A stretch of 64,000 bases of DNA. It comes from Leptolyngbya sp. CCY15150. Its GTDB lineage: Bacteria > Cyanobacteriota > Cyanobacteriia > RECH01. This document shows, piece by piece, positions 1-64,000 of the stretch. Below the pieces are notes generated by a model. The model worked only from the letters and a program-made list of their open reading frames with translations. It did no database searches and was not told the DNA's origin. Position 1 is the stretch's first letter, and every line of letters begins with the position of its first letter. The translations under genes and the position numbers were made by a program. The DNA lies in contig NZ_JACSWB010000207.1 of the NCBI RefSeq assembly GCF_016888135.1, forward strand, positions 186,001-250,000, read 5' to 3'.

Positions 1-1774
1 GGTGTTCTGTCGGAATACTAGCGGCTACGGAGGCATCACTTGCCACCTGACCAATGTCTTTGATCAGGTAATCGGGCAAGCCAGGCGACACCACCCGATT
101 CACGGGACTGATGGTGAACCCGTAGCCGTGGGTGTAAAACAAATGCTCGTTAATCCAGGTTTGGGCATCGGCTGGAACAGCGCTATAGTCCAATTCACGG
201 GCGGCGATTAGCACCTGCTGCTGGGCAGTGCCACCGTCAGGCGTTCTCAGGGTATAGCGATCAATATCGGCATCATAGAAGCGGTAGTACAGCCGAAATT
301 GCTGCAGTTGGCGGTTGGTTTGCAATAAAGGGCGCGTGTCCCAAAGACGAATGTTGTCAACGGTGAGGGCGTTGTTTTCTAGGTCTTCTAGGGTGAGGCT
401 GCCTTGGGGGTTGAACTCCTCCACTTCAATGCTATTTAGGCGGAAGGCTTCTCGATTCGCGGCGATCGCATCTTCAATGTAGGGTCGTTCTAGGGCCAGC
501 TCATTGGGCTGCACCACCAACCGCTGCACAGCTAGGGGCATGATGCTGCCGATGGCGATCGCGCCGATGCCATAGAGCACCAGACCAACCATGAGCAGCC
601 GGAAGACCACAAATCCACTGGAATCTTCAGCTCGTTGAGCCTTGGATCGCATGGATCGTATGGGACGCGATTTTGGGATTGGTGCCTGGGGCGATCGGGG
701 ACGATACATCGCCCAGTAGAGCAGGCAGCTCAGTCCCATAAATCCGGCAAATAAACTGAGGATGGTGTAGAGCGGCAGTTGAACGTTGATGTCGGTAAAA
801 CTAGCCCCATAAACTACACCCTGGGCGGAATAGAGCAGTTTGTAGCGTTCTAACCAATAGCTGAGGGCGATCGCCAGCAGCCAAGTGCCCATCAATCGCC
901 ATAGATGGCGCTGTTGCCGGGGCGAGAATCCACAAAATTGACCGCGACTGAGACTATCGCCAGACAGCAGGTAGAGCAGAAAAACGGAGATCACCGTTAG
1001 GGACAGCAAACCCATGAACCAGAAGTCGATCAACTCCCAGACCGGCAGCCGAAAGATATAAAAGCTGAGGTCTCGCTGAAATCGCGGATCGGTCTGCTCA
1101 AACGGCGTGATGGCAAAGGCCGGCAGCACCTTCATCCAATGTTCGGACAAAATCAGCCCAAAACTGAGGCTCATCAAAACAGCGATCGCGTTCAGCAACA
1201 GGTAGGGATAGATCAGCAGCGCAATCGTTAAAACCAGGGGCAATGCCAGCAGCCAGGGTGACATGCCCGCCAGCATTTGCTCCACCTGCCAGATGGTGCT
1301 AGGACGAAAGTTGAGGGGGATGGCCGTGGACTGAGCCGTAATGTTGAGATTGGGATTCCAATAATCGATGGCCAGTTGCCCGTGGTAGAGCAACGCCGCG
1401 CCAATCACCACCCCGAGGACAAGCACAAGTGGCAACAGCCAGCCTAGAGAAAGCTGTCCCGGATAGGCCGATGCACTGGGTTCATTAGACTCTGGATCTG
1501 GATGGGAATATCGTCGCGCTGTTTTGAGGTTAGAAATTAAGATCCAGAAACTGAGGATGAAGGACACGATGCCCAACGTTCCTTGAATCATGACTCGGGT
1601 TCTAAACACCTGGCCGTACTCAACCTCTTGGAACCAGAGCTGTTCCGCAAGGAGAAATGTCACGATGTCTAACCCTAGTACCACGAACAGAGCGATCGCC
1701 CCCCACTTCAATAGGTTGACCTTGAAAGGGCGCTTGGGGAGTTGACGCCATGAAAGAGATGGGGGCATCGACAT
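1..1774 (-). CDS. UPF0182 family membrane protein (5' part, runs off window)
   Basis: The minus strand is open from an ATG at 1774 to the window edge (591 codons seen, C-terminus missing). The N-terminal ~330 residues hold about seven hydrophobic segments, starting near residue 20 (KWGAIALFVVLGLDIVTFL) and including one with KTARRYSHPDPE just after it. A large soluble part follows, with phrases such as WDTRPLLQTNRQLQQFRLYYRF and INEHLFYTHGYGFTISPVN. This arrangement and these phrases match the UPF0182/COG1615 family of large bacterial membrane proteins, usually about 900-1000 residues, whose function is unknown. A weak alternative is the third codon, also ATG. The gene is followed on its upstream side by a 190-bp gap to hemA's 3' end. 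Family call is from recognition of these motifs; no function is inferred. Confidence 0.85.
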   Translation of the reverse strand, partial: MSMPPSLSWRQLPKRPFKVNLLKWGAIALFVVLGLDIVTFLLAEQLWFQEVEYGQVFRTRVMIQGTLGIVSFILSFWILISNLKTARRYSHPDPESNEPSASAYPGQLSLGWLLPLVLVLGVVIGAALLYHGQLAIDYWNPNLNITAQSTAIPLNFRPSTIWQVEQMLAGMSPWLLALPLVLTIALLIYPYLLLNAIAVLMSLSFGLILSEHWMKVLPAFAITPFEQTDPRFQRDLSFYIFRLPVWELIDFWFMGLLSLTVISVFLLYLLSGDSLSRGQFCGFSPRQQRHLWRLMGTWLLAIALSYWLERYKLLYSAQGVVYGASFTDINVQLPLYTILSLFAGFMGLSCLLYWAMYRPRSPQAPIPKSRPIRSMRSKAQRAEDSSGFVVFRLLMVGLVLYGIGAIAIGSIMPLAVQRLVVQPNELALERPYIEDAIAANREAFRLNSIEVEEFNPQGSLTLEDLENNALTVDNIRLWDTRPLLQTNRQLQQFRLYYRFYDADIDRYTLRTPDGGTAQQQVLIAARELDYSAVPADAQTWINEHLFYTHGYGFTISPVNRVVSPGLPDYLIKDIGQVASDASVAASIPTEH

Positions 1775-1966
1775 ACTGACACTTGCCTACAACGAGCAGC
1801 GGAACGCTACCCCTAGTCTATCGCTGGCTGCACGGTTGGAGACGGTCAAGGTGATGAACGTCAAGCTTAAGGCATGGGGAAAGCAGCCCTCGATCTCCTC
1901 TGGGGTCTTCAGGTGCAGGAATGGCCATCGGGCGGGACTGGCCCGCCCAAGGATTTGGGTCTAGCG

Positions 1967-3256
1967 TTAGCTATATTTCTCGGAAGCAGGCTCTAGGTTG
2001 AACAGCGTATGCAGGGTTTGCATGGCATGACGGCGAGCTTCAATGTCTTGCTGGGCCCGCAATTGCACCATAGGATCATGGAGAATTTTGTTGACGATGC
2101 CTCGGGTAAGGGCTTCGATAATTTCCTGGTGCTTCTCGGCAAACTCAGACCCTAGGCGAGAGAGAGCTTTTTCCAGCTCTTGCTCCCGAATGGTTTCTAC
2201 CTTATCGCGCAGGCAGCTAATGGTAGACACGGTTTCCAGCGATCGCCACCAAGCTTCGAAGGATTCTACCTCTTCCTCTAGCAGCTCTTCCGCTTCCATG
2301 GCAATTTGTCGGCGGCTTTCCTGGTTTTGAGCCACCACGGCTTTCAGGTCATCCACGTTGAAGGCATGCACCTGAGGCAGGTCATTCACATCGCTATGGA
2401 CGTTCCGGGGCACGGAAATGTCAAACAGCATGAGCGATCGCCCTGCGGGCAACATCGGTTCAAGCTGGGCCGCATGAATTAAGGGATCGTTGGAGGCAGT
2501 GGCGGTAAACACCAGATCAGACTGAGCCACCACCGGCATCAGATCACCGAGGGTATGGAGCTTGAGGTCGGCGGATTTGAATTCCTTAGCCAACTCCTCC
2601 GCCCCTTTCAGAGAGCGGTTCACCACGGCAATATCGGTGGCTCCCTTAGCCAAGAGATGCTTCACCACCAGCCGCGACATTTTGCCAGCTCCAATCACTG
2701 CCACCTTTTGGGGGGTGAGGTCATCCACCTTCATCTGGGCTAGCTCCACCGCCGCTGAGCTAATGGACACAGCGCCGGTACCAATACTGGTTTCAGTCCG
2801 CACCCGTTTGCCAGCGGTAATCGCCTGCTTCAGCAGCTTGTTCAAGAGCTGCCCCACGCTATTGTGCTGCTGGCCCAGCTTGTGCATATGCTTCACCTGA
2901 GACAGAATCTGTCCCTCGCCCAGCACCAAGCTATCGAGCCCCGCCGACACCCGCATCAAATGCATAATGGCATCGTGGTGGAGCAACACAAAGAGATGTT
3001 CGCGCAGTTCGGGTAGGGAGATCTTGCCGTAGTCTGCCAGAAACTGCCCCACTTCGCGGATGCCGGGCTCGGCGGCCTTGGTCACCAGATAAATTTCGAG
3101 TCGATTACAGGTGCTCAGGATAGCAACTTCTTCAATGTGAGGATAGCTGAGGAGTTGAGCGATCGCCCGTTCTGCTTCGGGGGTTGGAATGCTGAGCTTT
3201 TCACGCACCTCAACCGGCGCGGTTTTGTGGCTAAGGCCCACAACGGCAATATTCAT
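1967..3256 (-). CDS. hemA: Glutamyl-tRNA reductase
   Basis: NADPH-dependent reduction of glutamyl-tRNA(Glu) to glutamate-1-semialdehyde, the first committed step of C5 tetrapyrrole (chlorophyll, heme, bilin) synthesis. The 429-residue product has the family N-terminus [19 protein letters not shown], the catalytic Cys in [10 protein letters not shown] near residue 50, [19 protein letters not shown] near 100, and the Rossmann motif [12 protein letters not shown] near 185-195. Full length. I chose the ATG at 3256 instead of the in-frame TTG 12 bp upstream because the intervening bases read GGAGGA, a good ribosome binding site, and because homologs begin with MNI. A terminator behind the upstream gene glpX suggests hemA has its own promoter in the A+T-rich region 3270-3560. 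Confidence 0.97.
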
Positions 3257-3692
3257 CGTTCCTCCCAAGAAATTTGTTTACCTTACAGGGTTGATCGCTA
3301 AATCAGGTTTGATCCCTGAGTAGCCATCAAAATGCTGGATTTATCAAGACTCCAGGCGGTTTTTTTCCTCGTTCACGGTGGAAGCTGCACCAACCTAGAC
3401 ATCCCATCACGAAAATTAATTTAAGTTCTCCTAATTGAAAACAAATGCAACGCAGACATTTGCAATCACAAGAAAGTGTATCAACTTAAAGTCTTCTAAA
3501 GCCAGGAAACGCCTTAGTTTTCAGGTGTTTTCGCATAAATTTTTGTAAATCGTGACCCGAGGGGCGATCGCCTTCCAGCGGCTCAACCGTGAGTCGTCAA
3601 TCCCCCAAGCTGTGATAGTTCGTAGCAAAAAGCTGGGACATACAGCGTACATCCCAGCTCGTAATCGCTATGAAGATAGCTCAACCCATGTC
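3257..3692. other. Intergenic region between hemA and glpX
   Basis: 436 bp without a credible gene. It is markedly A+T-rich around 3400-3560, where a hemA promoter on the minus strand is likely, though I cannot pick one set of -35/-10 boxes with confidence. The glpX-proximal end holds the terminator listed separately. An open plus-strand frame from 3552 into glpX is only a shadow of glpX. Confidence 0.6.
3627..3659 (-). terminator. Rho-independent terminator downstream of glpX
   Basis: On the minus strand an 8-bp stem AGCTGGGA / TCCCAGCT with a 13-nt loop is followed by five T (counting the last paired base). It lies about 34 bp after the glpX stop codon, so glpX transcripts probably end here and do not run on into hemA. 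Confidence 0.8.
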
Positions 3693-4730
3693 CTAGCGCA
3701 GTTGCAGGGACTTGGGTTCACCAGAAAGGTGAATCGTATCGACGAAGCGCGCCGTCCGCGATTGGTTGGAAATGACCAAGCTCTGGGTACGAGCACCGCC
3801 GCCAAAGAAGCGCACACCTTCCATCAGGGTGCCGGAGGTGATACCGCAGGCTGCGAACAGCAGAGTCTTGCCGGAGGCCAGCTCGTCACCGTTGTAAACG
3901 CGATCGGGGTCGGTAATGTTCATGCTCTGGAGGCGCTCAAGGTTACTTTCCTTACTTTCGCCAATCAGACCGGTCTTCACCACAGCCGGATCGTAGATCA
4001 ACTGACCTTGGAAGTGGCCGCCGAGGCATTCCATTGCCGCTGCAGAAATCACCCCTTCCGGAGCCGCACCAATACCCATGAGGGCGTGGATGTTGGTACC
4101 CGAGAAGGCGCAGGAAATCGCTGCTGATACGTCTCCATCGCTGATCAAGCGTACGCGTGCGCCAGCTTCACGAATTTCTTTGATCAAGTCATTGTGGCGA
4201 TCGCGCTTCATGACCACCACCACCAGTTCTTCGATGGAACGGTCAAGGCATTCCGACAAAATTTTCAGGTTTTCGGTAGCCGATTTGTTGATATCCACAT
4301 GGCCCCGTGCAGATGCTGGAGCGGCTAACTTCTTCATGTAAAAGTCAGGAGCGGCAAACAGGCCACCTTTTTCAGCAATGGCTAGCACGGCCATGGAACC
4401 GGGCTGACCGTAGGCAACCAAGTTGGTGCCTTCGCAAGGATCCACTGCGATGTCAATTTCAACGAGTTCTTCTGGGTTGCAAACATCTGCAGCATTGGGC
4501 TGGGTGCAAATACCCACTTCTTCGCCAATGTAAAGCATGGGCGCATCGTCCCGCTCGCCTTCCCCAATCACAATGCGACCGCGCATGTGAATCTTGTTCA
4601 TCCGCTCCCGCATGGCTTCCACCGCCACTTGGTCAGCGGTGTTTTTTTCGCCTTTTCCCATCCAACGGGCCGATGCGATCGCCGCCTGTTCAACGACTTC
4701 AATAATCTCTAGACCGAGTGTACTCTCCAC
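3693..4730 (-). CDS. glpX: Class II fructose-1,6-/sedoheptulose-1,7-bisphosphatase
   Basis: Dephosphorylates fructose-1,6-bisphosphate and sedoheptulose-1,7-bisphosphate in the Calvin cycle and gluconeogenesis. In cyanobacteria this GlpX-type enzyme (F/SBPase) is the main photosynthetic one. The 345-residue protein shows the metal and substrate motifs of the family: [19 protein letters not shown] near residues 55-73, [12 protein letters not shown] near 95, [13 protein letters not shown] near 170, and the [16 protein letters not shown] segment near 220. The start is GTG (GTG GAG AGT), giving [13 protein letters not shown], exactly where homologs begin. A terminator follows the gene. The upstream DUF1361 gene is co-directional, 188 bp away, so glpX may have its own promoter in 4731-4918. 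Confidence 0.97.
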
Positions 4731-4918
4731 CTATTTACCCTCCCAACGGATTGTTATGCTGCGTACGGCGTCTCGATCTAAAAGTCTATCAGACGACGGC
4801 GACCCTCCCGAATGGCCATCCCAAGATTCATGGCTCAAAGACAAGCGTCCGCGATCCCACGGAGCCGTTGATGTATCTATCCTTGACGGACATGCTGCCA
4901 CTCCCATCTCGAAGAAAC

Positions 4919-5608
4919 TTAATCTAGTGCTTCTTTAAATACATTGCGTCCTTGACGGGCATAGCGCACCCGCAAAAGTAGCCCAATGGTGATTTGCTTT
5001 AACACCCAATACACCACCGTCAAAATGACGAAGGTGCCGAACATGACCACCAGCGGTCGCTCGGAGGTGAGCTGATCCAGGGTGATGATTAAGACCTCAT
5101 CAGGACGGGTAACCAAATCCCAGCTATTAAATCGCACAAAGCGTCCGAGGTATACGCCAACGGCACAGAGGGCGTGGGTGAGCAACTCAGCGGGCAACAC
5201 AAAGCGCTGGGCGCGATGTTGTACAAGGTAATAACTTTGGTTAATCACCGCCATAACATAGGCTTCAGTCCCAAGCAAAATGGCCGTGATATGCACCGGA
5301 ATCATAAAGACAGCAATCACCCAGGTTGAATAGCCGGCCTGAGTTGCCCGAATCAGATGCACCACATCCGTGAGCAGGTAGGGAGCATTGGGCAAAAAGG
5401 CAATGAACACCACGAGTCCGATCCACCAAAACCAGGTGCGCGCCTGTCGCCAGCGAAATAGCCAAAAGCTGAGGGCGAGGGGAATGAACGCCAAAAACAG
5501 ATTCCAAAGAATCCAGCGACTGTGACTACTGAGCGCACGGAGCGCCTCTCTAAGAACATCTTCCATATGCAGGCCTGTGGATTGCACGACAGTTAGACGA
5601 TCGGCCAT
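4919..5608 (-). CDS. DUF1361 family integral membrane protein
   Basis: 229 residues with about six hydrophobic segments (for example ILWNLFLAFIPLALSFWLF near 33-51, FVILTVVYWVLKQITIGLLL near 195-214). The block FLPNAPYLLTDVVHL near residues 72-86, together with FNSWDLVTRP near 160, is characteristic of DUF1361 (COG4330) membrane proteins. Function unknown. ATG at 5608; an internal Met at residue 14 is also possible. It sits 188 bp upstream of glpX in the same orientation and is divergent from galE. Confidence 0.8.
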   Translation of the reverse strand: MADRLTVVQSTGLHMEDVLREALRALSSHSRWILWNLFLAFIPLALSFWLFRWRQARTWFWWIGLVVFIAFLPNAPYLLTDVVHLIRATQAGYSTWVIAVFMIPVHITAILLGTEAYVMAVINQSYYLVQHRAQRFVLPAELLTHALCAVGVYLGRFVRFNSWDLVTRPDEVLIITLDQLTSERPLVVMFGTFVILTVVYWVLKQITIGLLLRVRYARQGRNVFKEALD

Positions 5609-6004
5609 TCATTCATTTGGGTTCATCAACCAGAGCGATCGCCTCTGGTACTTCTTTTCATGCTTCTCTGGATATCTAGATGCATTTGATCCAACTTGCT
5701 CTAGACCATCCTGCCTTTCAGTCAGAAGACCGGAAGACGCGCACAGGTGATGACCAAAGGTGAAGAAAGGCAAGGAAAGCAGGGATTTGAGCAACGATGC
5801 CCTTTCCTTTTAAGGCACGTGGGCTAAGATGGCGGCAGTTCAGCGTGCCTCTAGCTTAACGAGACTCCCCTATTGTGAGGTTCTATCCCGCAAAGGTTTG
5901 CGAGTTCTTTATTAACGCTTTATTAAGATTTAATTGGCGGCGGGGCAAGTTGGATATACCCTACCCCGGCACGATCACCATCATGTTCAAGGAGAACCCC
6001 TAGC
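5609..6004. other. Divergent intergenic region, DUF1361 / galE
   Basis: 396 bp between divergent genes, so it must carry promoters both ways. An A+T-rich stretch at about 5908-5938 contains TTTATTAA twice and precedes galE by roughly 70-100 bp. AAGGAG at 5989-5994 is the galE ribosome binding site. A 61-codon minus-strand frame at 5609-5794 has no recognisable features and was not called. Confidence 0.5.
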
Positions 6005-7003
6005 ATGGCTTCTGAGACGCCTACGATTTTAGTCACCGGCGGGGCCGGCTATATTGGCTCCCATGCAGTGTTGGCGCTTCGGCAGGCCGGTTACGAGGTG
6101 ATTGTTTTAGATAATTTGGTCTATGGACACCGCGATCTGGTAGAAACGGTGCTGAAGGTGGAGCTGGTGGTGGGCGATACAAGCGATCGCGCCCTATTGG
6201 ATGATCTTTTCGCCAGTCGTTCCATTGCGGCAGTCATGCATTTTGCCGCCTATCTAGCGGTTGGAGAATCGGTGCAGAATCCGGGTAAGTATTACCGCAA
6301 TAACGTCCTAGGCACCCTAACGCTGCTAGAGGCGATGGTGGCGGCCTCTGTGAAAACCCTGGTGTTTTCCTCAACCTGTGCGCTCTACGGCGTGCCGGAA
6401 ACCTTTCCGATTCGTGAAGATCAGCCCCACCAGCCCATGAGTCCCTATGCGGCGAGCAAGGGCATGGTAGAACGGATGCTGGCAGATTTTGACGTGGCCC
6501 ATGGTCTGAAGTCCGTCTGTTTTCGCTACTTTAATGCCTCAGGTGCCCATCCCAACGGTCGCCTAGGCGAAGACCATGATCCCGAAACCCATCTAATTCC
6601 TCTAGTCTTGCTGACGGCCATGGGCAAGCGACCGGCGATCGCCATCTTTGGCACAGATTACCCCACCCCAGATGGCACCTGCATTCGCGACTACATCCAT
6701 GTGTGCGACTTAGCCGATGCCCATGTGCGCGGTGTGGACTATTTGCTGCGGGGGGGAACCAGCGATGTGTTTAACCTGGGGAATGGCAATGGCTTTTCGG
6801 TACGCAAGGTGATTGAACAGGCCAAGCAGATTACCGGCCGCAAGTTTACGGTGCTGGAGCGCGATCGCCGCCCCGGAGACCCACCCATCTTAGTCGGCAG
6901 CAGTGAGAAGGCCCGGCAGATTTTGAACTGGCAGCCTCGCTATCCTGATCTGCGCGATAGTATTGCCCATGCTTGGCAGTGGCACCAGGTTCGCCATGGG
7001 TAG
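6005..7003 (+). CDS. galE: UDP-glucose 4-epimerase
   Basis: Interconverts UDP-glucose and UDP-galactose for polysaccharide and glycolipid synthesis. The 332-residue short-chain dehydrogenase-type protein has the NAD motif TGGAGYIGSH at residues 11-20, the SSTCALYG serine segment near 122-129, and the catalytic Tyr/Lys pair in YAASKGMVE near 149-157 (YxxxK). RYFNASGAHP near 175 and GTDYPTPDGTCIRDYIHV near 217 are typical GalE blocks. Length matches the family. The start ATG has AAGGAG ten bases upstream. It is followed by a separately promoted copper ATPase gene. Confidence 0.95.
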   Translation: MASETPTILVTGGAGYIGSHAVLALRQAGYEVIVLDNLVYGHRDLVETVLKVELVVGDTSDRALLDDLFASRSIAAVMHFAAYLAVGESVQNPGKYYRNNVLGTLTLLEAMVAASVKTLVFSSTCALYGVPETFPIREDQPHQPMSPYAASKGMVERMLADFDVAHGLKSVCFRYFNASGAHPNGRLGEDHDPETHLIPLVLLTAMGKRPAIAIFGTDYPTPDGTCIRDYIHVCDLADAHVRGVDYLLRGGTSDVFNLGNGNGFSVRKVIEQAKQITGRKFTVLERDRRPGDPPILVGSSEKARQILNWQPRYPDLRDSIAHAWQWHQVRHG

Positions 7004-7107
7004 CGATCGCGGTGAACTGCCTGGGACTTGAGACTCAGCGATCGCTGGGCTGAAGCGCTTCGATGGGTGATTCCACCTGGGCTAGCGATCAAACACCATC
7101 CTGGGCC

Positions 7108-7137
7108 TTGACTCTCCAGTGAAGTAGAGACTATAGG
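7108..7137 (+). promoter_or_regulatory. Sigma-70 type promoter for the copper ATPase
   Basis: TTGACT at 7108-7113 and TATAGG at 7132-7137, separated by 18 bp, point at the pacS-like gene starting at 7192. The predicted transcript start near 7144 would leave a ~48-nt leader. No obvious CopY/CsoR-type operator is visible around it. Confidence 0.5.
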
Positions 7138-7191
7138 ATGCAAAAGACAGGGCTTGACAAGAGCCTGACCTATTGCTCCCAGGGATTGTTT

Positions 7192-9516
7192 ATGGATACT
7201 GTAACCCTCAACTTGCGCGGTATGAGCTGCGCGTCCTGCGCGTCTGCCATTGAACGCACCATCAAGGCGCTGCCCGGTGTGCAAGACTGCCAGGTGAATT
7301 TTGGGATGGAACAGGCTACGGTTCATCTCGATCCAGCTCAAGTACAGGCAGAGACCATTCAGCAGGCTGTAGAAGAAATTGGCTACGGGGCATCGATGCC
7401 GGCAGATCTCGGGGAAGCGATCGCCCTCGATGAAGCGGAGGCTGCCGATCGACGCGAGACTCGTGAGTTGCGGCGCAAGCTGTGGGTGGGCGGTGTTGCC
7501 AGCGCCATTTTAGTCTTCGGTTCCATGCCGGTCATGCTGGGCATCCATATTCCAGGGTTTCCCATGTGGCTGCATAATGCCTGGGTGCAGTGGGTGCTGG
7601 CGACGCCGGTGCAGTTTTGGTGTGGGCGATCGTTTTATCGGGGTGCCTGGACGTCATTGAAGCATGGACGCTCCAATATGGACACCTTGGTGGTCTTGGG
7701 GACGAGTGCGGCCTATTTCTACTCCCTATTTCCCATGCTGTTTCCCGGCTGGTTTCAGGCCCAAGGCATTGCCCGCGATGTCTATTTTGAAGTAGCCGCG
7801 GTGATCATCACCATGATTCTGCTGGGCAACTTCTTTGAGCATCGGGCCCGGGGCAAAACCTCGGAGGCGATTCGTCAACTAGTGGGTCTCCAGCCCAAAA
7901 CAGCACGGGTGCAGCGCCAAGGGCAGTGGGTGGATGTGGCGATCGCCACGGTGCAGGTGGATGAACAGATTTTGGTGCGTCCGGGGGAAAAGATTCCGGT
8001 GGATGGCGTGATCATCGAAGGAGAATCTACCCTGGATGAATCCATGGTCACGGGTGAAAGCGTGCCGGTGCAGAAGCGGGCCGGGGATGAGGTGATTGGC
8101 GCAACGTTGAATAAAACCGGCAGTTTCCAGTTTCGGGCCACGCGGGTGGGGCGGGACACAGTGCTGGCTCAAATTGTCCAGCTTGTGCAACAGGCCCAGG
8201 CGGTGAAGGCTCCCATTCAGCAGGTGGCTGACCAGGTCACGGCTTGGTTTGTGCCGGCGGTCTTGGCGATCGCGCTGCTCACCTTTGCCGTGTGGATCGC
8301 GGTGACGGGCAACTTGGCGATGGCGGTGGTAGCCACGGTGAGTGTGCTGATTATTGCCTGCCCCTGTGCCCTGGGTTTGGCAACGCCCACGTCGATTATG
8401 GTGGGCACGGGTAAGGGGGCAGAGCATGGCATTTTGATTAAGGGAGCCGATAGCCTGCAGCTAGCCCACGGCATTCGCACGATTATTTTAGACAAAACCG
8501 GAACGTTGACCGAGGGGCAGCCCACGGTGACCCAGTTTGTCACGGCCCGTGGCTCGGCGGATCAATATGAGCTAACGCTATTGCAGTGGATGGCTAGCCT
8601 AGAGCAGCGTTCAGAACATCCCCTAGCGGAGGCCATTGTTCAATATGCCCAACGGCAGGGAGCGATCGCTGAGGACGGTGACTTGCCGAAGGTAGAACAG
8701 TTTGATGCGATCGCTGGCTGTGGCGTGCAGGGACGGGTGGACAACGGCAGCGATCGCCCTCTAGTTCACATTGGCACCCAGCGCTGGCTAGAGGATCTGG
8801 GCATCGATACCCAAGGGCGTACCTGCCAAGATACGGCCTTTCGTGGCCATGCTCAGGATTGGGAAGCCCTCGGACAAACGGTGGTTTGGATCGCCGTCGA
8901 TGGTGCCGTGCAGGGGCTCGTCAGCATTGCCGATGCCCTGAAGCCGTCCTCAGCAGAGGTCGTGGGATCGCTACAGCGCATGGGGATCGAGGTGGTCATG
9001 CTCACGGGCGACAACCAGAAAACCGCAGAGGCGATCGCCCATCAAGCCGGCATCACCCAGGTCTTTGCCCAGGTGCGTCCCGATCAAAAAGCGGCCAAAG
9101 TGGCAGAACTGCAAACCGGCAAACGGATTGTGGCCATGGTGGGTGATGGCATTAACGATGCGCCAGCCCTGGCCCAGGCTGATGTAGGGATTGCCATTGG
9201 CACCGGCACCGACGTGGCGATCGCCGCCAGCGACATTACCCTGATGTCAGGCAACCTCGACGGCATTGTCACCGCCATTCGCCTCAGCCGCGCCACCCTG
9301 CGCAATATTCGCCAGAATCTATTCTTTGCGTTTATCTACAACGTTGCTGGGATTCCCATCGCCGCTGGGGTGCTCTATCCCTTCACCGGTTGGTTGCTCA
9401 ACCCAATTATTGCCGGAGCCGCCATGGCCTTTAGCTCGGTGTTGGTAGTCACCAATGCCCTACGACTCCGCAACTTTTCACCCTACACGCAGCCAAAGCG
9501 CCGATCGCGGGCTTGA
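7192..9516 (+). CDS. pacS: Cu(I)-translocating P1B-type ATPase (PacS-like)
   Basis: Pumps Cu(I) across a membrane using ATP. In cyanobacteria PacS supplies thylakoid plastocyanin, while its relative CtaA acts at the plasma membrane. The 774-residue product has one N-terminal metal-binding domain (GMSCASCAS), a TGES actuator motif, the [12 protein letters not shown] intramembrane copper site, the DKTGTLTEG phosphorylation site, the SEHPLAEAI nucleotide-domain motif and [17 protein letters not shown] placed the start at the ATG at 7192 ([13 protein letters not shown]) because homologs begin just before the metal domain; an ATG 54 bp upstream would lie inside the likely 5' leader. PacS rather than CtaA is favoured by the [10 protein letters not shown] segment, but this is a judgment. 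The last 34 bp overlap uppS on the other strand. Confidence 0.9.
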
Positions 9517-10232
9517 TAGGCACAGAGCGCCCGATGCAGCTCGGCCCGATCAAAGTCGGGCCAGAGCGTATCGGTGACATAAATCTCGGTGTAGGCCATT
9601 TGCCAAAGCAGGAAATTACTCAGACGCATTTCGCCACTGGTGCGGATCAGCAGGTCTGGGTTGCCCGTCTTCACCGTATAGAGATGCTTTTCGAAAACCG
9701 TTTCGTCAATCTCGTCGGGATTTAAGGTGCCGGCTTGAACCTGAGTGGCGATCGCCCGACAGGCCTGGACAATTTCCTGGCGTCCCCCATAGTTGGTGGC
9801 CACGGTAAATTGAATGGCTTGATTGTTCTTGGTTTCCTCCATCGATCGCTGAATTTCTTCTTGCAGCGACTGGGGCAGCGCGCCTAGATTGCCGACAAAG
9901 TGGATTTGCACATCCTCCTGCAGCATCTCCCGCAGCTCCCGCCGCAGCACGCGCTCAAACAAATTCATCAAAAACTCGACTTCCTCTAAGGGCCGCCCCC
10001 AGTTTTCTGTAGAAAAGGCGTAGGCGGTGAGTGCCTTGACCCCCCAGTCCTTACAGCACCGCAGCATCTCCTTAAGCGTATCAACCCCTCGGCGATGGCC
10101 CATAATCCGGGGCAGACCTCGATGTTTCGCCCAGCGACCATTCCCGTCCATAATGACCGCAATATGCTGAGGCAGGCGATCGGGGTTGAGATCTGCAGGT
10201 AACTCTGATAATGCAGTAGACTCTGCCGTCAT
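9483..10232 (-). CDS. uppS: Isoprenyl transferase (undecaprenyl diphosphate synthase type)
   Basis: Cis-prenyltransferase that condenses IPP on an allylic diphosphate to make the C55 carrier for peptidoglycan and surface polysaccharides. The 249-residue protein has the family start [19 protein letters not shown] with catalytic Asp near residue 30, GHRRGV near 47, [10 protein letters not shown] near 74, and [18 protein letters not shown] near 200 (substrate-binding Arg/Glu). The start ATG overlaps the upstream cdaA stop in ATGA, so the two are translationally coupled. A much longer open frame upstream is only cdaA read in another frame. It converges with the copper pump and overlaps it by 34 bp. 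Confidence 0.96.
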
Positions 10233-11152
10233 TTTTTCTCCCGAGAAGCTGATGATGACAACCGAAGTAAGCGAGACACCAGCACCATACCCTGATGAAC
10301 CAACTGGCGTCCAAGACTTCGCAACTGCGGCGCAACCGACTCCCGCTCCACTGACTGCGTAAACTGAGTGCGCAAGAGCTCTCGCAATTTGCTGCTTGTG
10401 AGTGGGCGATTGAGCGTACCGCGTTCCGCCAGCGAAATCGACCCTGTTTCTTCTGATACAACGACACAGAGACAATTTTCCACACGTTCGGTAATGCCCA
10501 TGGCTGCCCGATGGCGGGTACCCAATTGGCGAGAAGCCGTCCGTTCAGAAATGGGCAGGATGATCCCTGCCGCTGTCACCCGTGATCCCCGAATGAGGAC
10601 TGCTCCATCATGAAGAGGGGTTGTGGTTTGAAAAATAGTTTGCAGCAGTTCTTTCGATACTTCAGCATTCAAACGAACGCCAGGCACGGAAAAATCTCGT
10701 TCATCAATTGGGCGGCTAGTTTCTAAGATTAAGAGTGCCCCTGTACGGTTTTGCGATAACTCTTTGACCGCATCAACAATTTCATCAATAACGCTGTCTG
10801 GTTTAGGAACAGCCTCGTCTGATGAGCGAAATAGCTGGTCTAGTTCTCCCCGTCCCAATTGTTCTAGGAAGCGACGAAACTCAGCCTGCATGATAAATGC
10901 CATGGCTACGGCGGATCCGATCACCAACTTTTCTAACACAAAGTGGAGTAGACGCAGCCCAAGCGACTGACTCAAGGCTGCCGACAGCATGAGTACAACC
11001 AGACCTCGAACCATCCACAACGTGCGACGTTCTTTGATGAAAATCAGAACAATATAGGTGAGGACCAGAACTAAACTAATGTCAATGATGGTCACCAGCA
11101 AAGACGAGGTCCAGCCTAGTTTTGGTAGCCATTGCGTCAGCAGAGATCCCAT
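10229..11152 (-). CDS. cdaA: Membrane diadenylate cyclase
   Basis: Makes c-di-AMP from two ATP; in cyanobacteria this second messenger affects osmotic balance and day-night metabolism. The 307-residue protein has three N-terminal membrane segments (residues ~18-100) followed by a DAC (DisA_N) domain with the two catalytic motifs DGAVLIRG and [10 protein letters not shown]. The arrangement is that of CdaA, not DisA. The C-terminus after residue 260 is Ser/Arg-rich and lineage-specific. Located between lysA (255 bp upstream) and uppS (4-bp overlap), a gene order often seen in cyanobacteria that links cell-wall precursor genes with c-di-AMP. Confidence 0.93.
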
Positions 11153-11407
11153 CTGAATTGATCTGGAGTGTGACCTTGCACCGGTTCAGGCGTGGTTCGG
11201 CAGGTGTTGACGAGCGTATCCTGCATCCACGTCTGACAACGGATAATCTGTGTCCTAAGGACTCAGCTTACAAGGATAGCAGGGGACGATTCATTTGCCC
11301 TCTACAAAACACGTTTCCGATCTGCTCAATGGGTTAGGTTGCGCCACGCCTCACAACCGATCATGATCGAAGTTGGGTCTAGGGAAACCGACGGATGACG
11401 TCTCAGC

Positions 11408-12808
11408 TCATTCGCTTGCGATCGCCAGTCGATTGGGTAGTCGATCCTGACGGATCAAATCTAGGTAAGTTTCGCGTTGCAGGATGATACTTGCCTCGCC
11501 ATCCTGTACGAGCACCGCCGATGGCCGGGGGACCCGGTTGTAGTTGGATGCCATGCTGTAATTGTAGGCCCCTGTGCCTAGGATGACGAGGGTATCACCC
11601 GGTTGGGTTGTAGGTAGGGTGGTTTCTTGGATAATGATGTCACCGGATTCGCAGTGCTTGCCAGCGATCGCGACGGTTTCGGTGAGAGGGGCCGACATCT
11701 GGCTGGCGGCGACCGCTCGGTAGAGGGATTGATAGGTGATCGGGCGAGGGTTATCGGACATGCCGCCATCCACGGTCACATAGGTGCGAAGATTGGGAAC
11801 CACTTTCTGGCTGCCGACGGTGTAGGCGGTGACGCAGGCAGAACCAATTAGCGATCGCCCTGGTTCTGCAATCAGCTTGGGCAGAGGCAGTTGCCTGGTT
11901 TCACAGGCCCGTACCACGCCTTCGCAGATCACCTGGATCCAGTCATGGATGCTCGGCGGATCGTCGGACTCGGTGTAGCGAATGCCCAGACCACCGCCAA
12001 TGTCCAGTTCCCGCACCGGCAGACCAGCTTGGGCCGCCTTGTCTAGCCAGCCAGCCATCACATCGGTTAAATCTTGGTGGGGATTGAGTTCAAAAATCTG
12101 AGAGCCAATGTGGGCATGCAGCCCGGCACAGTCTAGGCCAGGCTGCTGGGCCACAAAAGTAAATACTTCATCCAACTGATCGGGATCAAAACCAAATTTG
12201 CTGTCGATGTGCCCGGTGCGAATGTAGTCGTGGGTGTGGCACTCGATGCCCGGCGTCAGGCGCAGCATGATCCGCACGGGAGCTTCGGTGTTAGCGGCGA
12301 TCGCCACCAGGGTCTCTAGCTCAAACCAGTTATCCACCACGATGGTGCAGTTAGCAACCACAGCCTGCTGCAGTTCATCGCGGCTCTTATTGTTGCCGTG
12401 GAAATAGAGGCGATCGCTAGGGACACCGGCTTGGAGGGCCGTGTAGAGTTCTCCGCCGGAAACGATGTCGATGCCTAGACCTTCACTGGCAGCGATCGCA
12501 CAAACCGCCAGACAGTTCCAGGCTTTGGAGGCATAAATGACCAGCGACTCGCCAGGATAATAGTGCCGAAACCCATCCCGGTATTGACGGCAGGCCGTAC
12601 GCAGGGTCTGTTCATCCAAAATGTAGAGCGGTGAACCAAACTGTTGAACCAGATCCACAACGTCACAGCCACCGATGGTGAGGTGATCTTGGCTGTTGAC
12701 CGCCGCCGTCAGCGGCATCAAAAATTGATTGGGCGATGGATCTTCAACCGTCCATTCAGGCAAAAATTGGCAACTATTTTGAAGACTAGCGGCAGGGGTC
12801 GAGACCAT
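11408..12808 (-). CDS. lysA: Diaminopimelate decarboxylase
   Basis: PLP-dependent decarboxylation of meso-diaminopimelate to lysine. The 466-residue protein has the PLP lysine in VIYASKAWNC near residues 88-97, the LHAHIGSQIF histidine motif near 235, the phosphate-binding glycine loop DIGGGLGIRY near 270, AEPGRSL near 317 and the CESGDII substrate motif near 388. The first ~35 residues form a Gln/Ser-rich extension not needed for the fold; ATG at 12808 is the first in-frame choice and homologs in cyanobacteria carry similar extensions. It leads the lysA-cdaA-uppS group and is divergent from rimI. Confidence 0.95.
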   Translation of the reverse strand: MVSTPAASLQNSCQFLPEWTVEDPSPNQFLMPLTAAVNSQDHLTIGGCDVVDLVQQFGSPLYILDEQTLRTACRQYRDGFRHYYPGESLVIYASKAWNCLAVCAIAASEGLGIDIVSGGELYTALQAGVPSDRLYFHGNNKSRDELQQAVVANCTIVVDNWFELETLVAIAANTEAPVRIMLRLTPGIECHTHDYIRTGHIDSKFGFDPDQLDEVFTFVAQQPGLDCAGLHAHIGSQIFELNPHQDLTDVMAGWLDKAAQAGLPVRELDIGGGLGIRYTESDDPPSIHDWIQVICEGVVRACETRQLPLPKLIAEPGRSLIGSACVTAYTVGSQKVVPNLRTYVTVDGGMSDNPRPITYQSLYRAVAASQMSAPLTETVAIAGKHCESGDIIIQETTLPTTQPGDTLVILGTGAYNYSMASNYNRVPRPSAVLVQDGEASIILQRETYLDLIRQDRLPNRLAIASE

Positions 12809-13226
12809 GAAAAGAACTATCCTTGCAACGTGCGGCTCTGGAGAACAGATCCATGGACAGTTAGCCTGGCAGATGAATCCGTCTAATTACCTAGTGTACA
12901 ATTACAAGCTGGCATCCTGCCGATCAATTCTACGGGTTCCCCAATCCATACCTATGCCCTTCGCTCCATCCCCTCTGTCGCCTCCTAGGGCAGCGATCGC
13001 CAACGGCTACTGATCCTGATCCAAGCTATCTAATCCAAGATCCTATCCTCCTGCTGTTGGCATGGCTGAATCAAGCTCTGAAACCGGAACGGGAGCAAGA
13101 TGTTCCCACAACCTTGATGGTGACCTGCGAGTGTGAGCGTCTCACTTACGTGCCAACGCAAGTCATACCGCGGTTCAGCAACGCCCTGCTGTTATCTGAT
13201 CCAATCCTTCTGTCTGCCTAACCCTC
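12809..13226. other. Divergent intergenic region, lysA / rimI
   Basis: 418 bp between divergent genes. I see no credible small gene, hairpin terminator or clear promoter box. The lysA side near 12885-12910 is relatively A+T-rich and could carry the lysA promoter. Confidence 0.4.
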
Positions 13227-13841
13227 ATGCCCTGCGTAGAACTTCATCCCCTGACAACCCAGCACTTAGCAGATGTTGTCCGCCTGGATCACCTTTGTTT
13301 TGGCGGATTATGGACGCAGGAGGGCTATCAACGAGAGGTCATCAGCCCCAATAGCGATTTACTGATGCTGCAGCGATCGCCCTCTGACACCTCAGACGAT
13401 GACCCATCTGACCCTACCCTGATTGGCGTTGCCTGCTGCTGGGCCATCCTCGACGAAGCTCACATCACTCTATTGGGCATCCATCCCCGCTATCAACGGC
13501 AGGGCTTAGGACAGGCGGCTTTGCTGACGCTTCTCTCCCTAGCGCGCCATCGCGGCCTGCAGTGGGCCACCCTAGAAGTTCGTGATTCCAACCAAGCAGC
13601 GCGCTCCCTCTATGCTCACTACGGCTTCCATGAAGTGGGACGGCGGCGACGCTACTATGCCGACACTGGAGAGGATGCGCTGATTTTATGGTGCAAGGGT
13701 TTGCAAACGGATGACTTTGGCGATCGCCTCCAGCACGACTGGCAGCAGGTTCACCAACGCCTGCAGCAGCACGGCTGGCAGTTGACGAGTTCTGTGGGGG
13801 CGATCGCCCCTTTTTTACAGCCTGAGAACGGAGCACCGTGA
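13227..13841 (+). CDS. rimI: Ribosomal protein S18-alanine N-acetyltransferase (GNAT family)
   Basis: GNAT acetyltransferase predicted to acetylate the N-terminus of ribosomal protein S18. The 204-residue protein has the acetyl-CoA loop in RYQRQGLGQAALL near residues 90-102, then LEVRDSNQAARSLYAHYGFHE near 113-133, which is a strong RimI signature, and RRYYADTGEDALIL near 138. A ~55-residue C-terminal tail beyond the GNAT fold is lineage-specific. ATG at 13227; the spacing from lysA is 418 bp. Placement between lysA and clpC is common in cyanobacteria. A different GNAT substrate cannot be excluded. Confidence 0.85.
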   Translation: MPCVELHPLTTQHLADVVRLDHLCFGGLWTQEGYQREVISPNSDLLMLQRSPSDTSDDDPSDPTLIGVACCWAILDEAHITLLGIHPRYQRQGLGQAALLTLLSLARHRGLQWATLEVRDSNQAARSLYAHYGFHEVGRRRRYYADTGEDALILWCKGLQTDDFGDRLQHDWQQVHQRLQQHGWQLTSSVGAIAPFLQPENGAP

Positions 13842-14208
13842 CCGATATCCTTTACCGTTCATCGCAAATCTTCACAAAACGCAATAATTCACCCCCTAAT
13901 CTCAGGACTGTGATCCCCAACCTAGCCCTTGCCTAGAGCGACATTCAGAGCGCAGGGGGCTTCGCCACCGCCGCCCAGCCCTATTCATCGTCCTTGACGC
14001 GTCCTTTGATTTCTGCTAATAGATTTCCCTTGGGGCAGAAAATATACATCTTCGGCATTTTTTCCCGTTTAGGGACTCGCAACAGGCTTAATGTCGGCTC
14101 GGTCTTCGGAAATCCCTACCCCTCCTCCGTCGTTGTTGGGTAACAGGCGGATGGATTTGCTGTGCTAAAATCAGCGTACCGGCACGCAGCAGGTGATGGA
14201 AAAACGCC
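13842..14208. other. Intergenic region rimI-clpC
   Basis: 367 bp ahead of clpC. I see no convincing terminator for rimI and no inverted-repeat heat-shock operator such as CIRCE. TAAAAT about 45 bp upstream of the clpC ATG is a possible -10 box, but a matching -35 is not clear. Confidence 0.35.
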
Positions 14209-16689
14209 ATGTTTGAACGCTTCACAGAAAAAGCTATTAAAGTGATCATGTTGGCTCAGGAAGAAGCTCGTCGCCTGGGTCACAACTTCGTGGGGACAGA
14301 GCAAATTCTCCTCGGCTTAATTGGAGAAGGAACTGGCGTCGCCGCCAAAGTCCTCAAGTCAATGGGGGTCAACCTCAAAGACGCTCGGATTGAGGTCGAG
14401 AAAATCATCGGTCGAGGCTCCGGCTTCGTCGCTGTTGAGATTCCATTTACCCCTCGAGCCAAGCGAGTGCTGGAGTTATCTCTCGAAGAAGCTCGTCAGT
14501 TAGGCCACAACTACATCGGCACAGAGCATCTGCTTCTGGGCTTGATTCGTGAAGGCGAAGGTGTCGCCGCTAGAGTCCTAGAAAATCTGGGCGTTGACCT
14601 ATCGAAGGTGCGCACCCAGGTGATCCGGATGCTGGGCGAAACGGCTGAGGTCTCCGCTGGAGGGGGTCAAGGTCGCACCAAAACTCCAACCCTGGATGAA
14701 TTTGGCTCCAACCTGACTCAGATGGCTGGCGAAGGGAAGCTCGACCCGGTCGTGGGTCGGCAGAAAGAAATTGAGCGGGTCATTCAAATCCTGGGACGCC
14801 GTACCAAGAACAATCCTGTGCTCATCGGTGAGCCTGGGGTTGGTAAAACAGCGATCGCCGAGGGTCTAGCCCAGCGCATTTCCAATAACGACATTCCAGA
14901 CATTCTGGAAGAAAAGCGCGTAGTGACCCTGGATATCGGACTCTTAGTTGCCGGTACCAAGTATCGCGGTGAATTTGAAGAACGGCTGAAGAAAATCATG
15001 GACGAAATCCGCCAAGCGGGTAACGTCATCCTCGTGATTGATGAAGTCCACACCCTGATTGGCGCGGGCGCTGCTGAAGGTGCCATTGATGCCGCCAATA
15101 TTCTCAAGCCAGCCTTGGCTCGGGGTGAACTTCAGTGCATCGGTGCTACCACCCTAGATGAGTATCGCAAACACATCGAACGCGATGCGGCTCTAGAACG
15201 CCGGTTCCAACCGGTAATGGTGGGTGAACCCTCGGTCGATGAAACCATCGAAATCTTGCATGGTCTTCGCGATCGCTACGAGCAGCACCATAAGCTGCGC
15301 ATTTCCGATGAAGCCCTAGAGGCTGCCGCCAAACTCTCTGATCGATACATTTCCGATCGCTTCCTGCCGGATAAGGCGATTGACTTGGTCGATGAAGCAG
15401 GGTCACGGGTGCGTTTGATTAATTCGCAGCTACCGCCCGCCGCCAAAGAACTGGACAAAGAACTCCGCCAAGTGCTTCGCGAGAAGGACGACGCAGTGCG
15501 TTCCCAAGACTTTGACCGCGCTGGTGAATTGCGCGATCGCGAAATGGAAATCAAAGCTGAGATCCGAGCGATCGCTCAGAACAAAAAGACAGAATCTGCC
15601 AACGACAATAGCGATGCCTCTCCCGTAGTGACGGAAGAAGATATTGCTCACATCGTGGCCTCGTGGACGGGAGTGCCGGTGAACAAACTCACCGAGTCGG
15701 AGTCGGAAAAACTCCTGCACATGGAAGATACCCTCCACACCCGATTGATTGGTCAAGACGAAGCGGTGAAAGCCGTATCGCGCGCCATTCGCCGGTCTCG
15801 CGTGGGTCTGAAAAACCCCAACCGGCCGATTGCTAGCTTTATCTTCTCTGGGCCCACCGGGGTTGGGAAGACGGAGTTGACCAAGTCCTTGGCAGCCTAC
15901 TTCTTCGGATCTGAAGAAGCCATGATTCGCCTAGACATGTCGGAATTCATGGAGCGGCACACCGTCTCGAAGCTGATTGGTTCTCCTCCGGGCTATGTCG
16001 GCTACAACGAAGGCGGTCAGCTCACCGAAGCTGTGCGTCGTCGTCCTTATACGGTGGTGCTCTTCGATGAAATTGAGAAGGCTCACCCTGATGTCTTCAA
16101 TATGCTGTTGCAAATCTTGGAAGATGGTCGCCTGACCGATGCCAAGGGACGCACCGTAGACTTCAAGAACACCCTGATCATCATGACCTCGAACATTGGG
16201 TCGCGGGTCATTGAGAAAGGTGGCGGCGGTCTGGGCTTTGAGTTCTCCGAAGAAAGTGCTGAAGAAGCTCAATACGCTCGAATTCGCAACCTAGTTCAAG
16301 AAGAGCTGAAAAGCTCCTTCAAGCCTGAGTTCCTCAACCGTTTGGACGAAATTATCGTCTTCCGTCAGCTCACCAAGGATGAGGTGAAGGACATTGCGAC
16401 GATTCTTCTCAAGGAAGTCTTTGTCCGTCTTCAGGAAAAAGGCATCCGCCTAGAAGTGACCGAACGCTTCAAGGATCGGTTGATTGATGAAGGCTACAAC
16501 CCCAGCTATGGTGCTCGCCCCTTGCGTCGGGCTATCATGCGGCTTCTAGAAGACAGCTTGGCGGAAGAAATTCTGTCGGGTCGAGTCAAGGAAGGCGACA
16601 CGGCGGTTGTGGATGTGGATGACGATGGGCAGGTGCGCGTCTCATCTTCAGAACAGCAGCGTGAGCTATTGCCTCAATCGGCTGATTAA
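14209..16689 (+). CDS. clpC: Clp protease ATP-binding subunit ClpC
   Basis: AAA+ unfoldase that feeds substrates to ClpP/ClpR and is essential in cyanobacteria and chloroplasts. The 826-residue product has two Clp_N repeats (residues 1-145, each with an LGHN-GTE-LLLGL pattern), AAA domain 1 with Walker A GEPGVGKT near 207-214 and [12 protein letters not shown] near 278, a UVR/middle coiled segment near 430-465, and AAA domain 2 with GPTGVGKTE near 547 and the [18 protein letters not shown] pore-loop block near 587. The [10 protein letters not shown] start is canonical. A strong terminator follows the stop. Confidence 0.98.
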
Positions 16690-16764
16690 AACCTAGCTTG
16701 TGTAGTTAAGGTCGGATAACCGGCTCAGACTGCCAGCTTAGAATCCCAACGGGGATCATAGTTT

Positions 16765-16803
16765 AAGAACGGTAGAGTATGGATAGCTCTACCGTTCTTT
16801 TTT
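16765..16803 (+). terminator. Strong Rho-independent terminator after clpC
   Basis: A perfect 13-bp stem, AAGAACGGTAGAG at 16765-16777 with CTCTACCGTTCTT at 16787-16799, encloses a 9-nt loop and runs into a T-tract ending at 16803. The next base pair starts the ATG of the following gene. It lies 76 bp after the clpC stop. Confidence 0.93.
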
Positions 16804-17655
16804 ATGGCTAGACGTGATCAACGCCAAGCGCTATCCGAGGAAACCTATCCCTGGATTGTGACCTGGGAGATGGCCTACGCCTATCTGCATCAGGGCGCAA
16901 CGTTGCTAGACGCCAGGGGCAAAACCTGGACACCCCGTTTTTCCAAAGTTCGACGCATTCAGTGGCAGTGGTTTACTCCCCATGAACCCACTCAGCGGGG
17001 TTGCTTACTCAACCAAGATGTTCAGCTAAGCAACCTCATCCACCGCTTAGGGATTACCGATGCGCCAGTCCTTGTTGTAGGTGATGCCCACCATGGCTGG
17101 GGGCAAGAGGGACGGATTGTTTGGATGCTGCGATCGCTTGGCCATCCTGCCGCTTGCTGGGTGGATGGGGGCTGGGCCGCGCTGCCATCACAACCAATTC
17201 CCCAAACACCACCGTCCTGCAGGCCAACGTTGTCGATCGAGCGGGTTCCCACTTGGACGATCGATCGAGAAACTCTGCGCCATCTGATCACTCAGCCAGG
17301 AGGCGATCGCCCTTGGGTAGTGCTTGACGTTCGTACGCTTGCCGAGTACCAGGGTGCCCTGCTCCATGGAGAATGCCGAGGTGGCCATCTGCCGGGAGCC
17401 CTACACCTTGATAGTCGGGATTGCTTAACTCCGCAAGGCTACCTACGATCTGCTGCAGAGATAGGCAATCGCCTGGCCCAGCATGGAATTACGCGTCAGC
17501 ACCGTATTATTACGTACTGCACCGGCGGCATTCGCTCGGCTTGGATGACCACCGTACTAGTGCAGTTGGGGTATGTCGCTCAAAACTATGCGGGGTCGAT
17601 GTGGGAATGGAGTGCGGGAGCTGCCCAGGACTATCCCCTTGTTTGTCCTAAGTAG
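16804..17655 (+). CDS. Tandem rhodanese-domain sulfurtransferase
   Basis: 283 residues with two rhodanese-like modules. The N-terminal module (~17-125) has the fold pattern TLLDARG ... APVLVVGDAHHGWGQEGR but lacks the active-site Cys (GDA in its place). The C-terminal module (~150-275) has VLDVRTLAEYQG and the active loop ITYCTGGIRSAW with Cys near 238. This inactive-plus-active layout is that of thiosulfate or 3-mercaptopyruvate sulfurtransferases; substrate unknown. The first ATG sits directly on the U-tract of the clpC terminator and has no ribosome binding site; later options are GTG at 16858 and ATG at 16870, the latter just after GGGAG, but these would trim conserved-looking residues. 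Start is therefore uncertain. Confidence 0.75.
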   Translation: MARRDQRQALSEETYPWIVTWEMAYAYLHQGATLLDARGKTWTPRFSKVRRIQWQWFTPHEPTQRGCLLNQDVQLSNLIHRLGITDAPVLVVGDAHHGWGQEGRIVWMLRSLGHPAACWVDGGWAALPSQPIPQTPPSCRPTLSIERVPTWTIDRETLRHLITQPGGDRPWVVLDVRTLAEYQGALLHGECRGGHLPGALHLDSRDCLTPQGYLRSAAEIGNRLAQHGITRQHRIITYCTGGIRSAWMTTVLVQLGYVAQNYAGSMWEWSAGAAQDYPLVCPK

Positions 17656-17874
17656 GAAGCCATAACGATCTTAAATTTCTCTCAAACCCTGATGAGCAAA
17701 GGGTTTAGACTCCGCTCAAGCCGGCAAGTTAGCTTCATTGAATGGAGCCACCTCCTGAGCAAGATCCAAGATTCATGCTTCTACGGTTGTCTATTTCGTT
17801 GATGCGGGAGTTCTAGATCGTGACTCCGGGAAATTGCGGAGAGAAGTGTCCCGAGAGCGATCGCCAATTCAGAC

Positions 17875-17929
17875 AAAAAAAAACCCAGTGGCGAACCACC
17901 GGGTCGTGTGAACATCTACCATCATCATT
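17875..17929 (-). ncRNA. Predicted ~55-nt small RNA with intrinsic terminator
   Basis: On the minus strand TATAAT (17936-17941) lies 17 bp from ATTACA (17959-17964), predicting a start near 17929. The transcript would end in a 9-bp stem with a UUCG loop (17883-17904) followed by eight U. One stem position is a G-U pair in the minus-strand RNA but an A-C mismatch on the plus strand, so the hairpin is built for minus-strand transcription. The RNA contains an ATG-ATG-ATG and a 19-codon frame (MMMVDVHTTRWFATGFFFV) that runs through the hairpin, probably by chance. It lacks the unpaired ACUCCUCACAC core of Yfr1. I do not recognise it. Confidence 0.6.
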
Positions 17930-17935
17930 AACCCC

Positions 17936-17964
17936 ATTATAAGTGAATTTACTCTCGGTGTAAT
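17936..17964 (-). promoter_or_regulatory. Promoter of the predicted small RNA
   Basis: Minus-strand -10 box TATAAT, a perfect match, 17 bp downstream of ATTACA (four of six matches to TTGACA). Confidence 0.6.
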
Positions 17965-18319
17965 CACCAAAATCATCTTTTTCTCAAAAAAATTACGGAA
18001 TCCATCTCGTGAAGCGGCAGAGTGGCTACGCAAACCTACGTACAAAATCCCTGAAACTCCCGCATGATGGGTCTTACCCCCTGTGACGGCATGGGAGAAA
18101 AGCTACGTATTTACTCGTGATTAGAATTTCTTATGAGTTAGATCTTAGTGCCCAAGACAGAAAGGCAGGGTGATCGAGGGGGCTCAGAACCTCAAATATC
18201 CCACCGTGGCGAGGGCAGGAGAGATGCCGCCGATGGTCTGGGGCGATCGCGATACAATGGCAAGGCTCGAAGCGTGGCCAAAACCCAGGCGATCGCGCAC
18301 CTATCCTAGCCTACTCACC

Positions 18320-20146
18320 ATGAAGCAGCCATCTCTTTCCCAAAAATATCGTCTACCCTCTCGGTCATCCACCTTAGCTGCTCAACCAGCCCATCCCCTG
18401 AAACGACTGCTCACCTACGGTAAAGCCTATCGGCGGCAGGTGTGGTGGTCGGTAACCTGCTCAGTGCTCAACAAGCTGTTTGACCTTGCCCCCCCCGCGT
18501 TGATTGGGATCGCCGTGGATGTGGTGGTGGAGCAGGAGCAGTCTCTCATCGCTTCCTTTGGGGTGCGCAGCATTCTTGGGCAATTGCTGGTGTTGTCAGG
18601 CTTAACCCTGGTGATTTGGGGCTTAGAGTCTGCCTTTGAATATGCCTACGATCGCCTCTGGCGCAACCTAGCCCAAACCATTCAGCATGATCTGCGCATT
18701 GATGCCTACCGCCACCTCCAGGATCTAGAGCTGGCCTACTTCGAGAACCGCAACACCGGCGAACTCATGGCCATCTTGAATGATGACGTCAACCAGCTTG
18801 AGCGATTTCTCGATCGGGGAGCCAATGATCTCCTCCAGGTAGCCACCACGGTCATCGTCATTGGAGCGGCATTTTTCATCTTGGCACCGGGCGTGGCTTG
18901 GATGGCGATGCTGCCCATGCCGTTCATTTTGTGGGGATCGATTGTCTTCCAAAAACGCCTAGCGCCCCTCTACAGCGAGGTGCGTGAAAAGGTGAGTGTG
19001 CTCAACAGCCGTCTATCGAACAATCTCAGCGGCATCACAACCATTAAGAGCTTTACCACCGAAGCCTACGAAATTGAGCGGGTTACCCTAGAAAGTGAGG
19101 CCTATCGGCAGAGTAATCGGCGGGCGATCGCCTTCAGTGCGGCGTTTGTCCCATTGATCCGCCTGATCATCTTGGTGGGGTTTACTGCCACCTTGCTCTA
19201 CGGTGGCTTGGCGGCAGCGGCAGGCAGCCTATCCGTGGGTACCTACAGCGTCCTCGTCTTTCTCACCCAGCGTCTGCTTTGGCCGCTCACCCGCTTGGGA
19301 GAAACGTTGGATCAGTATCAGCGGGCCATGGCCTCCACCACGCGGGTGATGAACTTGCTGGATACCCCCATGGCGATCCCGTCGGGCACCCTAGCGCGTC
19401 CCCTTCCCGCCATTCAAGGGGAGGTGATATTTGACCAAGTGAGCTTCGCCTATCCCGATCGCCCGCCGATCTTGAACCAGCTCTCCCTGCATATCCCAGC
19501 GGGTAAGACCATTGCCATTGTTGGCTCTACGGGGTCTGGCAAAAGTACCCTCGTGAAACTACTGCTGCGGTTCTACGATATTGACTCGGGCAGCATCACC
19601 CTGGATGGAACGGAGCTGCGAGATATCCAGCTCCAGGATCTGCGGCGGGCGATTGGCTTGGTCAGCCAGGACGTCTTCCTGTTCCACGGCAGCGTGGCGG
19701 ACAATATTCGCTATGGCAGTCCCGACACGACGGATGCCGATGTGATTGCTGCGGCCGCGATCGCCGAGGCCCACGAGTTTATTCAACAGCTCCCCCAGGG
19801 ATACGCCACGATAGTTGGGGAACGGGGGCAAAAACTATCGGGCGGGCAGCGGCAACGGTTGGCGATCGCCCGCGCCGTGTTGAAAAATCCACCGATTTTA
19901 ATCTTGGATGAAGCCACGTCAGCCGTGGACAACGAAACCGAAGCGGCGATCCAGCGATCCCTAGATCGGATTACCCAAAACCGTACCACCATCGCCATCG
20001 CCCACCGCCTGTCTACCATTCGCAACGCGGACTGTATTTATGTGATGGAACAGGGGCGATTGATCGAGCAGGGGCTGCACGACGACCTGCTAGGCAAGAA
20101 CCAGGTCTATGCTGGTCTATGGCGGATCCAGATGGGGCAGCGTTAG
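18320..20146 (+). CDS. ABC exporter, fused permease and ATPase
   Basis: A 608-residue half-transporter of the B-family (MsbA/LmrA-like) that should work as a homodimer. Six membrane helices span residues ~40-330, with the intracellular loop [20 protein letters not shown] near 140. The nucleotide-binding domain has Walker [10 protein letters not shown] near 401, LSGGQRQR near 505, Walker [13 protein letters not shown] near 524 and AHRLST near 560. Substrate unknown; lipids, drugs and peptides are all possible. The start is the ATG at 18320 ([10 protein letters not shown]); the frame extends 150 bp upstream to a GTG, but that stretch is unlike the family. Its stop overlaps the convergent cyclo-ligase gene by 4 bp. 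Confidence 0.9.
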
Positions 20147-20727
20147 TCGATGGAGCTGATGGAGTAGAGAGCCTGATCCGTACAAACCGCCTGTAGCGGT
20201 CGATCCCAGGGATCGGCAGGAAGCTGGGGTAGGTAGCCGTGGTGGAACACAATGCCCAGGGTGGGGATCGCTTGCCAATCCGGTTGGCTGAGCAGGCGAT
20301 CGTAAAAGCCGCCACCATAGCCCAGTCGATAGCCTCGGCGATCGCAGGCCACGGCGGGGATCAGCATCAGATCAACCCCCTGGGGATCAAGGATCGGTCG
20401 CTGGGATCGCGGTTCTGGAATACCGTAGGCTCCCGCTTGCCAATGGCTGGGATCACCGGGATCGATCTGGTGCCAGATTAGCGATCGCCCCTGACAGCGC
20501 GGCATCCCCCAACGGATCCAGGAACAGGCGGTGAACAACGGACGTAGGTCGGGCTCTTGGCGAATGCTGAAGTAGGCGAGTACCGTCTTGGCCTGATGCA
20601 GTTGGTCACTGGCTTGGAGATGGGCACAGAGGCGATCGCTGGCCTGCTGCCAGTCGTGCACCGTCATGGCTTGACGATGGGCCAGGAGCGATCGACGGAG
20701 GGATGGCTTATCTAGACTCGTAGACAT
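20143..20727 (-). CDS. 5-formyltetrahydrofolate cyclo-ligase
   Basis: ATP-dependent conversion of 5-formyl-THF to 5,10-methenyl-THF in one-carbon metabolism. The 194-residue protein has an N-terminal Lys/Arg-rich helix ([13 protein letters not shown]), [16 protein letters not shown] near 48 and the family's nucleotide motif [16 protein letters not shown] near 136-151. I chose the ATG at 20727 (MSTSLDKPS), which has GGAG six bases upstream, over an ATG 12 bp earlier with no ribosome binding site. It follows sasA by 14 bp in the same direction, so the two are probably cotranscribed, and it overlaps the ABC exporter tail to tail by 4 bp. Confidence 0.9.
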
Positions 20728-20741
20728 GGCTTGCTCCATGC

Positions 20742-21980
20742 CTAGGAACGGTAGACCGGCAGGGTGAAGTGAAAGCAACTGCCCTGGCTGGGAACAGAAT
20801 CGACCCAGATCTGCCCATAGTGGGCCCGAATGACCCGCTGGCAAAGGGAGAGACCGATACCATAACCATCTTTGCTTTCATCCCGTTCTAGGCGAAATCG
20901 ATCCTCGAAGATGCGATCGCAATTTTCTTCAGGAATGCCAGGGCCATCATCACAGATACTCACCTGCACCTTTTGGGTGGTGCGATGCAAAATAGTCAGA
21001 CGAATACTGCCAGACACCGGTGTGTACTTAATGGCATTGTCGAGCAGATTCATGAGCACCTGTTCCACCCGCTCCGGATCGGCATAGACCCGAGGCAGAT
21101 CGCTGGGAATATCGGCCTCGATCTGCTGAGACTTGCGCTGCACTTGAGCATTTAAGCGACTGAGAACGTCGTAGCAGAGATCGCCTAGGTCAAGGCGCTG
21201 AGGTTGAATCTGGAAGCCAGCCCCCTGGCCACGGGCCACTTGCAGCACATCGGCAATCATGCGATCGACGGCCTTGGTCTGGGTGCGGGCATGTTTGAGC
21301 AATTGAGCCATCAATTCCGGTGTAAACCGAGAGGGGAGTTCACTAGCTTCCGTATTGAACCCCATTTCTAAGGTTTCCAACGCAATCGACACCGCCGTAA
21401 TGGGATTACGTAAATCATGGGCCAGCATGGAAATCAGGCGATCTTTAAACAGCACCTGTTCCTGAAGATCCTCTTTTTCCTGACGCAGTTGAAAGATTTC
21501 GTCCGATAGCTGAATCAGCTCTGCCGAGTGGGCGACGGATGCCAGGGTGGCCGATGTGGGGGATGCCTCGATCGCCTCTGTAGGATGGGCAGGGTTGGAA
21601 GGCTTGGACTCTTCCGGTACGGTCTGAGCGGCTATATCATCCAGCGATCGCTGCCAGCGCTCCCACCAGTTGCCAATTTGAGCCACCAGGTTTGTGCCGG
21701 CCAGCATCTGACGCGGCTCGGGAAATAGCTTGATCAGCGTTGGTGTTGCCACCAGTTTGAAATGTTCAGCCAGGTGGGGCTGTTCGCTGACATCCACCAC
21801 ATGAAGATCAACAGGGTGTGGGGTCGGCAATTCCTTCAGCTTGCTGCGAATTTGACGAATTTTCTCGGCAGAGTAGGGACGCTTGTCCACAAATAACAGG
21901 AGTTGCAGCGATACGGCAGCGGTCTGCGGCAGAGTCTCCTGCGAGTTGTTCAGTGCCTCCATGCGATGTTTTTCAAGCAT
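20742..21980 (-). CDS. sasA: Adaptive-response sensory kinase SasA
   Basis: Histidine kinase of the circadian clock output pathway: it binds KaiC and phosphorylates RpaA. The 412-residue protein has an N-terminal thioredoxin-like KaiB-type domain (~22-110; [20 protein letters not shown], then [16 protein letters not shown]), a linker and coiled segment, and a kinase core with the phosphoacceptor H in [14 protein letters not shown] near 190, the N box [17 protein letters not shown] near 320, [16 protein letters not shown] near 347 and [13 protein letters not shown] near 380. It has no transmembrane segment. First ATG used; a second Met at residue 7 is an alternative. The core Kai genes are not in this window. 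Confidence 0.95.
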
Positions 21981-22401
21981 TTCGTTGGAATGGCAGTTAG
22001 TTTAGGCAGTGGGCTGAATATGCAGACAGCGATCGCCCTTAATCAGGTCATTGATCCACGGATACCCGCAGTCAACCGATGCGCTTCCGTCGCTTCAATC
22101 TAAAGATATTCTAAAGCGATTGTTTGGTTTCGTAACCCCTGAGTGGGCCCAATTCCCTCGGGGATCAGCTTGATCCCCAAAGATATTGCCCCCAGGTCAA
22201 CGGGATCAGCGATCGCTTAGGGTAACCATAGACATGCTTCGATCCGGCATACCGCAACGCTGAGGATCCCCTTGCCTAGCGATCCCCATAGGATTTCTAG
22301 CGATCCCTAAGCAATGTTTAGCGACCCTCAACGTTACCTCGCGATCCCCAAGGTTCTGGAGGCGATCGCTGGCAAGGGCACGTCCTGGAAAAATCCGGTT
22401 G
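21981..22401. other. Intergenic region alaS-sasA with 21-bp periodic repeat
   Basis: 421 bp between alaS and sasA (both minus). It contains the degenerate 21-bp repeat array listed separately and several HIP1-like sites. I see no gene. The sasA promoter must lie in the 21981-22140 portion, but no clear boxes stand out. Confidence 0.5.
22279..22369. repeat. Degenerate 21-bp tandem repeat of GCGATCCC-type units
   Basis: GCGATCCC, GCGATCCC, GCGACCCT, GCGATCCC and GCGATCGC begin at 22279, 22300, 22321, 22341 and 22362, so the period is 20-21 bp, two helical turns. T-rich spacers precede several units (TTTCTA, GTTTA). The array sits 33 bp past the alaS stop. Confidence 0.75.
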
Positions 22402-25035
22402 CTAGCTAGCCTTCAGGGTAGATTGCAGCGTCTGACGAGCCTGTTCTAGGGCCGCATCCAGTTGCTCAGGATCTCGCCCGCCCGCCTGGGCCAAGTTGGG
22501 TCGCCCACCACCGCCACCGCCACAGAGTTTAGCGATCGCTCCGATGAATTTTCCAGCCTGGAGACCCGCTTGATTCACCGCCGGACTGAAGGCTGCCACC
22601 AAACTGACCTTACCCGCTTCCGGCACCGATCCCAGCACCACAGCTCCATCCCCCAGCTTTTGCAGCAACCGTTCCGCGGCGGTTTTCAACGACTCGGGGT
22701 CACTTTCTCCCAGTTGGGCCACGAGAATTTGCACCGCGCCCACTGTTTCCGCTTGGCTCAGGAGACCGTCACTCTGGGCGATCGCTAGGTCAGACTTGAG
22801 GGCGGTCAACTGCTTTTGGGCCAGCTTCAGATCATCCTGGAGAGTTGTGACCCGCTCGACCACCTCCTCCGGTTTCACCTTAAAGCGATCGCTCAACTCC
22901 CGCACCACCTGCTCCCGGAGATTGAGATATTCCAGCACCGCCGGGCCAGCGATCGCCTCAATGCGCCGAATGCCTGCCGCTACGCCCGTTTCAGACACAA
23001 TCTTAAACAGGCCAATTTCTGCCGTATTGCTCACATGGGTGCCGCCGCAGAGTTCCATGGAGACGCCGGGAAAATCAATCACCCGCACATCATCGGCATA
23101 TTTCTCCCCAAACATGGCGATCGCCCCTTTCGCTTTCGCATCTGCCAGGGACATGACCGTAATCGTGGCTCCATGGGCTTCCGCAATCCAGGTATTCACC
23201 TGGGCCTCAATCTGCTGGATCTGTTCAGGGGTCAAGGGTTTGGCATAGTTGAAGTCAAACCGGAGGCGATCGAAGGACACCAAGGAACCGGCTTGGGAAA
23301 TGGTGTCACTCACCAAGGTTTTGAGCGCCGCTTGCAGCAGGTGTGTAGCCGTGTGGTTAGCCTGGGCCCGACGGCGACAGGCCAGGTCAATCTGGGCCGT
23401 GACCCGATCGCCAACGCTGAGACTGCCCCGCTCCACGGTGCCGATGTGGATAAAGATCGATCCTTCTTTTTGCACATCCTCAATGCGCACCAGGGTGCTG
23501 TCCGCCGATAGGTAGCCGCGATCGCCAATTTGACCGCCCGACTCGGCATAGAAGGGCGTTTGGTCGAGCACTAGGCGCACCGCTGTCCCTGCCGGGGCCT
23601 GATCCACCGGATGACCATCTACGAGCAACACTTGCACCGTGGCGCTGCCGGCCACATCGGTGTAGCCCAAAAATTCGGTTTCGTGGATATGTTCCGCCAG
23701 TTGATCCAACGCGCCTTGCACCGTCAGATCGATGGTTTCATGGGCGGCTTGGGAGCGCTGGCGCTGCTGCTCCATGGCCGTCTCAAACTCGGCCACATTG
23801 ACCGTCAACCCCTGTTCTTCAGCAATTTCCTGGGTGAGTTCTAGCGGAAAACCGTAGGTGTCGTAGAGCACGAAGGCATCCCGGCCGGTAATCTGCCCCC
23901 CCGCCGGCACCTTCGATAAAATCTCGCTGAGCAATTTCTCGCCCCGCTCTAGGGTTTCCAAAAAGCGAGCTTCCTCTAGCTGCAGTTCGGCTTGAATCAG
24001 CGCCGCCCGTTCCCGCACTTGGGGATAAACATCTTCACAGAGAGCGATCGCCGTTTCGGCTACCTCGGTGATAAAGGGGCGATCGATCCCTAACAGGCGA
24101 CCATGGCGCACCACGCGCCGGATTAAGCGCCGCAGCACATAGCCCCGCCCCAGGTTAGAAGCCGTAATGCCATCGGCAATCATATGCACCACCGATCGCA
24201 CGTGATCACCTACAACCTTCAGGGAAACTTGGGTAGACTCATCCGCCTTGGCATAGTCCATGTTGGCGATCGCTGCTGCGGTTTTGATGATGGGGAAAAT
24301 CAGATCGGTTTCATAGTTATTGGGCACCTGCTGCAAAATTTGCGCCATGCGCTCCAGACCCAGCCCGGTGTCAATATTTTGCTTTTGCAGCGGCGTGAGC
24401 TGCCCCTCCGCATCCCGGTTGTATTGCATGAACACCAAGTTGTAGAACTCGATGAACCGGCTGTCGTCTTCTAGGTCGAGGGTGGCATCGCCCAACTCGG
24501 GGTGGAAGTCGTAGTAAATCTCAGAGCAAGGGCCGCAGGGGCCCGTGGGGCCAGACACCCAGAAATTATCCGCTTCATCCATGCGCTGGATGCGGTGGGC
24601 GGGAATGCCAATCTGGTCGCGCCAGATGGCAAAGGCTTCATCATCGTCACGAAAGACGCTCACCACCAATCGCTCGGGAGACAGCCCAAACACCTGCGTC
24701 GATAATTCCCAGGCCCAAGCGATCGCGTCGGATTTGAAGTAATCGCCGAAGCTGAAGTTGCCCAGCATCTCAAAAAAGGTGTGGTGGCGTGCCGTACGTC
24801 CCACATTTTCAATATCGTTGGTGCGAATACATTTTTGAGAACTGGTGGCGCGCAAACAGTCCGGCTGACGCTGGCCTAGGAAAATCGGCTTGAAGGGCAA
24901 CATCCCCGCGATCGTCAGCAGCACCGTCGGATCCTCCGGTACCAGCGACGCGCTGGGCAAAATGCGATGCCCGCGGGCTTGATAGAACTCTAGGAACGTT
25001 TGTCGAATTTGAGCGCCGCTAAGAAAGGTGACCAT
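22402..25035 (-). CDS. alaS: Alanine-tRNA ligase
   Basis: Charges tRNA(Ala) and clears mischarged Ser/Gly. The 877-residue protein has the class II catalytic domain (motif 1 region [19 protein letters not shown], then [15 protein letters not shown] near 165), the editing domain with zinc-binding residues [13 protein letters not shown] near 566 and [16 protein letters not shown] near 665, and a C-terminal C-Ala domain with a [15 protein letters not shown] tail motif. Full length. The ATG at 25035 ([12 protein letters not shown]) has GGAAG just upstream and fits homologs; the frame also offers a TTG 18 bp earlier. Confidence 0.97.
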
Positions 25036-25877
25036 GGGACTTCCGCAATACAAGCTATGTGCTTAACTCTTCGCATTCTATTGTCAATCATGGGGACAGA
25101 TTCGACAAAATTTAGCGCGATCGCCCCAGATAGTTCCTCAAGACAAAATGCATCCCACCCCACAGCCTGTCCTGCTCTGCCCTTTGTCCCAGCATTTGTC
25201 CCAGCATCCGCAGGTTTTCTGTAAAGAGTTGATGAACTCATAACGATAGACCGTAATCCATAGGTAGGGGTCTTGTAGATTCATAGCAGATGCCCTCAGA
25301 TGATAGACATATCTCGCCTCCAATCAGCGCAAATCCCCCATGCGTCTAAATCCCTTCGTTTACGCTTCATGCCGTCATGGTTCACAACTCTAGTTTTGGG
25401 GAGACCGTTCAGAAGCGATCGCTTTTTCCATCAAAGAGCTTTAGAACACTCGATTGATCTAGCCATTTTCAGATAATTAGCTAGACAGAACACTCATCAT
25501 TGCCAACATCAAAAACTGTAGCGTTTGCTACCATAAATTGACGGATTCTTAGTTTGAATGCAGGCTTTCCGATAAAGTCCTGTTGCGTGAATCTAGCACC
25601 ATCCATCGATTAACCTGGGAAAGGTGGCTATTTCAGCATGGAGCCAGCGTGAGGTTCATCATGCATTTATTGCATGATCTTGGTGGAATGCCCCCAACAT
25701 CCGATAATCATGGTGATCTCTGTTCATGGACTTGATTCGCGTTTAGCTTTTCCACAACCTGCCATCCTGAGCGATCGTTGCCTTTGTCACTCAGCCTGCA
25801 TTGTGCCGGCTCAGTCCCCGATGCGCGCTCAGCACCTCTCTGCTGCACTGGCCACCTAATCGTTAGCTCCCAGCACA
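25036..25877. other. Gene-poor intergenic region upstream of alaS
   Basis: 842 bp between alaS (minus) and the GGDEF gene (plus). Both promoters must be here. Several frames of 60-80 codons exist but none has a convincing start, composition or recognisable motif. I see no strong hairpin terminator and no tRNA. Confidence 0.45.
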
Positions 25878-26966
25878 ATGGACGGCTCAATTCTCCTTGT
25901 TGGAGAACCTCAGTTTATGTCTAGGTTCTCTGACCTTATCGAACATCTTGGACTCCACTCCATTGAATCCGTCTCTGACGTCGCAGAGGCCATATCCCTT
26001 GTGCAAGCTCAGCAGCCCGATGTGCTGTTGCTGCAGGCTGACTATCCCGGTGCCCTAGATCTCTGCCGCACCTTCAAAGACCAAGGGCGGCTGTCGTGGA
26101 TTTATATCATTCTGGTGGGGCAGCTTCAATGGGTCGATTGGTTTAGCGCGATCGCCACCTCCCAACACATTGCCCAAGAGGAGGAGGCTGTTGAAGCTGG
26201 CGCTGACGCCTTTGCCTGGTGTGCCCATGACATCAATAGTCAACCGATCAAGGTGCTAGGTGGCTCCATACCTCAGGATACCTGTGATGCATCCTGTCAA
26301 CCAGAAGCCTTGCCGGATCCGCCCCTCCCCTTCGACGCCAACCATTTCAGCCAGCTCCTGCTGCGTAGTCTAGGAGCCAAGATCAAATCAGGCTTGCGGC
26401 GGGTACAAAATCATCGGGAGCTGATGCGCACCAATGACCTGCTTTCAGCGATCGCCCTTTCGGATCCCCTCACTGAATTAAACAACCGGCGAGCGTTTGA
26501 ATGGGAACTGCCTCGGCAAATCCAAAATGCGCGCACCCGTAAAGCCCCGATTAGCCTCCTGGTGCTGGATGTTGACTACTTTAAGTCCATCAACGACAAC
26601 TACGGGCATTTAGTGGGCGATCGCGCCCTACAACTGATTTCTGCCCGCCTGCGCCACAATCTACGGTTTTGTGACACCCCCTTTCGCTACGGTGGGGAAG
26701 AATTTATTGTGATTCTCAGCGATACGGATGGGGCAGAGGCGCTGCGCGTGGGGCATCGCCTGCGGCGGCGCATGGCAGAACGCCCTTTTGCCCTCAGCGA
26801 TACCCTAGATGTCACCATTACCATTAGTATTGGCAGTGCCTCATTGCTGCCCAGTGATGACGATCGGGGTCTGAGCCTGCTAAACCGAGCTGACCGCAAT
26901 CTGCTCTCTGCCAAATCCCAGGGACGCAATCAGGTGGTGGCTAGTCAAGATTCGTCTCCGGGGTAG
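25878..26966 (+). CDS. Diguanylate cyclase with degenerate receiver domain
   Basis: 362 residues. The N-terminal ~1-110 has the receiver-domain outline (SILLVGEPQFMSRFSDLI, then DVLLLQADYPGALDLC), but the first acidic pair is replaced by GE and the phosphoacceptor Asp position after LLL is Gln, so phosphorylation is unlikely. The C-terminal GGDEF domain (~190-355) is complete: DPLTELNNRRAFE, LDVDYFKSINDNYGH, the active-site GGEEF near 275, and an RxxD inhibitory site (RFCD) five residues before it. It should make c-di-GMP with product feedback. Between the domains an acidic stretch (EEEEAVEAGADAFA) replaces the usual receiver C-terminus. Its last 26 bp overlap the convergent duplicated-domain gene. 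Confidence 0.9.
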   Translation: MDGSILLVGEPQFMSRFSDLIEHLGLHSIESVSDVAEAISLVQAQQPDVLLLQADYPGALDLCRTFKDQGRLSWIYIILVGQLQWVDWFSAIATSQHIAQEEEAVEAGADAFAWCAHDINSQPIKVLGGSIPQDTCDASCQPEALPDPPLPFDANHFSQLLLRSLGAKIKSGLRRVQNHRELMRTNDLLSAIALSDPLTELNNRRAFEWELPRQIQNARTRKAPISLLVLDVDYFKSINDNYGHLVGDRALQLISARLRHNLRFCDTPFRYGGEEFIVILSDTDGAEALRVGHRLRRRMAERPFALSDTLDVTITISIGSASLLPSDDDRGLSLLNRADRNLLSAKSQGRNQVVASQDSSPG

Positions 26967-27546
26967 GGGTATCGGGCTGAGCATCGGGTTCTAGAAGCCA
27001 GAGCGCATAGCCACGAACGGTTTGAGTGATCACCACACCATGGCCGCGATCGCTCAACTTAGCCGAGGCCCGCTGAGCATGATGGGCCTGGTTCACAATA
27101 CGAAACAGGCTGTAGTAGTGATCGCCTACGCGAATTGCCGCCAGGCGATCGCCATGGTGGGGCACACGAATATGACAGGGATGGTAGCGCTCCTGCAGCG
27201 GCGGGCGCGGGGGTAAGGATGGTCTGCGACGCACCAAGACTTGAGCATCTGGCTCCCACACCCAAATGGCATAGCCGGTCGGCAACAGCGTGATCAGGGA
27301 TGGATCGCCTTGCTCCTGCAATCGTTGAGCGATCGCTTGGGCATCTTGCAGCGACTGTTGGGCTTTGAATAAGCTATAAAACTGATCCGCCACGGCGATC
27401 GCCGCCACTGGTCGAACCTGCTCAGGAATGGTGACGTGACAGGTTGTGTACTCAGTTCGTCGCAGGATGCCACAGCGATCGCTACCCTGATGCATAGAGA
27501 TAGGGGGGAGATTGCAGACTGGTGGTTGGGGAACGAGAGACGTCAT
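26941..27546 (-). CDS. Hypothetical protein with two copies of a ~67-residue domain
   Basis: 201 residues. Two copies of one module are evident, about residues 36-102 and 121-187. Each begins CH(V/I)x(I/V)P, continues with R(P/L)xAAIxV(A/G)Dx(F/Y)YSLF, an Ala/Gln-rich helix, then an ITL/ITQ strand, GYA(I/L)W, and ends in the identical EPDAQ. An RRRPSLPPRPP linker joins them. No signal peptide or membrane segment. The ATG at 27546 is supported by GAGGTGA just upstream. I do not recognise the family. The gene is convergent with, and overlaps by 26 bp, the diguanylate cyclase gene, but no shared function can be asserted from that. Confidence 0.8.
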   Translation of the reverse strand: MTSLVPQPPVCNLPPISMHQGSDRCGILRRTEYTTCHVTIPEQVRPVAAIAVADQFYSLFKAQQSLQDAQAIAQRLQEQGDPSLITLLPTGYAIWVWEPDAQVLVRRRPSLPPRPPLQERYHPCHIRVPHHGDRLAAIRVGDHYYSLFRIVNQAHHAQRASAKLSDRGHGVVITQTVRGYALWLLEPDAQPDTPTPETNLD

Positions 27547-27754
27547 GACTCACCTCTAGGGTCGATCGGATCCAGGTTGTGGTTGCTACTCCACCTATCT
27601 CACCGCGATCGAAAAATCCGGCTAATTGTGCCTAGCCAGCGAAAACTTTGCGATCGCCCCCTAAGATATAAAGTTTTACCTGAATCAGAGCAAGTATCTT
27701 CCGTAGGACTACGGTGATCGTTCACGTTCCTCAATTCACCGTCCAAAGACCATG

Positions 27755-28237
27755 TCAAGATGGACGGCGATCGCCAGGGTGATCGGGGGGCAAGGTAAAG
27801 GCAGCGATCAAGATGCAAAGAATACCGATGTTAATGCAGATGTCCGCCACGTTGAAAACAGGGAAGCGGATCAGCCGGAAGTCGAGGAAATCAACCACCT
27901 CGCCGGTGGCAAAGCGATCGATGCCATTCCCCAGCGCGCCCCCTAGAATAAATCCATAGCCCACCTGCTCCAAGCGGTTGAGTCGGGGGCCGAGCCAGGC
28001 AAACACCATCAGCCCGAGGCTGACCAGCAACGACAGCCAGCGCAGCCAGGTACCGTTATCGCTAAATAGGCTAAACGCTGCCCCAGTGTTGGTGACAAAG
28101 GTGAAGTGAAAGACGCCCTCCCAGATGGGAATCGTTTCCCCCAACTCTAGGGCCTGCACTGTCCAGTACTTGGTGATTTGATCCGCCACCAAACCAATGA
28201 AGGCGATAATCCAAAATAGATGATTTTTGAACGTCAT
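27755..28237 (-). CDS. lspA: Lipoprotein signal peptidase II
   Basis: Integral membrane aspartyl protease that removes signal peptides of prolipoproteins after lipid modification. The 160-residue protein has four membrane helices and both catalytic Asp motifs, GNGIDRFATGEVVDF near residues 104-118 and FNVADICIN near 129-137, plus TNTGAAFSLF near 50. The ATG at 28237 (MTFKNHLFW) is preferred; an in-frame TTG 15 bp upstream is the alternative. The C-terminal residues after 150 (PPDHPGDRRPS) are a short polar tail. The gene lies 114 bp beyond the 3' hairpin of the TnpB element, in the same direction. Confidence 0.95.
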   Translation of the reverse strand: MTFKNHLFWIIAFIGLVADQITKYWTVQALELGETIPIWEGVFHFTFVTNTGAAFSLFSDNGTWLRWLSLLVSLGLMVFAWLGPRLNRLEQVGYGFILGGALGNGIDRFATGEVVDFLDFRLIRFPVFNVADICINIGILCILIAAFTLPPDHPGDRRPS

Positions 28238-28350
28238 GGGTTGGTCTGGCAATGCATGTCTGTGGGCTAGGTTTGGGTGGGGAGGATCACGAGCGATCGC
28301 TCCATGGGAGACTCATCGTTCCCGATCACCCTTGCTCATAGTGACGTTCT

Positions 28351-28385
28351 CCCGACGCTGACCCTACGGGTACAGCGCGGGCTTC
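28351..28385 (-). repeat. 3' hairpin of the TnpB element (probable omega-RNA stem)
   Basis: Just after the tnpB stop, CGCTG-ACCC-TAC-GGGT-A-CAGCG forms a hairpin flanked by CCCGA and CGGG. In the IS200/IS605 family the RNA guide of TnpB is made from the tnpB 3' end and this right end, with the guide segment just beyond, here toward 28340 and lower. Confidence 0.7.
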
Positions 28386-29622
28386 ACTGGATCGCTCCAG
28401 CGACTACCTGCTTCGTTCGGTCTTGTCTAGGCAAAGCCCCCGACAGAACCCGTCCACAGGCGATTTCATCAGCCGTGAGACCCACGACCGAGAGACCACG
28501 ATTGCGAATGACTTGAGCGCTGGCAACATCTCTGGGTTTGATAGAACCGCATTCACTGCAACGGTGGATGCGGTCTTTCAGGTCTTTGCGGACTTCAGCA
28601 CCGCAGTCAGGACATTCTTGACTGGTGCCTCTAGGGTTGACCTTGCCGTAGTAGACCCCACGTTTCCAGCAAACCCACGGTAGCACGATGTTGACGAACT
28701 GACCCAGGCCAGCATCCATCATATGTTTGCCAAGGAAGCCCTTGGCGAGTGTCCTGAAGTCCAAGTCTTCAACGGATATCATCCCGGCTTGGTCGCAGAG
28801 ATGATGAGCCAACTTGAACTGCCAATCCAGACGGTAACTCGCAATATTTTCGTGAACTCGACCGATCCGCTTAATGAGCTTGAGCCAGTTTTTCGACCCC
28901 TTCTGTTTCCCGTTCAGTCTACGTTGCAGCGATTTCAGCTTGCGGTGCAGCTTATTAAAGAAACGAGGACGAGAAACCTGCTTACCATCAGAGGTGGATA
29001 GGAAATACTCCAGACCCACATCCAACCCCAAGGCATGACCCTCTGGCGGAATGTCAGGTACATCCACCTCAGCCTTCAGCGTCAGCATGACGTACCAGCC
29101 GGAATGTTTCCGCACGACCCGAACGGCTTTTAGGGTAAAACCTTCGGGAATGGGGCGATGTAGGTTGATCAGCACTAGACCGATTTTCGGTAGTTTGATG
29201 GTGTTGCTATCAATCGCCTCACCCTTCATCTGCGGAAACAGAAACGACCGCATCTGACCAAATTTCTTGAACCGAGGGAACCCAGTTCGCTTTTGGTGGA
29301 ATGCGGCAAAGGCGGCGTCAACTCTTCCAATCACATCTTGAAGCACTTGAGAATAAACCGCTTTGAGTTCAGGGTTCGTCTTCTTAGCTTCAGTTAACGC
29401 CTTCTTCTGGCGGTAGTAATCGGGATAAGGAGTGTCGGCTGGGATGATGTACTCCTTCTGGAGACTGCAGGCATTGACCGGGCACTTTCTACTGTTGATC
29501 CAGTCTTTGCGCTCTCCGACCGCGTAGTTATAGACCCTGCGGCAAGTCTCCAGCCAATTCAGCATCTGGAGTTCTTGTTCAAGATCTGGGTAAATTCGGT
29601 ATGAGTAGGTCAATACAAGCAT
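28384..29622 (-). CDS. tnpB: TnpB-type RNA-guided nuclease (IS200/IS605 family OrfB)
   Basis: 412 residues, apparently intact. TnpB proteins are RNA-guided DNA nucleases, ancestors of Cas12. All three RuvC catalytic acids are visible: Asp in GLDVGLEYF near residue 202, Glu in ISVEDLDF near 288 and Asp in KPRDVASAQVI near 365. A zinc ribbon CPDCG ... CSECG lies between the last two (about 341 and 357). The N-terminal WED-like part begins MLVLTYSYRIYP. ATG at 29622. No Y1 transposase (TnpA) gene is nearby, so the element is the IS1341-like, TnpB-only kind. It sits between bioY and lspA with related hairpins on both sides. Confidence 0.93.
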   Translation of the reverse strand: MLVLTYSYRIYPDLEQELQMLNWLETCRRVYNYAVGERKDWINSRKCPVNACSLQKEYIIPADTPYPDYYRQKKALTEAKKTNPELKAVYSQVLQDVIGRVDAAFAAFHQKRTGFPRFKKFGQMRSFLFPQMKGEAIDSNTIKLPKIGLVLINLHRPIPEGFTLKAVRVVRKHSGWYVMLTLKAEVDVPDIPPEGHALGLDVGLEYFLSTSDGKQVSRPRFFNKLHRKLKSLQRRLNGKQKGSKNWLKLIKRIGRVHENIASYRLDWQFKLAHHLCDQAGMISVEDLDFRTLAKGFLGKHMMDAGLGQFVNIVLPWVCWKRGVYYGKVNPRGTSQECPDCGAEVRKDLKDRIHRCSECGSIKPRDVASAQVIRNRGLSVVGLTADEIACGRVLSGALPRQDRTKQVVAGAIQ

Positions 29623-29716
29623 ATTTCTACTATAACTTAGGGAAGGCAGTAATGCTCCCTAGAAATAGCTAACAGAGTTTGGCGACTCCGTTCCACTCCA
29701 TCGCCTTGGCTTTCAT

Positions 29717-29752
29717 CCCGACACTTACGCTTTGCGTAGAGTGCGGGGCTTC
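29717..29752. repeat. Second copy of the TnpB-element hairpin
   Basis: CACT-TACGC-TTT-GCGTA-G-AGTG forms a hairpin whose flanks (CCCGA before, CGGGGCTTC after) match the hairpin at 28351-28385 in the same orientation, and the similarity extends outward (TTTCATCCCGAC against GTTCTCCCGAC). It is either the left end of this element or the right-end relic of another copy. Confidence 0.7.
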
Positions 29753-29867
29753 CCGCCGAATTGCTAAAGATAAATGGGGATCAATGGATCGCTCGGGGCA
29801 GAATTAGCAGGCGATCGCCCTGGTCAAACGGTTACGCTTGCTCGTCTGTGAGTCAACGATCTCAGTA

Positions 29868-29896
29868 GGGTGCTGCTAGGCGCAGCCGTAACGCGC
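29868..29896. repeat. Dispersed repeat B, copy 1
   Basis: 29 bp matching 48163-48191 with two mismatches; core GCTAGGCG(C/T)AGCCGTAACGCGC. Shorter relatives are noted at 33114-33127, 43391-43408 and 62791-62800. Confidence 0.65.
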
Positions 29897-29985
29897 TGCC
29901 CTGTCAAGCTTGGATGCGGCGAGCGATCGCTAACCCATCCTCAGCATCCACTCAACATTTATAGAAGTTCTGCTCGATCAACCCT

Positions 29986-30585
29986 TTAGTAAAACATCAG
30001 GCGACGTAAGCCAAAGGCTAGAACCGTGACCGCACAGGCGATCGCGAGCTGTCCTGGTAAAGGATGGAGGGAATAGAGCAAAACCTGTTGCAACAATGAT
30101 CCAGAGGTCGCCGTTAGCCAACCACCCCAACGGGCGATCGCTAAATAGCTGATGCCTACCGCATGAATGGTCAACAAACCGCTGACACAACTGAGCGCTA
30201 ACGACTCTAGGCGAGGCGGCATTTGAAAAGCTAAGGATCCACAAACCCATGCCCCTGGCACAAACCCCAATAGATAGCCAAAGGTGGGAGATTGCACATA
30301 GCCAAAGCCGCCGCCTTGGGTGAAAATATCCAGCCAGGTGAGCCCCAGCGCTAGGTAGGCCAACTGAGACATGAGGCCTGCATTTTTTCCCCCCAAGCAT
30401 CCCACCAACAGTACCGCTGCAATTTGATAACTAACACCGAGAGACTGGGTAATCGTGCCCTGGTGCTCCCATAGCCACGGCACATTCATGATGGACGCCT
30501 CTAGAAACGTCCCACCAATGGTTAGAATTAGCCCAATTAAGGCCCAGAGTAGCTCAGTTGGCGCAGACACATTCAACTTCAACAT
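29986..30585 (-). CDS. bioY: Biotin transporter BioY
   Basis: S-component (substrate-binding membrane protein) of an ECF-type biotin transporter. The 199-residue protein is almost wholly hydrophobic with about six helices. The BioY block QSPTFGYLLGFVPGAWVCG near residues 98-116 and GGKNAGLMSQLAYLALG near 66-82 are diagnostic. ATG at 30585; the frame also offers a TTG one codon earlier. Energy-coupling components (BioM/BioN) are not in the window. BioY and lspA lie in the same direction with the TnpB element between them. Confidence 0.9.
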   Translation of the reverse strand: MLKLNVSAPTELLWALIGLILTIGGTFLEASIMNVPWLWEHQGTITQSLGVSYQIAAVLLVGCLGGKNAGLMSQLAYLALGLTWLDIFTQGGGFGYVQSPTFGYLLGFVPGAWVCGSLAFQMPPRLESLALSCVSGLLTIHAVGISYLAIARWGGWLTATSGSLLQQVLLYSLHPLPGQLAIACAVTVLAFGLRRLMFY

Positions 30586-30717
30586 CAAAGAAAGTCACGT
30601 TAGCGGTTAGCCATCTTGGTCTGTTAGCCCCGATTGCCGGTATGGGTTATTGACCTCATATCCAGGTCGGCAAACTTCTGCTTATCATGACATTTGTCTA
30701 GCAAAAACCGATTCATC

Positions 30718-30735
30718 ATGTCAGAGATGTGACAT
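30718..30735. promoter_or_regulatory. Perfect inverted repeat upstream of bioY
   Basis: ATGTCA-GAGATG-TGACAT, about 133 bp upstream of the bioY start, with a further ATGACATTTG at 30687-30696 in the same region. The symmetry suggests an operator. It does not resemble the BirA or BioR operator patterns I know. Confidence 0.4.
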
Positions 30736-30811
30736 TCGCATGTGGCATTTGCCTTTAACGTTCGCGCTCGCACAGGGCCACGAGTTGCTGGGTCACAGAG
30801 GCGATCGCTCC

Positions 30812-31360
30812 CTAGGACAACAAGGGGCGGGCTAGGAAGAAGCTAGCAATGGATTTAGCATCAACTAACTGACCCTCGAAGATAGCCTGCTCCACCTCTG
30901 CCACCGTCATATGTACCACATCGATGTCTTCATCGAGATCCTGAGCCAGGGGTACCTCCAGCTTTTCTAGATCTTGGGCTAGAAAGGCATAAATTTTCTC
31001 ATCAGAATAGCCAGGCGCAAGCAGAAATGTCCCTAGGGTTTGCCAGCGCTGGGCGCGATAGCCCACCTCTTCCTGAATTTCACGCTGGATGGTGGTAGCC
31101 GGATCCTCATGGGGTTCGACTGTCCCAGCCGGAAACTCTAGCAATCGCCCGCAGGCGGCAAAGCGATATTGTTTGGTTAGCACCAGTTGCCCGTCTGGGG
31201 TCACCGGAATCGCTAATGCCCCACCTGGATGGCGGATGCATTCACCATCGATTTCAGCGCGATTGGGGAGGCGGAGGCGAGCAACTTCAAAGGCAAACTT
31301 GCGGCCTTGGTACAGCAGCTTTTGTTTTAACAGTTGGGGTGGTTCTTGACCATTGATCAT
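30812..31360 (-). CDS. NUDIX hydrolase, ADP-ribose pyrophosphatase type
   Basis: Hydrolyses a nucleoside diphosphate derivative, probably ADP-ribose, to AMP plus ribose-5-phosphate. The 182-residue protein has the Nudix box GTVEPHEDPATTIQREIQEEVGY near residues 78-100 in the order GxxxxxExxxxxxxREUxEExGU, and the preceding LEFPAG is typical of the ADPR class. GLL/LAPGYSDEKIYAF follows. ATG at 31360. It is divergent from xseA with a 114-bp intergenic gap. Confidence 0.88.
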   Translation of the reverse strand: MINGQEPPQLLKQKLLYQGRKFAFEVARLRLPNRAEIDGECIRHPGGALAIPVTPDGQLVLTKQYRFAACGRLLEFPAGTVEPHEDPATTIQREIQEEVGYRAQRWQTLGTFLLAPGYSDEKIYAFLAQDLEKLEVPLAQDLDEDIDVVHMTVAEVEQAIFEGQLVDAKSIASFFLARPLLS

Positions 31361-31474
31361 GGGTCAGGCTCGAACGTCTCAAGGGTAAACAGAATTGATG
31401 TCCAGAGTGCCACTATATCAAAACACAGCCTATGCTAATGAGCAGAGGCATATAAGGGTTTAATCACAGCGTCT

Positions 31475-32719
31475 ATGCAGAGTTTTACCGCACTATTGCC
31501 CGACTCGATGCTCTCTGTGGCGGGGCTGAATGCTCATATCCAGTCTGTTGTGGAAGCAGATCCACAGTTGCAGCAGGTGTGGGTGATGGGGGAGGTGTCG
31601 AGTGCTAACCGCTACCGCAGTGGATTATTTTTCACGCTCCATGACCCGGATGCCCTAGCGTCGGTACATTGCGTGGTGTGGAATCATCAGCTATCGCGGT
31701 TGACGACGGTTCCTAATCCTGGCGCGCAGTTGATTGTGCTGGGGCAGGTGCGGGTCTACCCTCGGCGGGGACAGTATCAACTGATTGTGACCCAAACTAT
31801 TCCTGCTGGGGCAGGTCTGCGGGCTATTCGCTATCAGCAATTGCGCGATCGCCTCCAGGTAGAAGGGTTGTTTGATGATCACCAAAAGCGATCGCTGCCG
31901 GCCTATCCCCAAACCGTGGCGGTGGTCACCTCACCACAGGCTGCCGCTTGGGGCGATGTTCAGCGCACCCTGCGTTCCCGCTACCCAGGTCTGCATGTGC
32001 TGTTTTCCCCGGCTCTCGTCCAGGGCGATCAAGCGCCCGAGAGCATCGTGGCGGCCATCGAGCGGGTGGTGCAAGACGGCCGGGCTGAGGTGCTAATTCT
32101 GTCGCGGGGCGGCGGGGCAGCGGAAGATATGGTTTGTTTTGATGATGAGCGGGTGGTGCGGGCGATCGCTGCCTGTCCCATTCCCATCGTGGCGGGCATT
32201 GGCCACCAGCGAGATGAATCCTTATCAGACCTAGCCGCTGATGTTTGTGCCCATACGCCCACGGCGGCCGCAGAATTGGCAGTGCCCGATCTCCAAGCGC
32301 TTTTGAATCAACATCACGAACGGGTAGCGTCCTTAAAGCAAGCGGTTAGGAGCTACCTCGATCAGGTTGAAGCCCGCCTGCAGCGATCGCGATCGCGCCT
32401 CCAACAGGTACGTCTCGATCGTCGCCTGCGGCAGGAAACCCAAGTCGTGCAATGGTTACAGCAACAGCTCATTCAGTCTGTTCGCCGCCAACTAACTACT
32501 CAACAGCAGCGCTGCTACGCCCTGAAACAAGCGCTGATTTCCATTGATCCCACCGCTGTCCTCCAGCGAGGGTATGCGGTGGTGCGCAACGAGCAGGGGC
32601 AGATCGTGCGATCGCTGCAGGGCTTGCCCGCCGGACAGCCCCTGAGGATTACCTTCGCCGATGGAACCATTCAGGTGCAGGTCACTGCTGTTGAGCCCAT
32701 TCCGCCGCCTACGTCCTAA
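31475..32719 (+). CDS. xseA: Exodeoxyribonuclease VII large subunit
   Basis: Catalytic subunit of single-strand-specific exonuclease VII, used in repair and recombination. The 414-residue protein has an N-terminal OB domain (VWVMGEVSSANRYRSGLFFTLHD near 36-58), the catalytic-domain blocks VAVVTSPQAAAWGDV near 147, VLILSRGGGAAEDMVCFDDE near 203 and GIGHQRDESLSDLAADVCAHTPTAAAE near 245, then a long helical segment (270-370). Full length. XseB follows 12 bp downstream. Confidence 0.95.
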   Translation: MQSFTALLPDSMLSVAGLNAHIQSVVEADPQLQQVWVMGEVSSANRYRSGLFFTLHDPDALASVHCVVWNHQLSRLTTVPNPGAQLIVLGQVRVYPRRGQYQLIVTQTIPAGAGLRAIRYQQLRDRLQVEGLFDDHQKRSLPAYPQTVAVVTSPQAAAWGDVQRTLRSRYPGLHVLFSPALVQGDQAPESIVAAIERVVQDGRAEVLILSRGGGAAEDMVCFDDERVVRAIAACPIPIVAGIGHQRDESLSDLAADVCAHTPTAAAELAVPDLQALLNQHHERVASLKQAVRSYLDQVEARLQRSRSRLQQVRLDRRLRQETQVVQWLQQQLIQSVRRQLTTQQQRCYALKQALISIDPTAVLQRGYAVVRNEQGQIVRSLQGLPAGQPLRITFADGTIQVQVTAVEPIPPPTS

Positions 32720-32731
32720 TCTTGGAGTTGT

Positions 32732-32983
32732 ATGATTGATTTCCCTGATGGGACAGTTCCACCGGATCATAACCAGCCTTTGCCCGACGATTGGCATTAT
32801 GAAACGACCGTGGCAGAGGTTGAGACCATTATTGAGCAAATTGAACTGGGGGAGCTGGAGCTGGCGGATGTGTTTGAACAATTTGCCACCGCCGTTCACT
32901 ACCTGCAACAGTGCGAGGCATTTTTGTCGGAGCATCAGCAGCATATGGATTTGCTGATTGAAACCCTGGCGGAGGAAGATTGA
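32732..32983 (+). CDS. xseB: Exodeoxyribonuclease VII small subunit
   Basis: 83 residues, the usual size. The central helical hairpin contains [25 protein letters not shown], a clear XseB pattern (x-L-E-x-I-V-x-x-L-E-x-G-E-L-x-L), which packs on the XseA coiled coil. ATG 12 bp after the xseA stop, so the two form an operon. Confidence 0.9.
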
Positions 32984-32997
32984 GGCTAGGTCACGAG

Positions 32998-33065
32998 CTG
33001 GTTGACGGACAAATCTCTTGGCATAGGCTGAGTTGAGCACCGTGAAATCCAGCACCAGCTTAGAC
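32998..33065. repeat. Dispersed repeat A, copy 1
   Basis: About 67 bp of clear similarity to 62877-62943 (shared starts CTGGTTGACGGACAAATCT, then TGGC(A/G)TAGG and GAGCA(C/G)CGTGAA). Located just after xseB, with a short piece of repeat B at 33114-33127. Confidence 0.7.
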
Positions 33066-33182
33066 GAGTCGGCGATCGCCAACCAATACACACTCAATCA
33101 CCTAGGGGCGATTGCTGCCGTAACGCGAGTTCGGTCTAAGTTTGCCGAACGCCTCTTCTCTAGGCAAAGTCCATCCAAAGCG

Positions 33183-33572
33183 CTACCGACGGAAGTAGAA
33201 ACGATAGCCTCTGTAGCGATCGCTCTCATACTGCACCACAAGCCACGTTTGCGGATCGAATTCTAAGGGGTAGGCATCTTCTCTGGTGTCCAGATCGGAA
33301 CCCTCTAGGGCGGCAAGCTGGCAGTAGGGGCTTTGCAACACGGCTTGGAGTTCTTGCCGTGACTGGCCGTCTGGGATGTCGAGCAATTGCGAAAGTTGAC
33401 GGCGCGAGAGGGTGCGATCGCCATTGGTTTCTCCCTGGCAGCGATCGCCCTGGTCATGTTTAGCCAGGAGGCTGAGGGGATTTAAACCGGTGACTAATCC
33501 AATCAGCACCAGGATCATGCTGCATAGGATGGTGAATTGAACCGTGCGGGCAGGCATCGGCCGTTTTGCCAT
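33183..33572 (-). CDS. Hypothetical protein with one N-terminal membrane anchor
   Basis: 129 residues. One hydrophobic segment (FTILCSMILVLIGLVTGL near 13-30) is followed by a soluble domain with LSRRQLSQLLDIPDGQSRQEL and SPYCQLAALEG, ending WLVVQYESDRYRGYRFYFRR. I think it belongs to a cyanobacterial family of unknown function with a short helix-turn-strand module after the anchor, but I cannot name it. ATG at 33572. It is 53 bp downstream of, and co-directional with, the next hypothetical membrane protein, and the pair may be an operon. Confidence 0.7.
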   Translation of the reverse strand: MAKRPMPARTVQFTILCSMILVLIGLVTGLNPLSLLAKHDQGDRCQGETNGDRTLSRRQLSQLLDIPDGQSRQELQAVLQSPYCQLAALEGSDLDTREDAYPLEFDPQTWLVVQYESDRYRGYRFYFRR

Positions 33573-33625
33573 GACGTACTAACTCCTTGACGTGAGGATA
33601 TTCAACCTAGAGGTCATCAACGGGT

Positions 33626-34774
33626 CTAGATGCGTCCACCGATGAGCAGCCCGATCAAAATCAGAGTAAGCCGGTAGGCGGTGACAAATCCCGTTTGGGG
33701 AGCAAGGGTGACTCGATAGACAGCGATCGCCGCTGGAAGCACCATCAGCATCAACCACAGAGGCTGTAGGGATGGCCAAGCTACCTGCGCCGCTGCCAAG
33801 ATGACGCGGGCGATCGCAGCTCCGACAATCCACAGAGCCGCTCCCTGAAGATCAAGAACCGGTAGCTGGGGCGTGGTGGTGCGGAATCGGTTGCGGCGGC
33901 GCTGCTGTTGATGCAGTCGCACAAGCCCTGCTTGCAGCGATCGCCCCACCCTGATCAACCCTGCCCAGATCCGCCATCCAGGATGATCGGCGAGTCCGGC
34001 GGACTGATCGGTGGACTGAGCAGTGCGGGACGATGAATGGGATGTCGGACGGGATCGCCATGATGAACGTGGATCGGGGAGCAGCGATCGCTCTGGCATC
34101 CCAGCCTGAGGAGCAACGACTCGATCGCTCTGGCCGTCGTCTTGGAAAAACCGAGGAGCATCGCGATCGGATGGGGGTTGAACCATAGCGGATCGGTAAC
34201 GTTCATCCAGCGATCGCGGCGTTAATTGCCAGAGCCCATCCCCCCCAGCCATCACCTGAGGAATGCCCACGAGCGTTGGATCCACTGCCAAAGGAACCAT
34301 GGGGGGGCGATCGCCTGCCGACCCTTGATGCCACAGCACACTCACCTCCTCAGCCACCGTCCATAGGTCTACAAGGGCGGTTTCTTGCTCATCCGCTAAG
34401 TGGTTGACGTGACGGATCTGGGTCTCAAACCGCTGCCAGGCCTCTTCTAGCTGGGCAGATTGCCAATCTTGATCTGAAAAGGTGTCTGCGGTGTCTGCCG
34501 GTGCAGGCTTGCTGCGCGGTGGGGCGTAGGTGATGGCGGTGAGCCGATCGGGGAGAGGGGCATGGTGCAGCGAGGGCCGGGGCGATCGCCCCGTTCGACG
34601 AGGCGGCGGGAAGGGTTGGTAGTCATCTGCTCCGGAAGTGCTAGAGGTGGGATCCTGGGGCGATCGCTCCCCCTCTGGCGATACTTGAGTGGCTTGGAAA
34701 TAAAGCTGCACGCGCTGCTGCAGATGGCGAAGCTCGGCGTAAATGGCTTGCTGTTCAGATCGCAGGGAGTCCAT
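33626..34774 (-). CDS. Hypothetical protein, coiled-coil N-terminus and C-terminal membrane domain
   Basis: 382 residues from the ATG at 34774 (MDSLRSEQQAIYAELRHLQ), a probable short coiled coil. Residues ~40-280 are Pro/Ser/Arg-rich and low in predicted order, with one helical part near 110-145. The last ~100 residues contain three hydrophobic segments (for example LWIVGAAIARVILAAAQVAW near 305 and LTLILIGLLIGG at the end). An upstream GTG at 34813 is in frame, but the TATAATAGG it contains looks like a -10 box, so I reject it as the start. Function unknown. The duplicated LexA-like boxes lie just upstream. Confidence 0.75.
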   Translation of the reverse strand: MDSLRSEQQAIYAELRHLQQRVQLYFQATQVSPEGERSPQDPTSSTSGADDYQPFPPPRRTGRSPRPSLHHAPLPDRLTAITYAPPRSKPAPADTADTFSDQDWQSAQLEEAWQRFETQIRHVNHLADEQETALVDLWTVAEEVSVLWHQGSAGDRPPMVPLAVDPTLVGIPQVMAGGDGLWQLTPRSLDERYRSAMVQPPSDRDAPRFFQDDGQSDRVVAPQAGMPERSLLPDPRSSWRSRPTSHSSSRTAQSTDQSAGLADHPGWRIWAGLIRVGRSLQAGLVRLHQQQRRRNRFRTTTPQLPVLDLQGAALWIVGAAIARVILAAAQVAWPSLQPLWLMLMVLPAAIAVYRVTLAPQTGFVTAYRLTLILIGLLIGGRI

Positions 34775-35691
34775 GGCAGTCGGGGTAAGAGTCCTGCACC
34801 TATTATAGTACACATGTATTAATTCACAAGACAGAATAGTGCAAATGTATTAACTCGCAAGACGGAAGTTTGGGACGTCTCCTGGGTCGATTCCCTCAAA
34901 TTGTTGGCAACTGGCGGCAAACCCGCCTATGGGGTTACGGTTCCCCCCAACCCCAGCGATCGCCTTCACTTCTACACTGAAGACATGGCAAGGCTCCACC
35001 AGGCACGCTTCTTCCCTCGATGGGGCGGGCAGGGTTCCATCGGTTTCGGTTGAACCAGGAGAATGCTAGAGCTTCCAGGGCCTGTTCGTTCGTTCCCAGA
35101 ATCTGCCTAAGACGATTTACCTAGGCTCAACAAGACCTAGATTTCTTGGGTAAAAAGCCGTGAACCGTCCACTATGGTTCGGTAACCACGCCTTCATGGG
35201 GAGGCGGTCGGACAAGCAATATAGAAGCAAGTCAAAACATCGAAACAGGACGTCGATGATGCAAATTGGTTGACAAACGCTGCTCAATGCATGGAAATGC
35301 CTGATCTCAAAGACGGGGCTATATGAATTTCGTCTGATAGTCAGTGCATGGCTAGTCTGACATGTGGGGTGAGCTAGGGTCTCAATCGGTGAGACAAGGT
35401 TCCCCACCGGAGCCCGGCTAAGGATCTACATCGATCCCGCCAACATCCGGTTTTCACGCAGGCTCAGCGATCGCTCAAGTCTAGTTCAGGTACGGCAGTA
35501 TTCCTATATAGAGATGGTGTAGAACGACCCGCAAGCTTTGAGATGATGAGCAGTCGTGGGCGTCTTCAAGGGAGTTCGGCTATCCCGAATTCCAGTCCCG
35601 GCGTCTTCTGGGGGCCCTGTATGCCCTCGTCGCCTAACCAATTTGCCCCAGTCGTCAGTCACCCCAGTCGTAACCCGGAGCAACGCAAACT
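34775..35691. other. Long intergenic region upstream of dnaK
   Basis: 917 bp between divergent genes. The left edge holds the duplicated LexA-like boxes. A weak two-part hairpin lies at 35116-35154. A 96-codon minus-strand frame at 35117-35407 has no family features. The dnaK promoter must lie here; a CIRCE operator (TTAGCACTC-N9-GAGTGCTAA) is not present, and TATATAG near 35507 is the only -10-like sequence I would mention. Confidence 0.4.
34807..34851 (-). promoter_or_regulatory. Promoter with duplicated LexA-like boxes
   Basis: AGTACACATGTATT (34807-34820) fits the cyanobacterial LexA consensus RGTACNNNDGTWCB with one mismatch. A second copy, AGTGCAAATGTATT (34838-34851), has two mismatches and lies 31 bp away as part of a ~31-bp direct repeat. 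The first copy abuts a minus-strand TATAAT at 34801-34806 ahead of the gene starting at 34774. Confidence 0.5.
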
Positions 35692-37596
35692 ATGGCAAAA
35701 GTTGTTGGAATTGACCTTGGAACAACAAACTCCTGCGTCGCGGTCATGGAAGGTGGGAAACCAACCGTCATCGCCAACGCAGAAGGATTTCGGACAACTC
35801 CCTCGGTCGTCGCCTATGCAAAAAATGGCGATCGCCTTGTAGGGCAAATCGCAAAGCGTCAAGCGGTGATGAACCCAGAGAATACCTTCTATTCCGTGAA
35901 GCGGTTCATTGGCCGACGCTTTGATGAAGTCACCCACGAAACCACCGAAGTGTCCTACCAGGTGCTGAACGTCAACGGTAACGTGAAGATTGACTGTTCA
36001 TCGGTGGGCAAGCAGTTTGCGCCGGAAGAAATTTCTGCTCAAGTTCTGCGGAAGCTGATTGATGATGCCAGCAAATATCTCGGTGAAACGGTCACCCAAG
36101 CCGTGATTACCGTCCCGGCTTACTTCAACGATTCCCAGCGGCAAGCCACCAAGGACGCGGGTAAGATTGCCGGCGTGGAAGTGCTGCGGATTATCAACGA
36201 GCCAACCGCCGCTTCCCTGTCCTACGGTCTCGATCGCAAGAGCAATGAAACCGTACTGGTGTTTGACTTGGGTGGTGGTACCTTCGATGTCTCCATCCTA
36301 GAAGTGGGTGATGGCGTGTTTGAAGTACTAGCCACCTCTGGCGACACCCACTTGGGTGGGGATGACTTCGATAAGAAAATTGTGGACTTCTTGGCTGGAG
36401 AATTCCAAAAAGTCGAAGGCATTGACCTCCGCAAGGACAAGCAAGCCCTACAGCGCCTCACAGAAGCCGCCGAGAAGGCCAAGATTGAGCTGTCGAGCGT
36501 TACCCAGGCTGAAATCAACCTGCCCTTCATCACCGCAACCCAAGATGGGCCGAAGCACCTAGATACCACCTTGACCCGCGCCAAGTTTGAAGAACTGTGC
36601 TCCGACTTGATCGATCGCTGTCGCGTGCCGGTGGAAAACGCCATGCGTGACGCCAAGCTCGACAAGTCAGCCATTGATGAAGTGGTGATGGTGGGTGGTT
36701 CCACCCGGATTCCCGCCGTGCAGGCGCTGGTGAAGCGGGTTTTGGACAAAGATCCTAACCAAACCGTGAACCCGGATGAAGTGGTGGCAGTGGGCGCGGC
36801 GATTCAGGCCGGTGTGCTAGCTGGGGAAGTCAAAGATATCTTGCTCCTCGACGTGACGCCGCTTTCCTTGGGTGTGGAAACCCTGGGCGGTGTGATGACC
36901 AAGATTATTCCTCGCAACACCACCATTCCTACCAAGAAGTCGGAGGTGTTCTCCACCGCTGCCGATGGGCAAACCAATGTGGAAATCCACGTTCTCCAAG
37001 GGGAACGGGAAATGTCCAACGACAACAAGAGCTTGGGAACCTTCCGTCTGGATGGCATCCCCCCAGCCTCTCGTGGTGTGCCTCAAATTGAAGTCACCTT
37101 CGATATTGATGCCAACGGTATCCTCAATGTGCGCGCCAAGGATAAGGGCACGGGCAAAGAGCAATCCATTAGCATTACCGGTGCCTCCACCCTGCCAGAC
37201 AACGAAGTGGATCGGATGGTGCGGGAGGCGGAAGCCAATGCAGAAACCGATCGCGAACGGCGGGAGAACATTGACCTCAAGAACCAAGCCGATTCCTTGG
37301 CCTACCAAACCGAGAAGCAGCTTGGCGAACTGGGCGACAAGGTGCCAGCAGCCGACAAGGAGAAAATCGATGGTTTGGTGAAGTCCCTTCGGGAAGCGAT
37401 CGCCAGCGAAAACTACGAGGCCATGAAAACCCTGACCACGGAACTGCAAGAAGCGTTCTACAGCGTCAGCAACAACCTCTACCAGCAAGCGGGCGGTGAG
37501 GGCCCAGTGCCTGGAGGCGAAGGCGGCCCCACGCCTCCCAGCGGCGGTGATGACGACGATGTGATCGACGCCGATTTCACCGAAACCGACAAGTAA
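35692..37596 (+). CDS. dnaK: Chaperone protein DnaK
   Basis: Hsp70 chaperone. The 634-residue product has the ATPase phosphate-1 motif [10 protein letters not shown] at residues 7-16, phosphate-2 [14 protein letters not shown] near 190, the adenosine motif [14 protein letters not shown] near 330, a complete peptide-binding domain ([14 protein letters not shown] near 387) and a helical lid ending in an acidic [15 protein letters not shown] tail. The [10 protein letters not shown] start is canonical. Cyanobacteria carry several dnaK genes; the acidic VIDADF terminus fits the DnaK2-type housekeeping/stress paralog, which is an inference. No dnaJ or grpE neighbours. A terminator follows. Confidence 0.97.
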
Positions 37597-37649
37597 GAGT
37601 TGCACTGATCTCCTCAGAGATCGTCAAACCATTCACGTCGAACATGTTG

Positions 37650-37677
37650 ACCAGGGGGCGATCGCTCCCTGGTTTTT
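37650..37677 (+). terminator. Terminator after dnaK with HIP1 palindrome in its hairpin
   Basis: ACCAGGG at the left and CCCTGGT at the right pair through a fully complementary 24-nt hairpin whose apex is the HIP1 octamer GCGATCGC, followed by a T-run (37673-37677). It lies 54 bp past the dnaK stop. Confidence 0.8.
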
Positions 37678-37698
37678 CTGTCATGGTTCAGGAATGGT

Positions 37699-38385
37699 TC
37701 AGGACGATGAAGCAACCGTAGGCTGCGAGGAAGCTTCTGGAGGAGACGCCTGGAGCGGTGGCCGCAAAGCTAGATACAGAGATGGGCCGATCAAGGGCGT
37801 GAGGGTTACAGCCCAAACAATCCAGCGGGCGGTGAGCCCCCGGCGGGCCATATCATCTCCCAACAGAGCCGGAAACAGCAGGCAGAGCAGACAGAGCAGA
37901 CAAAAATCTAGGCTCATCACATGGATAAACCGACTGGTTTGCCATTGCTGGACAAAATCACCCCAGTCTCCCGTCAAGCAGCCATAGCCGAGGAGAATGA
38001 ATACACCGAGGGCGATCGCTGCCCCAGTCCAGCGCGAGTCTAGCAGGGCCAGCAGCTTAGATTTCGTCCCGGAAAAGCTGGGATTGGGTCGGCGCAACCC
38101 CAGATAGGGCAATAGGGCAAACGCCCCTACAGCAAAGGAGCCAAGCACAAAGGGCCAGGCTGGAAACCGCTGCCCGGATCCATCGATCAGCAAAACGCTA
38201 GCGTAGATCATCGGCCATAGGCCCATGATGTTAAACAGCGCCACAATCAACGGGTTAATGCCCTGCCATTGCCCCGAAGCTAAGGCTTGAATAAGCGAGA
38301 CAGTATCGGCTTGGTCGGGGGGAGAAAATCCAAAGGCATAGACAATAAAGCCTAGCCACAGTCCCCAAGCTACCCAGGTTTTCAC
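37699..38385 (-). CDS. DUF2834 family integral membrane protein
   Basis: 228 residues with about six hydrophobic segments. The blocks FGFSPPDQADTVSLIQ near 19, NPLIVALFNIMGLWPMIYASVL near 44, PAWPFVLGSFAVGAFALLPYL near 75, RRPNPSFSGTK near 98 and LDSRWTGAAIALG near 114 match the DUF2834 family of cyanobacteria and chloroplasts. Function unknown. ATG at 38385. It is convergent with dnaK and has a long Pro/Ser-rich tail (PLQASPPEASSQPTVASSS). Confidence 0.8.
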   Translation of the reverse strand: MKTWVAWGLWLGFIVYAFGFSPPDQADTVSLIQALASGQWQGINPLIVALFNIMGLWPMIYASVLLIDGSGQRFPAWPFVLGSFAVGAFALLPYLGLRRPNPSFSGTKSKLLALLDSRWTGAAIALGVFILLGYGCLTGDWGDFVQQWQTSRFIHVMSLDFCLLCLLCLLFPALLGDDMARRGLTARWIVWAVTLTPLIGPSLYLALRPPLQASPPEASSQPTVASSS

Positions 38386-38881
38386 AGTGGAATCGTCCTC
38401 CTAATAGTCTTCTTTACGATAGAGTTCCATCTACTATGGGGTGCAACCTCCAGCCCTCACCATCTCGCTATTGCCAGAGCCAGCAGAAACGAGGGCAATC
38501 AGCCCCAAGGAGCATTTAGACGTGGAGAAGAGTTATAGTTTTTTGCCAATACATCAAGCAATCTTAACCGTTGATCGGTTTTGCAGAATTTTGGCATAAC
38601 TTAAGACTATTGAGACATTATTTAGATTCCCATTTACATCCTGAACCTTGCTGAGAGCCTGGTCGCTCATTTAGACATCCATTTAGATGCTCATTTAGAT
38701 CCTCAGATAGATCCTCAGACATGCTGTCAAACTGGGTCTAAGCTGAAGCCCCCACCCCATCTCGGTTGCAAAAGCTCCCTTATGCCAACTCTGATGCGAT
38801 TCCCTTTCAACCTAACGATATCTAATCCAGCCGAGCGGCTTGATCTGCACTGCCAGCTTGGATTCATGGAGTGATTGCGGT
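38386..38881. other. Intergenic region upstream of the pentapeptide protein
   Basis: 496 bp between divergent genes. It carries the 12-bp tandem repeat listed next. The remainder is A+T-rich around 38535-38620 and could carry promoters. The 14 codons before the ATG at 38882 are also open but not family-like. Confidence 0.45.
38619..38725 (+). repeat. 12-bp tandem repeats (CATTTAGAtnct type)
   Basis: Units start at 38619 and 38631, then at 38668, 38680, 38692, 38704 and 38716. Core CATTTAGA in three consecutive units; the last two are CAGATAGATCCT and CAGACATGCTGT. The unit at 38631 is CATTTACATCCT. Located 157-263 bp upstream of the pentapeptide-repeat gene. Confidence 0.8.
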
Positions 38882-39910
38882 ATGGACATTCGTCATCTTC
38901 TTGAGCAGTACGAAGCCGGTCAGCGAGATTTTACAGGGCTAGATCTGCGCAATATCGACCTTTCCCGACAAACGCTCCTAGGGTTGGGCTTGGTGGGTAC
39001 CAACCTTACGGGCGCAAATTTGAGCCGTGCATTTCTCACCCAGTCGGATCTATCGGAAACATTTCTAAACTGGGCAGATTTGAGCTACGTCAAGCTCAGC
39101 GAAGGACGGTTGGTTGATGCCGACCTGACCAAGGCAGTCTTGGTGGGTGCCTTTTTGGTGAAATCCGATCTCTCTAAAGCCAAGCTCAGCGGTGCAGATC
39201 TAAACGGGGCAAATTTGCGGGGAGCCTGCCTGCACCGGGCCAACCTCTGCGGCACTAATCTACAGGGTGCCAATTTACGCAATGCCGATCTTTCCGGAGC
39301 CAACCTGAGCTGGGCCAACCTCAACGGCGCACGCTTGAGTGGGGCCAACCTCACCGGAGCCTTCCTCACCGGAGTGAATCTCGAAAAAGCCTTTCTGAAC
39401 GGCTTGGATCTGAAGGGTGTTGACCTCACGGGGGTCAATCTTAGTCAAGCCAAGCTGAACGGAGCTGACCTCAGCCAGGCCAACTTGACCCTCAGCAACC
39501 TCAGTGAAGCTCAGCTTCAGGGCGCTAGTATGACCCAGGCCAACCTGATGGGCGCAGACTTGTCCGGTGCTCACCTCAGCCATGCCGAACTGAGCTGGAG
39601 CGATCTCAGCCGTGCCAATTTAGATCGGGCTGATTTGAGCCATGCCCATTTACTGGGCATTAAGCTAGATGAAGCAAGGTTTCAAGCGGTGATTTTGACC
39701 GAGGCAGCCCGGAAATATTTCAGCTTGCTGTCGTCTGAGACCCAGAATGGCAAACAGGATGCGCCCGCCGCCGCGATGGATCCACCCTCCCCTCGTCAAG
39801 ACGATTGGGGCGCGATCGCCCCTAGCTATGCTCCAGCTTCCTATAGAAGCGCTTCAGCTCCTCAACTAGGCAGCCTATCCGCCTCTAGCGATCGCCCATT
39901 ATGGTATTGA
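38882..39910 (+). CDS. Pentapeptide repeat protein
   Basis: 342 residues. From about residue 17 to 270 the sequence is a near-continuous run of A(D/N)LxX pentapeptides (for example LSGADLNGANLRGACL, ADLSGANLSWANL), which fold into a right-handed quadrilateral beta-helix. An N-terminal DIRHLLEQYEAGQRDF leads in; the last ~70 residues are Pro/Ala/Ser-rich with no repeats. No signal peptide, so it should be cytosolic. Function unknown; such proteins are abundant in cyanobacteria. I chose ATG 38882 over the ATG 42 bp earlier because the extra residues are not repeat-like. The stop overlaps the cutA ATG in TGATG. Confidence 0.9.
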   Translation: MDIRHLLEQYEAGQRDFTGLDLRNIDLSRQTLLGLGLVGTNLTGANLSRAFLTQSDLSETFLNWADLSYVKLSEGRLVDADLTKAVLVGAFLVKSDLSKAKLSGADLNGANLRGACLHRANLCGTNLQGANLRNADLSGANLSWANLNGARLSGANLTGAFLTGVNLEKAFLNGLDLKGVDLTGVNLSQAKLNGADLSQANLTLSNLSEAQLQGASMTQANLMGADLSGAHLSHAELSWSDLSRANLDRADLSHAHLLGIKLDEARFQAVILTEAARKYFSLLSSETQNGKQDAPAAAMDPPSPRQDDWGAIAPSYAPASYRSASAPQLGSLSASSDRPLWY

Positions 39911-40269
39911 TGCCTAATTCAGAGTCCCAACCCCTTGAAACACCGCGCCTAGGCGTCGTTTTAGTAACAGTATCCTCTCAGAGCGAGGGGGAAGCGATCG
40001 CCCGTTCGTTGGTGGAACGGAACCTAGCGGCCTGCGTGAGCCTGATGCCCATTCAATCGATTTATCGCTGGCAAGGCGCTCTTTGCAAGGATGCCGAATG
40101 GCAACTGGTGATTAAAACCAACTTGGCCCAAGGGGAAGACTTGGTGCAAGCTATTCAAGCGCTGCATTCCTACGACCTGCCAGAAATTATTGCCTTGCCG
40201 ATTGTGGCGGGTTCATCTGCCTATCTGGCTTGGGTAGCAGAAACCGTATCCACGCCGCCATCCTCTTAG
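39910..40269 (+). CDS. cutA: Divalent-cation tolerance protein CutA
   Basis: 119 residues, a small trimeric ferredoxin-fold protein often linked to divalent metal tolerance, though its cellular role is unclear. Family blocks: VVLVTVSSQSEGEAIARSLVE, LAACVSLMPIQSIYRWQGALC near 40-60, EWQLVIKTN and the ALHSYDLPEIIALPIVAGSSAYLAWV segment near 80-105. The ATG at 39910 forms TGATG with the pentapeptide gene's stop, implying translational coupling; an ATG nine bases earlier also exists. Confidence 0.9.
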   Translation: MPNSESQPLETPRLGVVLVTVSSQSEGEAIARSLVERNLAACVSLMPIQSIYRWQGALCKDAEWQLVIKTNLAQGEDLVQAIQALHSYDLPEIIALPIVAGSSAYLAWVAETVSTPPSS

Positions 40270-40361
40270 ATGAGATGAGATGAGACCCGATCGGAGTCGC
40301 TGGTGGTCATGATCCAGCAGACTTGTAACCTGACGGCTCCAGCCCCTGTACTTCATTCACC

Positions 40362-41234
40362 ATGCCTGACACCTCTCCCCTAGTTTCTACCGATTGGCTT
40401 GCCGACCATCTTGAGGATCCCCAGGTGGCGATCGCTGATTGCCGCTTTGCCCTAGGAGATCCCAGCCTGGGACAACAGCATTACGAAACCGGCCACATTC
40501 CCGGCGCGGTGTATGTTGACCTAGATCGGGATCTGTCTGGGCCGGTAGGCACCCACGGCGGCCGCCATCCCCTACCAGACCTAGACGCGTTAGCTCAGAC
40601 CTTGGGCGCTGCGGGAATTCAGTCTGGGCAGGCAGGAGAAGCGACCCTGGTGGTGGTCTATGATGATTCCCGGCTAGCCTTTGCCTCCCGCCTCTGGTGG
40701 CTGTTGCGCTACCTGGGCCACGATCGCGTCCGAGTCTTAGATGGAGGACTGTCGGCTTGGACGGCAGCAGGATACGAGCTATCGACAGCAATGCCCCAGC
40801 CAACGCCTGCCCAGTTTGTGCCCCAAGTCCAGACCAACTGGCTGGTGACCCGAGATGATGTTCTGGCGGCTCTCAATCAGCCTGGTGCAGTCCTAGTAGA
40901 CTCGCGGGAGAGCGATCGCTACCGAGGAGAACGGGAGCCCATTGATCCGATTGCCGGTCATATCCCCGGTGCGGTGAACTATCCTTGGCAAGAGGTGACC
41001 GATGCCCAGGGGCAGGTGCGATCGCCCTCCGAGCAACGGCAGCGCTGGCAGGCGATCGCCCACCACGATCAACATCTGGTTTACTGTGGGTCTGGGGTCA
41101 CGGCCTGCGTCAATCTTCTATCCCTGGAGATAGCTGGACTGAGATCTGGCAAGCTCTATGCCGGTAGTTGGAGTGATTGGTGTTCCTATGCGGATGCGCC
41201 GGATTTTGCCGTCGCGACTACGGCCTCCCCCTAG
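40362..41234 (+). CDS. sseA: Sulfurtransferase, 3-mercaptopyruvate/thiosulfate type
   Basis: 290 residues with two rhodanese domains (1-145 and 155-285), the cysteine active site in YCGSGVTACVN near 245. CGSGVT is the 3-mercaptopyruvate sulfurtransferase loop rather than the thiosulfate-type CRKGVT. It probably moves sulfur from 3-mercaptopyruvate to an acceptor. The N-terminal module keeps YETGHIPGAVYVDLDRDL near 35 and has no catalytic Cys, as usual. ATG at 40362. Confidence 0.88.
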   Translation: MPDTSPLVSTDWLADHLEDPQVAIADCRFALGDPSLGQQHYETGHIPGAVYVDLDRDLSGPVGTHGGRHPLPDLDALAQTLGAAGIQSGQAGEATLVVVYDDSRLAFASRLWWLLRYLGHDRVRVLDGGLSAWTAAGYELSTAMPQPTPAQFVPQVQTNWLVTRDDVLAALNQPGAVLVDSRESDRYRGEREPIDPIAGHIPGAVNYPWQEVTDAQGQVRSPSEQRQRWQAIAHHDQHLVYCGSGVTACVNLLSLEIAGLRSGKLYAGSWSDWCSYADAPDFAVATTASP

Positions 41235-41369
41235 TCTGTCCATCTAGGGGTGTTAGAGGCGATCGCAGGATGCTATGGTAATCTCCGTAAACTGAATCAG
41301 GACATTGAATACCCTTGGACATGCCAAGGAATCAGTTCAATACAATCGTCTTGCTGTAATAACAAAACC

Positions 41370-42581
41370 ATGACGGATTCTAATCCTGAGGCTCAAGCGG
41401 TCAGCGCGGCCGTAGCCCGACTCTACAACACCTACCCCTTTCCCCCCGAGCCCCTCCTAGATGAGCCGCCGCCGGGATATAACTGGCGTTGGAATTGGCA
41501 GGCTGCCTATAGTTTTTGCACCGGACAGGCTCCCAGCACCAATGCTGTCCGGATTTTAGATGCCGGCTGCGGTACGGGCGTTGGCACAGAATATCTCGTG
41601 CATCTCAACGCTCAGGCGTCCGTGGTGGGGATTGACTTGAGTTCTGGAGCGATCGCCGTGGCCAAAGAGCGCTGCCAACGCTCCGGAGCCGATCGGGCTA
41701 GCTTCATCAACCTCAGCCTCTACGATGTGGATCAGCTCCCTGGTGACTTTGACCTGATCAACTGCGTCGGCGTGCTGCATCATTTACCCGATCCCATTCG
41801 CGGCATCCAGGCCCTCTCCCAGAAGCTCGCCCCCGGCGGCATTATGCACATTTTCGTCTACGCTGCCCATGGACGCTGGGAAATTCAGCTCATGCAGCAG
41901 GCGATCGCTCTCTTGCAAGGATCGCAGCGGGGAGACTATCGGGATGGCGTGGCGGTGGGGCGGCAAATTTTCGCATCTCTACCGGCTGACAACCGATTGG
42001 TGAAGCGGGAGCAAGAGCGCTGGTCTCTAGAAAATCAGCGGGATGAATGTTTTGCCGACATGTATGTCCATCCCCAGGAAGTTGACTACACCATCGATAC
42101 GCTGTTTGATCTGATCAATGCTTCTGGGTTAGAGTTCATCGGCTTTTCCAATCCCCAAGTTTGGCAGCTTGAGCGGTTGTTGGGTCAATCACCAGAGCTG
42201 ATGGAACGCGCCCAAACCTTAAGCGATCGCCAGCGCTACCGTTTGATTGAGCTGCTCGATCCGTCCACGATTACCCACTATGAATTTTTCCTCGGCCAGC
42301 CTCCCTTGCCCAAGGCTGATTGGTCATCCAATGCGGCGCTGCTGGCCGCCATTCCCGCTCGCCATCCCTGCATTGAAGGTTGGCCGAGCCTGACCATGTT
42401 CAACGCTGACTATCAGATTGTGCAGATCCAAGATGCTGACCTACAGTTTTTGCAGGCCTGCGACGCCAATTCAAATAAGCGTACAGTGGCAGATCTGCTG
42501 GCCGAGGTCGATCTGGATGTGGCCGGGGTGCGATCGCTCCTCGATCAGCACCTGATCATGCTCACCCCTGGTGCAAAGTAA
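41370..42581 (+). CDS. Class I SAM-dependent methyltransferase
   Basis: 403 residues from the ATG at 41370 (MTDSNPEAQAV). The N-terminal YNTYPFPPEPLLDEPPPGYNWRW segment is followed by the Rossmann SAM motif RILDAGCGTGVGTEYLVHL near 68-86, then VVGIDLSSGAIAVAKERC near 92 and FDLINCVGVLHHLPDP near 138. The ~150 C-terminal residues after 250 are a second domain, probably winged-helix-like near the end (LLAEVDLDVAGVRSLLDQHL). Methyl acceptor unknown. The frame opens 120 bp earlier with no support. A weak alternative is that it is a lineage-specific small-molecule methylase. Confidence 0.85.
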   Translation: MTDSNPEAQAVSAAVARLYNTYPFPPEPLLDEPPPGYNWRWNWQAAYSFCTGQAPSTNAVRILDAGCGTGVGTEYLVHLNAQASVVGIDLSSGAIAVAKERCQRSGADRASFINLSLYDVDQLPGDFDLINCVGVLHHLPDPIRGIQALSQKLAPGGIMHIFVYAAHGRWEIQLMQQAIALLQGSQRGDYRDGVAVGRQIFASLPADNRLVKREQERWSLENQRDECFADMYVHPQEVDYTIDTLFDLINASGLEFIGFSNPQVWQLERLLGQSPELMERAQTLSDRQRYRLIELLDPSTITHYEFFLGQPPLPKADWSSNAALLAAIPARHPCIEGWPSLTMFNADYQIVQIQDADLQFLQACDANSNKRTVADLLAEVDLDVAGVRSLLDQHLIMLTPGAK

Positions 42582-43071
42582 GCTCTCGTGTGCCGTTAGG
42601 CAACGAAGCCGCCGTCTCACCGGGCGCATACTCCTGAACCATCCCCGACCTCAAAGTACGGGAGTCCTTGCTGCATCGGGAGTCCAACGACTTTACTCTC
42701 TGCGAGCCGCGTCACACTCACGTTGAGTTAAGTATTTAGACTGATTTGCATCCTCTAAACCGTTCTCTCGTACAGTGAGAGAAGAGAGGACAGCTTGAGC
42801 ATCGCTGCTGCTCAGCACCTGATCCATCGATGCATGATTGAGGTAGCCCATCGATCGCTCTCCTGGGTTTTAGCGTAACCCAAGGCCATGAATGCCGCTG
42901 TTGTTCTAGGTCTAGACCGGACTGATGACCAACAGCCTGCCCGAGCGATCGCTCGGATAGATAGCCCGTCTACTCCGTCCTAAACGTTCACCCTGCACTC
43001 ATTCAGTATGATCACGCCTTTCTAATGCGTCCAGTTGCATCCCACCCATCTACAGTCGAGGAGCGATTGAC
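42582..43071. other. Intergenic region methyltransferase - DUF4327 gene
   Basis: 490 bp. Two short inverted repeats are visible: TTCTCTC-N7-GAGAGAA at 42763-42783 and TGGGTT-N7-AACCCA at 42864-42882. Neither has a T-run. No gene recognised. Confidence 0.4.
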
Positions 43072-43293
43072 ATGCTGCAAGCCACCCATTATTCCATTGA
43101 TGCCATTCGAGACGAAGTGCGTCATCTAACCGACGCCAAAACCATTGATCGCCATCAGCCCATCTATACCCTCTGCCGCTATTTTCCCAACCGCGAATGG
43201 GTCTGTATCGAGTGTGAATTAGAAGATAACGACTATCTGCTACGCGATCGCATTATTGATTTACTAGGACGGGAAGATTGGTCTGAAGACTAA
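43072..43293 (+). CDS. DUF4327 family small protein
   Basis: 73 residues. YSIDAIRDEVRHLTDAKTI, then QPIYTLCRYFPNREWVCIECEL near 32-53 and LLRDRIIDLLGREDW near 58-72 match the cyanobacterial DUF4327 family of about 70 residues. The two Cys in VCIECE are conserved-looking. Function unknown. ATG at 43072. Confidence 0.85.
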   Translation: MLQATHYSIDAIRDEVRHLTDAKTIDRHQPIYTLCRYFPNREWVCIECELEDNDYLLRDRIIDLLGREDWSED

Positions 43294-43623
43294 TCGCCGG
43301 TTCGATCCATCTCAGCACGACTGTAGGCAAGCGCTGGGAGGCATCTGTGAGGGGGCGATCGCCTCCTACGTTGGCCTGCCCATCGTTCTAGGGTGCTAGG
43401 CAAAGCCGCACCATCTATGGAGATTTCTACCCATAACGTCATCCAACTCAGGGTTGGGTCAAGCTATTCAGGGGCGATCGCCCCATATATTGACCTGCCC
43501 ATCGTCCCAAATCAGGACTTTATAAATTAAGCGTTAGCAAGACAAGTAGATCGTCAAAACGGGTGATAGCGTGAACATAGAATGAGATGGGCAGCATCCT
43601 GTTTGCCCAAGAAGGAGGAGTGC
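43294..43623. other. Intergenic region with two 39-bp direct repeat copies
   Basis: 330 bp. A direct repeat starts at 43352 and again at 43471 (listed separately). A fragment of repeat B is at 43391-43408. No gene seen. Confidence 0.45.
43352..43509. repeat. Pair of ~39-bp direct repeats, 119 bp apart
   Basis: GGGGCGATCGCC at 43352 and 43471 is followed in each copy by a variable ~10 bp, then TTG(G/A)CCTGCCCATCGT. The conserved ends and divergent centre suggest an old duplication. Confidence 0.7.
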
Positions 43624-43965
43624 GTGGAAGAAAGTATGAATGATTTCCAGGATTTTTTGACCCGGGACTTTGCCCATGTAGCCATCGGCGAGTTCAAACC
43701 TGGGAAGTTTGCGGAAGCCAGAGATCTGTATGAACAAGCGATCGCTACCTATGCAGAGGGCTTCAAGGGGGCATATCTGCTGCAAGAACCGGGAAGCGAT
43801 CGCGGCATTTCTATTATTATTTGGAAAAGCGTGGAAGACATGCAGGCCAACCAAACGGCCTTACATGAAGCTATCTTGAAAAAAATGGCTCCCCTCTTTG
43901 TAGGTGTTCCGCAAACCGAGTTCTATGAGGTTTTATGTGACATCCATGCCTCTGAGGATGCGTGA
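43624..43965 (+). CDS. Small protein, ABM-like dimeric alpha/beta-barrel fold (tentative)
   Basis: 113 residues. The pattern VAIGEFKPGKFAEARDLYEQAIATYAEGFKGAYLLQEPGSDRGISIIIWKSVEDM, read as strand-helix-strand-strand, resembles antibiotic-biosynthesis-monooxygenase-like (ABM) small barrels, but no catalytic residue can be named. The start is GTG at 43624, five bases after the near-perfect ribosome site AAGGAGG (43612-43618); an ATG 12 bp later also fits the frame but has a poorer site. No neighbour suggests a role. Confidence 0.7.
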   Translation: MEESMNDFQDFLTRDFAHVAIGEFKPGKFAEARDLYEQAIATYAEGFKGAYLLQEPGSDRGISIIIWKSVEDMQANQTALHEAILKKMAPLFVGVPQTEFYEVLCDIHASEDA

Positions 43966-44021
43966 TGCGCAAGTGTTCAAGCTGCGCAAACCGTCGAGAT
44001 AGGCTCAGGCTTATCTCCAGT

Positions 44022-44045
44022 TTAGGAGACTGATTAGGAGACTGA
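44022..44045 (+). repeat. Tandem 12-bp repeat, two copies
   Basis: TTAGGAGACTGA is repeated twice without a spacer. The reverse complement GTCTCCTAA recurs at 44223-44231, 30 bp upstream of the trhO start. Confidence 0.75.
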
Positions 44046-44140
44046 ATCCCTAGGTAAGTTCCCCAGCTTCCCGCCTCTAGTGCCTCTGGAGTCTCTCTCC
44101 AGGCCACCTAGACCAAGGCGAGCTAGTATGGGCAGCGATC

Positions 44141-44166
44141 GCGGCACCTCACTGCGGCACCTCACT
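44141..44166 (+). repeat. Tandem 13-bp repeat, two copies
   Basis: GCGGCACCTCACT occurs twice back to back, about 90 bp upstream of trhO. Confidence 0.75.
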
Positions 44167-44252
44167 ATAGATACCCAGGTGTTGCTTGGAAAAGGGTGGC
44201 GGATGATCAGAAAGTTGATATAGTCTCCTAAGCTCTTGAGCACCCGCCGACG

Positions 44253-45146
44253 ATGAGTCTAGACTCGCTTATGATTGTAATTGCCACCTTTTATAAATTT
44301 GCGGCGATCGCTGACTGTGCTGCGGAACAGCAGCGGTTGCGTGACCATAGTCAGCAGCTTGGCATTAAGGGCACAATTTTACTGGCCCAAGAGGGCATCA
44401 ATGGCACCATTGCCGGATCTCGCGCCGCCATCGACCAATTTTTGGCGATTCTGCGTCAAGCGCCTTACTGGGCAGACCTAGAGGTGAAAGAATCCTATGG
44501 GAATGAGCTACCCTTTGAGCGCCTGAAAGTTCGCATTCGTCCTGAAATTGTGCCCCTCGGTATGCCCGCCGTGTCGCCAGCGCAGCAAGTCGGTACCTAT
44601 GTGTCTCCCGATCAGTGGAATGACCTGATTACCGATCCGGATGTGCTAGTGATTGATACGCGTAATGATTATGAGGTGGCGATCGGTTCATTCCAAGGCG
44701 CACACAATCCCCAGACTCGTTCATTTCGAGACTTTCCCGACTATGCCCAACGCACCCTAAACCCCCAGCAACATCCCAAAATTGCTATGTTTTGCACCGG
44801 GGGCATTCGCTGTGAGAAGGCCTCGTCCTACCTGCTCTCCCAAGGGTTTGAGCAGGTTTATCACCTGCAGGGTGGTATTTTGAAGTACCTAGAAACGGTT
44901 CCCGCCGACCAGAGCCTTTGGCAGGGAGAATGTTTCGTGTTTGATCAGCGAGTCGCGGTGACCCACGGCTTGGCGATCGGCTCCTGCGACATGTGTCCTG
45001 CCTGTGGGCATCCTGTCACCTTGGAAGATCAAGGGTCACCGCTCTATGAGCCAGGCGTTTGCTGTCCTCAGTGCAGCGATCGCTTAACGGAGGAACAGAA
45101 GACCAGCTATCGAGCTCGGCAGCAGCAGACCCTGGCTGAATCGTGA
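44253..45146 (+). CDS. trhO: tRNA uridine(34) hydroxylase TrhO (rhodanese-like)
   Basis: Rhodanese-family protein; TrhO/YceA enzymes hydroxylate uridine 34 of certain tRNAs using O2, not sulfur transfer. The 297-residue protein has the N-terminal domain (LGIKGTILLAQEGINGTIAGS near 37-57), a rhodanese core with VLVIDTRNDYEVAIGSFQGAHNP near 131 and the active Cys in MFCTGGIRCEKA near 180, and a Cys-rich C-terminus (CDMCPACGHPVTLED, VCCPQCSDRL) that probably binds zinc. ATG at 44253; an in-frame ATG at 44271 (MIVIATFYKF) is equally likely because homologs often start there. Upstream repeats are listed separately. Confidence 0.9.
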   Translation: MSLDSLMIVIATFYKFAAIADCAAEQQRLRDHSQQLGIKGTILLAQEGINGTIAGSRAAIDQFLAILRQAPYWADLEVKESYGNELPFERLKVRIRPEIVPLGMPAVSPAQQVGTYVSPDQWNDLITDPDVLVIDTRNDYEVAIGSFQGAHNPQTRSFRDFPDYAQRTLNPQQHPKIAMFCTGGIRCEKASSYLLSQGFEQVYHLQGGILKYLETVPADQSLWQGECFVFDQRVAVTHGLAIGSCDMCPACGHPVTLEDQGSPLYEPGVCCPQCSDRLTEEQKTSYRARQQQTLAES

Positions 45147-45196
45147 CCCATCAAGGGTGATCTCACATGTTATGAACAAGCTAGAAGGAGAGCACC

Positions 45197-45478
45197 ATGA
45201 GGGTGAACCGACTACGAGTACGGCAACTGCATCGATGGTTTGCGCCAGTCATGGCCCTGCCCCTACTGCTCACATTGCTGACGGGTATGGGCTTTCAAAT
45301 TGCCATGAGCACCGGCAACACCAGTGGTCTCCTATGGCTGCTAGAGGTGCATCGCGGTAAGTTTGGAGCCGTGGATTTGACGCTGGTCTATCCCTTTTTA
45401 AATGGGTTAGGGCTCCTGACGCTCCTAGTGAGCGGCGTGCTGATGTGGCTGCAAACGAGCAAGCGATCGCGTGCCTAG
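45197..45478 (+). CDS. Small two-helix membrane protein, PepSY-associated type
   Basis: 93 residues with two hydrophobic helices (PVMALPLLLTLLTGMGF near 17-33 and FLNGLGLLTLLVSGVLMWL near 67-85) and the motif LRVRQLHRWFAPV at the start. The LHRW...P...L..T pattern followed by a short loop is that of PepSY-associated transmembrane proteins. A ribosome site AAGGAG lies just before the ATG. Function unknown. It follows trhO by 50 bp and may be cotranscribed. Confidence 0.75.
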   Translation: MRVNRLRVRQLHRWFAPVMALPLLLTLLTGMGFQIAMSTGNTSGLLWLLEVHRGKFGAVDLTLVYPFLNGLGLLTLLVSGVLMWLQTSKRSRA

Positions 45479-45534
45479 ACCTGTGGGGCGGCTAGGCTGA
45501 GGAGTATCGGCCGGGGCGATCGCTTGGCAGCGAT

Positions 45535-46026
45535 CTAGGACGGGTTGACTCGCATCAACGGCTGTCCATATTCAATGGATTCGCCATTTTCGACGAGAAT
45601 TTCCACAATCTCGCCCGCCACTTCCGCTTCGATGTCATTCATCAGCTTCATGGCTTCCACAATACACACCGTCTGCCCCGCCGAAACGCGATCGCCCACA
45701 TTCACAAAGGCTGGCTCACCCGGCGCGGGCGATCGATAAAACGTGCCCACCATCGGCGCTGTAATATCCACCCACTTAGGATCCACCACAGCAGGGGGCG
45801 GCGTTGGGGCGGGAGCTGGTCGGTTGGATCCATCAGCCATGAAGGCAGTTGCCTGGGGATGGGTAGCCGGCATGGCCATCTCCGCAACGGTGGCACCGGC
45901 TCCACCGGCCAACCCGCCCTTGCGAATGTTGAGCTCAAATTCGTCGCTTTTTAACGTTAACTCTGCAACATCAGTTTGATGGACAACTTTTAGGAGTTCA
46001 CAGAGATCATTGAAGCTAAATTCCAC
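45535..46026 (-). CDS. accB: Biotin carboxyl carrier protein of acetyl-CoA carboxylase
   Basis: Carries biotin between biotin carboxylase and carboxyltransferase in fatty-acid synthesis. The 163-residue protein has an N-terminal helix ([26 protein letters not shown]), a Pro/Ala-rich linker (residues ~60-85) and a C-terminal biotinyl domain with the biotin lysine in [13 protein letters not shown] near 128. I chose the GTG at 46026, which gives (M)EFSFNDL, as homologs begin; a TTG five codons earlier also extends the frame. It lies 71 bp after efp, the usual cyanobacterial order efp-accB. Confidence 0.93.
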
Positions 46027-46097
46027 TAGACAAGTACTCAATTTGATAAGTCTGGATGCAGATGAGAGTCTTGGGGAGGAGAGCCAGGGGCGATCGC

Positions 46098-46658
46098 CTA
46101 GGTTTCTCGACCAAGATAGCTATCGTTACGGGTATCAATTTTGATGCGTTCTCCAATCGAAATGAAGAGGGGAACCATCACCTGTGCGCCGGTTTCAACG
46201 ATCGCAGGCTTGGTGCCTCCTGTGGCGGTGTCGCCCTTCACACCCGGATCGGTTTCTGTGACCTCCAGCACGATCGAGTTGGGAAGCTCAACTTCAATGA
46301 TTTGATCATTCCAGCGAACCACGCTGGCTTCCATCCCTTCTTTCAGGTACTTGACGCGATCGCCAATTTGGTCAGCATTCAGCCGGCTTTCTTCATAGGT
46401 TTCCATGTCCATGAAGACAAACTGCTCACCCTCTTTGTAGGTGTGCTGCATCACGCTCTTTTCGATAGTGGCCTGAGGCACGGTTTCCCCAGCTCGGAAG
46501 GTTTTTTCAATGACGCTACCGGTTTGGGCGTTCTTCAGCTTAGTGCGCACAAAGGCTGATCCTTTACCAGGCTTCACATGGAGAAATTCAACTACCTTCC
46601 ACACCGATCCATCTAATTCAATGCTGACACCTGTACGAAAGTCATTGCTGGAAATCAT
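46098..46658 (-). CDS. efp: Elongation factor P
   Basis: Relieves ribosome stalling at polyproline stretches. The 186-residue protein begins [17 protein letters not shown] and has the modification-site loop [16 protein letters not shown] near residues 28-44 (Lys in PGKGS), then [13 protein letters not shown] and the [35 protein letters not shown]-terminal block. ATG at 46658; the frame extends ten codons further, but homologs start here. Divergent from the CYP38-like gene and upstream of accB. Confidence 0.96.
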
Positions 46659-46932
46659 GGGTACTGCTTCAAGGAGAACAATCGGCAATCTATTTTACCG
46701 CTCTGAGGCAGTCTCATTCACGGATTTGTGAGCAGGATAACGGATTTTCACTCCAATCTTGGTTCCAGGAACTCACAAGTCTTGACCTGCGAGGGGGCTC
46801 AGCCTATGGCAAGATTAGACATAGGACGGATACCTGCGAGACTCTGCAAACTATGTCGTACCAGGATCCTCTAAATGAGGCGTATGGCTTCTGGGCTGTG
46901 CGTCAGTATGAGCAATACTTGGGTATAGATTC

Positions 46933-48072
46933 ATGTTGAATCCGTTTACATCACTGGTTCGAAGCCAGGTTTGGCATTGTATGAACCACGGGCTGCTGCG
47001 CCGGACGGTCAGTGCGATCGCCCTTGCTGCGGTGATCCTCTGCACAACCCTAGGGCTACCAAGTGCGGCCCAGGCCCTGCCGCCCGGTAATGCCATCACC
47101 GATGGTCGCGCCCTGTTGCGCTACGCCTTGCCCATTGACAATGAGCCGGTGCGCACCCTGCAATCTAGCATCGAGGATATTTCAGAAGCACTCCGGGGCC
47201 GCCGCCGCCTCAGCTCGGTGAACACGAACTTAATTCGGGCAGAGCGAATTTTGGATCGGGCCGATGACAAGCTCCTGCCCAGCGTGCGCAGCGATAAACA
47301 AGCCGAAGCCCAAGCCTTAGTAGCTGGCATCAAAGATGATATTGGTCGCTTGCGGGAGGCGATCGATACCAAAGATAAATCAGCCATCTGGGATGGACGC
47401 ACCGCCATTCTCGACAAAGTTGGTCTGCTGGAAGAAGATATGGTGCAGGCCTTTCCCTTTGAAGTGCCCGCCGAGTATAGCCACCTAGCGCAGCTCAAGG
47501 GTCGGGCTACGTTAGAGGTCACCACCACCCAAGGCAGTCTCACCATGGTGGCAGATGGCTACAACGCGCCGGTGACGGCGGGTAACTTCGTCGATTTGGT
47601 GCAGCGTGGCTTCTACGACGGCTTGCCCTTCACCCGCGCCGAAGATTTCTACGTGGTGCAGGTGGGTGATCCACCAGGCCCAGACGAAGGTTTCATGGAT
47701 CCCACCACCGGTGCCTACCGCGCCATTCCCCTAGAGGTGATGGTGGAAGGAGATTCTGAGCCGGTTTACGGTGTCACCCTAGAAGATGCTGGACGCTTTT
47801 TAGATCAGCCGGTGTTGCCTTTCTCGTCCTACGGCACGGTAGCCATGGCCCGTCCGGGGGATGAGCCCAACGGTGCATCATCTCAGTTCTTCTTCTTCCT
47901 GTTTGAGCCAGAATTGACGCCAGCGGGGCTCAACCTGCTCGATGGCCGCTACGCCGTCTTTGGCTATGTCGTCGATAACAAGGAAGTGCTGGGCAAGTTG
48001 AAGCCCGGCGACTCCATTGAGTCCATTCGCGTGGTGGATGGCTTAGACAACTTCATCCCGCCCCAAGCCTAA
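46933..48072 (+). CDS. Lumenal/periplasmic cyclophilin PPIase (CYP38/TLP40 type)
   Basis: 379 residues. A signal peptide spans ~15-50 (SAIALAAVILCTTLGLPSAAQA), then a helical domain (60-165) with DEPVRTLQSSIEDISEALRG-like segments, then a cyclophilin-type domain (~190-375) with TTQGSLTMVADGYNAPVTAGNFVDLVQRGFYDGL, LPFSSYGTVAMARPGDEPNGASSQFFFFLF and LLDGRYAVFGYVVDN. The split helical-plus-cyclophilin layout is that of plant CYP38/TLP40, needed for photosystem II assembly, and its cyanobacterial counterparts. Catalytic activity is uncertain in that subfamily. It is divergent from efp with a ~275-bp gap; no operon partner. Confidence 0.88.
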   Translation: MLNPFTSLVRSQVWHCMNHGLLRRTVSAIALAAVILCTTLGLPSAAQALPPGNAITDGRALLRYALPIDNEPVRTLQSSIEDISEALRGRRRLSSVNTNLIRAERILDRADDKLLPSVRSDKQAEAQALVAGIKDDIGRLREAIDTKDKSAIWDGRTAILDKVGLLEEDMVQAFPFEVPAEYSHLAQLKGRATLEVTTTQGSLTMVADGYNAPVTAGNFVDLVQRGFYDGLPFTRAEDFYVVQVGDPPGPDEGFMDPTTGAYRAIPLEVMVEGDSEPVYGVTLEDAGRFLDQPVLPFSSYGTVAMARPGDEPNGASSQFFFFLFEPELTPAGLNLLDGRYAVFGYVVDNKEVLGKLKPGDSIESIRVVDGLDNFIPPQA

Positions 48073-48162
48073 GAGCTAGCTCCACCCCTCGGTTCGCCCC
48101 CTCGCTCCCATACCGCCAAAGTAAGGGTGGGGGGCGATCGCTCGGGTACCAGTCCTGACGTC

Positions 48163-48191
48163 GGGTACTGCTAGGCGTAGCCGTAACGCGC
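48163..48191. repeat. Dispersed repeat B, copy 2
   Basis: 29 bp matching the copy at 29868-29896 with two mismatches, in the gap downstream of the CYP38-like gene. AACGC-rich sequence continues to 48225. Confidence 0.65.
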
Positions 48192-48363
48192 CATCTTGCA
48201 AGACTTTGCTGCATTACGCCATCGCTAAGACCTCTGCCATGGGGGCGCATCTTCAGGAAGCCCCACCATGACCGATCAGACCATCCGACGAGAGCATGAG
48301 GATTTGACCACCGGCTTTCCCATCAGAGAAAAAAGGCGAGGGGCGATCGCTACCCTCCTGCCT

Positions 48364-49287
48364 CTAGTCTGGGCGAATCGACTCTAGCTTCAGGGTTTCG
48401 GGCACCCGCACGAAGTGGGGCGTATGCACATAGGGCTGGTGCAATAGAATCAGCTGCGCCAAGGTTTGTTTCAACTGCGGACGCGGTACGATCGCATCGA
48501 CGAAGCCGTGGGTGAGCAAATATTCCGCCGTTTGGAAGTCCTCCGGCAGTTTCTCCCGCAGGGTTTGTTCTACGACTCGCCGTCCGGCAAAGCCAATCAG
48601 CGCCTTGGGTTCCGCCAAAATAATGTCCCCCAGCATGGCAAAGCTCGCCGTGACGCCGCCGGTGGTGGGATGGGTGAGCACGGGCACATAAAGCAGCCCC
48701 GCCTCGCGGTGAAATTCTAGGGCACCGGAAATTTTCGCCATTTGCATGAGGCTGAGCATTCCCTCCTGCATACGCGCCCCGCCGGAGGTGCAGATAATCA
48801 CTACGGGCAAGCGTTCGCGGGTGCCGCGTTCAATCAATCGGGTGAGTTTTTCGCCCACCACAGACCCCATACTGCCGCCCATGAAGCGAAAGTCCATAAC
48901 GCCAAGGACAATGGGCAGGCTGTCGAGCTGACCAATACCGGTTTGCACCGCATCAAGCAGGCCGGTTTTTTCCTGGGTTTCTCGAACGCGATCGCGATAG
49001 GCCTTGCGATCGCGGAATTCTAGGGGATCACCGGGGCGGAGGTCTTCATCGAGGGGTGTCCAGGTGCCGGGATCAATGAGCTGCTGAATGCGATCGTCGC
49101 TGAAAATGCGAATGTGGTGTCCACATTCTGGACAGACCATGCAATTGGCTCGTAAATCTTTGGTGTAGGTGAGAACACCGCAGGCTTCACACTTGTTCCA
49201 TAGCCCATCGGCAATCTCGCGTTCTTGGCGATCCTTGCTAATAGGTTCTGATTTCCGCCGATTTGCAAACCAATCGAATAAAGACAT
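48364..49287 (-). CDS. accD: Acetyl-CoA carboxylase carboxyltransferase subunit beta
   Basis: Transfers carboxybiotin CO2 to acetyl-CoA, with AccA. The 307-residue protein has the N-terminal zinc finger ([24 protein letters not shown], residues ~34-57) and the crotonase-like core with [18 protein letters not shown] near 130, [21 protein letters not shown] near 165 and [15 protein letters not shown] near 206. Start MSLFDWF is canonical. A tandem 14-bp repeat lies upstream. accA is not in the window. Confidence 0.97.
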
Positions 49288-49341
49288 GGAAATTCCACTT
49301 ATGACTCAGTAAAGGGTTTAATCCAACAGGATTAGATAGAA

Positions 49342-49369
49342 GCTTGAAAACGGTTGCTTGAAAACGGTT
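49342..49369 (-). repeat. Tandem 14-bp repeat upstream of accD
   Basis: GCTTGAAAACGGTT occurs twice back to back at 49342-49355 and 49356-49369 (read on plus), 55-82 bp upstream of the accD start on the minus strand, just beside a possible -10 TATCTAAT. It is a candidate operator. Confidence 0.7.
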
Positions 49370-49406
49370 GATTTTATAACAATGACATGATCTGGCGGAC
49401 AGCCGG

Positions 49407-49640
49407 TTAGGAGAACTCCCACCCATCTGCCCCCTCCTCCTCTTCCACAGGGCTGAGGAGCAGGAGAGCCGTCCATTGATCTTGGGCGCGCACCTGCAAG
49501 ACAGCCGGGGTGCTGCAGCCAAAGTGGGGAGCAATGCCCTGGTTTAAGACCCGGGATGGAATTTGGTGGGCGGTCAGGATTTGATGCATCAGGTCGGCTT
49601 CCCAGCGAGTCCCGGTGGTTTTTAGGGTGATCCAGGTCAC
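49407..49640 (-). CDS. Small DUF2007-like protein
   Basis: 77 residues: TLKTTGTRWEADLMHQILTAHQIPSRVLNQG, then PAVLQVRAQDQWTALLLLSP. The order helix over strand with WEADLMHQIL ... AHQIPS resembles the short alpha/beta DUF2007 'putative signal-transducing' fold, but the match is weak. The C-terminus is acidic (VEEEEGADGWEFS). GTG start at 49640, no ribosome site seen. It lies 119 bp beyond the accD start, same strand. Confidence 0.55.
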   Translation of the reverse strand: MTWITLKTTGTRWEADLMHQILTAHQIPSRVLNQGIAPHFGCSTPAVLQVRAQDQWTALLLLSPVEEEEGADGWEFS

Positions 49641-49783
49641 AGCGAGTTAGGGATAATCTTATCAAAGCACGCAGAGGAACCTGCATGATGGCTTCATCAT
49701 TATCAATGATGGATGAAGATTACATCAAGCCGTGGGTATTTAAAGTCATCTAAGTAGCATGGTTCCTCAGACGGCAGGCAGGT

Positions 49784-50638
49784 CTAAAAGGTGTCGAGCC
49801 CTGGCAGGATGAGGGACGGGAAGAACAGGTGAACATAGCCCTGAATCAGGCTTTGACCCACAAACAGCGCCAGCACGGCCCCGATCGCTAAAAAGGGGCC
49901 GAAGGGCATCGGCTGGTCTCGGTTTAATAATCCCAGGGCGATCGCTCCCCCACCGGCGAAGGCTCCAATGGCACAGGCGAGAAAACTGGCAAGCAGCAGC
50001 AGCTTCCAGCCCAGGAAAGCTCCCATCATAGCGGCCAGCTTGGCATCGCCACCACCCATGGCCGCCCGCCCGAAGGCTGCTGATCCAAGAATGGTGATCG
50101 TATCAAAGAGCCAGATGCCCAACACCGCCGCGCCAATGCCACCCATCAGGTACAGGGCCACGCCGCTCCAGCTTTGGGTGAGCATCCAGCCTAGGCTAGC
50201 TTGGAACACAAGACCCACCACCAGACCAGACTGGGTGAGCGGATTGGGCAGGGTCATGGTGTCCCAGTCGATTAACGATAGGGAGATTAGCCAACTAATG
50301 AAAGCCCAGTAGCCGAGGGTTTGCCAGGAGACGCCATACACGATGAAGGTGAGGAGAAATAGCAGGCCGGTTCCAGCTTCCACAAGGGGATAGCGAAGGG
50401 CGATCGCACTCTTGCAGTAGCGGCATTTACCCCGCAGCCACAGCCAGCCGAGCACCGGCACATTGTCGTAGGCCTTGAGGCGGTTCAGGCAGTGGGGACA
50501 GCGGGACGGGGGAAACAGCAGGGATAGCCCAGCCGGGATGCGGTAAATCACCACGTTCAAAAAGCTGCCAATGCAGCAGCCTAGGGCTAGAGCTAACCCA
50601 TATCCCACCACCATTGCCATCCATTCCATCAGCAGCAT
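49784..50638 (-). CDS. pilD: Prepilin peptidase / N-methyltransferase
   Basis: Membrane aspartyl protease that cleaves the leader of type IV pilins and pseudopilins and, in full-length forms, N-methylates them. The 284-residue protein has eight hydrophobic segments, the cytosolic zinc-type cysteines CPHC ... CRYC (near 47 and 72) and both catalytic Asp motifs, IDWDTMTLPN near 122 and AAMGGGDAKLAAM near 192 (GGGDAK). Methylation-domain CXXC pairs being present supports the full bifunctional form. ATG at 50638. Confidence 0.93.
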   Translation of the reverse strand: MLLMEWMAMVVGYGLALALGCCIGSFLNVVIYRIPAGLSLLFPPSRCPHCLNRLKAYDNVPVLGWLWLRGKCRYCKSAIALRYPLVEAGTGLLFLLTFIVYGVSWQTLGYWAFISWLISLSLIDWDTMTLPNPLTQSGLVVGLVFQASLGWMLTQSWSGVALYLMGGIGAAVLGIWLFDTITILGSAAFGRAAMGGGDAKLAAMMGAFLGWKLLLLASFLACAIGAFAGGGAIALGLLNRDQPMPFGPFLAIGAVLALFVGQSLIQGYVHLFFPSLILPGLDTF

Positions 50639-50817
50639 GGGCCAACCCTTTCCTACGCTAGATTCCTAAACGTTCTACCCGTAACATCCACGCTCATTCT
50701 AAACATCCATCTCAGTGGGAGGAGGTAGCGATTGGCAAGCTTTCCAACATTGATCCATACTCCAATCCTGATGAGAAGAGAGTTGCGCGACGTTGAAACC
50801 CGGCAAGTTTCTAGAGT

Positions 50818-50853
50818 CCACCAACTTAGCCACCAACTTAGCCACCGACTTAG
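50818..50853. repeat. 12-bp tandem repeat at the exporter 3' end
   Basis: CCACC(A/G)ACTTAG occurs three times back to back on the plus strand (starting 50818, 50830, 50842). The third copy supplies the TAA stop codon of the exporter gene at 50850-50852 on the minus strand. Confidence 0.8.
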
Positions 50854-53420
50854 ACAGACGCCTGCTGACGTTGATAGAGCGACCAGTAGAGCCCCTTTTG
50901 CTGGATCAGAGAATCGTGGGTGCCCCGTTCTACCACCACCCCTTTCTCCATCGCCAGAATCAAGTCCGCCCGTTTGAGCGGCGCAAAGCGGTGGGCGATC
51001 AGGAAGACGGTACGATTTTCTGACACCCGCTTTAGGTTTTCCAGCACCTGCTGTTCGGTTTCGGCATCCAGGTTGCTGGTGGCTTCATCCAAAATCAAAA
51101 TCGGTGCCTTGGAGATGAACAGGCGCGCTAGGGTAATGCGCTGCCGCTGTCCGCCGGAGAGAGAGGTTCCCCGTTCTCCCACGTTGGTTTCATAGCCGTA
51201 GGGCAGGTCAGAAATGAAGTCATGGGCCACGGCCATGCGAGCCGCTTCCACCACCTCCTCGGCAGATACATCGGGGTTGCCCAGCATGATGTTTTCCACC
51301 ACGGTGCCGTTGAACAGGAAGTCTTCCTGCAGCACCACGGCAATTTGCGATCGCAGAGAAGCCAAATCTGCGCTCTTCACATCAAAGCCATCAATGGAAA
51401 TCCGCCCGCCTTCGGGGAGATAGAGCCGCTGAATCAGCTTAGACAGGGTGCTCTTGCCCGAGCCACTGCGCCCGACTAAGCCCACAAACATGCCTGGCTC
51501 CACGTTGAAGGACACCCCACGCAAAATTGGTTCTTGATCGCTCTGGTAGCGGAAAAACACTTGCTCGAAAGCCACTTCACCTTTTAAGGGCGGCAGCATA
51601 AGCCCCGTACCAGGCTCTGCCTCGGGAGGCACATTGAGAATATCGCCGATGCGATCCACCGCCAGCAGCACCTGCTGCAGGTTTTGCCAAAGCTGGACAA
51701 GGCGCAGCAGGGGAGCAGTGACCCGTCCCGATAGCATCTGGAAGGCTACCAATTGCCCAATGGTGAACTGCTGATCAATCACCAGCTTGGCCCCAAACCA
51801 GAGGATCAGCAGGGAGGATAGGCTGGTGAAGAAGTCGCCAATGTGGTTGCTGATATTGGCTGTGGTGGTGGCCTTGAAGCCGGTGCGGATGAAGCGAGCG
51901 TAGAGCCCTTCCCAGCGATCGCGGGAGGTTTTCTCGGCAGCATGAGCTTTGATGGAATGGATCCCGGTAATCGTTTCTACCAAGAACGACTGGCTGTCGG
52001 CACTACGGTTGAAGGTTTCGTTGAGCCAGTTTCGCAGGATGGGGGTGGCCACCAGGGTGAGAATGATAAACAGGGGAATCACCGCTAGGGCTACGCCGGT
52101 GAGGATGACGCTGTAGTAGAACATCACCACCAGGTAGACCACGGAGAAGATGCTGTCGAGGATGACGGTGAGCGCCGTGCTGGTGAGAAACTGCCGGATT
52201 TCCTCCAGCTCCTGCACCCGCGCCACGGTATCCCCCACCCGGCGGGCTTCAAAGTAGGCCAGGGGGAGGCGTAGCAAATGACGGAAAAGCTGGGCCGACA
52301 GGCTCAAGTCCAGTCGGTTGGTGGTGTGGGTGAAGATGAACATACGCAGCCCCCCCAGCAGGGACTCGAAGACCCCAATACTCAGGAGAGCGATCGCCAT
52401 CACATCCAACGTTGGGATGCTTTCCTGCACCATCACCTTGTCGATAATCACCTGGGTGATAATCGGTGTGCCTAGGCCCAGGAGCTGCAGCGTAAAGGAA
52501 GCTAGCAGAACTTCGCCCAAGAGCTTGCGGTAGCGCATCACCGCTGGCAAAAACCAGGTGAGGTTAAAGCGATCCTGCTTTTGGATCAGCTCCACCTGCC
52601 AGAGAATCCCGTCCCAGGCCTCTTCCACCATGGCGCGGGGCAGGCTTTCGCAGCTTTGGTTGGGCGATAGGGGATGGCCGATGACCAAGCGATCGCCCCG
52701 TACCTCATACACCATCACCCACTCGGTGTCATTCCAGAGCATCAGGGCCGGCAGGGTGAGAGTATGTAAATCTGACCACTGGGCTAGGAGCACCCGCCGC
52801 AGATGCAGCCCCAGCTTCTCCGCCGCCGTCACCACATCCTTAGGACGTTGACCACGGAGCTGGCGCTGCACCCACTCTAGGCGAGTGGGCACCTGTAGAT
52901 ACTGGGCTGCCATCGTCAAACTGGCCGCAGCGGTATTCAGAGCCTGCACGAAGGGATAGCCCGCCACCGGTTGGGGCTTGCCGGATACATTGGGCTGATA
53001 TTGCGATCGCAGCGATCGCCAAAATTGCTGCAGTTCTGTCGCTCGGTCTACCGTGCCTGTTGGCATGGTGCCATTGGGGGACGAGGCTTGGGTGAGGTCT
53101 TTCCAGAGCCGACTGTCCCAGGTGAGCACCGAAACGGTTTTACTAGCCGCCCGCGCCTTCCATTGATCCGACAGTTCTGGTAGCTCGCCAAACCAGTCCC
53201 CCGCTTTCAGCAGCACCGACTTGCCGTCATTGGGAACCAAGCGCACATTGCCCGAGAGTACTAAGTATTGCTTTCCTAAGCTCTCCGTTGCCCAAATGAC
53301 TTCTCCGAGGCTAAAGGTCTGCACCTCGGCCTGCTGCTTGATTGAAATTTGCTCATCCGGACTCAGCCAACAGAGAGGTGGCTTAGCCCAGTCAAGATTC
53401 AACACATCGTTCGTCGTCAT
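50850..53420 (-). CDS. ABC exporter with cNMP-binding and C39-like domains
   Basis: 856 residues, three parts. An N-terminal cyclic-nucleotide-binding fold (~25-120; QYLVLSGNVRLVPNDGKSV, then LKAGDWFGELPEL). A C39 peptidase-like domain (~150-280) that lacks its catalytic residues: the Cys position in QALNTAAASLTM is Ala and the His position in TEWVMVYEV is Trp. A type-1 exporter with six helices (~310-590) and a nucleotide-binding domain with Walker A GRSGSGKST near 650, LSGGQRQR near 757 and [13 protein letters not shown] near 776. This layout is of type I secretion permease/ATPases where the dead C39 domain docks substrates. ATG at 53420 preferred over a TTG 39 bp upstream. It follows a PpiC-like gene by ~120 bp. 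Confidence 0.9.
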   Translation of the reverse strand: MTTNDVLNLDWAKPPLCWLSPDEQISIKQQAEVQTFSLGEVIWATESLGKQYLVLSGNVRLVPNDGKSVLLKAGDWFGELPELSDQWKARAASKTVSVLTWDSRLWKDLTQASSPNGTMPTGTVDRATELQQFWRSLRSQYQPNVSGKPQPVAGYPFVQALNTAAASLTMAAQYLQVPTRLEWVQRQLRGQRPKDVVTAAEKLGLHLRRVLLAQWSDLHTLTLPALMLWNDTEWVMVYEVRGDRLVIGHPLSPNQSCESLPRAMVEEAWDGILWQVELIQKQDRFNLTWFLPAVMRYRKLLGEVLLASFTLQLLGLGTPIITQVIIDKVMVQESIPTLDVMAIALLSIGVFESLLGGLRMFIFTHTTNRLDLSLSAQLFRHLLRLPLAYFEARRVGDTVARVQELEEIRQFLTSTALTVILDSIFSVVYLVVMFYYSVILTGVALAVIPLFIILTLVATPILRNWLNETFNRSADSQSFLVETITGIHSIKAHAAEKTSRDRWEGLYARFIRTGFKATTTANISNHIGDFFTSLSSLLILWFGAKLVIDQQFTIGQLVAFQMLSGRVTAPLLRLVQLWQNLQQVLLAVDRIGDILNVPPEAEPGTGLMLPPLKGEVAFEQVFFRYQSDQEPILRGVSFNVEPGMFVGLVGRSGSGKSTLSKLIQRLYLPEGGRISIDGFDVKSADLASLRSQIAVVLQEDFLFNGTVVENIMLGNPDVSAEEVVEAARMAVAHDFISDLPYGYETNVGERGTSLSGGQRQRITLARLFISKAPILILDEATSNLDAETEQQVLENLKRVSENRTVFLIAHRFAPLKRADLILAMEKGVVVERGTHDSLIQQKGLYWSLYQRQQASV

Positions 53421-53543
53421 GCGAGGGTCTCGGAGGGGAACTAGGGCAAGGAGGGGCAACTCAAGGAGCGATCGCTCCTAAGCATAACTATCAGAATGGG
53501 ATACCAGAATAGCTTGCTGGTGGCTGGCAATCAAACCCTAGGG

Positions 53544-54323
53544 CTAGGTCTCGCTAGCGTCATCGAGCTGGAGCTTAATGGGCAGCACCTGCATTTTTTC
53601 CACCAGCCACTGTTCAAACAACTCATCTTGTAGACTTGCTTGAAGCTGCGGATCACTGAGGGTTGCGTATAAAAATTCTTCGATGCGGAAGAGCCCCCAG
53701 CGCTCCTCTAGCCCTATGGGCCCGACAATATCGCCCACCTTGGCAGTATCGATCGCTGCCCGCAGCAGATCCGGCATGGTGCCGCGACTGACCGGGCCCA
53801 CCATACCGTTGACAATCTTGTCGTCGGTGAGAGAATACTCCCGTGCCAAGTGCTCAAAGGTGGCTGTCTCCTCCAAAATCTGGGTCTTCAGCTCATCCGC
53901 GACGTCTTTGTCGTCCACAATAATACGGGACAAAACCACCCGGTCTAGGAAAATCTTGCGCTCAATAAAATATTCCTGCAGCTTCGGCTCGGTGACCAGC
54001 TCCCGCAACTTGCGCATTCGGAAGCTCTGGGACACTTGGGCGTGGAACGCTTCATAATTAAGGCCATTGCTGGTTAGCCAGTCTTGAAACGCCTGGGAGT
54101 CACTCAACTGGCGCTCTAGGCGAAAGTCAATAATGGTCTGCTCAATGGTAGCGGCATTGATCTTGAGATCCTCGGCCCGTTCCTTCAACTGACGTTCTAG
54201 AACAAACTGGCGCAGGATCTCACCGATAAATCCGTCAAACTTGCGTCCAGCCTGGAGATACCGAACAGCCTGGGTGATGGTAATCGGCTCATCGTCGATC
54301 GTTAGAAACGGTTCAAATGCCAT
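53544..54323 (-). CDS. PpiC-type peptidylprolyl isomerase (parvulin-like)
   Basis: 259 residues. The N-terminal ~100 residues form a SurA-like helical region (ITITQAVRYLQAGRKFDGF; FVLERQLKERAEDLKINAA). A parvulin-type domain follows (~120-220) with VVLSRIIVDDKDVADEL, LAREYSLTDDKIVNGMVGPVSRGTMP and VGDIVGPIGLEERWGLFRIEEF. No signal peptide, so it probably acts in the cytoplasm. ATG at 54323; the frame extends nine residues to a GTG. It lies directly upstream of the cNMP-C39-like exporter, same strand, so a role in folding an exported substrate is plausible but unproven. Confidence 0.85.
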   Translation of the reverse strand: MAFEPFLTIDDEPITITQAVRYLQAGRKFDGFIGEILRQFVLERQLKERAEDLKINAATIEQTIIDFRLERQLSDSQAFQDWLTSNGLNYEAFHAQVSQSFRMRKLRELVTEPKLQEYFIERKIFLDRVVLSRIIVDDKDVADELKTQILEETATFEHLAREYSLTDDKIVNGMVGPVSRGTMPDLLRAAIDTAKVGDIVGPIGLEERWGLFRIEEFLYATLSDPQLQASLQDELFEQWLVEKMQVLPIKLQLDDASET

Positions 54324-54516
54324 AAATCCTAGAAGTATAACGATCAGCACCCCCTATTATGCCCAAATCCTTTCCATTTCAGTCAGATGGATTACAGCAC
54401 ATTAAGGAAGGCGATCGCCCCTCCCCATCCTCAATCAGCCAGGAAGACTGGCTAAAACGAAGTCGTTATGACTATGATATAGAGATTGAAACCAGTAGCC
54501 CAGAGGAGGTGTGTGG

Positions 54517-55290
54517 ATGGATCATGTGATGCAGGGATTTCTGGCCAGTTTGCTGGCAGGGTTGGGGACGGCGCTGGGAGCTTTACCCGTGCTGTTTGCC
54601 GTGAATTTGACCCAGCGACTGCAGGCGGTACTTTTAGGCATCGGTGGCGGCATTATGCTGGCAGCAACCTCCTTTTCGCTGCTAGTGCCGGGTAAGGATG
54701 CAGCGATCGCCCTGGGATTTCCCCAAACCCATGCGGCCTTGATCATGGTGACAGGCATGTTGCTGGGGGGTGGCTTCCTCTGGTTTGCCCACAATTACTT
54801 TCCCCATGAGCATTTCTTCAAAGGCAGGGAAGGGCCTCAAAAGCAGCACCTGAAGCAGATTTGGCTCTTTGTGATTGCGATCGCCCTGCATAACCTACCG
54901 GAGGGTTTGGCTGTAGGCGTTGCGTTTGGGGCCGAGGATACCACCACGGCGACGGCCTTGGCCTTGGGCATTGGGCTGCAAAATATTCCTGAAGGTCTGG
55001 TTGTTGCCCTGGCCCTGCGGGAGTTGGGCTATGCCCGATCCTATGCCATTGGTGTGTCCACGATGACAGGCTTATTGGAGCCCATCGGCGGTCTTTTCGG
55101 CGCGGCGGTGGTGTCGGTGTCCCAGCCCTTACTGCCATGGGGGATGGCCTTTGCGGCAGGAGCCATGCTGTTTGTGATTGTGGATGAAATTATCCCCGAG
55201 GTCAGCAACAAGGGCTGGGATCAAGAGGGAACAGTGGGAGCCATGATTGGCTTTGTGGTCATGATGTTTTTGGATGTGGCGTTGGGTTAA
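54517..55290 (+). CDS. ZIP family metal transporter
   Basis: 257 residues with about eight helices. The ZIP signature is clear: HNLPEGLAVGVAFG near 128-141 in helix IV and NIPEGLVVALALRELG near 158-173 in helix V, with a histidine-containing loop (FPHEHFFKGREGPQKQH) between earlier helices. It should take up zinc or a related divalent ion. The ATG at 54517 follows GAGGAGGT (54503-54510) by six bases and is preferred over the GTG at 54511. Its last 32 bp overlap the FAD oxidoreductase on the other strand. Confidence 0.92.
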   Translation: MDHVMQGFLASLLAGLGTALGALPVLFAVNLTQRLQAVLLGIGGGIMLAATSFSLLVPGKDAAIALGFPQTHAALIMVTGMLLGGGFLWFAHNYFPHEHFFKGREGPQKQHLKQIWLFVIAIALHNLPEGLAVGVAFGAEDTTTATALALGIGLQNIPEGLVVALALRELGYARSYAIGVSTMTGLLEPIGGLFGAAVVSVSQPLLPWGMAFAAGAMLFVIVDEIIPEVSNKGWDQEGTVGAMIGFVVMMFLDVALG

Positions 55291-57043
55291 GGGGGGCGAT
55301 CGCGTCGGCCAATAGCCAGTTGCCCGCAGGGTTAATCCGTCCTTGAATCTGCAGGCGATCGCCGCTTTGGTAGGTTTGCATCTGGTGATCCACATAGGGA
55401 TCCAGGGTGACAAGATTAAGGCTAGTCATGCCCTCAACACCATCATCCCCCAAGAAGCGATAGTCCTGATCCCCCAAGCGCTGGAAAGTGCCGGTGTAGC
55501 TGGGACTGGTGGGAGGGACGCTGGCAGATGGACTCCCTTGGGGAGGTAGGCGATCGCCCCGATCCAACACCGCTCGCTGCTGATCTAGCCAGGCAGGATC
55601 ACTAGGGCAACAGTGGATCAAAGGCACAACCGCCGCCGGCGCAAGCGGATCGGTGAGTAGGGCATCCTGCAGCGATCGCACCGCCAAATCCCGAGGCTGA
55701 ATGCCCTGTTCTACACAAAGCGCTGCGGCCATGCCCGCCGCCTGCCCCAAGGCCAAAACCACCGGCTGCAAACGCGTTGCCCCGGTGGCCATGTGGGACA
55801 CCGAGATAGCTTTGTCGCAGACCAAGAGGCCGTCGATCTCAGCGGGGATCAGGCAGCCATAGGGCAAGGCGAAGGGCGTCCCCGTCCAGCGTCCGCCCCA
55901 GCGCATAGCTTTGGGCGCAAGGGGCAGAGTCATGCCGGGGTAGTGATGATCGTTGACGTAGTTCCCCAGGGCGATCGCGGTAATGTCGCCAGCGGCATTC
56001 ACCGGCAACAGTGCCGCCCCATGATCAGCCTGGGGCAAAATATCGCCCTCGGTCACCGTGACCAATCCTTGCAGGCGACGGCTTTCGCGGTAGTAGGGAT
56101 GGAGGGCATAGGCTCCCCCGCCGAGGACGCCGAGCTGTACAGGAAAGGTATCGCTGGCGAGACCATAACGCCGACCGCCCACCTGCTGCACATAGCGGGC
56201 TAGATTTTGGCTATGCCATAGGGCTTCTTGACCATAGGCTTGGCGATCGCCCTCGGATCCAACCAGTCGCTGTAAATCATGGCCATAGTCATTGCCATCG
56301 TTGGGCCAGTTGATCATGAAGCGATGCCCCGGTAGCCGCCCATAGTTCAGCCAGTGGCGCAGATCCATGTCCTGCCAAGCCGTTTTGAATGCGTTGTCCG
56401 ACGCTAAGGGACTGGGGGGAATCTCGGGAGCGATCGCCCCTTCACCCAAGTCCTGCATCACCACCACCCAAGTGGGAGATTGAACCGGATAGCGCTGGGT
56501 GAGGGCGTTGGGCCCAGGAGGCGCACTCGGCTCTTGCCAGTCGGGCTGCCAGTCCCAGCCCCAGCGGTGGGGCACATCACCAAGGGAGAGCAGATCCCCC
56601 AGTTCCGTACCGTCAAGGATGATCTGGGCCTGGATACAGACCTGGTCGAAGGTGACTGAGCAAAGGCGATCGCCCCGTTTGTTGACCGATCGCGGTGGGC
56701 CGAGCTGTTTCCAGGTTAAGCAGGGCAGCGATCGCGCCCAGTCGGCAAAAATGCTGGCTCCCACCCGAGGTTCGTAGGTGAAGAAGCTAACCCAGCTATG
56801 GTCTAGACCGCCCGCCTGCCGCTGGCGCAGCTCCCGCAGAAACGCGCCCCATAATCCCGTTTGCCAAGGCAGCAGTTCATTCCCGTCGGGAGCCGATACC
56901 CCAGCACTGGTCAGCATTCCCCCCAGCCATGGGCCATCGGTGGCAACGATCGTTTGCACCCCACGCCTGGCCGCTTGAAGAGCCGCCGCCGTTCCGCCGG
57001 TGCCGCCGCCCACCACCAACACCTGCGTCTGCCACTGTTCCAT
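55259..57043 (-). CDS. FAD-dependent oxidoreductase
   Basis: 594 residues with an N-terminal dinucleotide motif VLVVGGGTGGTAAALQAARRG near residues 8-28 and a second FAD block DGLLVCDKAISVSHMATGATRLQPVVLALGQAAGMAAAL near 408-446. The combination with WLGGMLTSAGVSAPDGNE and DGTELGDLLSLGDVP places it in the FAD-dependent oxidoreductase family (PF12831 type); the substrate is unknown. ATG at 57043, three bases past the end of the O-antigen ligase-like gene, so it is likely the last gene of the polysaccharide locus. The C-terminal part near 510-590 is lineage-specific and overlaps the ZIP gene by 32 bp. Confidence 0.85.
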   Translation of the reverse strand: MEQWQTQVLVVGGGTGGTAAALQAARRGVQTIVATDGPWLGGMLTSAGVSAPDGNELLPWQTGLWGAFLRELRQRQAGGLDHSWVSFFTYEPRVGASIFADWARSLPCLTWKQLGPPRSVNKRGDRLCSVTFDQVCIQAQIILDGTELGDLLSLGDVPHRWGWDWQPDWQEPSAPPGPNALTQRYPVQSPTWVVVMQDLGEGAIAPEIPPSPLASDNAFKTAWQDMDLRHWLNYGRLPGHRFMINWPNDGNDYGHDLQRLVGSEGDRQAYGQEALWHSQNLARYVQQVGGRRYGLASDTFPVQLGVLGGGAYALHPYYRESRRLQGLVTVTEGDILPQADHGAALLPVNAAGDITAIALGNYVNDHHYPGMTLPLAPKAMRWGGRWTGTPFALPYGCLIPAEIDGLLVCDKAISVSHMATGATRLQPVVLALGQAAGMAAALCVEQGIQPRDLAVRSLQDALLTDPLAPAAVVPLIHCCPSDPAWLDQQRAVLDRGDRLPPQGSPSASVPPTSPSYTGTFQRLGDQDYRFLGDDGVEGMTSLNLVTLDPYVDHQMQTYQSGDRLQIQGRINPAGNWLLADAIAPLNPTPHPKTS

Positions 57044-57046
57044 GAC

Positions 57047-58339
57047 TTAGCTCTCCAATCCTAGGCGCGATCGCCCTTGAGCCGAGGACAACTGGGTAAA
57101 CGTGTAAATGCCCGCCAACACAAACCAGTTCATGATGTTGATGCGGGAATCGTAGAAGGTGATATCAAACAATGAAAACAGAGTGCAACCACCAAAAGCC
57201 ATCAAGTAGCCTAGCAAAATAGCGTTGTGGGATTGGCTAAAGCCCTGGTCAAGCAGCAGCCAGACCGCTTTGAAGCAGATATAGCCGATGGTCAGTGTCA
57301 TAATTACCATGGCTAAAACCCCCACCTCACACCCCATCAGCAGCCAAAAGTTATGGGGATGGGTGACCATCGGCAATCCCATATCATTGCGTTCTGGATA
57401 GAGAAACTTAAAGTTACCCAGACCCCAGCCCAGCCATGGGCGTTCCTGCATCAGTGTCCAGCCAATTTTCCAAATACCAAGGCGAGGATCTTGGGTGAAG
57501 ATATTGAGGGAGAGCGATCGCCCTCCCAGCCCCATGCCGAGAATGCTGACGATGATGGCTCCTAGACCGACAAGCCCCACCCAAAACATTTTGTAGTTGA
57601 CCTTGATGAGGATGCTAGCCGTAATAATTTGCGCAACGGCAATCAGAACACCATTGCGGGAGCCGGAACAAAAAATGCCCACCAGGTTAGCGTAGGTGGC
57701 GACATAGAGCCAGCGGTTGGCAATCCAATAAGCGGGGCCTGCCTCAGGGAGCGATCGCTGGGCATCCAAAGACCGCTTGATAATCAATCCCAAACCTAGG
57801 GCAAGCACCAGAACCAGAAAACTAGCTAGCGTATTGGGATGATCAAAAACTGATAGAGCCCGTTCGCGGTGAGGCGTTTGGCGCAGCCACAGCACCAGAG
57901 GAAAACGACGGATATCTCGGGGAAGAATCCGCAGCTTGGCAATATATTGCACCAGCGCATAGAGGTTGATGGGAATAGAGACCAAGACGATATCTAGGGC
58001 CAATTTCTCCAACTGCTCAGTGCGATTGAGCACAAAGGGCAGCAGGGAAAATAGCAGGAAAAACGGTAGGAAATTCCACAGGTGTAGCAGGGCTTCGCCG
58101 CGATTGTAGGCAAACCAAGCGCTCAACACCATCAGCCCGCTGACGCCCATGAGCCCACATCCAATCCACCGATCAACCGCCAAGCGCCGAAAGCGCTGTG
58201 CCACAGCACCCATGACAAACAGCAACCCTGGAAAACAGACATAGCTGATGTAGGGCAGGCTGAGTAGACTGAGGCGAAAAATGCGTTGACTCCACTTCAC
58301 AGTATCTAAAACAATCCAAGTCTTCGTTACGATTCCCAA
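57047..58339 (-). CDS. O-antigen ligase / Wzy-like polysaccharide membrane protein
   Basis: 430 residues with about ten hydrophobic segments. The Wzy_C/O-antigen-ligase block FDHPNTLASFLVLVLALGLGL near 165, FCSGSRNGVLIAVAQII near 224, and ERPWLGWGLGNFKFLYPERNDMGLPMVTHPHNFWL near 308-342, with conserved His and Arg, is typical. It would polymerise or ligate a polysaccharide or glycan on the periplasmic side. The annotated start is a TTG with no ribosome site; a GTG at 58300 is another choice. Located between the initiating sugar transferase and the FAD oxidoreductase. Confidence 0.85.
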   Translation of the reverse strand: MGIVTKTWIVLDTVKWSQRIFRLSLLSLPYISYVCFPGLLFVMGAVAQRFRRLAVDRWIGCGLMGVSGLMVLSAWFAYNRGEALLHLWNFLPFFLLFSLLPFVLNRTEQLEKLALDIVLVSIPINLYALVQYIAKLRILPRDIRRFPLVLWLRQTPHRERALSVFDHPNTLASFLVLVLALGLGLIIKRSLDAQRSLPEAGPAYWIANRWLYVATYANLVGIFCSGSRNGVLIAVAQIITASILIKVNYKMFWVGLVGLGAIIVSILGMGLGGRSLSLNIFTQDPRLGIWKIGWTLMQERPWLGWGLGNFKFLYPERNDMGLPMVTHPHNFWLLMGCEVGVLAMVIMTLTIGYICFKAVWLLLDQGFSQSHNAILLGYLMAFGGCTLFSLFDITFYDSRINIMNWFVLAGIYTFTQLSSAQGRSRLGLES

Positions 58340-58451
58340 GGCAAAACACCTAACATATAGGGTCTTATCATCAAAGTCTGGCAGGTTGTCTGAATGTCAC
58401 AAATGATACCGTCAGGTTCTATCTCTTAGCCTGAAGGCTACCCTAGCGGCG

Positions 58452-59894
58452 CTAATAGGCTCCTTCCCCAAACGCCACCACCCAAACGGTGCGCATCAAA
58501 ATGTAAAAATCTAGCCATACTGACCAGTTGCGCACGTAGTAGGCATCTAAATTGACCCGTTCATCATAGGTAATATTGTTGCGCCCAGAAACCTGCCACA
58601 GTCCCGTGAGCCCCGGACTGACTTTGGTATATAGCTCAAAGGTGTCTCCATAGCGGGGAATTTCTTCATCCACAATAGGACGTGGCCCCACTAGACTCAT
58701 TTCGCCGCGCAAAATGTTCCAGAGCTGGGGCAACTCATCTAAGCTCGTACGTCGCAAAAACCGCCCCACCCGCGTCACCCTGGGATCGCGCTTGAGTTTA
58801 TGGTCTTGCTCCCAGGATTCTCGCAATTCTGGGTGGTGATCAAGATAGTCTTGTAGGGCGCGATCGGCATGTTGCACCATCGATCGAAATTTCCAGGCTT
58901 TGAACGGACGACCACCGCGTCCCAGACGTGTGTGACCGTAAAAGATCGGGCCGGGAGAGTCAAGACGAATCAACAGGGCAATGATGGCAATAAAGGGAAT
59001 CAACAGCAATCCCCCTAGGATGGTAGCCATTAGATCGACCATGAGCTTGGTAAAGCGGGGGCCGGGCAGAAGTAACTGTTGGCGCACCTCTAGCCCTAAG
59101 ACGCCGCCCATGTCCCTAGCTTCCACCCACAGGCTAGAAAAGCCAAACAGGTCGGGAATGATGAGCAGATGGGCGAAGGTTTGGCCATAACGTTCTAATA
59201 GGCGCAGAAGACGCCCTCTGGGCACACCTGGCATAGCGACGATCGCGTAGGGAATCCGTCGGGCTCGGGCTAATCCTGGTGCAAGTTCTAAACCACCCAC
59301 CACCGGAACCCCGTGGAGCGAGCCATGCTTGTCTGGGTCATCGTCTAAGACCAGCACCGGCTTCAAGCCAATGCCCGGCCGTCGCAGCAGGGTGCGAATC
59401 AGCAGGTCTCCAGTTTTCCCAGCCCCCAAAATCATTACGGGATAGCCCCACCAGGATCGATGGGCAAAGGTATGGCGAGTCAAAATACGGCCGAGCAGCA
59501 CAAGCAAGATAGACAGCACCCAGGCCATGAGAAAGATGCCCCGCGAATAAACTTCGCCTTCGCGGCGCAGGAAGGTTGCTGAGCCTAGCACCAAGTACAT
59601 GAGCGTTGTCGTAACGCTAATCCACCGCAGTTCATCCACCGGGCTCAGAGCCACGCCCGGATAGAGCCCCACAATCGCATAGGCCAAGATAAAGAGCCCC
59701 AGCACGGGCCAAAGCTGCCAATAGAGCGATGGATGGTACTGCCCATTCAAGGCGAGGCGTATGTAGACGCTAGAAACGCAAGCTATGGTTAAGGCAATCA
59801 AGTCGGCGCTGAGAGCGATCGCCAAGGTAGGCCAAGAGCGCGTGGAGACTCTTAGTGCTGATAACGCCGGTCGTATAGTTTGATCCAACTGCAT
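58452..59894 (-). CDS. Exopolysaccharide-initiating sugar phosphotransferase (WbaP-like)
   Basis: Transfers a sugar-1-phosphate to undecaprenyl phosphate, the first step in lipid-linked polysaccharide synthesis. The 480-residue protein has four N-terminal helices, a CoA-like/Rossmann central domain (YPVMILGAGKTGDLLIRTLL near 151) and a C-terminal catalytic domain after one more helix (~285-305), with LDSPGPIFYGHTRLGRGGRPFKAWKFRSM near 310-338 and FLRRTSLDELPQLWNILRGEMSLVGPRP near 382-409. This is the full-length WbaP/polyisoprenyl-phosphate hexose-1-phosphate transferase architecture. ATG at 59894. Sugar identity unknown. Confidence 0.92.
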   Translation of the reverse strand: MQLDQTIRPALSALRVSTRSWPTLAIALSADLIALTIACVSSVYIRLALNGQYHPSLYWQLWPVLGLFILAYAIVGLYPGVALSPVDELRWISVTTTLMYLVLGSATFLRREGEVYSRGIFLMAWVLSILLVLLGRILTRHTFAHRSWWGYPVMILGAGKTGDLLIRTLLRRPGIGLKPVLVLDDDPDKHGSLHGVPVVGGLELAPGLARARRIPYAIVAMPGVPRGRLLRLLERYGQTFAHLLIIPDLFGFSSLWVEARDMGGVLGLEVRQQLLLPGPRFTKLMVDLMATILGGLLLIPFIAIIALLIRLDSPGPIFYGHTRLGRGGRPFKAWKFRSMVQHADRALQDYLDHHPELRESWEQDHKLKRDPRVTRVGRFLRRTSLDELPQLWNILRGEMSLVGPRPIVDEEIPRYGDTFELYTKVSPGLTGLWQVSGRNNITYDERVNLDAYYVRNWSVWLDFYILMRTVWVVAFGEGAY

Positions 59895-59912
59895 TCGGTT
59901 TCCCCCTCGCTA

Positions 59913-61040
59913 TTACTCTATGCCATCCCTTTGCTGAAATTGCGCCCACTTTTGATCAACAAAGGTAGAGAACTCTCTGCGAAAGCGTTCTGGGCTATAG
60001 TGTGCAGCATGTTCATGCAGCATGTCTGGATCAAAGCTCTGCTGGCTCGTTTCAAACTGGGTTATCGCTTCGATCAGGCTCTCGATGGTTTGCTCCGGAA
60101 AGAGTTGCCCGGTCTTCCCCGGAATTACGGTTTCGGTGACGCCGCCTTTGCCATAGGCAATCACCGGGGCTCCAGCGGCTTGGGCTTCGACGGGGGTGAT
60201 GCCAAAGTCTTCTTCGGCGGCAAATACAAAGGCTTTGCAGCGCTGCATGTAGTCGGCCACCACGGCATCCGGCTGTTGACCCAGCCAGGTGATATTGGGG
60301 GTGAACAGGGGCTGAAGTTTGGCGCGATCGCTGCCATCGCCAATCACCACCAAGGGTAAACCTAACTGGGCAAAGGCGGCCACGATCAGATCAACGCGCT
60401 TGTAGGGCACGAAGCGAGACACGGTTAGATAGAAGTCATCGCGCTGGCGGGACGGACGGAAGCGATCGACGGCCACGGGAGGATAGATCACGGTGGCGGG
60501 CCGGCGATAGGTTTTCCAAATGCGGCGGGCGATGTACCGGGAGTTAGCGACGAAATGATCAACGCGGTTGGCGGTGGCAACATCCCAAAGGCGCAGATAG
60601 TGGAGGGTTGCCCGGACGGCGATCGCTTTCACACCGCGACTCAGACCAGGGCCCTTGAGATAGTGGTGATGTAAATCCCAAGCATAGCGAATGGGGGTGT
60701 GGACATAGCTGATGTGCAGTTGATCGGCACGGGTTAAGGCTCCTTTAGCTACAGCATGGCTACTGGACACCACCACATCGTAGCGATCCAAATCAAACTG
60801 CTCTACCGCTAGGGGCATCAGCGGTAAGTATTGGCGAAAGTGCTTCTTGGCAAAGGGGAGATGCTGGAGAAACGAGGTCGAAACGGATTTGTGCTGAATA
60901 AAAGCTTTGAGATGGTCTGGGAGGAATTCAACCAGGCTGAAGAGGTCAGCGTCAGGGTAATGGGCCAGAATCTGTTCCACAACTTGCTCCGAGCCCGCAC
61001 GCGTCACTAGCCATTCATGGACGATCGCCAGCTTTACCAT
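59913..61040 (-). CDS. GT4-type glycosyltransferase
   Basis: 375 residues, two Rossmann domains of the GT-B fold. The second domain has YLTVSRFVPYKRVDLIVAAF near 205-224, VIGDGSDRAKLQ near 235 and the sugar-nucleotide motif FAAEEDFGITPVEAQAAGAPVIAYGKGG near 275-302 (E-x7-E). The N-terminus KLAIVHEWLVTRAGSEQVVEQIL and ISYVHTPIRYAWD are typical of retaining GT4 mannosyl/galactosyl transferases. ATG at 61040 (MVKLAIVHEW); a GTG two codons earlier is possible. It heads the polysaccharide locus, 18 bp before the WbaP-like gene. Confidence 0.92.
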   Translation of the reverse strand: MVKLAIVHEWLVTRAGSEQVVEQILAHYPDADLFSLVEFLPDHLKAFIQHKSVSTSFLQHLPFAKKHFRQYLPLMPLAVEQFDLDRYDVVVSSSHAVAKGALTRADQLHISYVHTPIRYAWDLHHHYLKGPGLSRGVKAIAVRATLHYLRLWDVATANRVDHFVANSRYIARRIWKTYRRPATVIYPPVAVDRFRPSRQRDDFYLTVSRFVPYKRVDLIVAAFAQLGLPLVVIGDGSDRAKLQPLFTPNITWLGQQPDAVVADYMQRCKAFVFAAEEDFGITPVEAQAAGAPVIAYGKGGVTETVIPGKTGQLFPEQTIESLIEAITQFETSQQSFDPDMLHEHAAHYSPERFRREFSTFVDQKWAQFQQRDGIE

Positions 61041-61258
61041 GAACACGAGAGAGCGATCGCTCCCAGGGATCGTTGAAGCTGCCGAGAAACATCGATGCTG
61101 AGCTTATGGAACGAGGGGTGGTCTGGCGTCACGGAGGCGATCGCCGCTTTAAGCAGCCTATGCATGGTGGTCGTGCTCCCTGATTCTGCTTGAGGTTGGC
61201 GTTGAACTCAACGTCTTCTCCCACGACGACGAGGGCGGTAAAAAGTTCGGCACCCATG

Positions 61259-61281
61259 AAAAAGCCCTCACCAAGGAGGGC
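61259..61281 (-). terminator. Rho-independent terminator, minus strand
   Basis: GCCCTC and GAGGGC form a 6-bp stem with a 6-nt loop, followed on the minus strand by five T. It would end transcripts coming from the petN direction, about 230 bp downstream of the last petN-group gene. Confidence 0.6.
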
Positions 61282-61442
61282 AATCTTGCTATAAAACCAT
61301 GCCAAGGTGGTCACGCAAGGAAATGCTTGGAAAACAGCTCACGCCTAGAAGCGCTGTCTATCACTGAGGCTAGACATATCGATGCCGACGTCTTAGGTAC
61401 GGCGCAGAACCTACAGCTCTCCAAAGTCTTGATCAGTTAACT

Positions 61443-61482
61443 GCCTCTAGGATTGATCGCCTCTAGGGTTAATCGCCTCTAG
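61443..61482. repeat. 16-bp tandem repeat, three units
   Basis: GCCTCTAG recurs at 61443, 61459 and 61475 with intervening GATTGATC and GGTTAATC. Confidence 0.75.
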
Positions 61483-61512
61483 TAATCTTTAGCGACTGAT
61501 CGTTGGCGATCG

Positions 61513-61656
61513 CTATCGATCGCGCTGTTCTTTTTCCCGCCGGCGGCGATCGCGCCATTCTACAGCGGTCAAGTAAGCAACGCCGCCGGTAAACGTCACT
61601 AGCAGCGCTAGAGCAACAACGGCTAACGAACTTAGGGCAATTGCTTCAGCATTCAT
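61513..61656 (-). CDS. Small single-helix membrane protein next to petN
   Basis: 47 residues. One hydrophobic helix (ALSSLAVVALALLVTFTGGVAYL, ~7-29) is followed by a charged tail (TAVEWRDRRRREKEQRDR). The ATG at 61656 is eight bases after the petN stop, and the two almost certainly share a transcript. The basic tail probably faces the cytoplasm. I do not recognise the family; I do not equate it with PetL, PetM or a Psb subunit. Candidate for a cytochrome b6f or thylakoid accessory protein, by context only. Confidence 0.7.
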   Translation of the reverse strand: MNAEAIALSSLAVVALALLVTFTGGVAYLTAVEWRDRRRREKEQRDR

Positions 61657-61664
61657 AGGTCTTT

Positions 61665-61754
61665 CTAGAATCCGTTCCGGGCCCAGACCACCATGGAGAT
61701 GGAAAACGTGAAGACCACTAAGAGCGAAACCCAGCCTAATGTCAAAATATCCAT
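61665..61754 (-). CDS. petN: Cytochrome b6f complex subunit PetN
   Basis: 29 residues (about 3 kDa), a single-helix subunit of the cytochrome b6f complex in the thylakoid membrane. The sequence begins [15 protein letters not shown] and ends [12 protein letters not shown], essentially the textbook PetN sequence and length. Reading from the ATG at 61754 the stop is TAG at 61665-61667. Its small size keeps it out of automatic gene lists. It is followed by the 47-residue protein eight bases downstream. Confidence 0.97.
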
Positions 61755-61971
61755 GGTTATGATGTGAAGGTGAAAGTGTCACAGGTATGTATCCTCACCT
61801 CATCATAATCCAAAGTTGTCTCGCAACGAAGCTCTTAGGAAAGAGGCTAGCCATTCTCGCAACAACCAGCCATTGGCTCCCAGGGCAACGTCCATAACCG
61901 TGGGCTAGGTCTGCCACGTCGAAGGCTCTAGACCTACGGCAGCAACCACTGCCCAGTCGGTCAATCTAGCC

Positions 61972-62274
61972 CTAGGCCACTTCCGCCTCTACCTCTGTCA
62001 TACAGGCAAGCGTCAACTCGCTGTGGGCAATGATTTCACAGTCTGGCAATTCTTCAGTTTCCAGAGTAAACACGGGTTCTGACCACATGGCAATTCCTCC
62101 CGGAAGCACGCCCATGCTTTCCCAGGTTGGCGCAAAGGGCGGCAAGGCCAAGGAACAAGCTCGCCAGCTTCCCTTGACGGGGGAGCCAAGCTGCTGGCAC
62201 TGCCCACCTCGTCGTCCTTCGGTTACATAGTGCTGACAATGGCGACAAGCAGAAACAGAATTTTGGTTTCTCAT
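61972..62274 (-). CDS. Cysteine-rich conserved small protein
   Basis: 100 residues. Six Cys, arranged CRHCQHY...GGQCQQLGSPVKGSWRACSLALPPFAP near 10-50, then CEII and LACM near the C-terminus. The first four could bind a metal or Fe-S cluster. I recall similar cyanobacterial proteins of unknown function, but cannot cite a characterised member. ATG at 62274. The plus-strand frame over the same bases is a shadow. Neighbours petN and dciA give no clear functional context. Confidence 0.7.
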   Translation of the reverse strand: MRNQNSVSACRHCQHYVTEGRRGGQCQQLGSPVKGSWRACSLALPPFAPTWESMGVLPGGIAMWSEPVFTLETEELPDCEIIAHSELTLACMTEVEAEVA

Positions 62275-62969
62275 GAGAGGAATGTCATCGGCACAAAACT
62301 GTACTTTCTATTGTTGTCTTTAGCATTCCCAGGTTTTTCGAATTACGAACAGGTCAAGTGCCTTATAGCTCTTGAATTCAGCGATCCCAAAGAAAAAATG
62401 ATATTTAGATTGTCTTTAGGTTTCCATTACGAGGAAGACACAAATGTTAGGCATTAGATATAAATTTTCGATTTCCTAGAAATCAAGCCTGCTTTTTTAC
62501 AAAAAGCACTGGGGATCACGTCCAAAACCGAGCGATCCAATCACAAATTGCAAGTTTAATGTGATGAAAGTGGGCAAATCCTAAAATATTTTGATTTGTA
62601 ACTGTTATGGGTAAATCAAACTATTTTTGCTACTGAAGACATCCAGTTTTTGTGATCCTAAGGTGCTGTATAACAGCGTCAATTCGACTGGCGTACTCCC
62701 AATCACCCTGATCTAGTGAAACGATAGGAGATGGGCCGCCACCGCTCAGTTCAAACGGTGGCATCTCCGTTGTAGGGTAGTCAGATATGCCGTAACGCAC
62801 CGTCTCATAAGGCTTTAACGCGTTACAGCTACGTCTAACGCATCCTAACTGGTACGAGTCAACAACTGGTTGAAAACTGGTTGACGGACAAATCTTCTGG
62901 CGTAGGTGGATTGAGCAGCGTGAAGCTCAACGCCAGCCTAGAGCCATCCCGTGGATAGTTCCCCTGAAC
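62275..62969. other. A+T-rich gene-poor region with repeats
   Basis: 695 bp. The stretch 62280-62650 is clearly richer in A+T than the rest of the window and has almost no HIP1 sites; it may carry a promoter for the Cys-rich gene but I see no distinct boxes. Fragments of repeat B (62791 on) and repeat A (62877-62943) follow. No gene is supported. Confidence 0.5.
62877..62943. repeat. Dispersed repeat A, copy 2
   Basis: About 67 bp similar to 32998-33065. This copy has a nested hairpin: CTGGCG (62897-62902) with CGCCAG (62931-62936), enclosing TTGAGC (62911-62916) with GCTCAA (62925-62930). Confidence 0.7.
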
Positions 62970-63539
62970 TCATGCCCAGCCCTTGGCTGCACAGAGAGAG
63001 CATACCGACCAACGCTGTAATTCGCCTGGAGGGGTGGGGCATTGACAGGTGGGGCAGAGCGGTAGATGACGCGATCGCTGCTGGATAAGAGACGACCAGC
63101 GCTGAAATGCCTCGTCAGACGTTTGGCAGCGCGGGCGGGTGGGGGGCTTGTTAACAGGTTCTGGCAAACGGCTGGGATGGAGCCGCCAGGTGGATAGATC
63201 CTCCATTTGTTCGATGGTGATAGACGAGGGGGATGACCATTGAGTAGTAGAGAAGCGAATATCTTGCAGCGTATCGGCTTGTAGGTAGTCAGCGAGGTGA
63301 TGATTGAGCTTGTCTAAGAGGCGTAGGCGTTCAAAGGAAAGGTTTTGGGCCCAAGCCGAGTTAGATGTGGCAACGATTAACACTTGGCGCTGGATAGCAA
63401 CAGGACGAGTCTGGGCCGCAACGGCTGCGCCCACCACCTCGGGCCAGCAGTTGAGCAAGGCTTGAAAACTACGGCGCGATCGCCATTGAGGCTTCGTTTC
63501 AACGGCGTGAATCAGGTGTTGTAAGGATTGAAACGTCAT
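62970..63539 (-). CDS. dciA: DciA (DUF721) family protein with C-terminal zinc ribbon
   Basis: 189 residues. The N-terminal ~10-95 matches the DUF721/DciA pattern: FQALLNCWPEVVGAAVAAQTRPVAIQRQVLIVATSNSAWAQNLSF, then ERLRLLDKLNHHL. DciA loads the replicative helicase DnaB in bacteria without DnaC/DnaI and has been studied in cyanobacteria. After a Pro/Ser-rich linker (~110-150) the C-terminus has CPTCQCPTPPGELQRW and SVCSLC, a likely zinc-binding ribbon. ATG at 63539. No replication genes adjoin it, so the role rests on the family pattern. Confidence 0.8.
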   Translation of the reverse strand: MTFQSLQHLIHAVETKPQWRSRRSFQALLNCWPEVVGAAVAAQTRPVAIQRQVLIVATSNSAWAQNLSFERLRLLDKLNHHLADYLQADTLQDIRFSTTQWSSPSSITIEQMEDLSTWRLHPSRLPEPVNKPPTRPRCQTSDEAFQRWSSLIQQRSRHLPLCPTCQCPTPPGELQRWSVCSLCAAKGWA

Positions 63540-63775
63540 GGTTCGCTCATCCGCAGGTAGACTCTGGCATGGGAAAGTTGGTCAAATTCTCAACTTGCGT
63601 TTATGATCCCCAAATGAAGCTACCGATTCCAGCCCATTGAGGAGATATATCCTTATTATGTGTGGAGAACTGTATCGGAACTAGCGTTGGTTCTTGGCTG
63701 GGAATGTGATGCCTATCGCGCAGATCGGATACCCGCGCAGATCAGACGCCTTCGACGCTTTGGGAGATTTTAGTC

Positions 63776-64000
63776 ATGCCGAATTCCTTGCTTTCTAACC
63801 TCAATCGGGATTCTGACGGCGGATCAGATTCTCAGGATGCTGTTTTACACCCTCTATTACAAGCTGCCCTGCTGGGTTTAGATACCGAGTTAGATCAAGA
63901 ATTAGCGCGCTATCGACGGCAGCGATCGCTTAAATCCGGGCGATCGCCGCGCCGTGTCCAGCGTCCTATGCATGAACCGCAAGAGCGCACCCCATTGCCA
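63776..64000 (+). CDS. Start of an unknown gene (runs off window)
   Basis: 75 codons are open from the ATG at 63776 to the window edge. The visible part is hydrophilic: MPNSLLSNLNRDSDGG, then HPLLQAALLGLDTELDQELARYRRQRSLKSG and a Pro/Arg-rich stretch. The LQAALLxLDxELxxELARYRRQ helix resembles the N-termini of some cyanobacterial hypothetical proteins. No family name can be given from so little. Confidence 0.55.
   Translation, partial: MPNSLLSNLNRDSDGGSDSQDAVLHPLLQAALLGLDTELDQELARYRRQRSLKSGRSPRRVQRPMHEPQERTPLP

What the first reader, a model, noticed from the sequence alone, without database searches (positions are those of the whole stretch)
28340..29760. TnpB locus with two related hairpins in the same orientation
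Seen: an intact tnpB with all three RuvC acids and a zinc ribbon, a hairpin touching its stop codon, and a second, clearly related hairpin 95 bp upstream of its start, same orientation and similar flanks. No TnpA gene. Known: IS200/IS605 TnpB uses an omega-RNA made from the tnpB 3' end and right-end hairpin. Inference: either the upstream hairpin is the element's left end, or it is a leftover omega-RNA end from a second copy. The latter would be a solo guide-RNA source that this TnpB could use.
Basis: partly seen in the sequence, partly recalled or inferred. Interest (0 to 1): 0.62.

Follow-up and report, generated by a model that had tools for sequence, protein, structure and literature searches.

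The report
Ordinary TnpB transposon with both ends
This is a small "jumping gene" of a common family (IS200/IS605) that carries only the RNA-guided DNA cutter TnpB; the second hairpin that looked like a possible extra guide RNA is its left end, as shown by a sister species that lacks the whole 1,423-base insert.

Summary
In detail: an intact minus-strand tnpB (28384-29622) lies between two related hairpins in the same orientation, IPR 28351-28381 and IPL 29717-29747. Their similarity is above chance. The question of the upstream hairpin is settled. A same-genus genome (G002) carries the empty site: its flanks align to the window up to 29764 on one side and from 28340 on the other, with no target duplication. 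The insert is 28341-29763 (1,423 bp), CTTTAG|CAATTC...AACGTCAC|TATGAG, and the upstream hairpin is its left end (LE). Relatives keep the layout: LE hairpin region before tnpB, TTTAG or TTAAC left flank, right end finishing in GTCAC. A covariance model of the guide RNA, trained without the window, scores the right end at 88.8 bits but the left end only as a bare 31-nt hairpin, 17.7 bits. The LE is not an omega-RNA. The genome has no cognate TnpA, only two RAYT-like proteins. The solo-guide idea fails here, but five omega-RNA-like right-end relics without tnpB lie elsewhere in the genome; the one tested is not better conserved than its surroundings. A new member of a known kind.

The parts
28341..29763 (-). 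whole inserted element, 1,423 bp, inserted 3' of CTTTAG, no target-site duplication
   Evidence: alignment to the empty site in sister genome G002 (L037), flanks 87-88% identical on both sides
29764..29768 (-). TTTAG, the target/TAM motif retained in the left flank
   Evidence: TTTAG or GTTAG at the same junction in 5 relatives with the same kind of LE; TTAAC in 9 relatives of a sister subgroup
29717..29747 (-). left-end hairpin (IPL), the 'upstream hairpin' of the finding
   Evidence: 17.7-bit partial match to the omega-RNA model, hairpin only; alignment to RE
29681..29705 (-). possible second left-end hairpin (5 bp stem)
   Evidence: read from sequence; relatives have a clear hairpin at the equivalent place; a second LE hairpin is described for IS608, ISDra2 and IS605 (PMC5934647)
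29629..29634 (-). TATAGT, candidate -10 box 6 nt from the tnpB ATG
   Evidence: direct reading; the sigma-70 scan did not report it, so weak
28384..29622 (-). tnpB, 412 aa RNA-guided nuclease with intact RuvC triad and zinc ribbon
28341..28449 (-). omega-RNA scaffold (3' end of tnpB plus right end)
   Evidence: 88.8 bits, E 1.3e-20, full length to a model built from 19 relatives without the window
28385..28402 (-). GNRA-loop hairpin of the omega-RNA, overlapping the tnpB stop
   Evidence: the homologous stem is kept with both-side changes in 19 relatives; fold of the window
28351..28381 (-). right-end hairpin (IPR)
28321..28340 (-). predicted guide segment TATGAGCAAGGGTGATCGGG (host flank next to the right end)
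   Evidence: position set by the empty site; guide role inferred from ISDra2 reRNA (PMC8612924)

Best explanation
A TnpB-only member of the IS200/IS605 family sits between lspA and bioY of a cyanobacterium (host group inferred from its relatives) and is absent from this site in the sister species G002. Both hairpins are the subterminal palindromes of the element: IPL at the left end, IPR at the right end. They are alike and in the same orientation because the same single-strand (Y1) transposase has to bind both. Shown: the exact ends, a single-copy insert, no duplication, an intact tnpB, a right end that fits the omega-RNA of relatives, no cognate TnpA in the assembly. Inferred: the tnpB mRNA 3' end is processed into an omega-RNA ending in about 16-20 nt of host flank (TATGAGCAAGGGTGATCGGG); TnpB with this guide would cut the re-joined empty site behind TTTAG and so favour keeping the element; movement would now need a TnpA in trans.
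For: Empty site with both flanks contiguous in G002. LE at a near-constant distance upstream of tnpB in relatives (tip to start 141-144 nt in the nearest three, up to 171 nt), each after TTTAG/GTTAG or TTAAC. Omega-RNA model trained on other genomes hits the right end in full and the left end only as the bare hairpin. tnpB intact with RuvC acids. Relatives at 80-89% identity sit in other surroundings in Nodosilinea and Phormidium MAGs, so the element type has been mobile. Two relatives at 54% have an adjacent divergent TnpA. Like palindromes at both ends, insertion 3' of a tetra- or pentanucleotide and no duplication are known traits of the family (PMC7290912, PMC8612924, PMC5934647).
Against: No RNA data, so omega-RNA expression and processing are not shown. 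No TnpA that could move it was found, so present mobility is unproven. The sister's empty site reads TCTAG where the window has TTTAG (one substitution), so the exact target at insertion is inferred. Only one genome gives the empty site; in G001 the contig ends inside bioY. Loss from G002 by exact excision, rather than gain here, is not excluded.
Confidence: 0.95

Rival explanations
1. The upstream hairpin is a leftover right end (omega-RNA) of a second copy and serves as a solo guide source for this TnpB.
For: The hairpin resembles the right-end hairpin and has the same orientation. Five orphan omega-RNA-like right ends exist elsewhere in the genome.
Against: The hairpin lies inside one insert whose far boundary is 16 nt beyond it. 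It lacks the GNRA hairpin, scaffold and GTCAC end. Relatives carry a like hairpin at a like distance upstream of their tnpB.
Confidence: 0.02
2. The element has been domesticated by the host (for example as an RNA-guided regulator) and is no longer a transposon.
For: No TnpA in the genome; single copy.
Against: RuvC acids are intact, unlike nuclease-dead regulators. The sister genomes lack it, so there is no sign of long retention. The predicted guide has no second match with 3 or fewer mismatches in its first 16 nt in the window (the rest of the genome was not scanned for this).
Confidence: 0.03

Closest known systems
ISDra2 (IS200/IS605, Deinococcus radiodurans)
   Same: TnpB with aligned RuvC and zinc-ribbon residues; LE and RE palindromes; insertion 3' of a short TAM without duplication; guide RNA from the tnpB 3' end plus right end and flank (PMC8612924)
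   Different: no tnpA gene in the element here; TAM TTTAG inferred instead of TTGAT; TnpB only distantly similar (phmmer E 1.3e-27)
IS608 (Helicobacter pylori)
   Same: like-sequence hairpins at both ends, and a second hairpin at the left end (PMC5934647, PMC7290912)
   Different: no tnpA here; other target (TTAC in IS608)
TnpB-only cyanobacterial IS200/IS605 elements (IS1341-like layout, e.g. L102, L107, L067)
   Same: LE hairpin, GNRA hairpin, right-end hairpin and GTCAC end in the same order; TTTAG left flank in the nearest subgroup
   Different: 48-67% protein identity; the nearest (L058, L092) at 80-89% are cut by contig ends

Membership tests
IS200/IS605 family (TnpB-only) | subterminal hairpins at both ends, same orientation, close to the tips | tested here: met
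   IPL starts 16 nt from the left tip, IPR ends 10 nt from the right tip
IS200/IS605 family (TnpB-only) | insertion 3' of a short fixed sequence, no target-site duplication | tested here: met
   empty site; TTTAG/GTTAG or TTAAC left flanks in relatives
IS200/IS605 family (full, autonomous form) | Y1 (HUH) transposase TnpA in the element | tested here: not met
   none in the element; the genome has only two RAYT-like Y1 proteins. So it is not an autonomous IS605; isolated-tnpB members are an accepted layout of the family (PMC8612924), and two relatives of this TnpB have an adjacent TnpA
TnpB RNA-guided nuclease | RuvC D/E/D and zinc ribbon intact | tested here: met
TnpB RNA-guided nuclease | omega-RNA at the tnpB 3' end and right end | tested here: met
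   structure model from 19 relatives hits at 88.8 bits; expression not testable here
TnpB RNA-guided nuclease | RNA-guided cleavage next to the TAM | not testable with these tools
   needs biochemistry
solo omega-RNA (for the upstream hairpin) | scaffold plus GNRA hairpin plus terminal hairpin plus GTCAC followed by a guide | tested here: not met
   only the terminal hairpin matches, 17.7 bits

The most novel reading that the evidence does not exclude
The orphan omega-RNA-like right ends found elsewhere in this genome and in its sisters (for example upstream of the citrate synthase gene in three species) are still transcribed and guide this TnpB, or the other TnpBs of the genome, in trans.
Probability: 0.07. 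Interest if true: 0.5.

Novelty: new member of a known kind. Interest (0 to 1): 0.15.

Why it matters
It removes a candidate for a solo guide RNA and replaces it with an exactly bounded IS200/IS605 element with an inferred TAM (TTTAG) and a predicted guide, which makes its TnpB directly testable. The omega-RNA model also exposes orphan right ends that persist in a genus, a modest resource for asking whether such relics are ever used.

Tried and rejected
Rfam scan of the window: no hits; of 18 relative loci: only a tmRNA and a cobalamin riboswitch. Plasmid search with the element: no match. Search for further copies of LE or RE in the genome by DNA similarity: only short matches that read as chance on inspection of the best, so the element is single copy in the assembly. 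Omega-RNA identity of the LE: rejected. Constraint on an orphan omega-RNA (L153, upstream of citrate synthase): 83-89% three-way identity, no higher than nearby sequence, so no sign of special selection. A first motif search for TnpA in relatives used too strict a pattern and found none; loosened, it found two. The pairing test on the second LE hairpin chose loops for pairing beforehand, so its shuffle control is biased and is not used as evidence.

Full report
What was checked. The minus-strand ORF 28384-29622 encodes a 412-aa TnpB with the HTH, OrfB and zinc-ribbon domains. Its best natural solved relative is ISDra2 TnpB (8bf8). The alignment places the RuvC acids at D201, E285 and D365, and the zinc cysteines at 337, 340, 355 and 358. 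Two hairpins flank it in the same orientation: 28351-28381 and 29717-29747. Their similarity is real: the left end is the best match to the right end in the whole window outside the right end itself, and no shuffle of 5,000 reached it.

Ends of the element. LspA and BioY flank the gene. In a genome of the same genus (G002) these two genes lie about 300 bp apart. Its sequence aligns at 87-88% to the window on both sides of a clean gap...CCCCATTTATCTTTAG | [1,423 bp] | TATGAGCAAGGG.... The junctions leave no room for sliding and no duplicated bases, so the insert is 28341-29763. The upstream hairpin starts 16 nt inside the left tip and the downstream one stops 10 nt inside the right tip. This is the left-end and right-end anatomy described for IS200/IS605 elements, in which the transposase binds a hairpin at each end; in IS608 the two hairpins have the same sequence (PMC7290912; PMC5934647). 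Sister genomes G001-G003 hold no close TnpB, although G001 is incomplete at this site.

Relatives. About 20 cyanobacterial relatives at 48-89% identity show the same order: a left flank ending in TTTAG or GTTAG (window plus L092, L102, L067, L068, L047) or TTAAC (nine others), a LE hairpin with the left tip 141-171 nt before the tnpB start, tnpB, a GNRA-loop hairpin, a right-end hairpin, and GTCAC at the tip (not every locus holds both ends). TTTAG is therefore the inferred TAM of this TnpB. Two more distant relatives (L110, L112) have an adjacent divergent TnpA. The window's genome has only two Y1 proteins, both of the RAYT type by length and motif, so the element depends on a TnpA in trans or is stranded.

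Is the left hairpin a guide RNA? A covariance model was built from the right ends of 19 relatives, without the window; 14 of its 20 pairs show changes on both sides. It finds the window's right end at full length with 88.8 bits. At the left end it finds only the 31-nt hairpin with 17.7 bits, even with filters off. The GNRA hairpin, the scaffold and the GTCAC tip are absent. The left hairpin is thus a transposase-type end, not an omega-RNA. Whether it is ever transcribed cannot be tested here.

Orphan omega-RNA ends elsewhere. The same model found seven further full-length matches in the genome. Two (L151, L152) are right ends of the genome's other tnpB elements, cut by contig ends. Five (L153-L157) have no tnpB beside them, apart from a 31-residue C-terminal remnant at L157. 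L157, 73 kb before the window on the same contig, looks most like this element's right end and is decayed. Sister genomes have such orphans too. L153, upstream of a citrate synthase gene (named from its sequence, not searched), is at the same place in all three species, and L156 in two. The L153 orphan is not better conserved than its surroundings, which fits a relic.

How it most likely works. By analogy with ISDra2 (PMC8612924), the tnpB transcript would be processed into an RNA that ends in about 16-20 nt of host flank, TATGAGCAAGGGTGATCGGG. TnpB would cut the restored empty site behind TTTAG and so favour keeping the element. The ends, the intact gene and the RNA fold are shown; expression, cleavage and movement are inferred.

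Verdict. A well-bounded, ordinary TnpB-only IS200/IS605 insertion: a new member of a known kind, low interest.

Noticed in passing
L153 (G000:C146:18896-19005), L154 (C278:127360), L155 (C157:27820), L156 (C217:124614), L157 (C207:113054-113159): Omega-RNA-like right ends without an adjacent tnpB; L153 is about 35 nt upstream of a citrate synthase gene and at the same place in three species, L156 in two.
   Followed up: partly
upstream regions of L047, L052, L055, L057, L061, L062, L063, L067 and others; window 29681-29705 weakly: A hairpin between the LE hairpin and the tnpB promoter with a (T/C)TCGATG loop like a tRNA T-loop and stems that differ between copies; a second LE hairpin is known in IS608, ISDra2 and IS605, but this loop is not noted in what I read.
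   Followed up: partly
window 29638-29661: Inverted repeat TAGGGA-N12-TCCCTA just upstream of the candidate -10 of tnpB; L047 and L102 have a similar one, other relatives a TACCA...TGGTA one: possible operator.
   Followed up: no
L151/L152 with L039/L040 (G000:C208, C209, C239, C240): Two near-identical copies of a second TnpB element (about 61% identical protein), broken by contig ends; right end finishes in GTCAA.
   Followed up: partly
L005, L006: Two RAYT-like Y1 transposases of about 190 aa in the genome.
   Followed up: no
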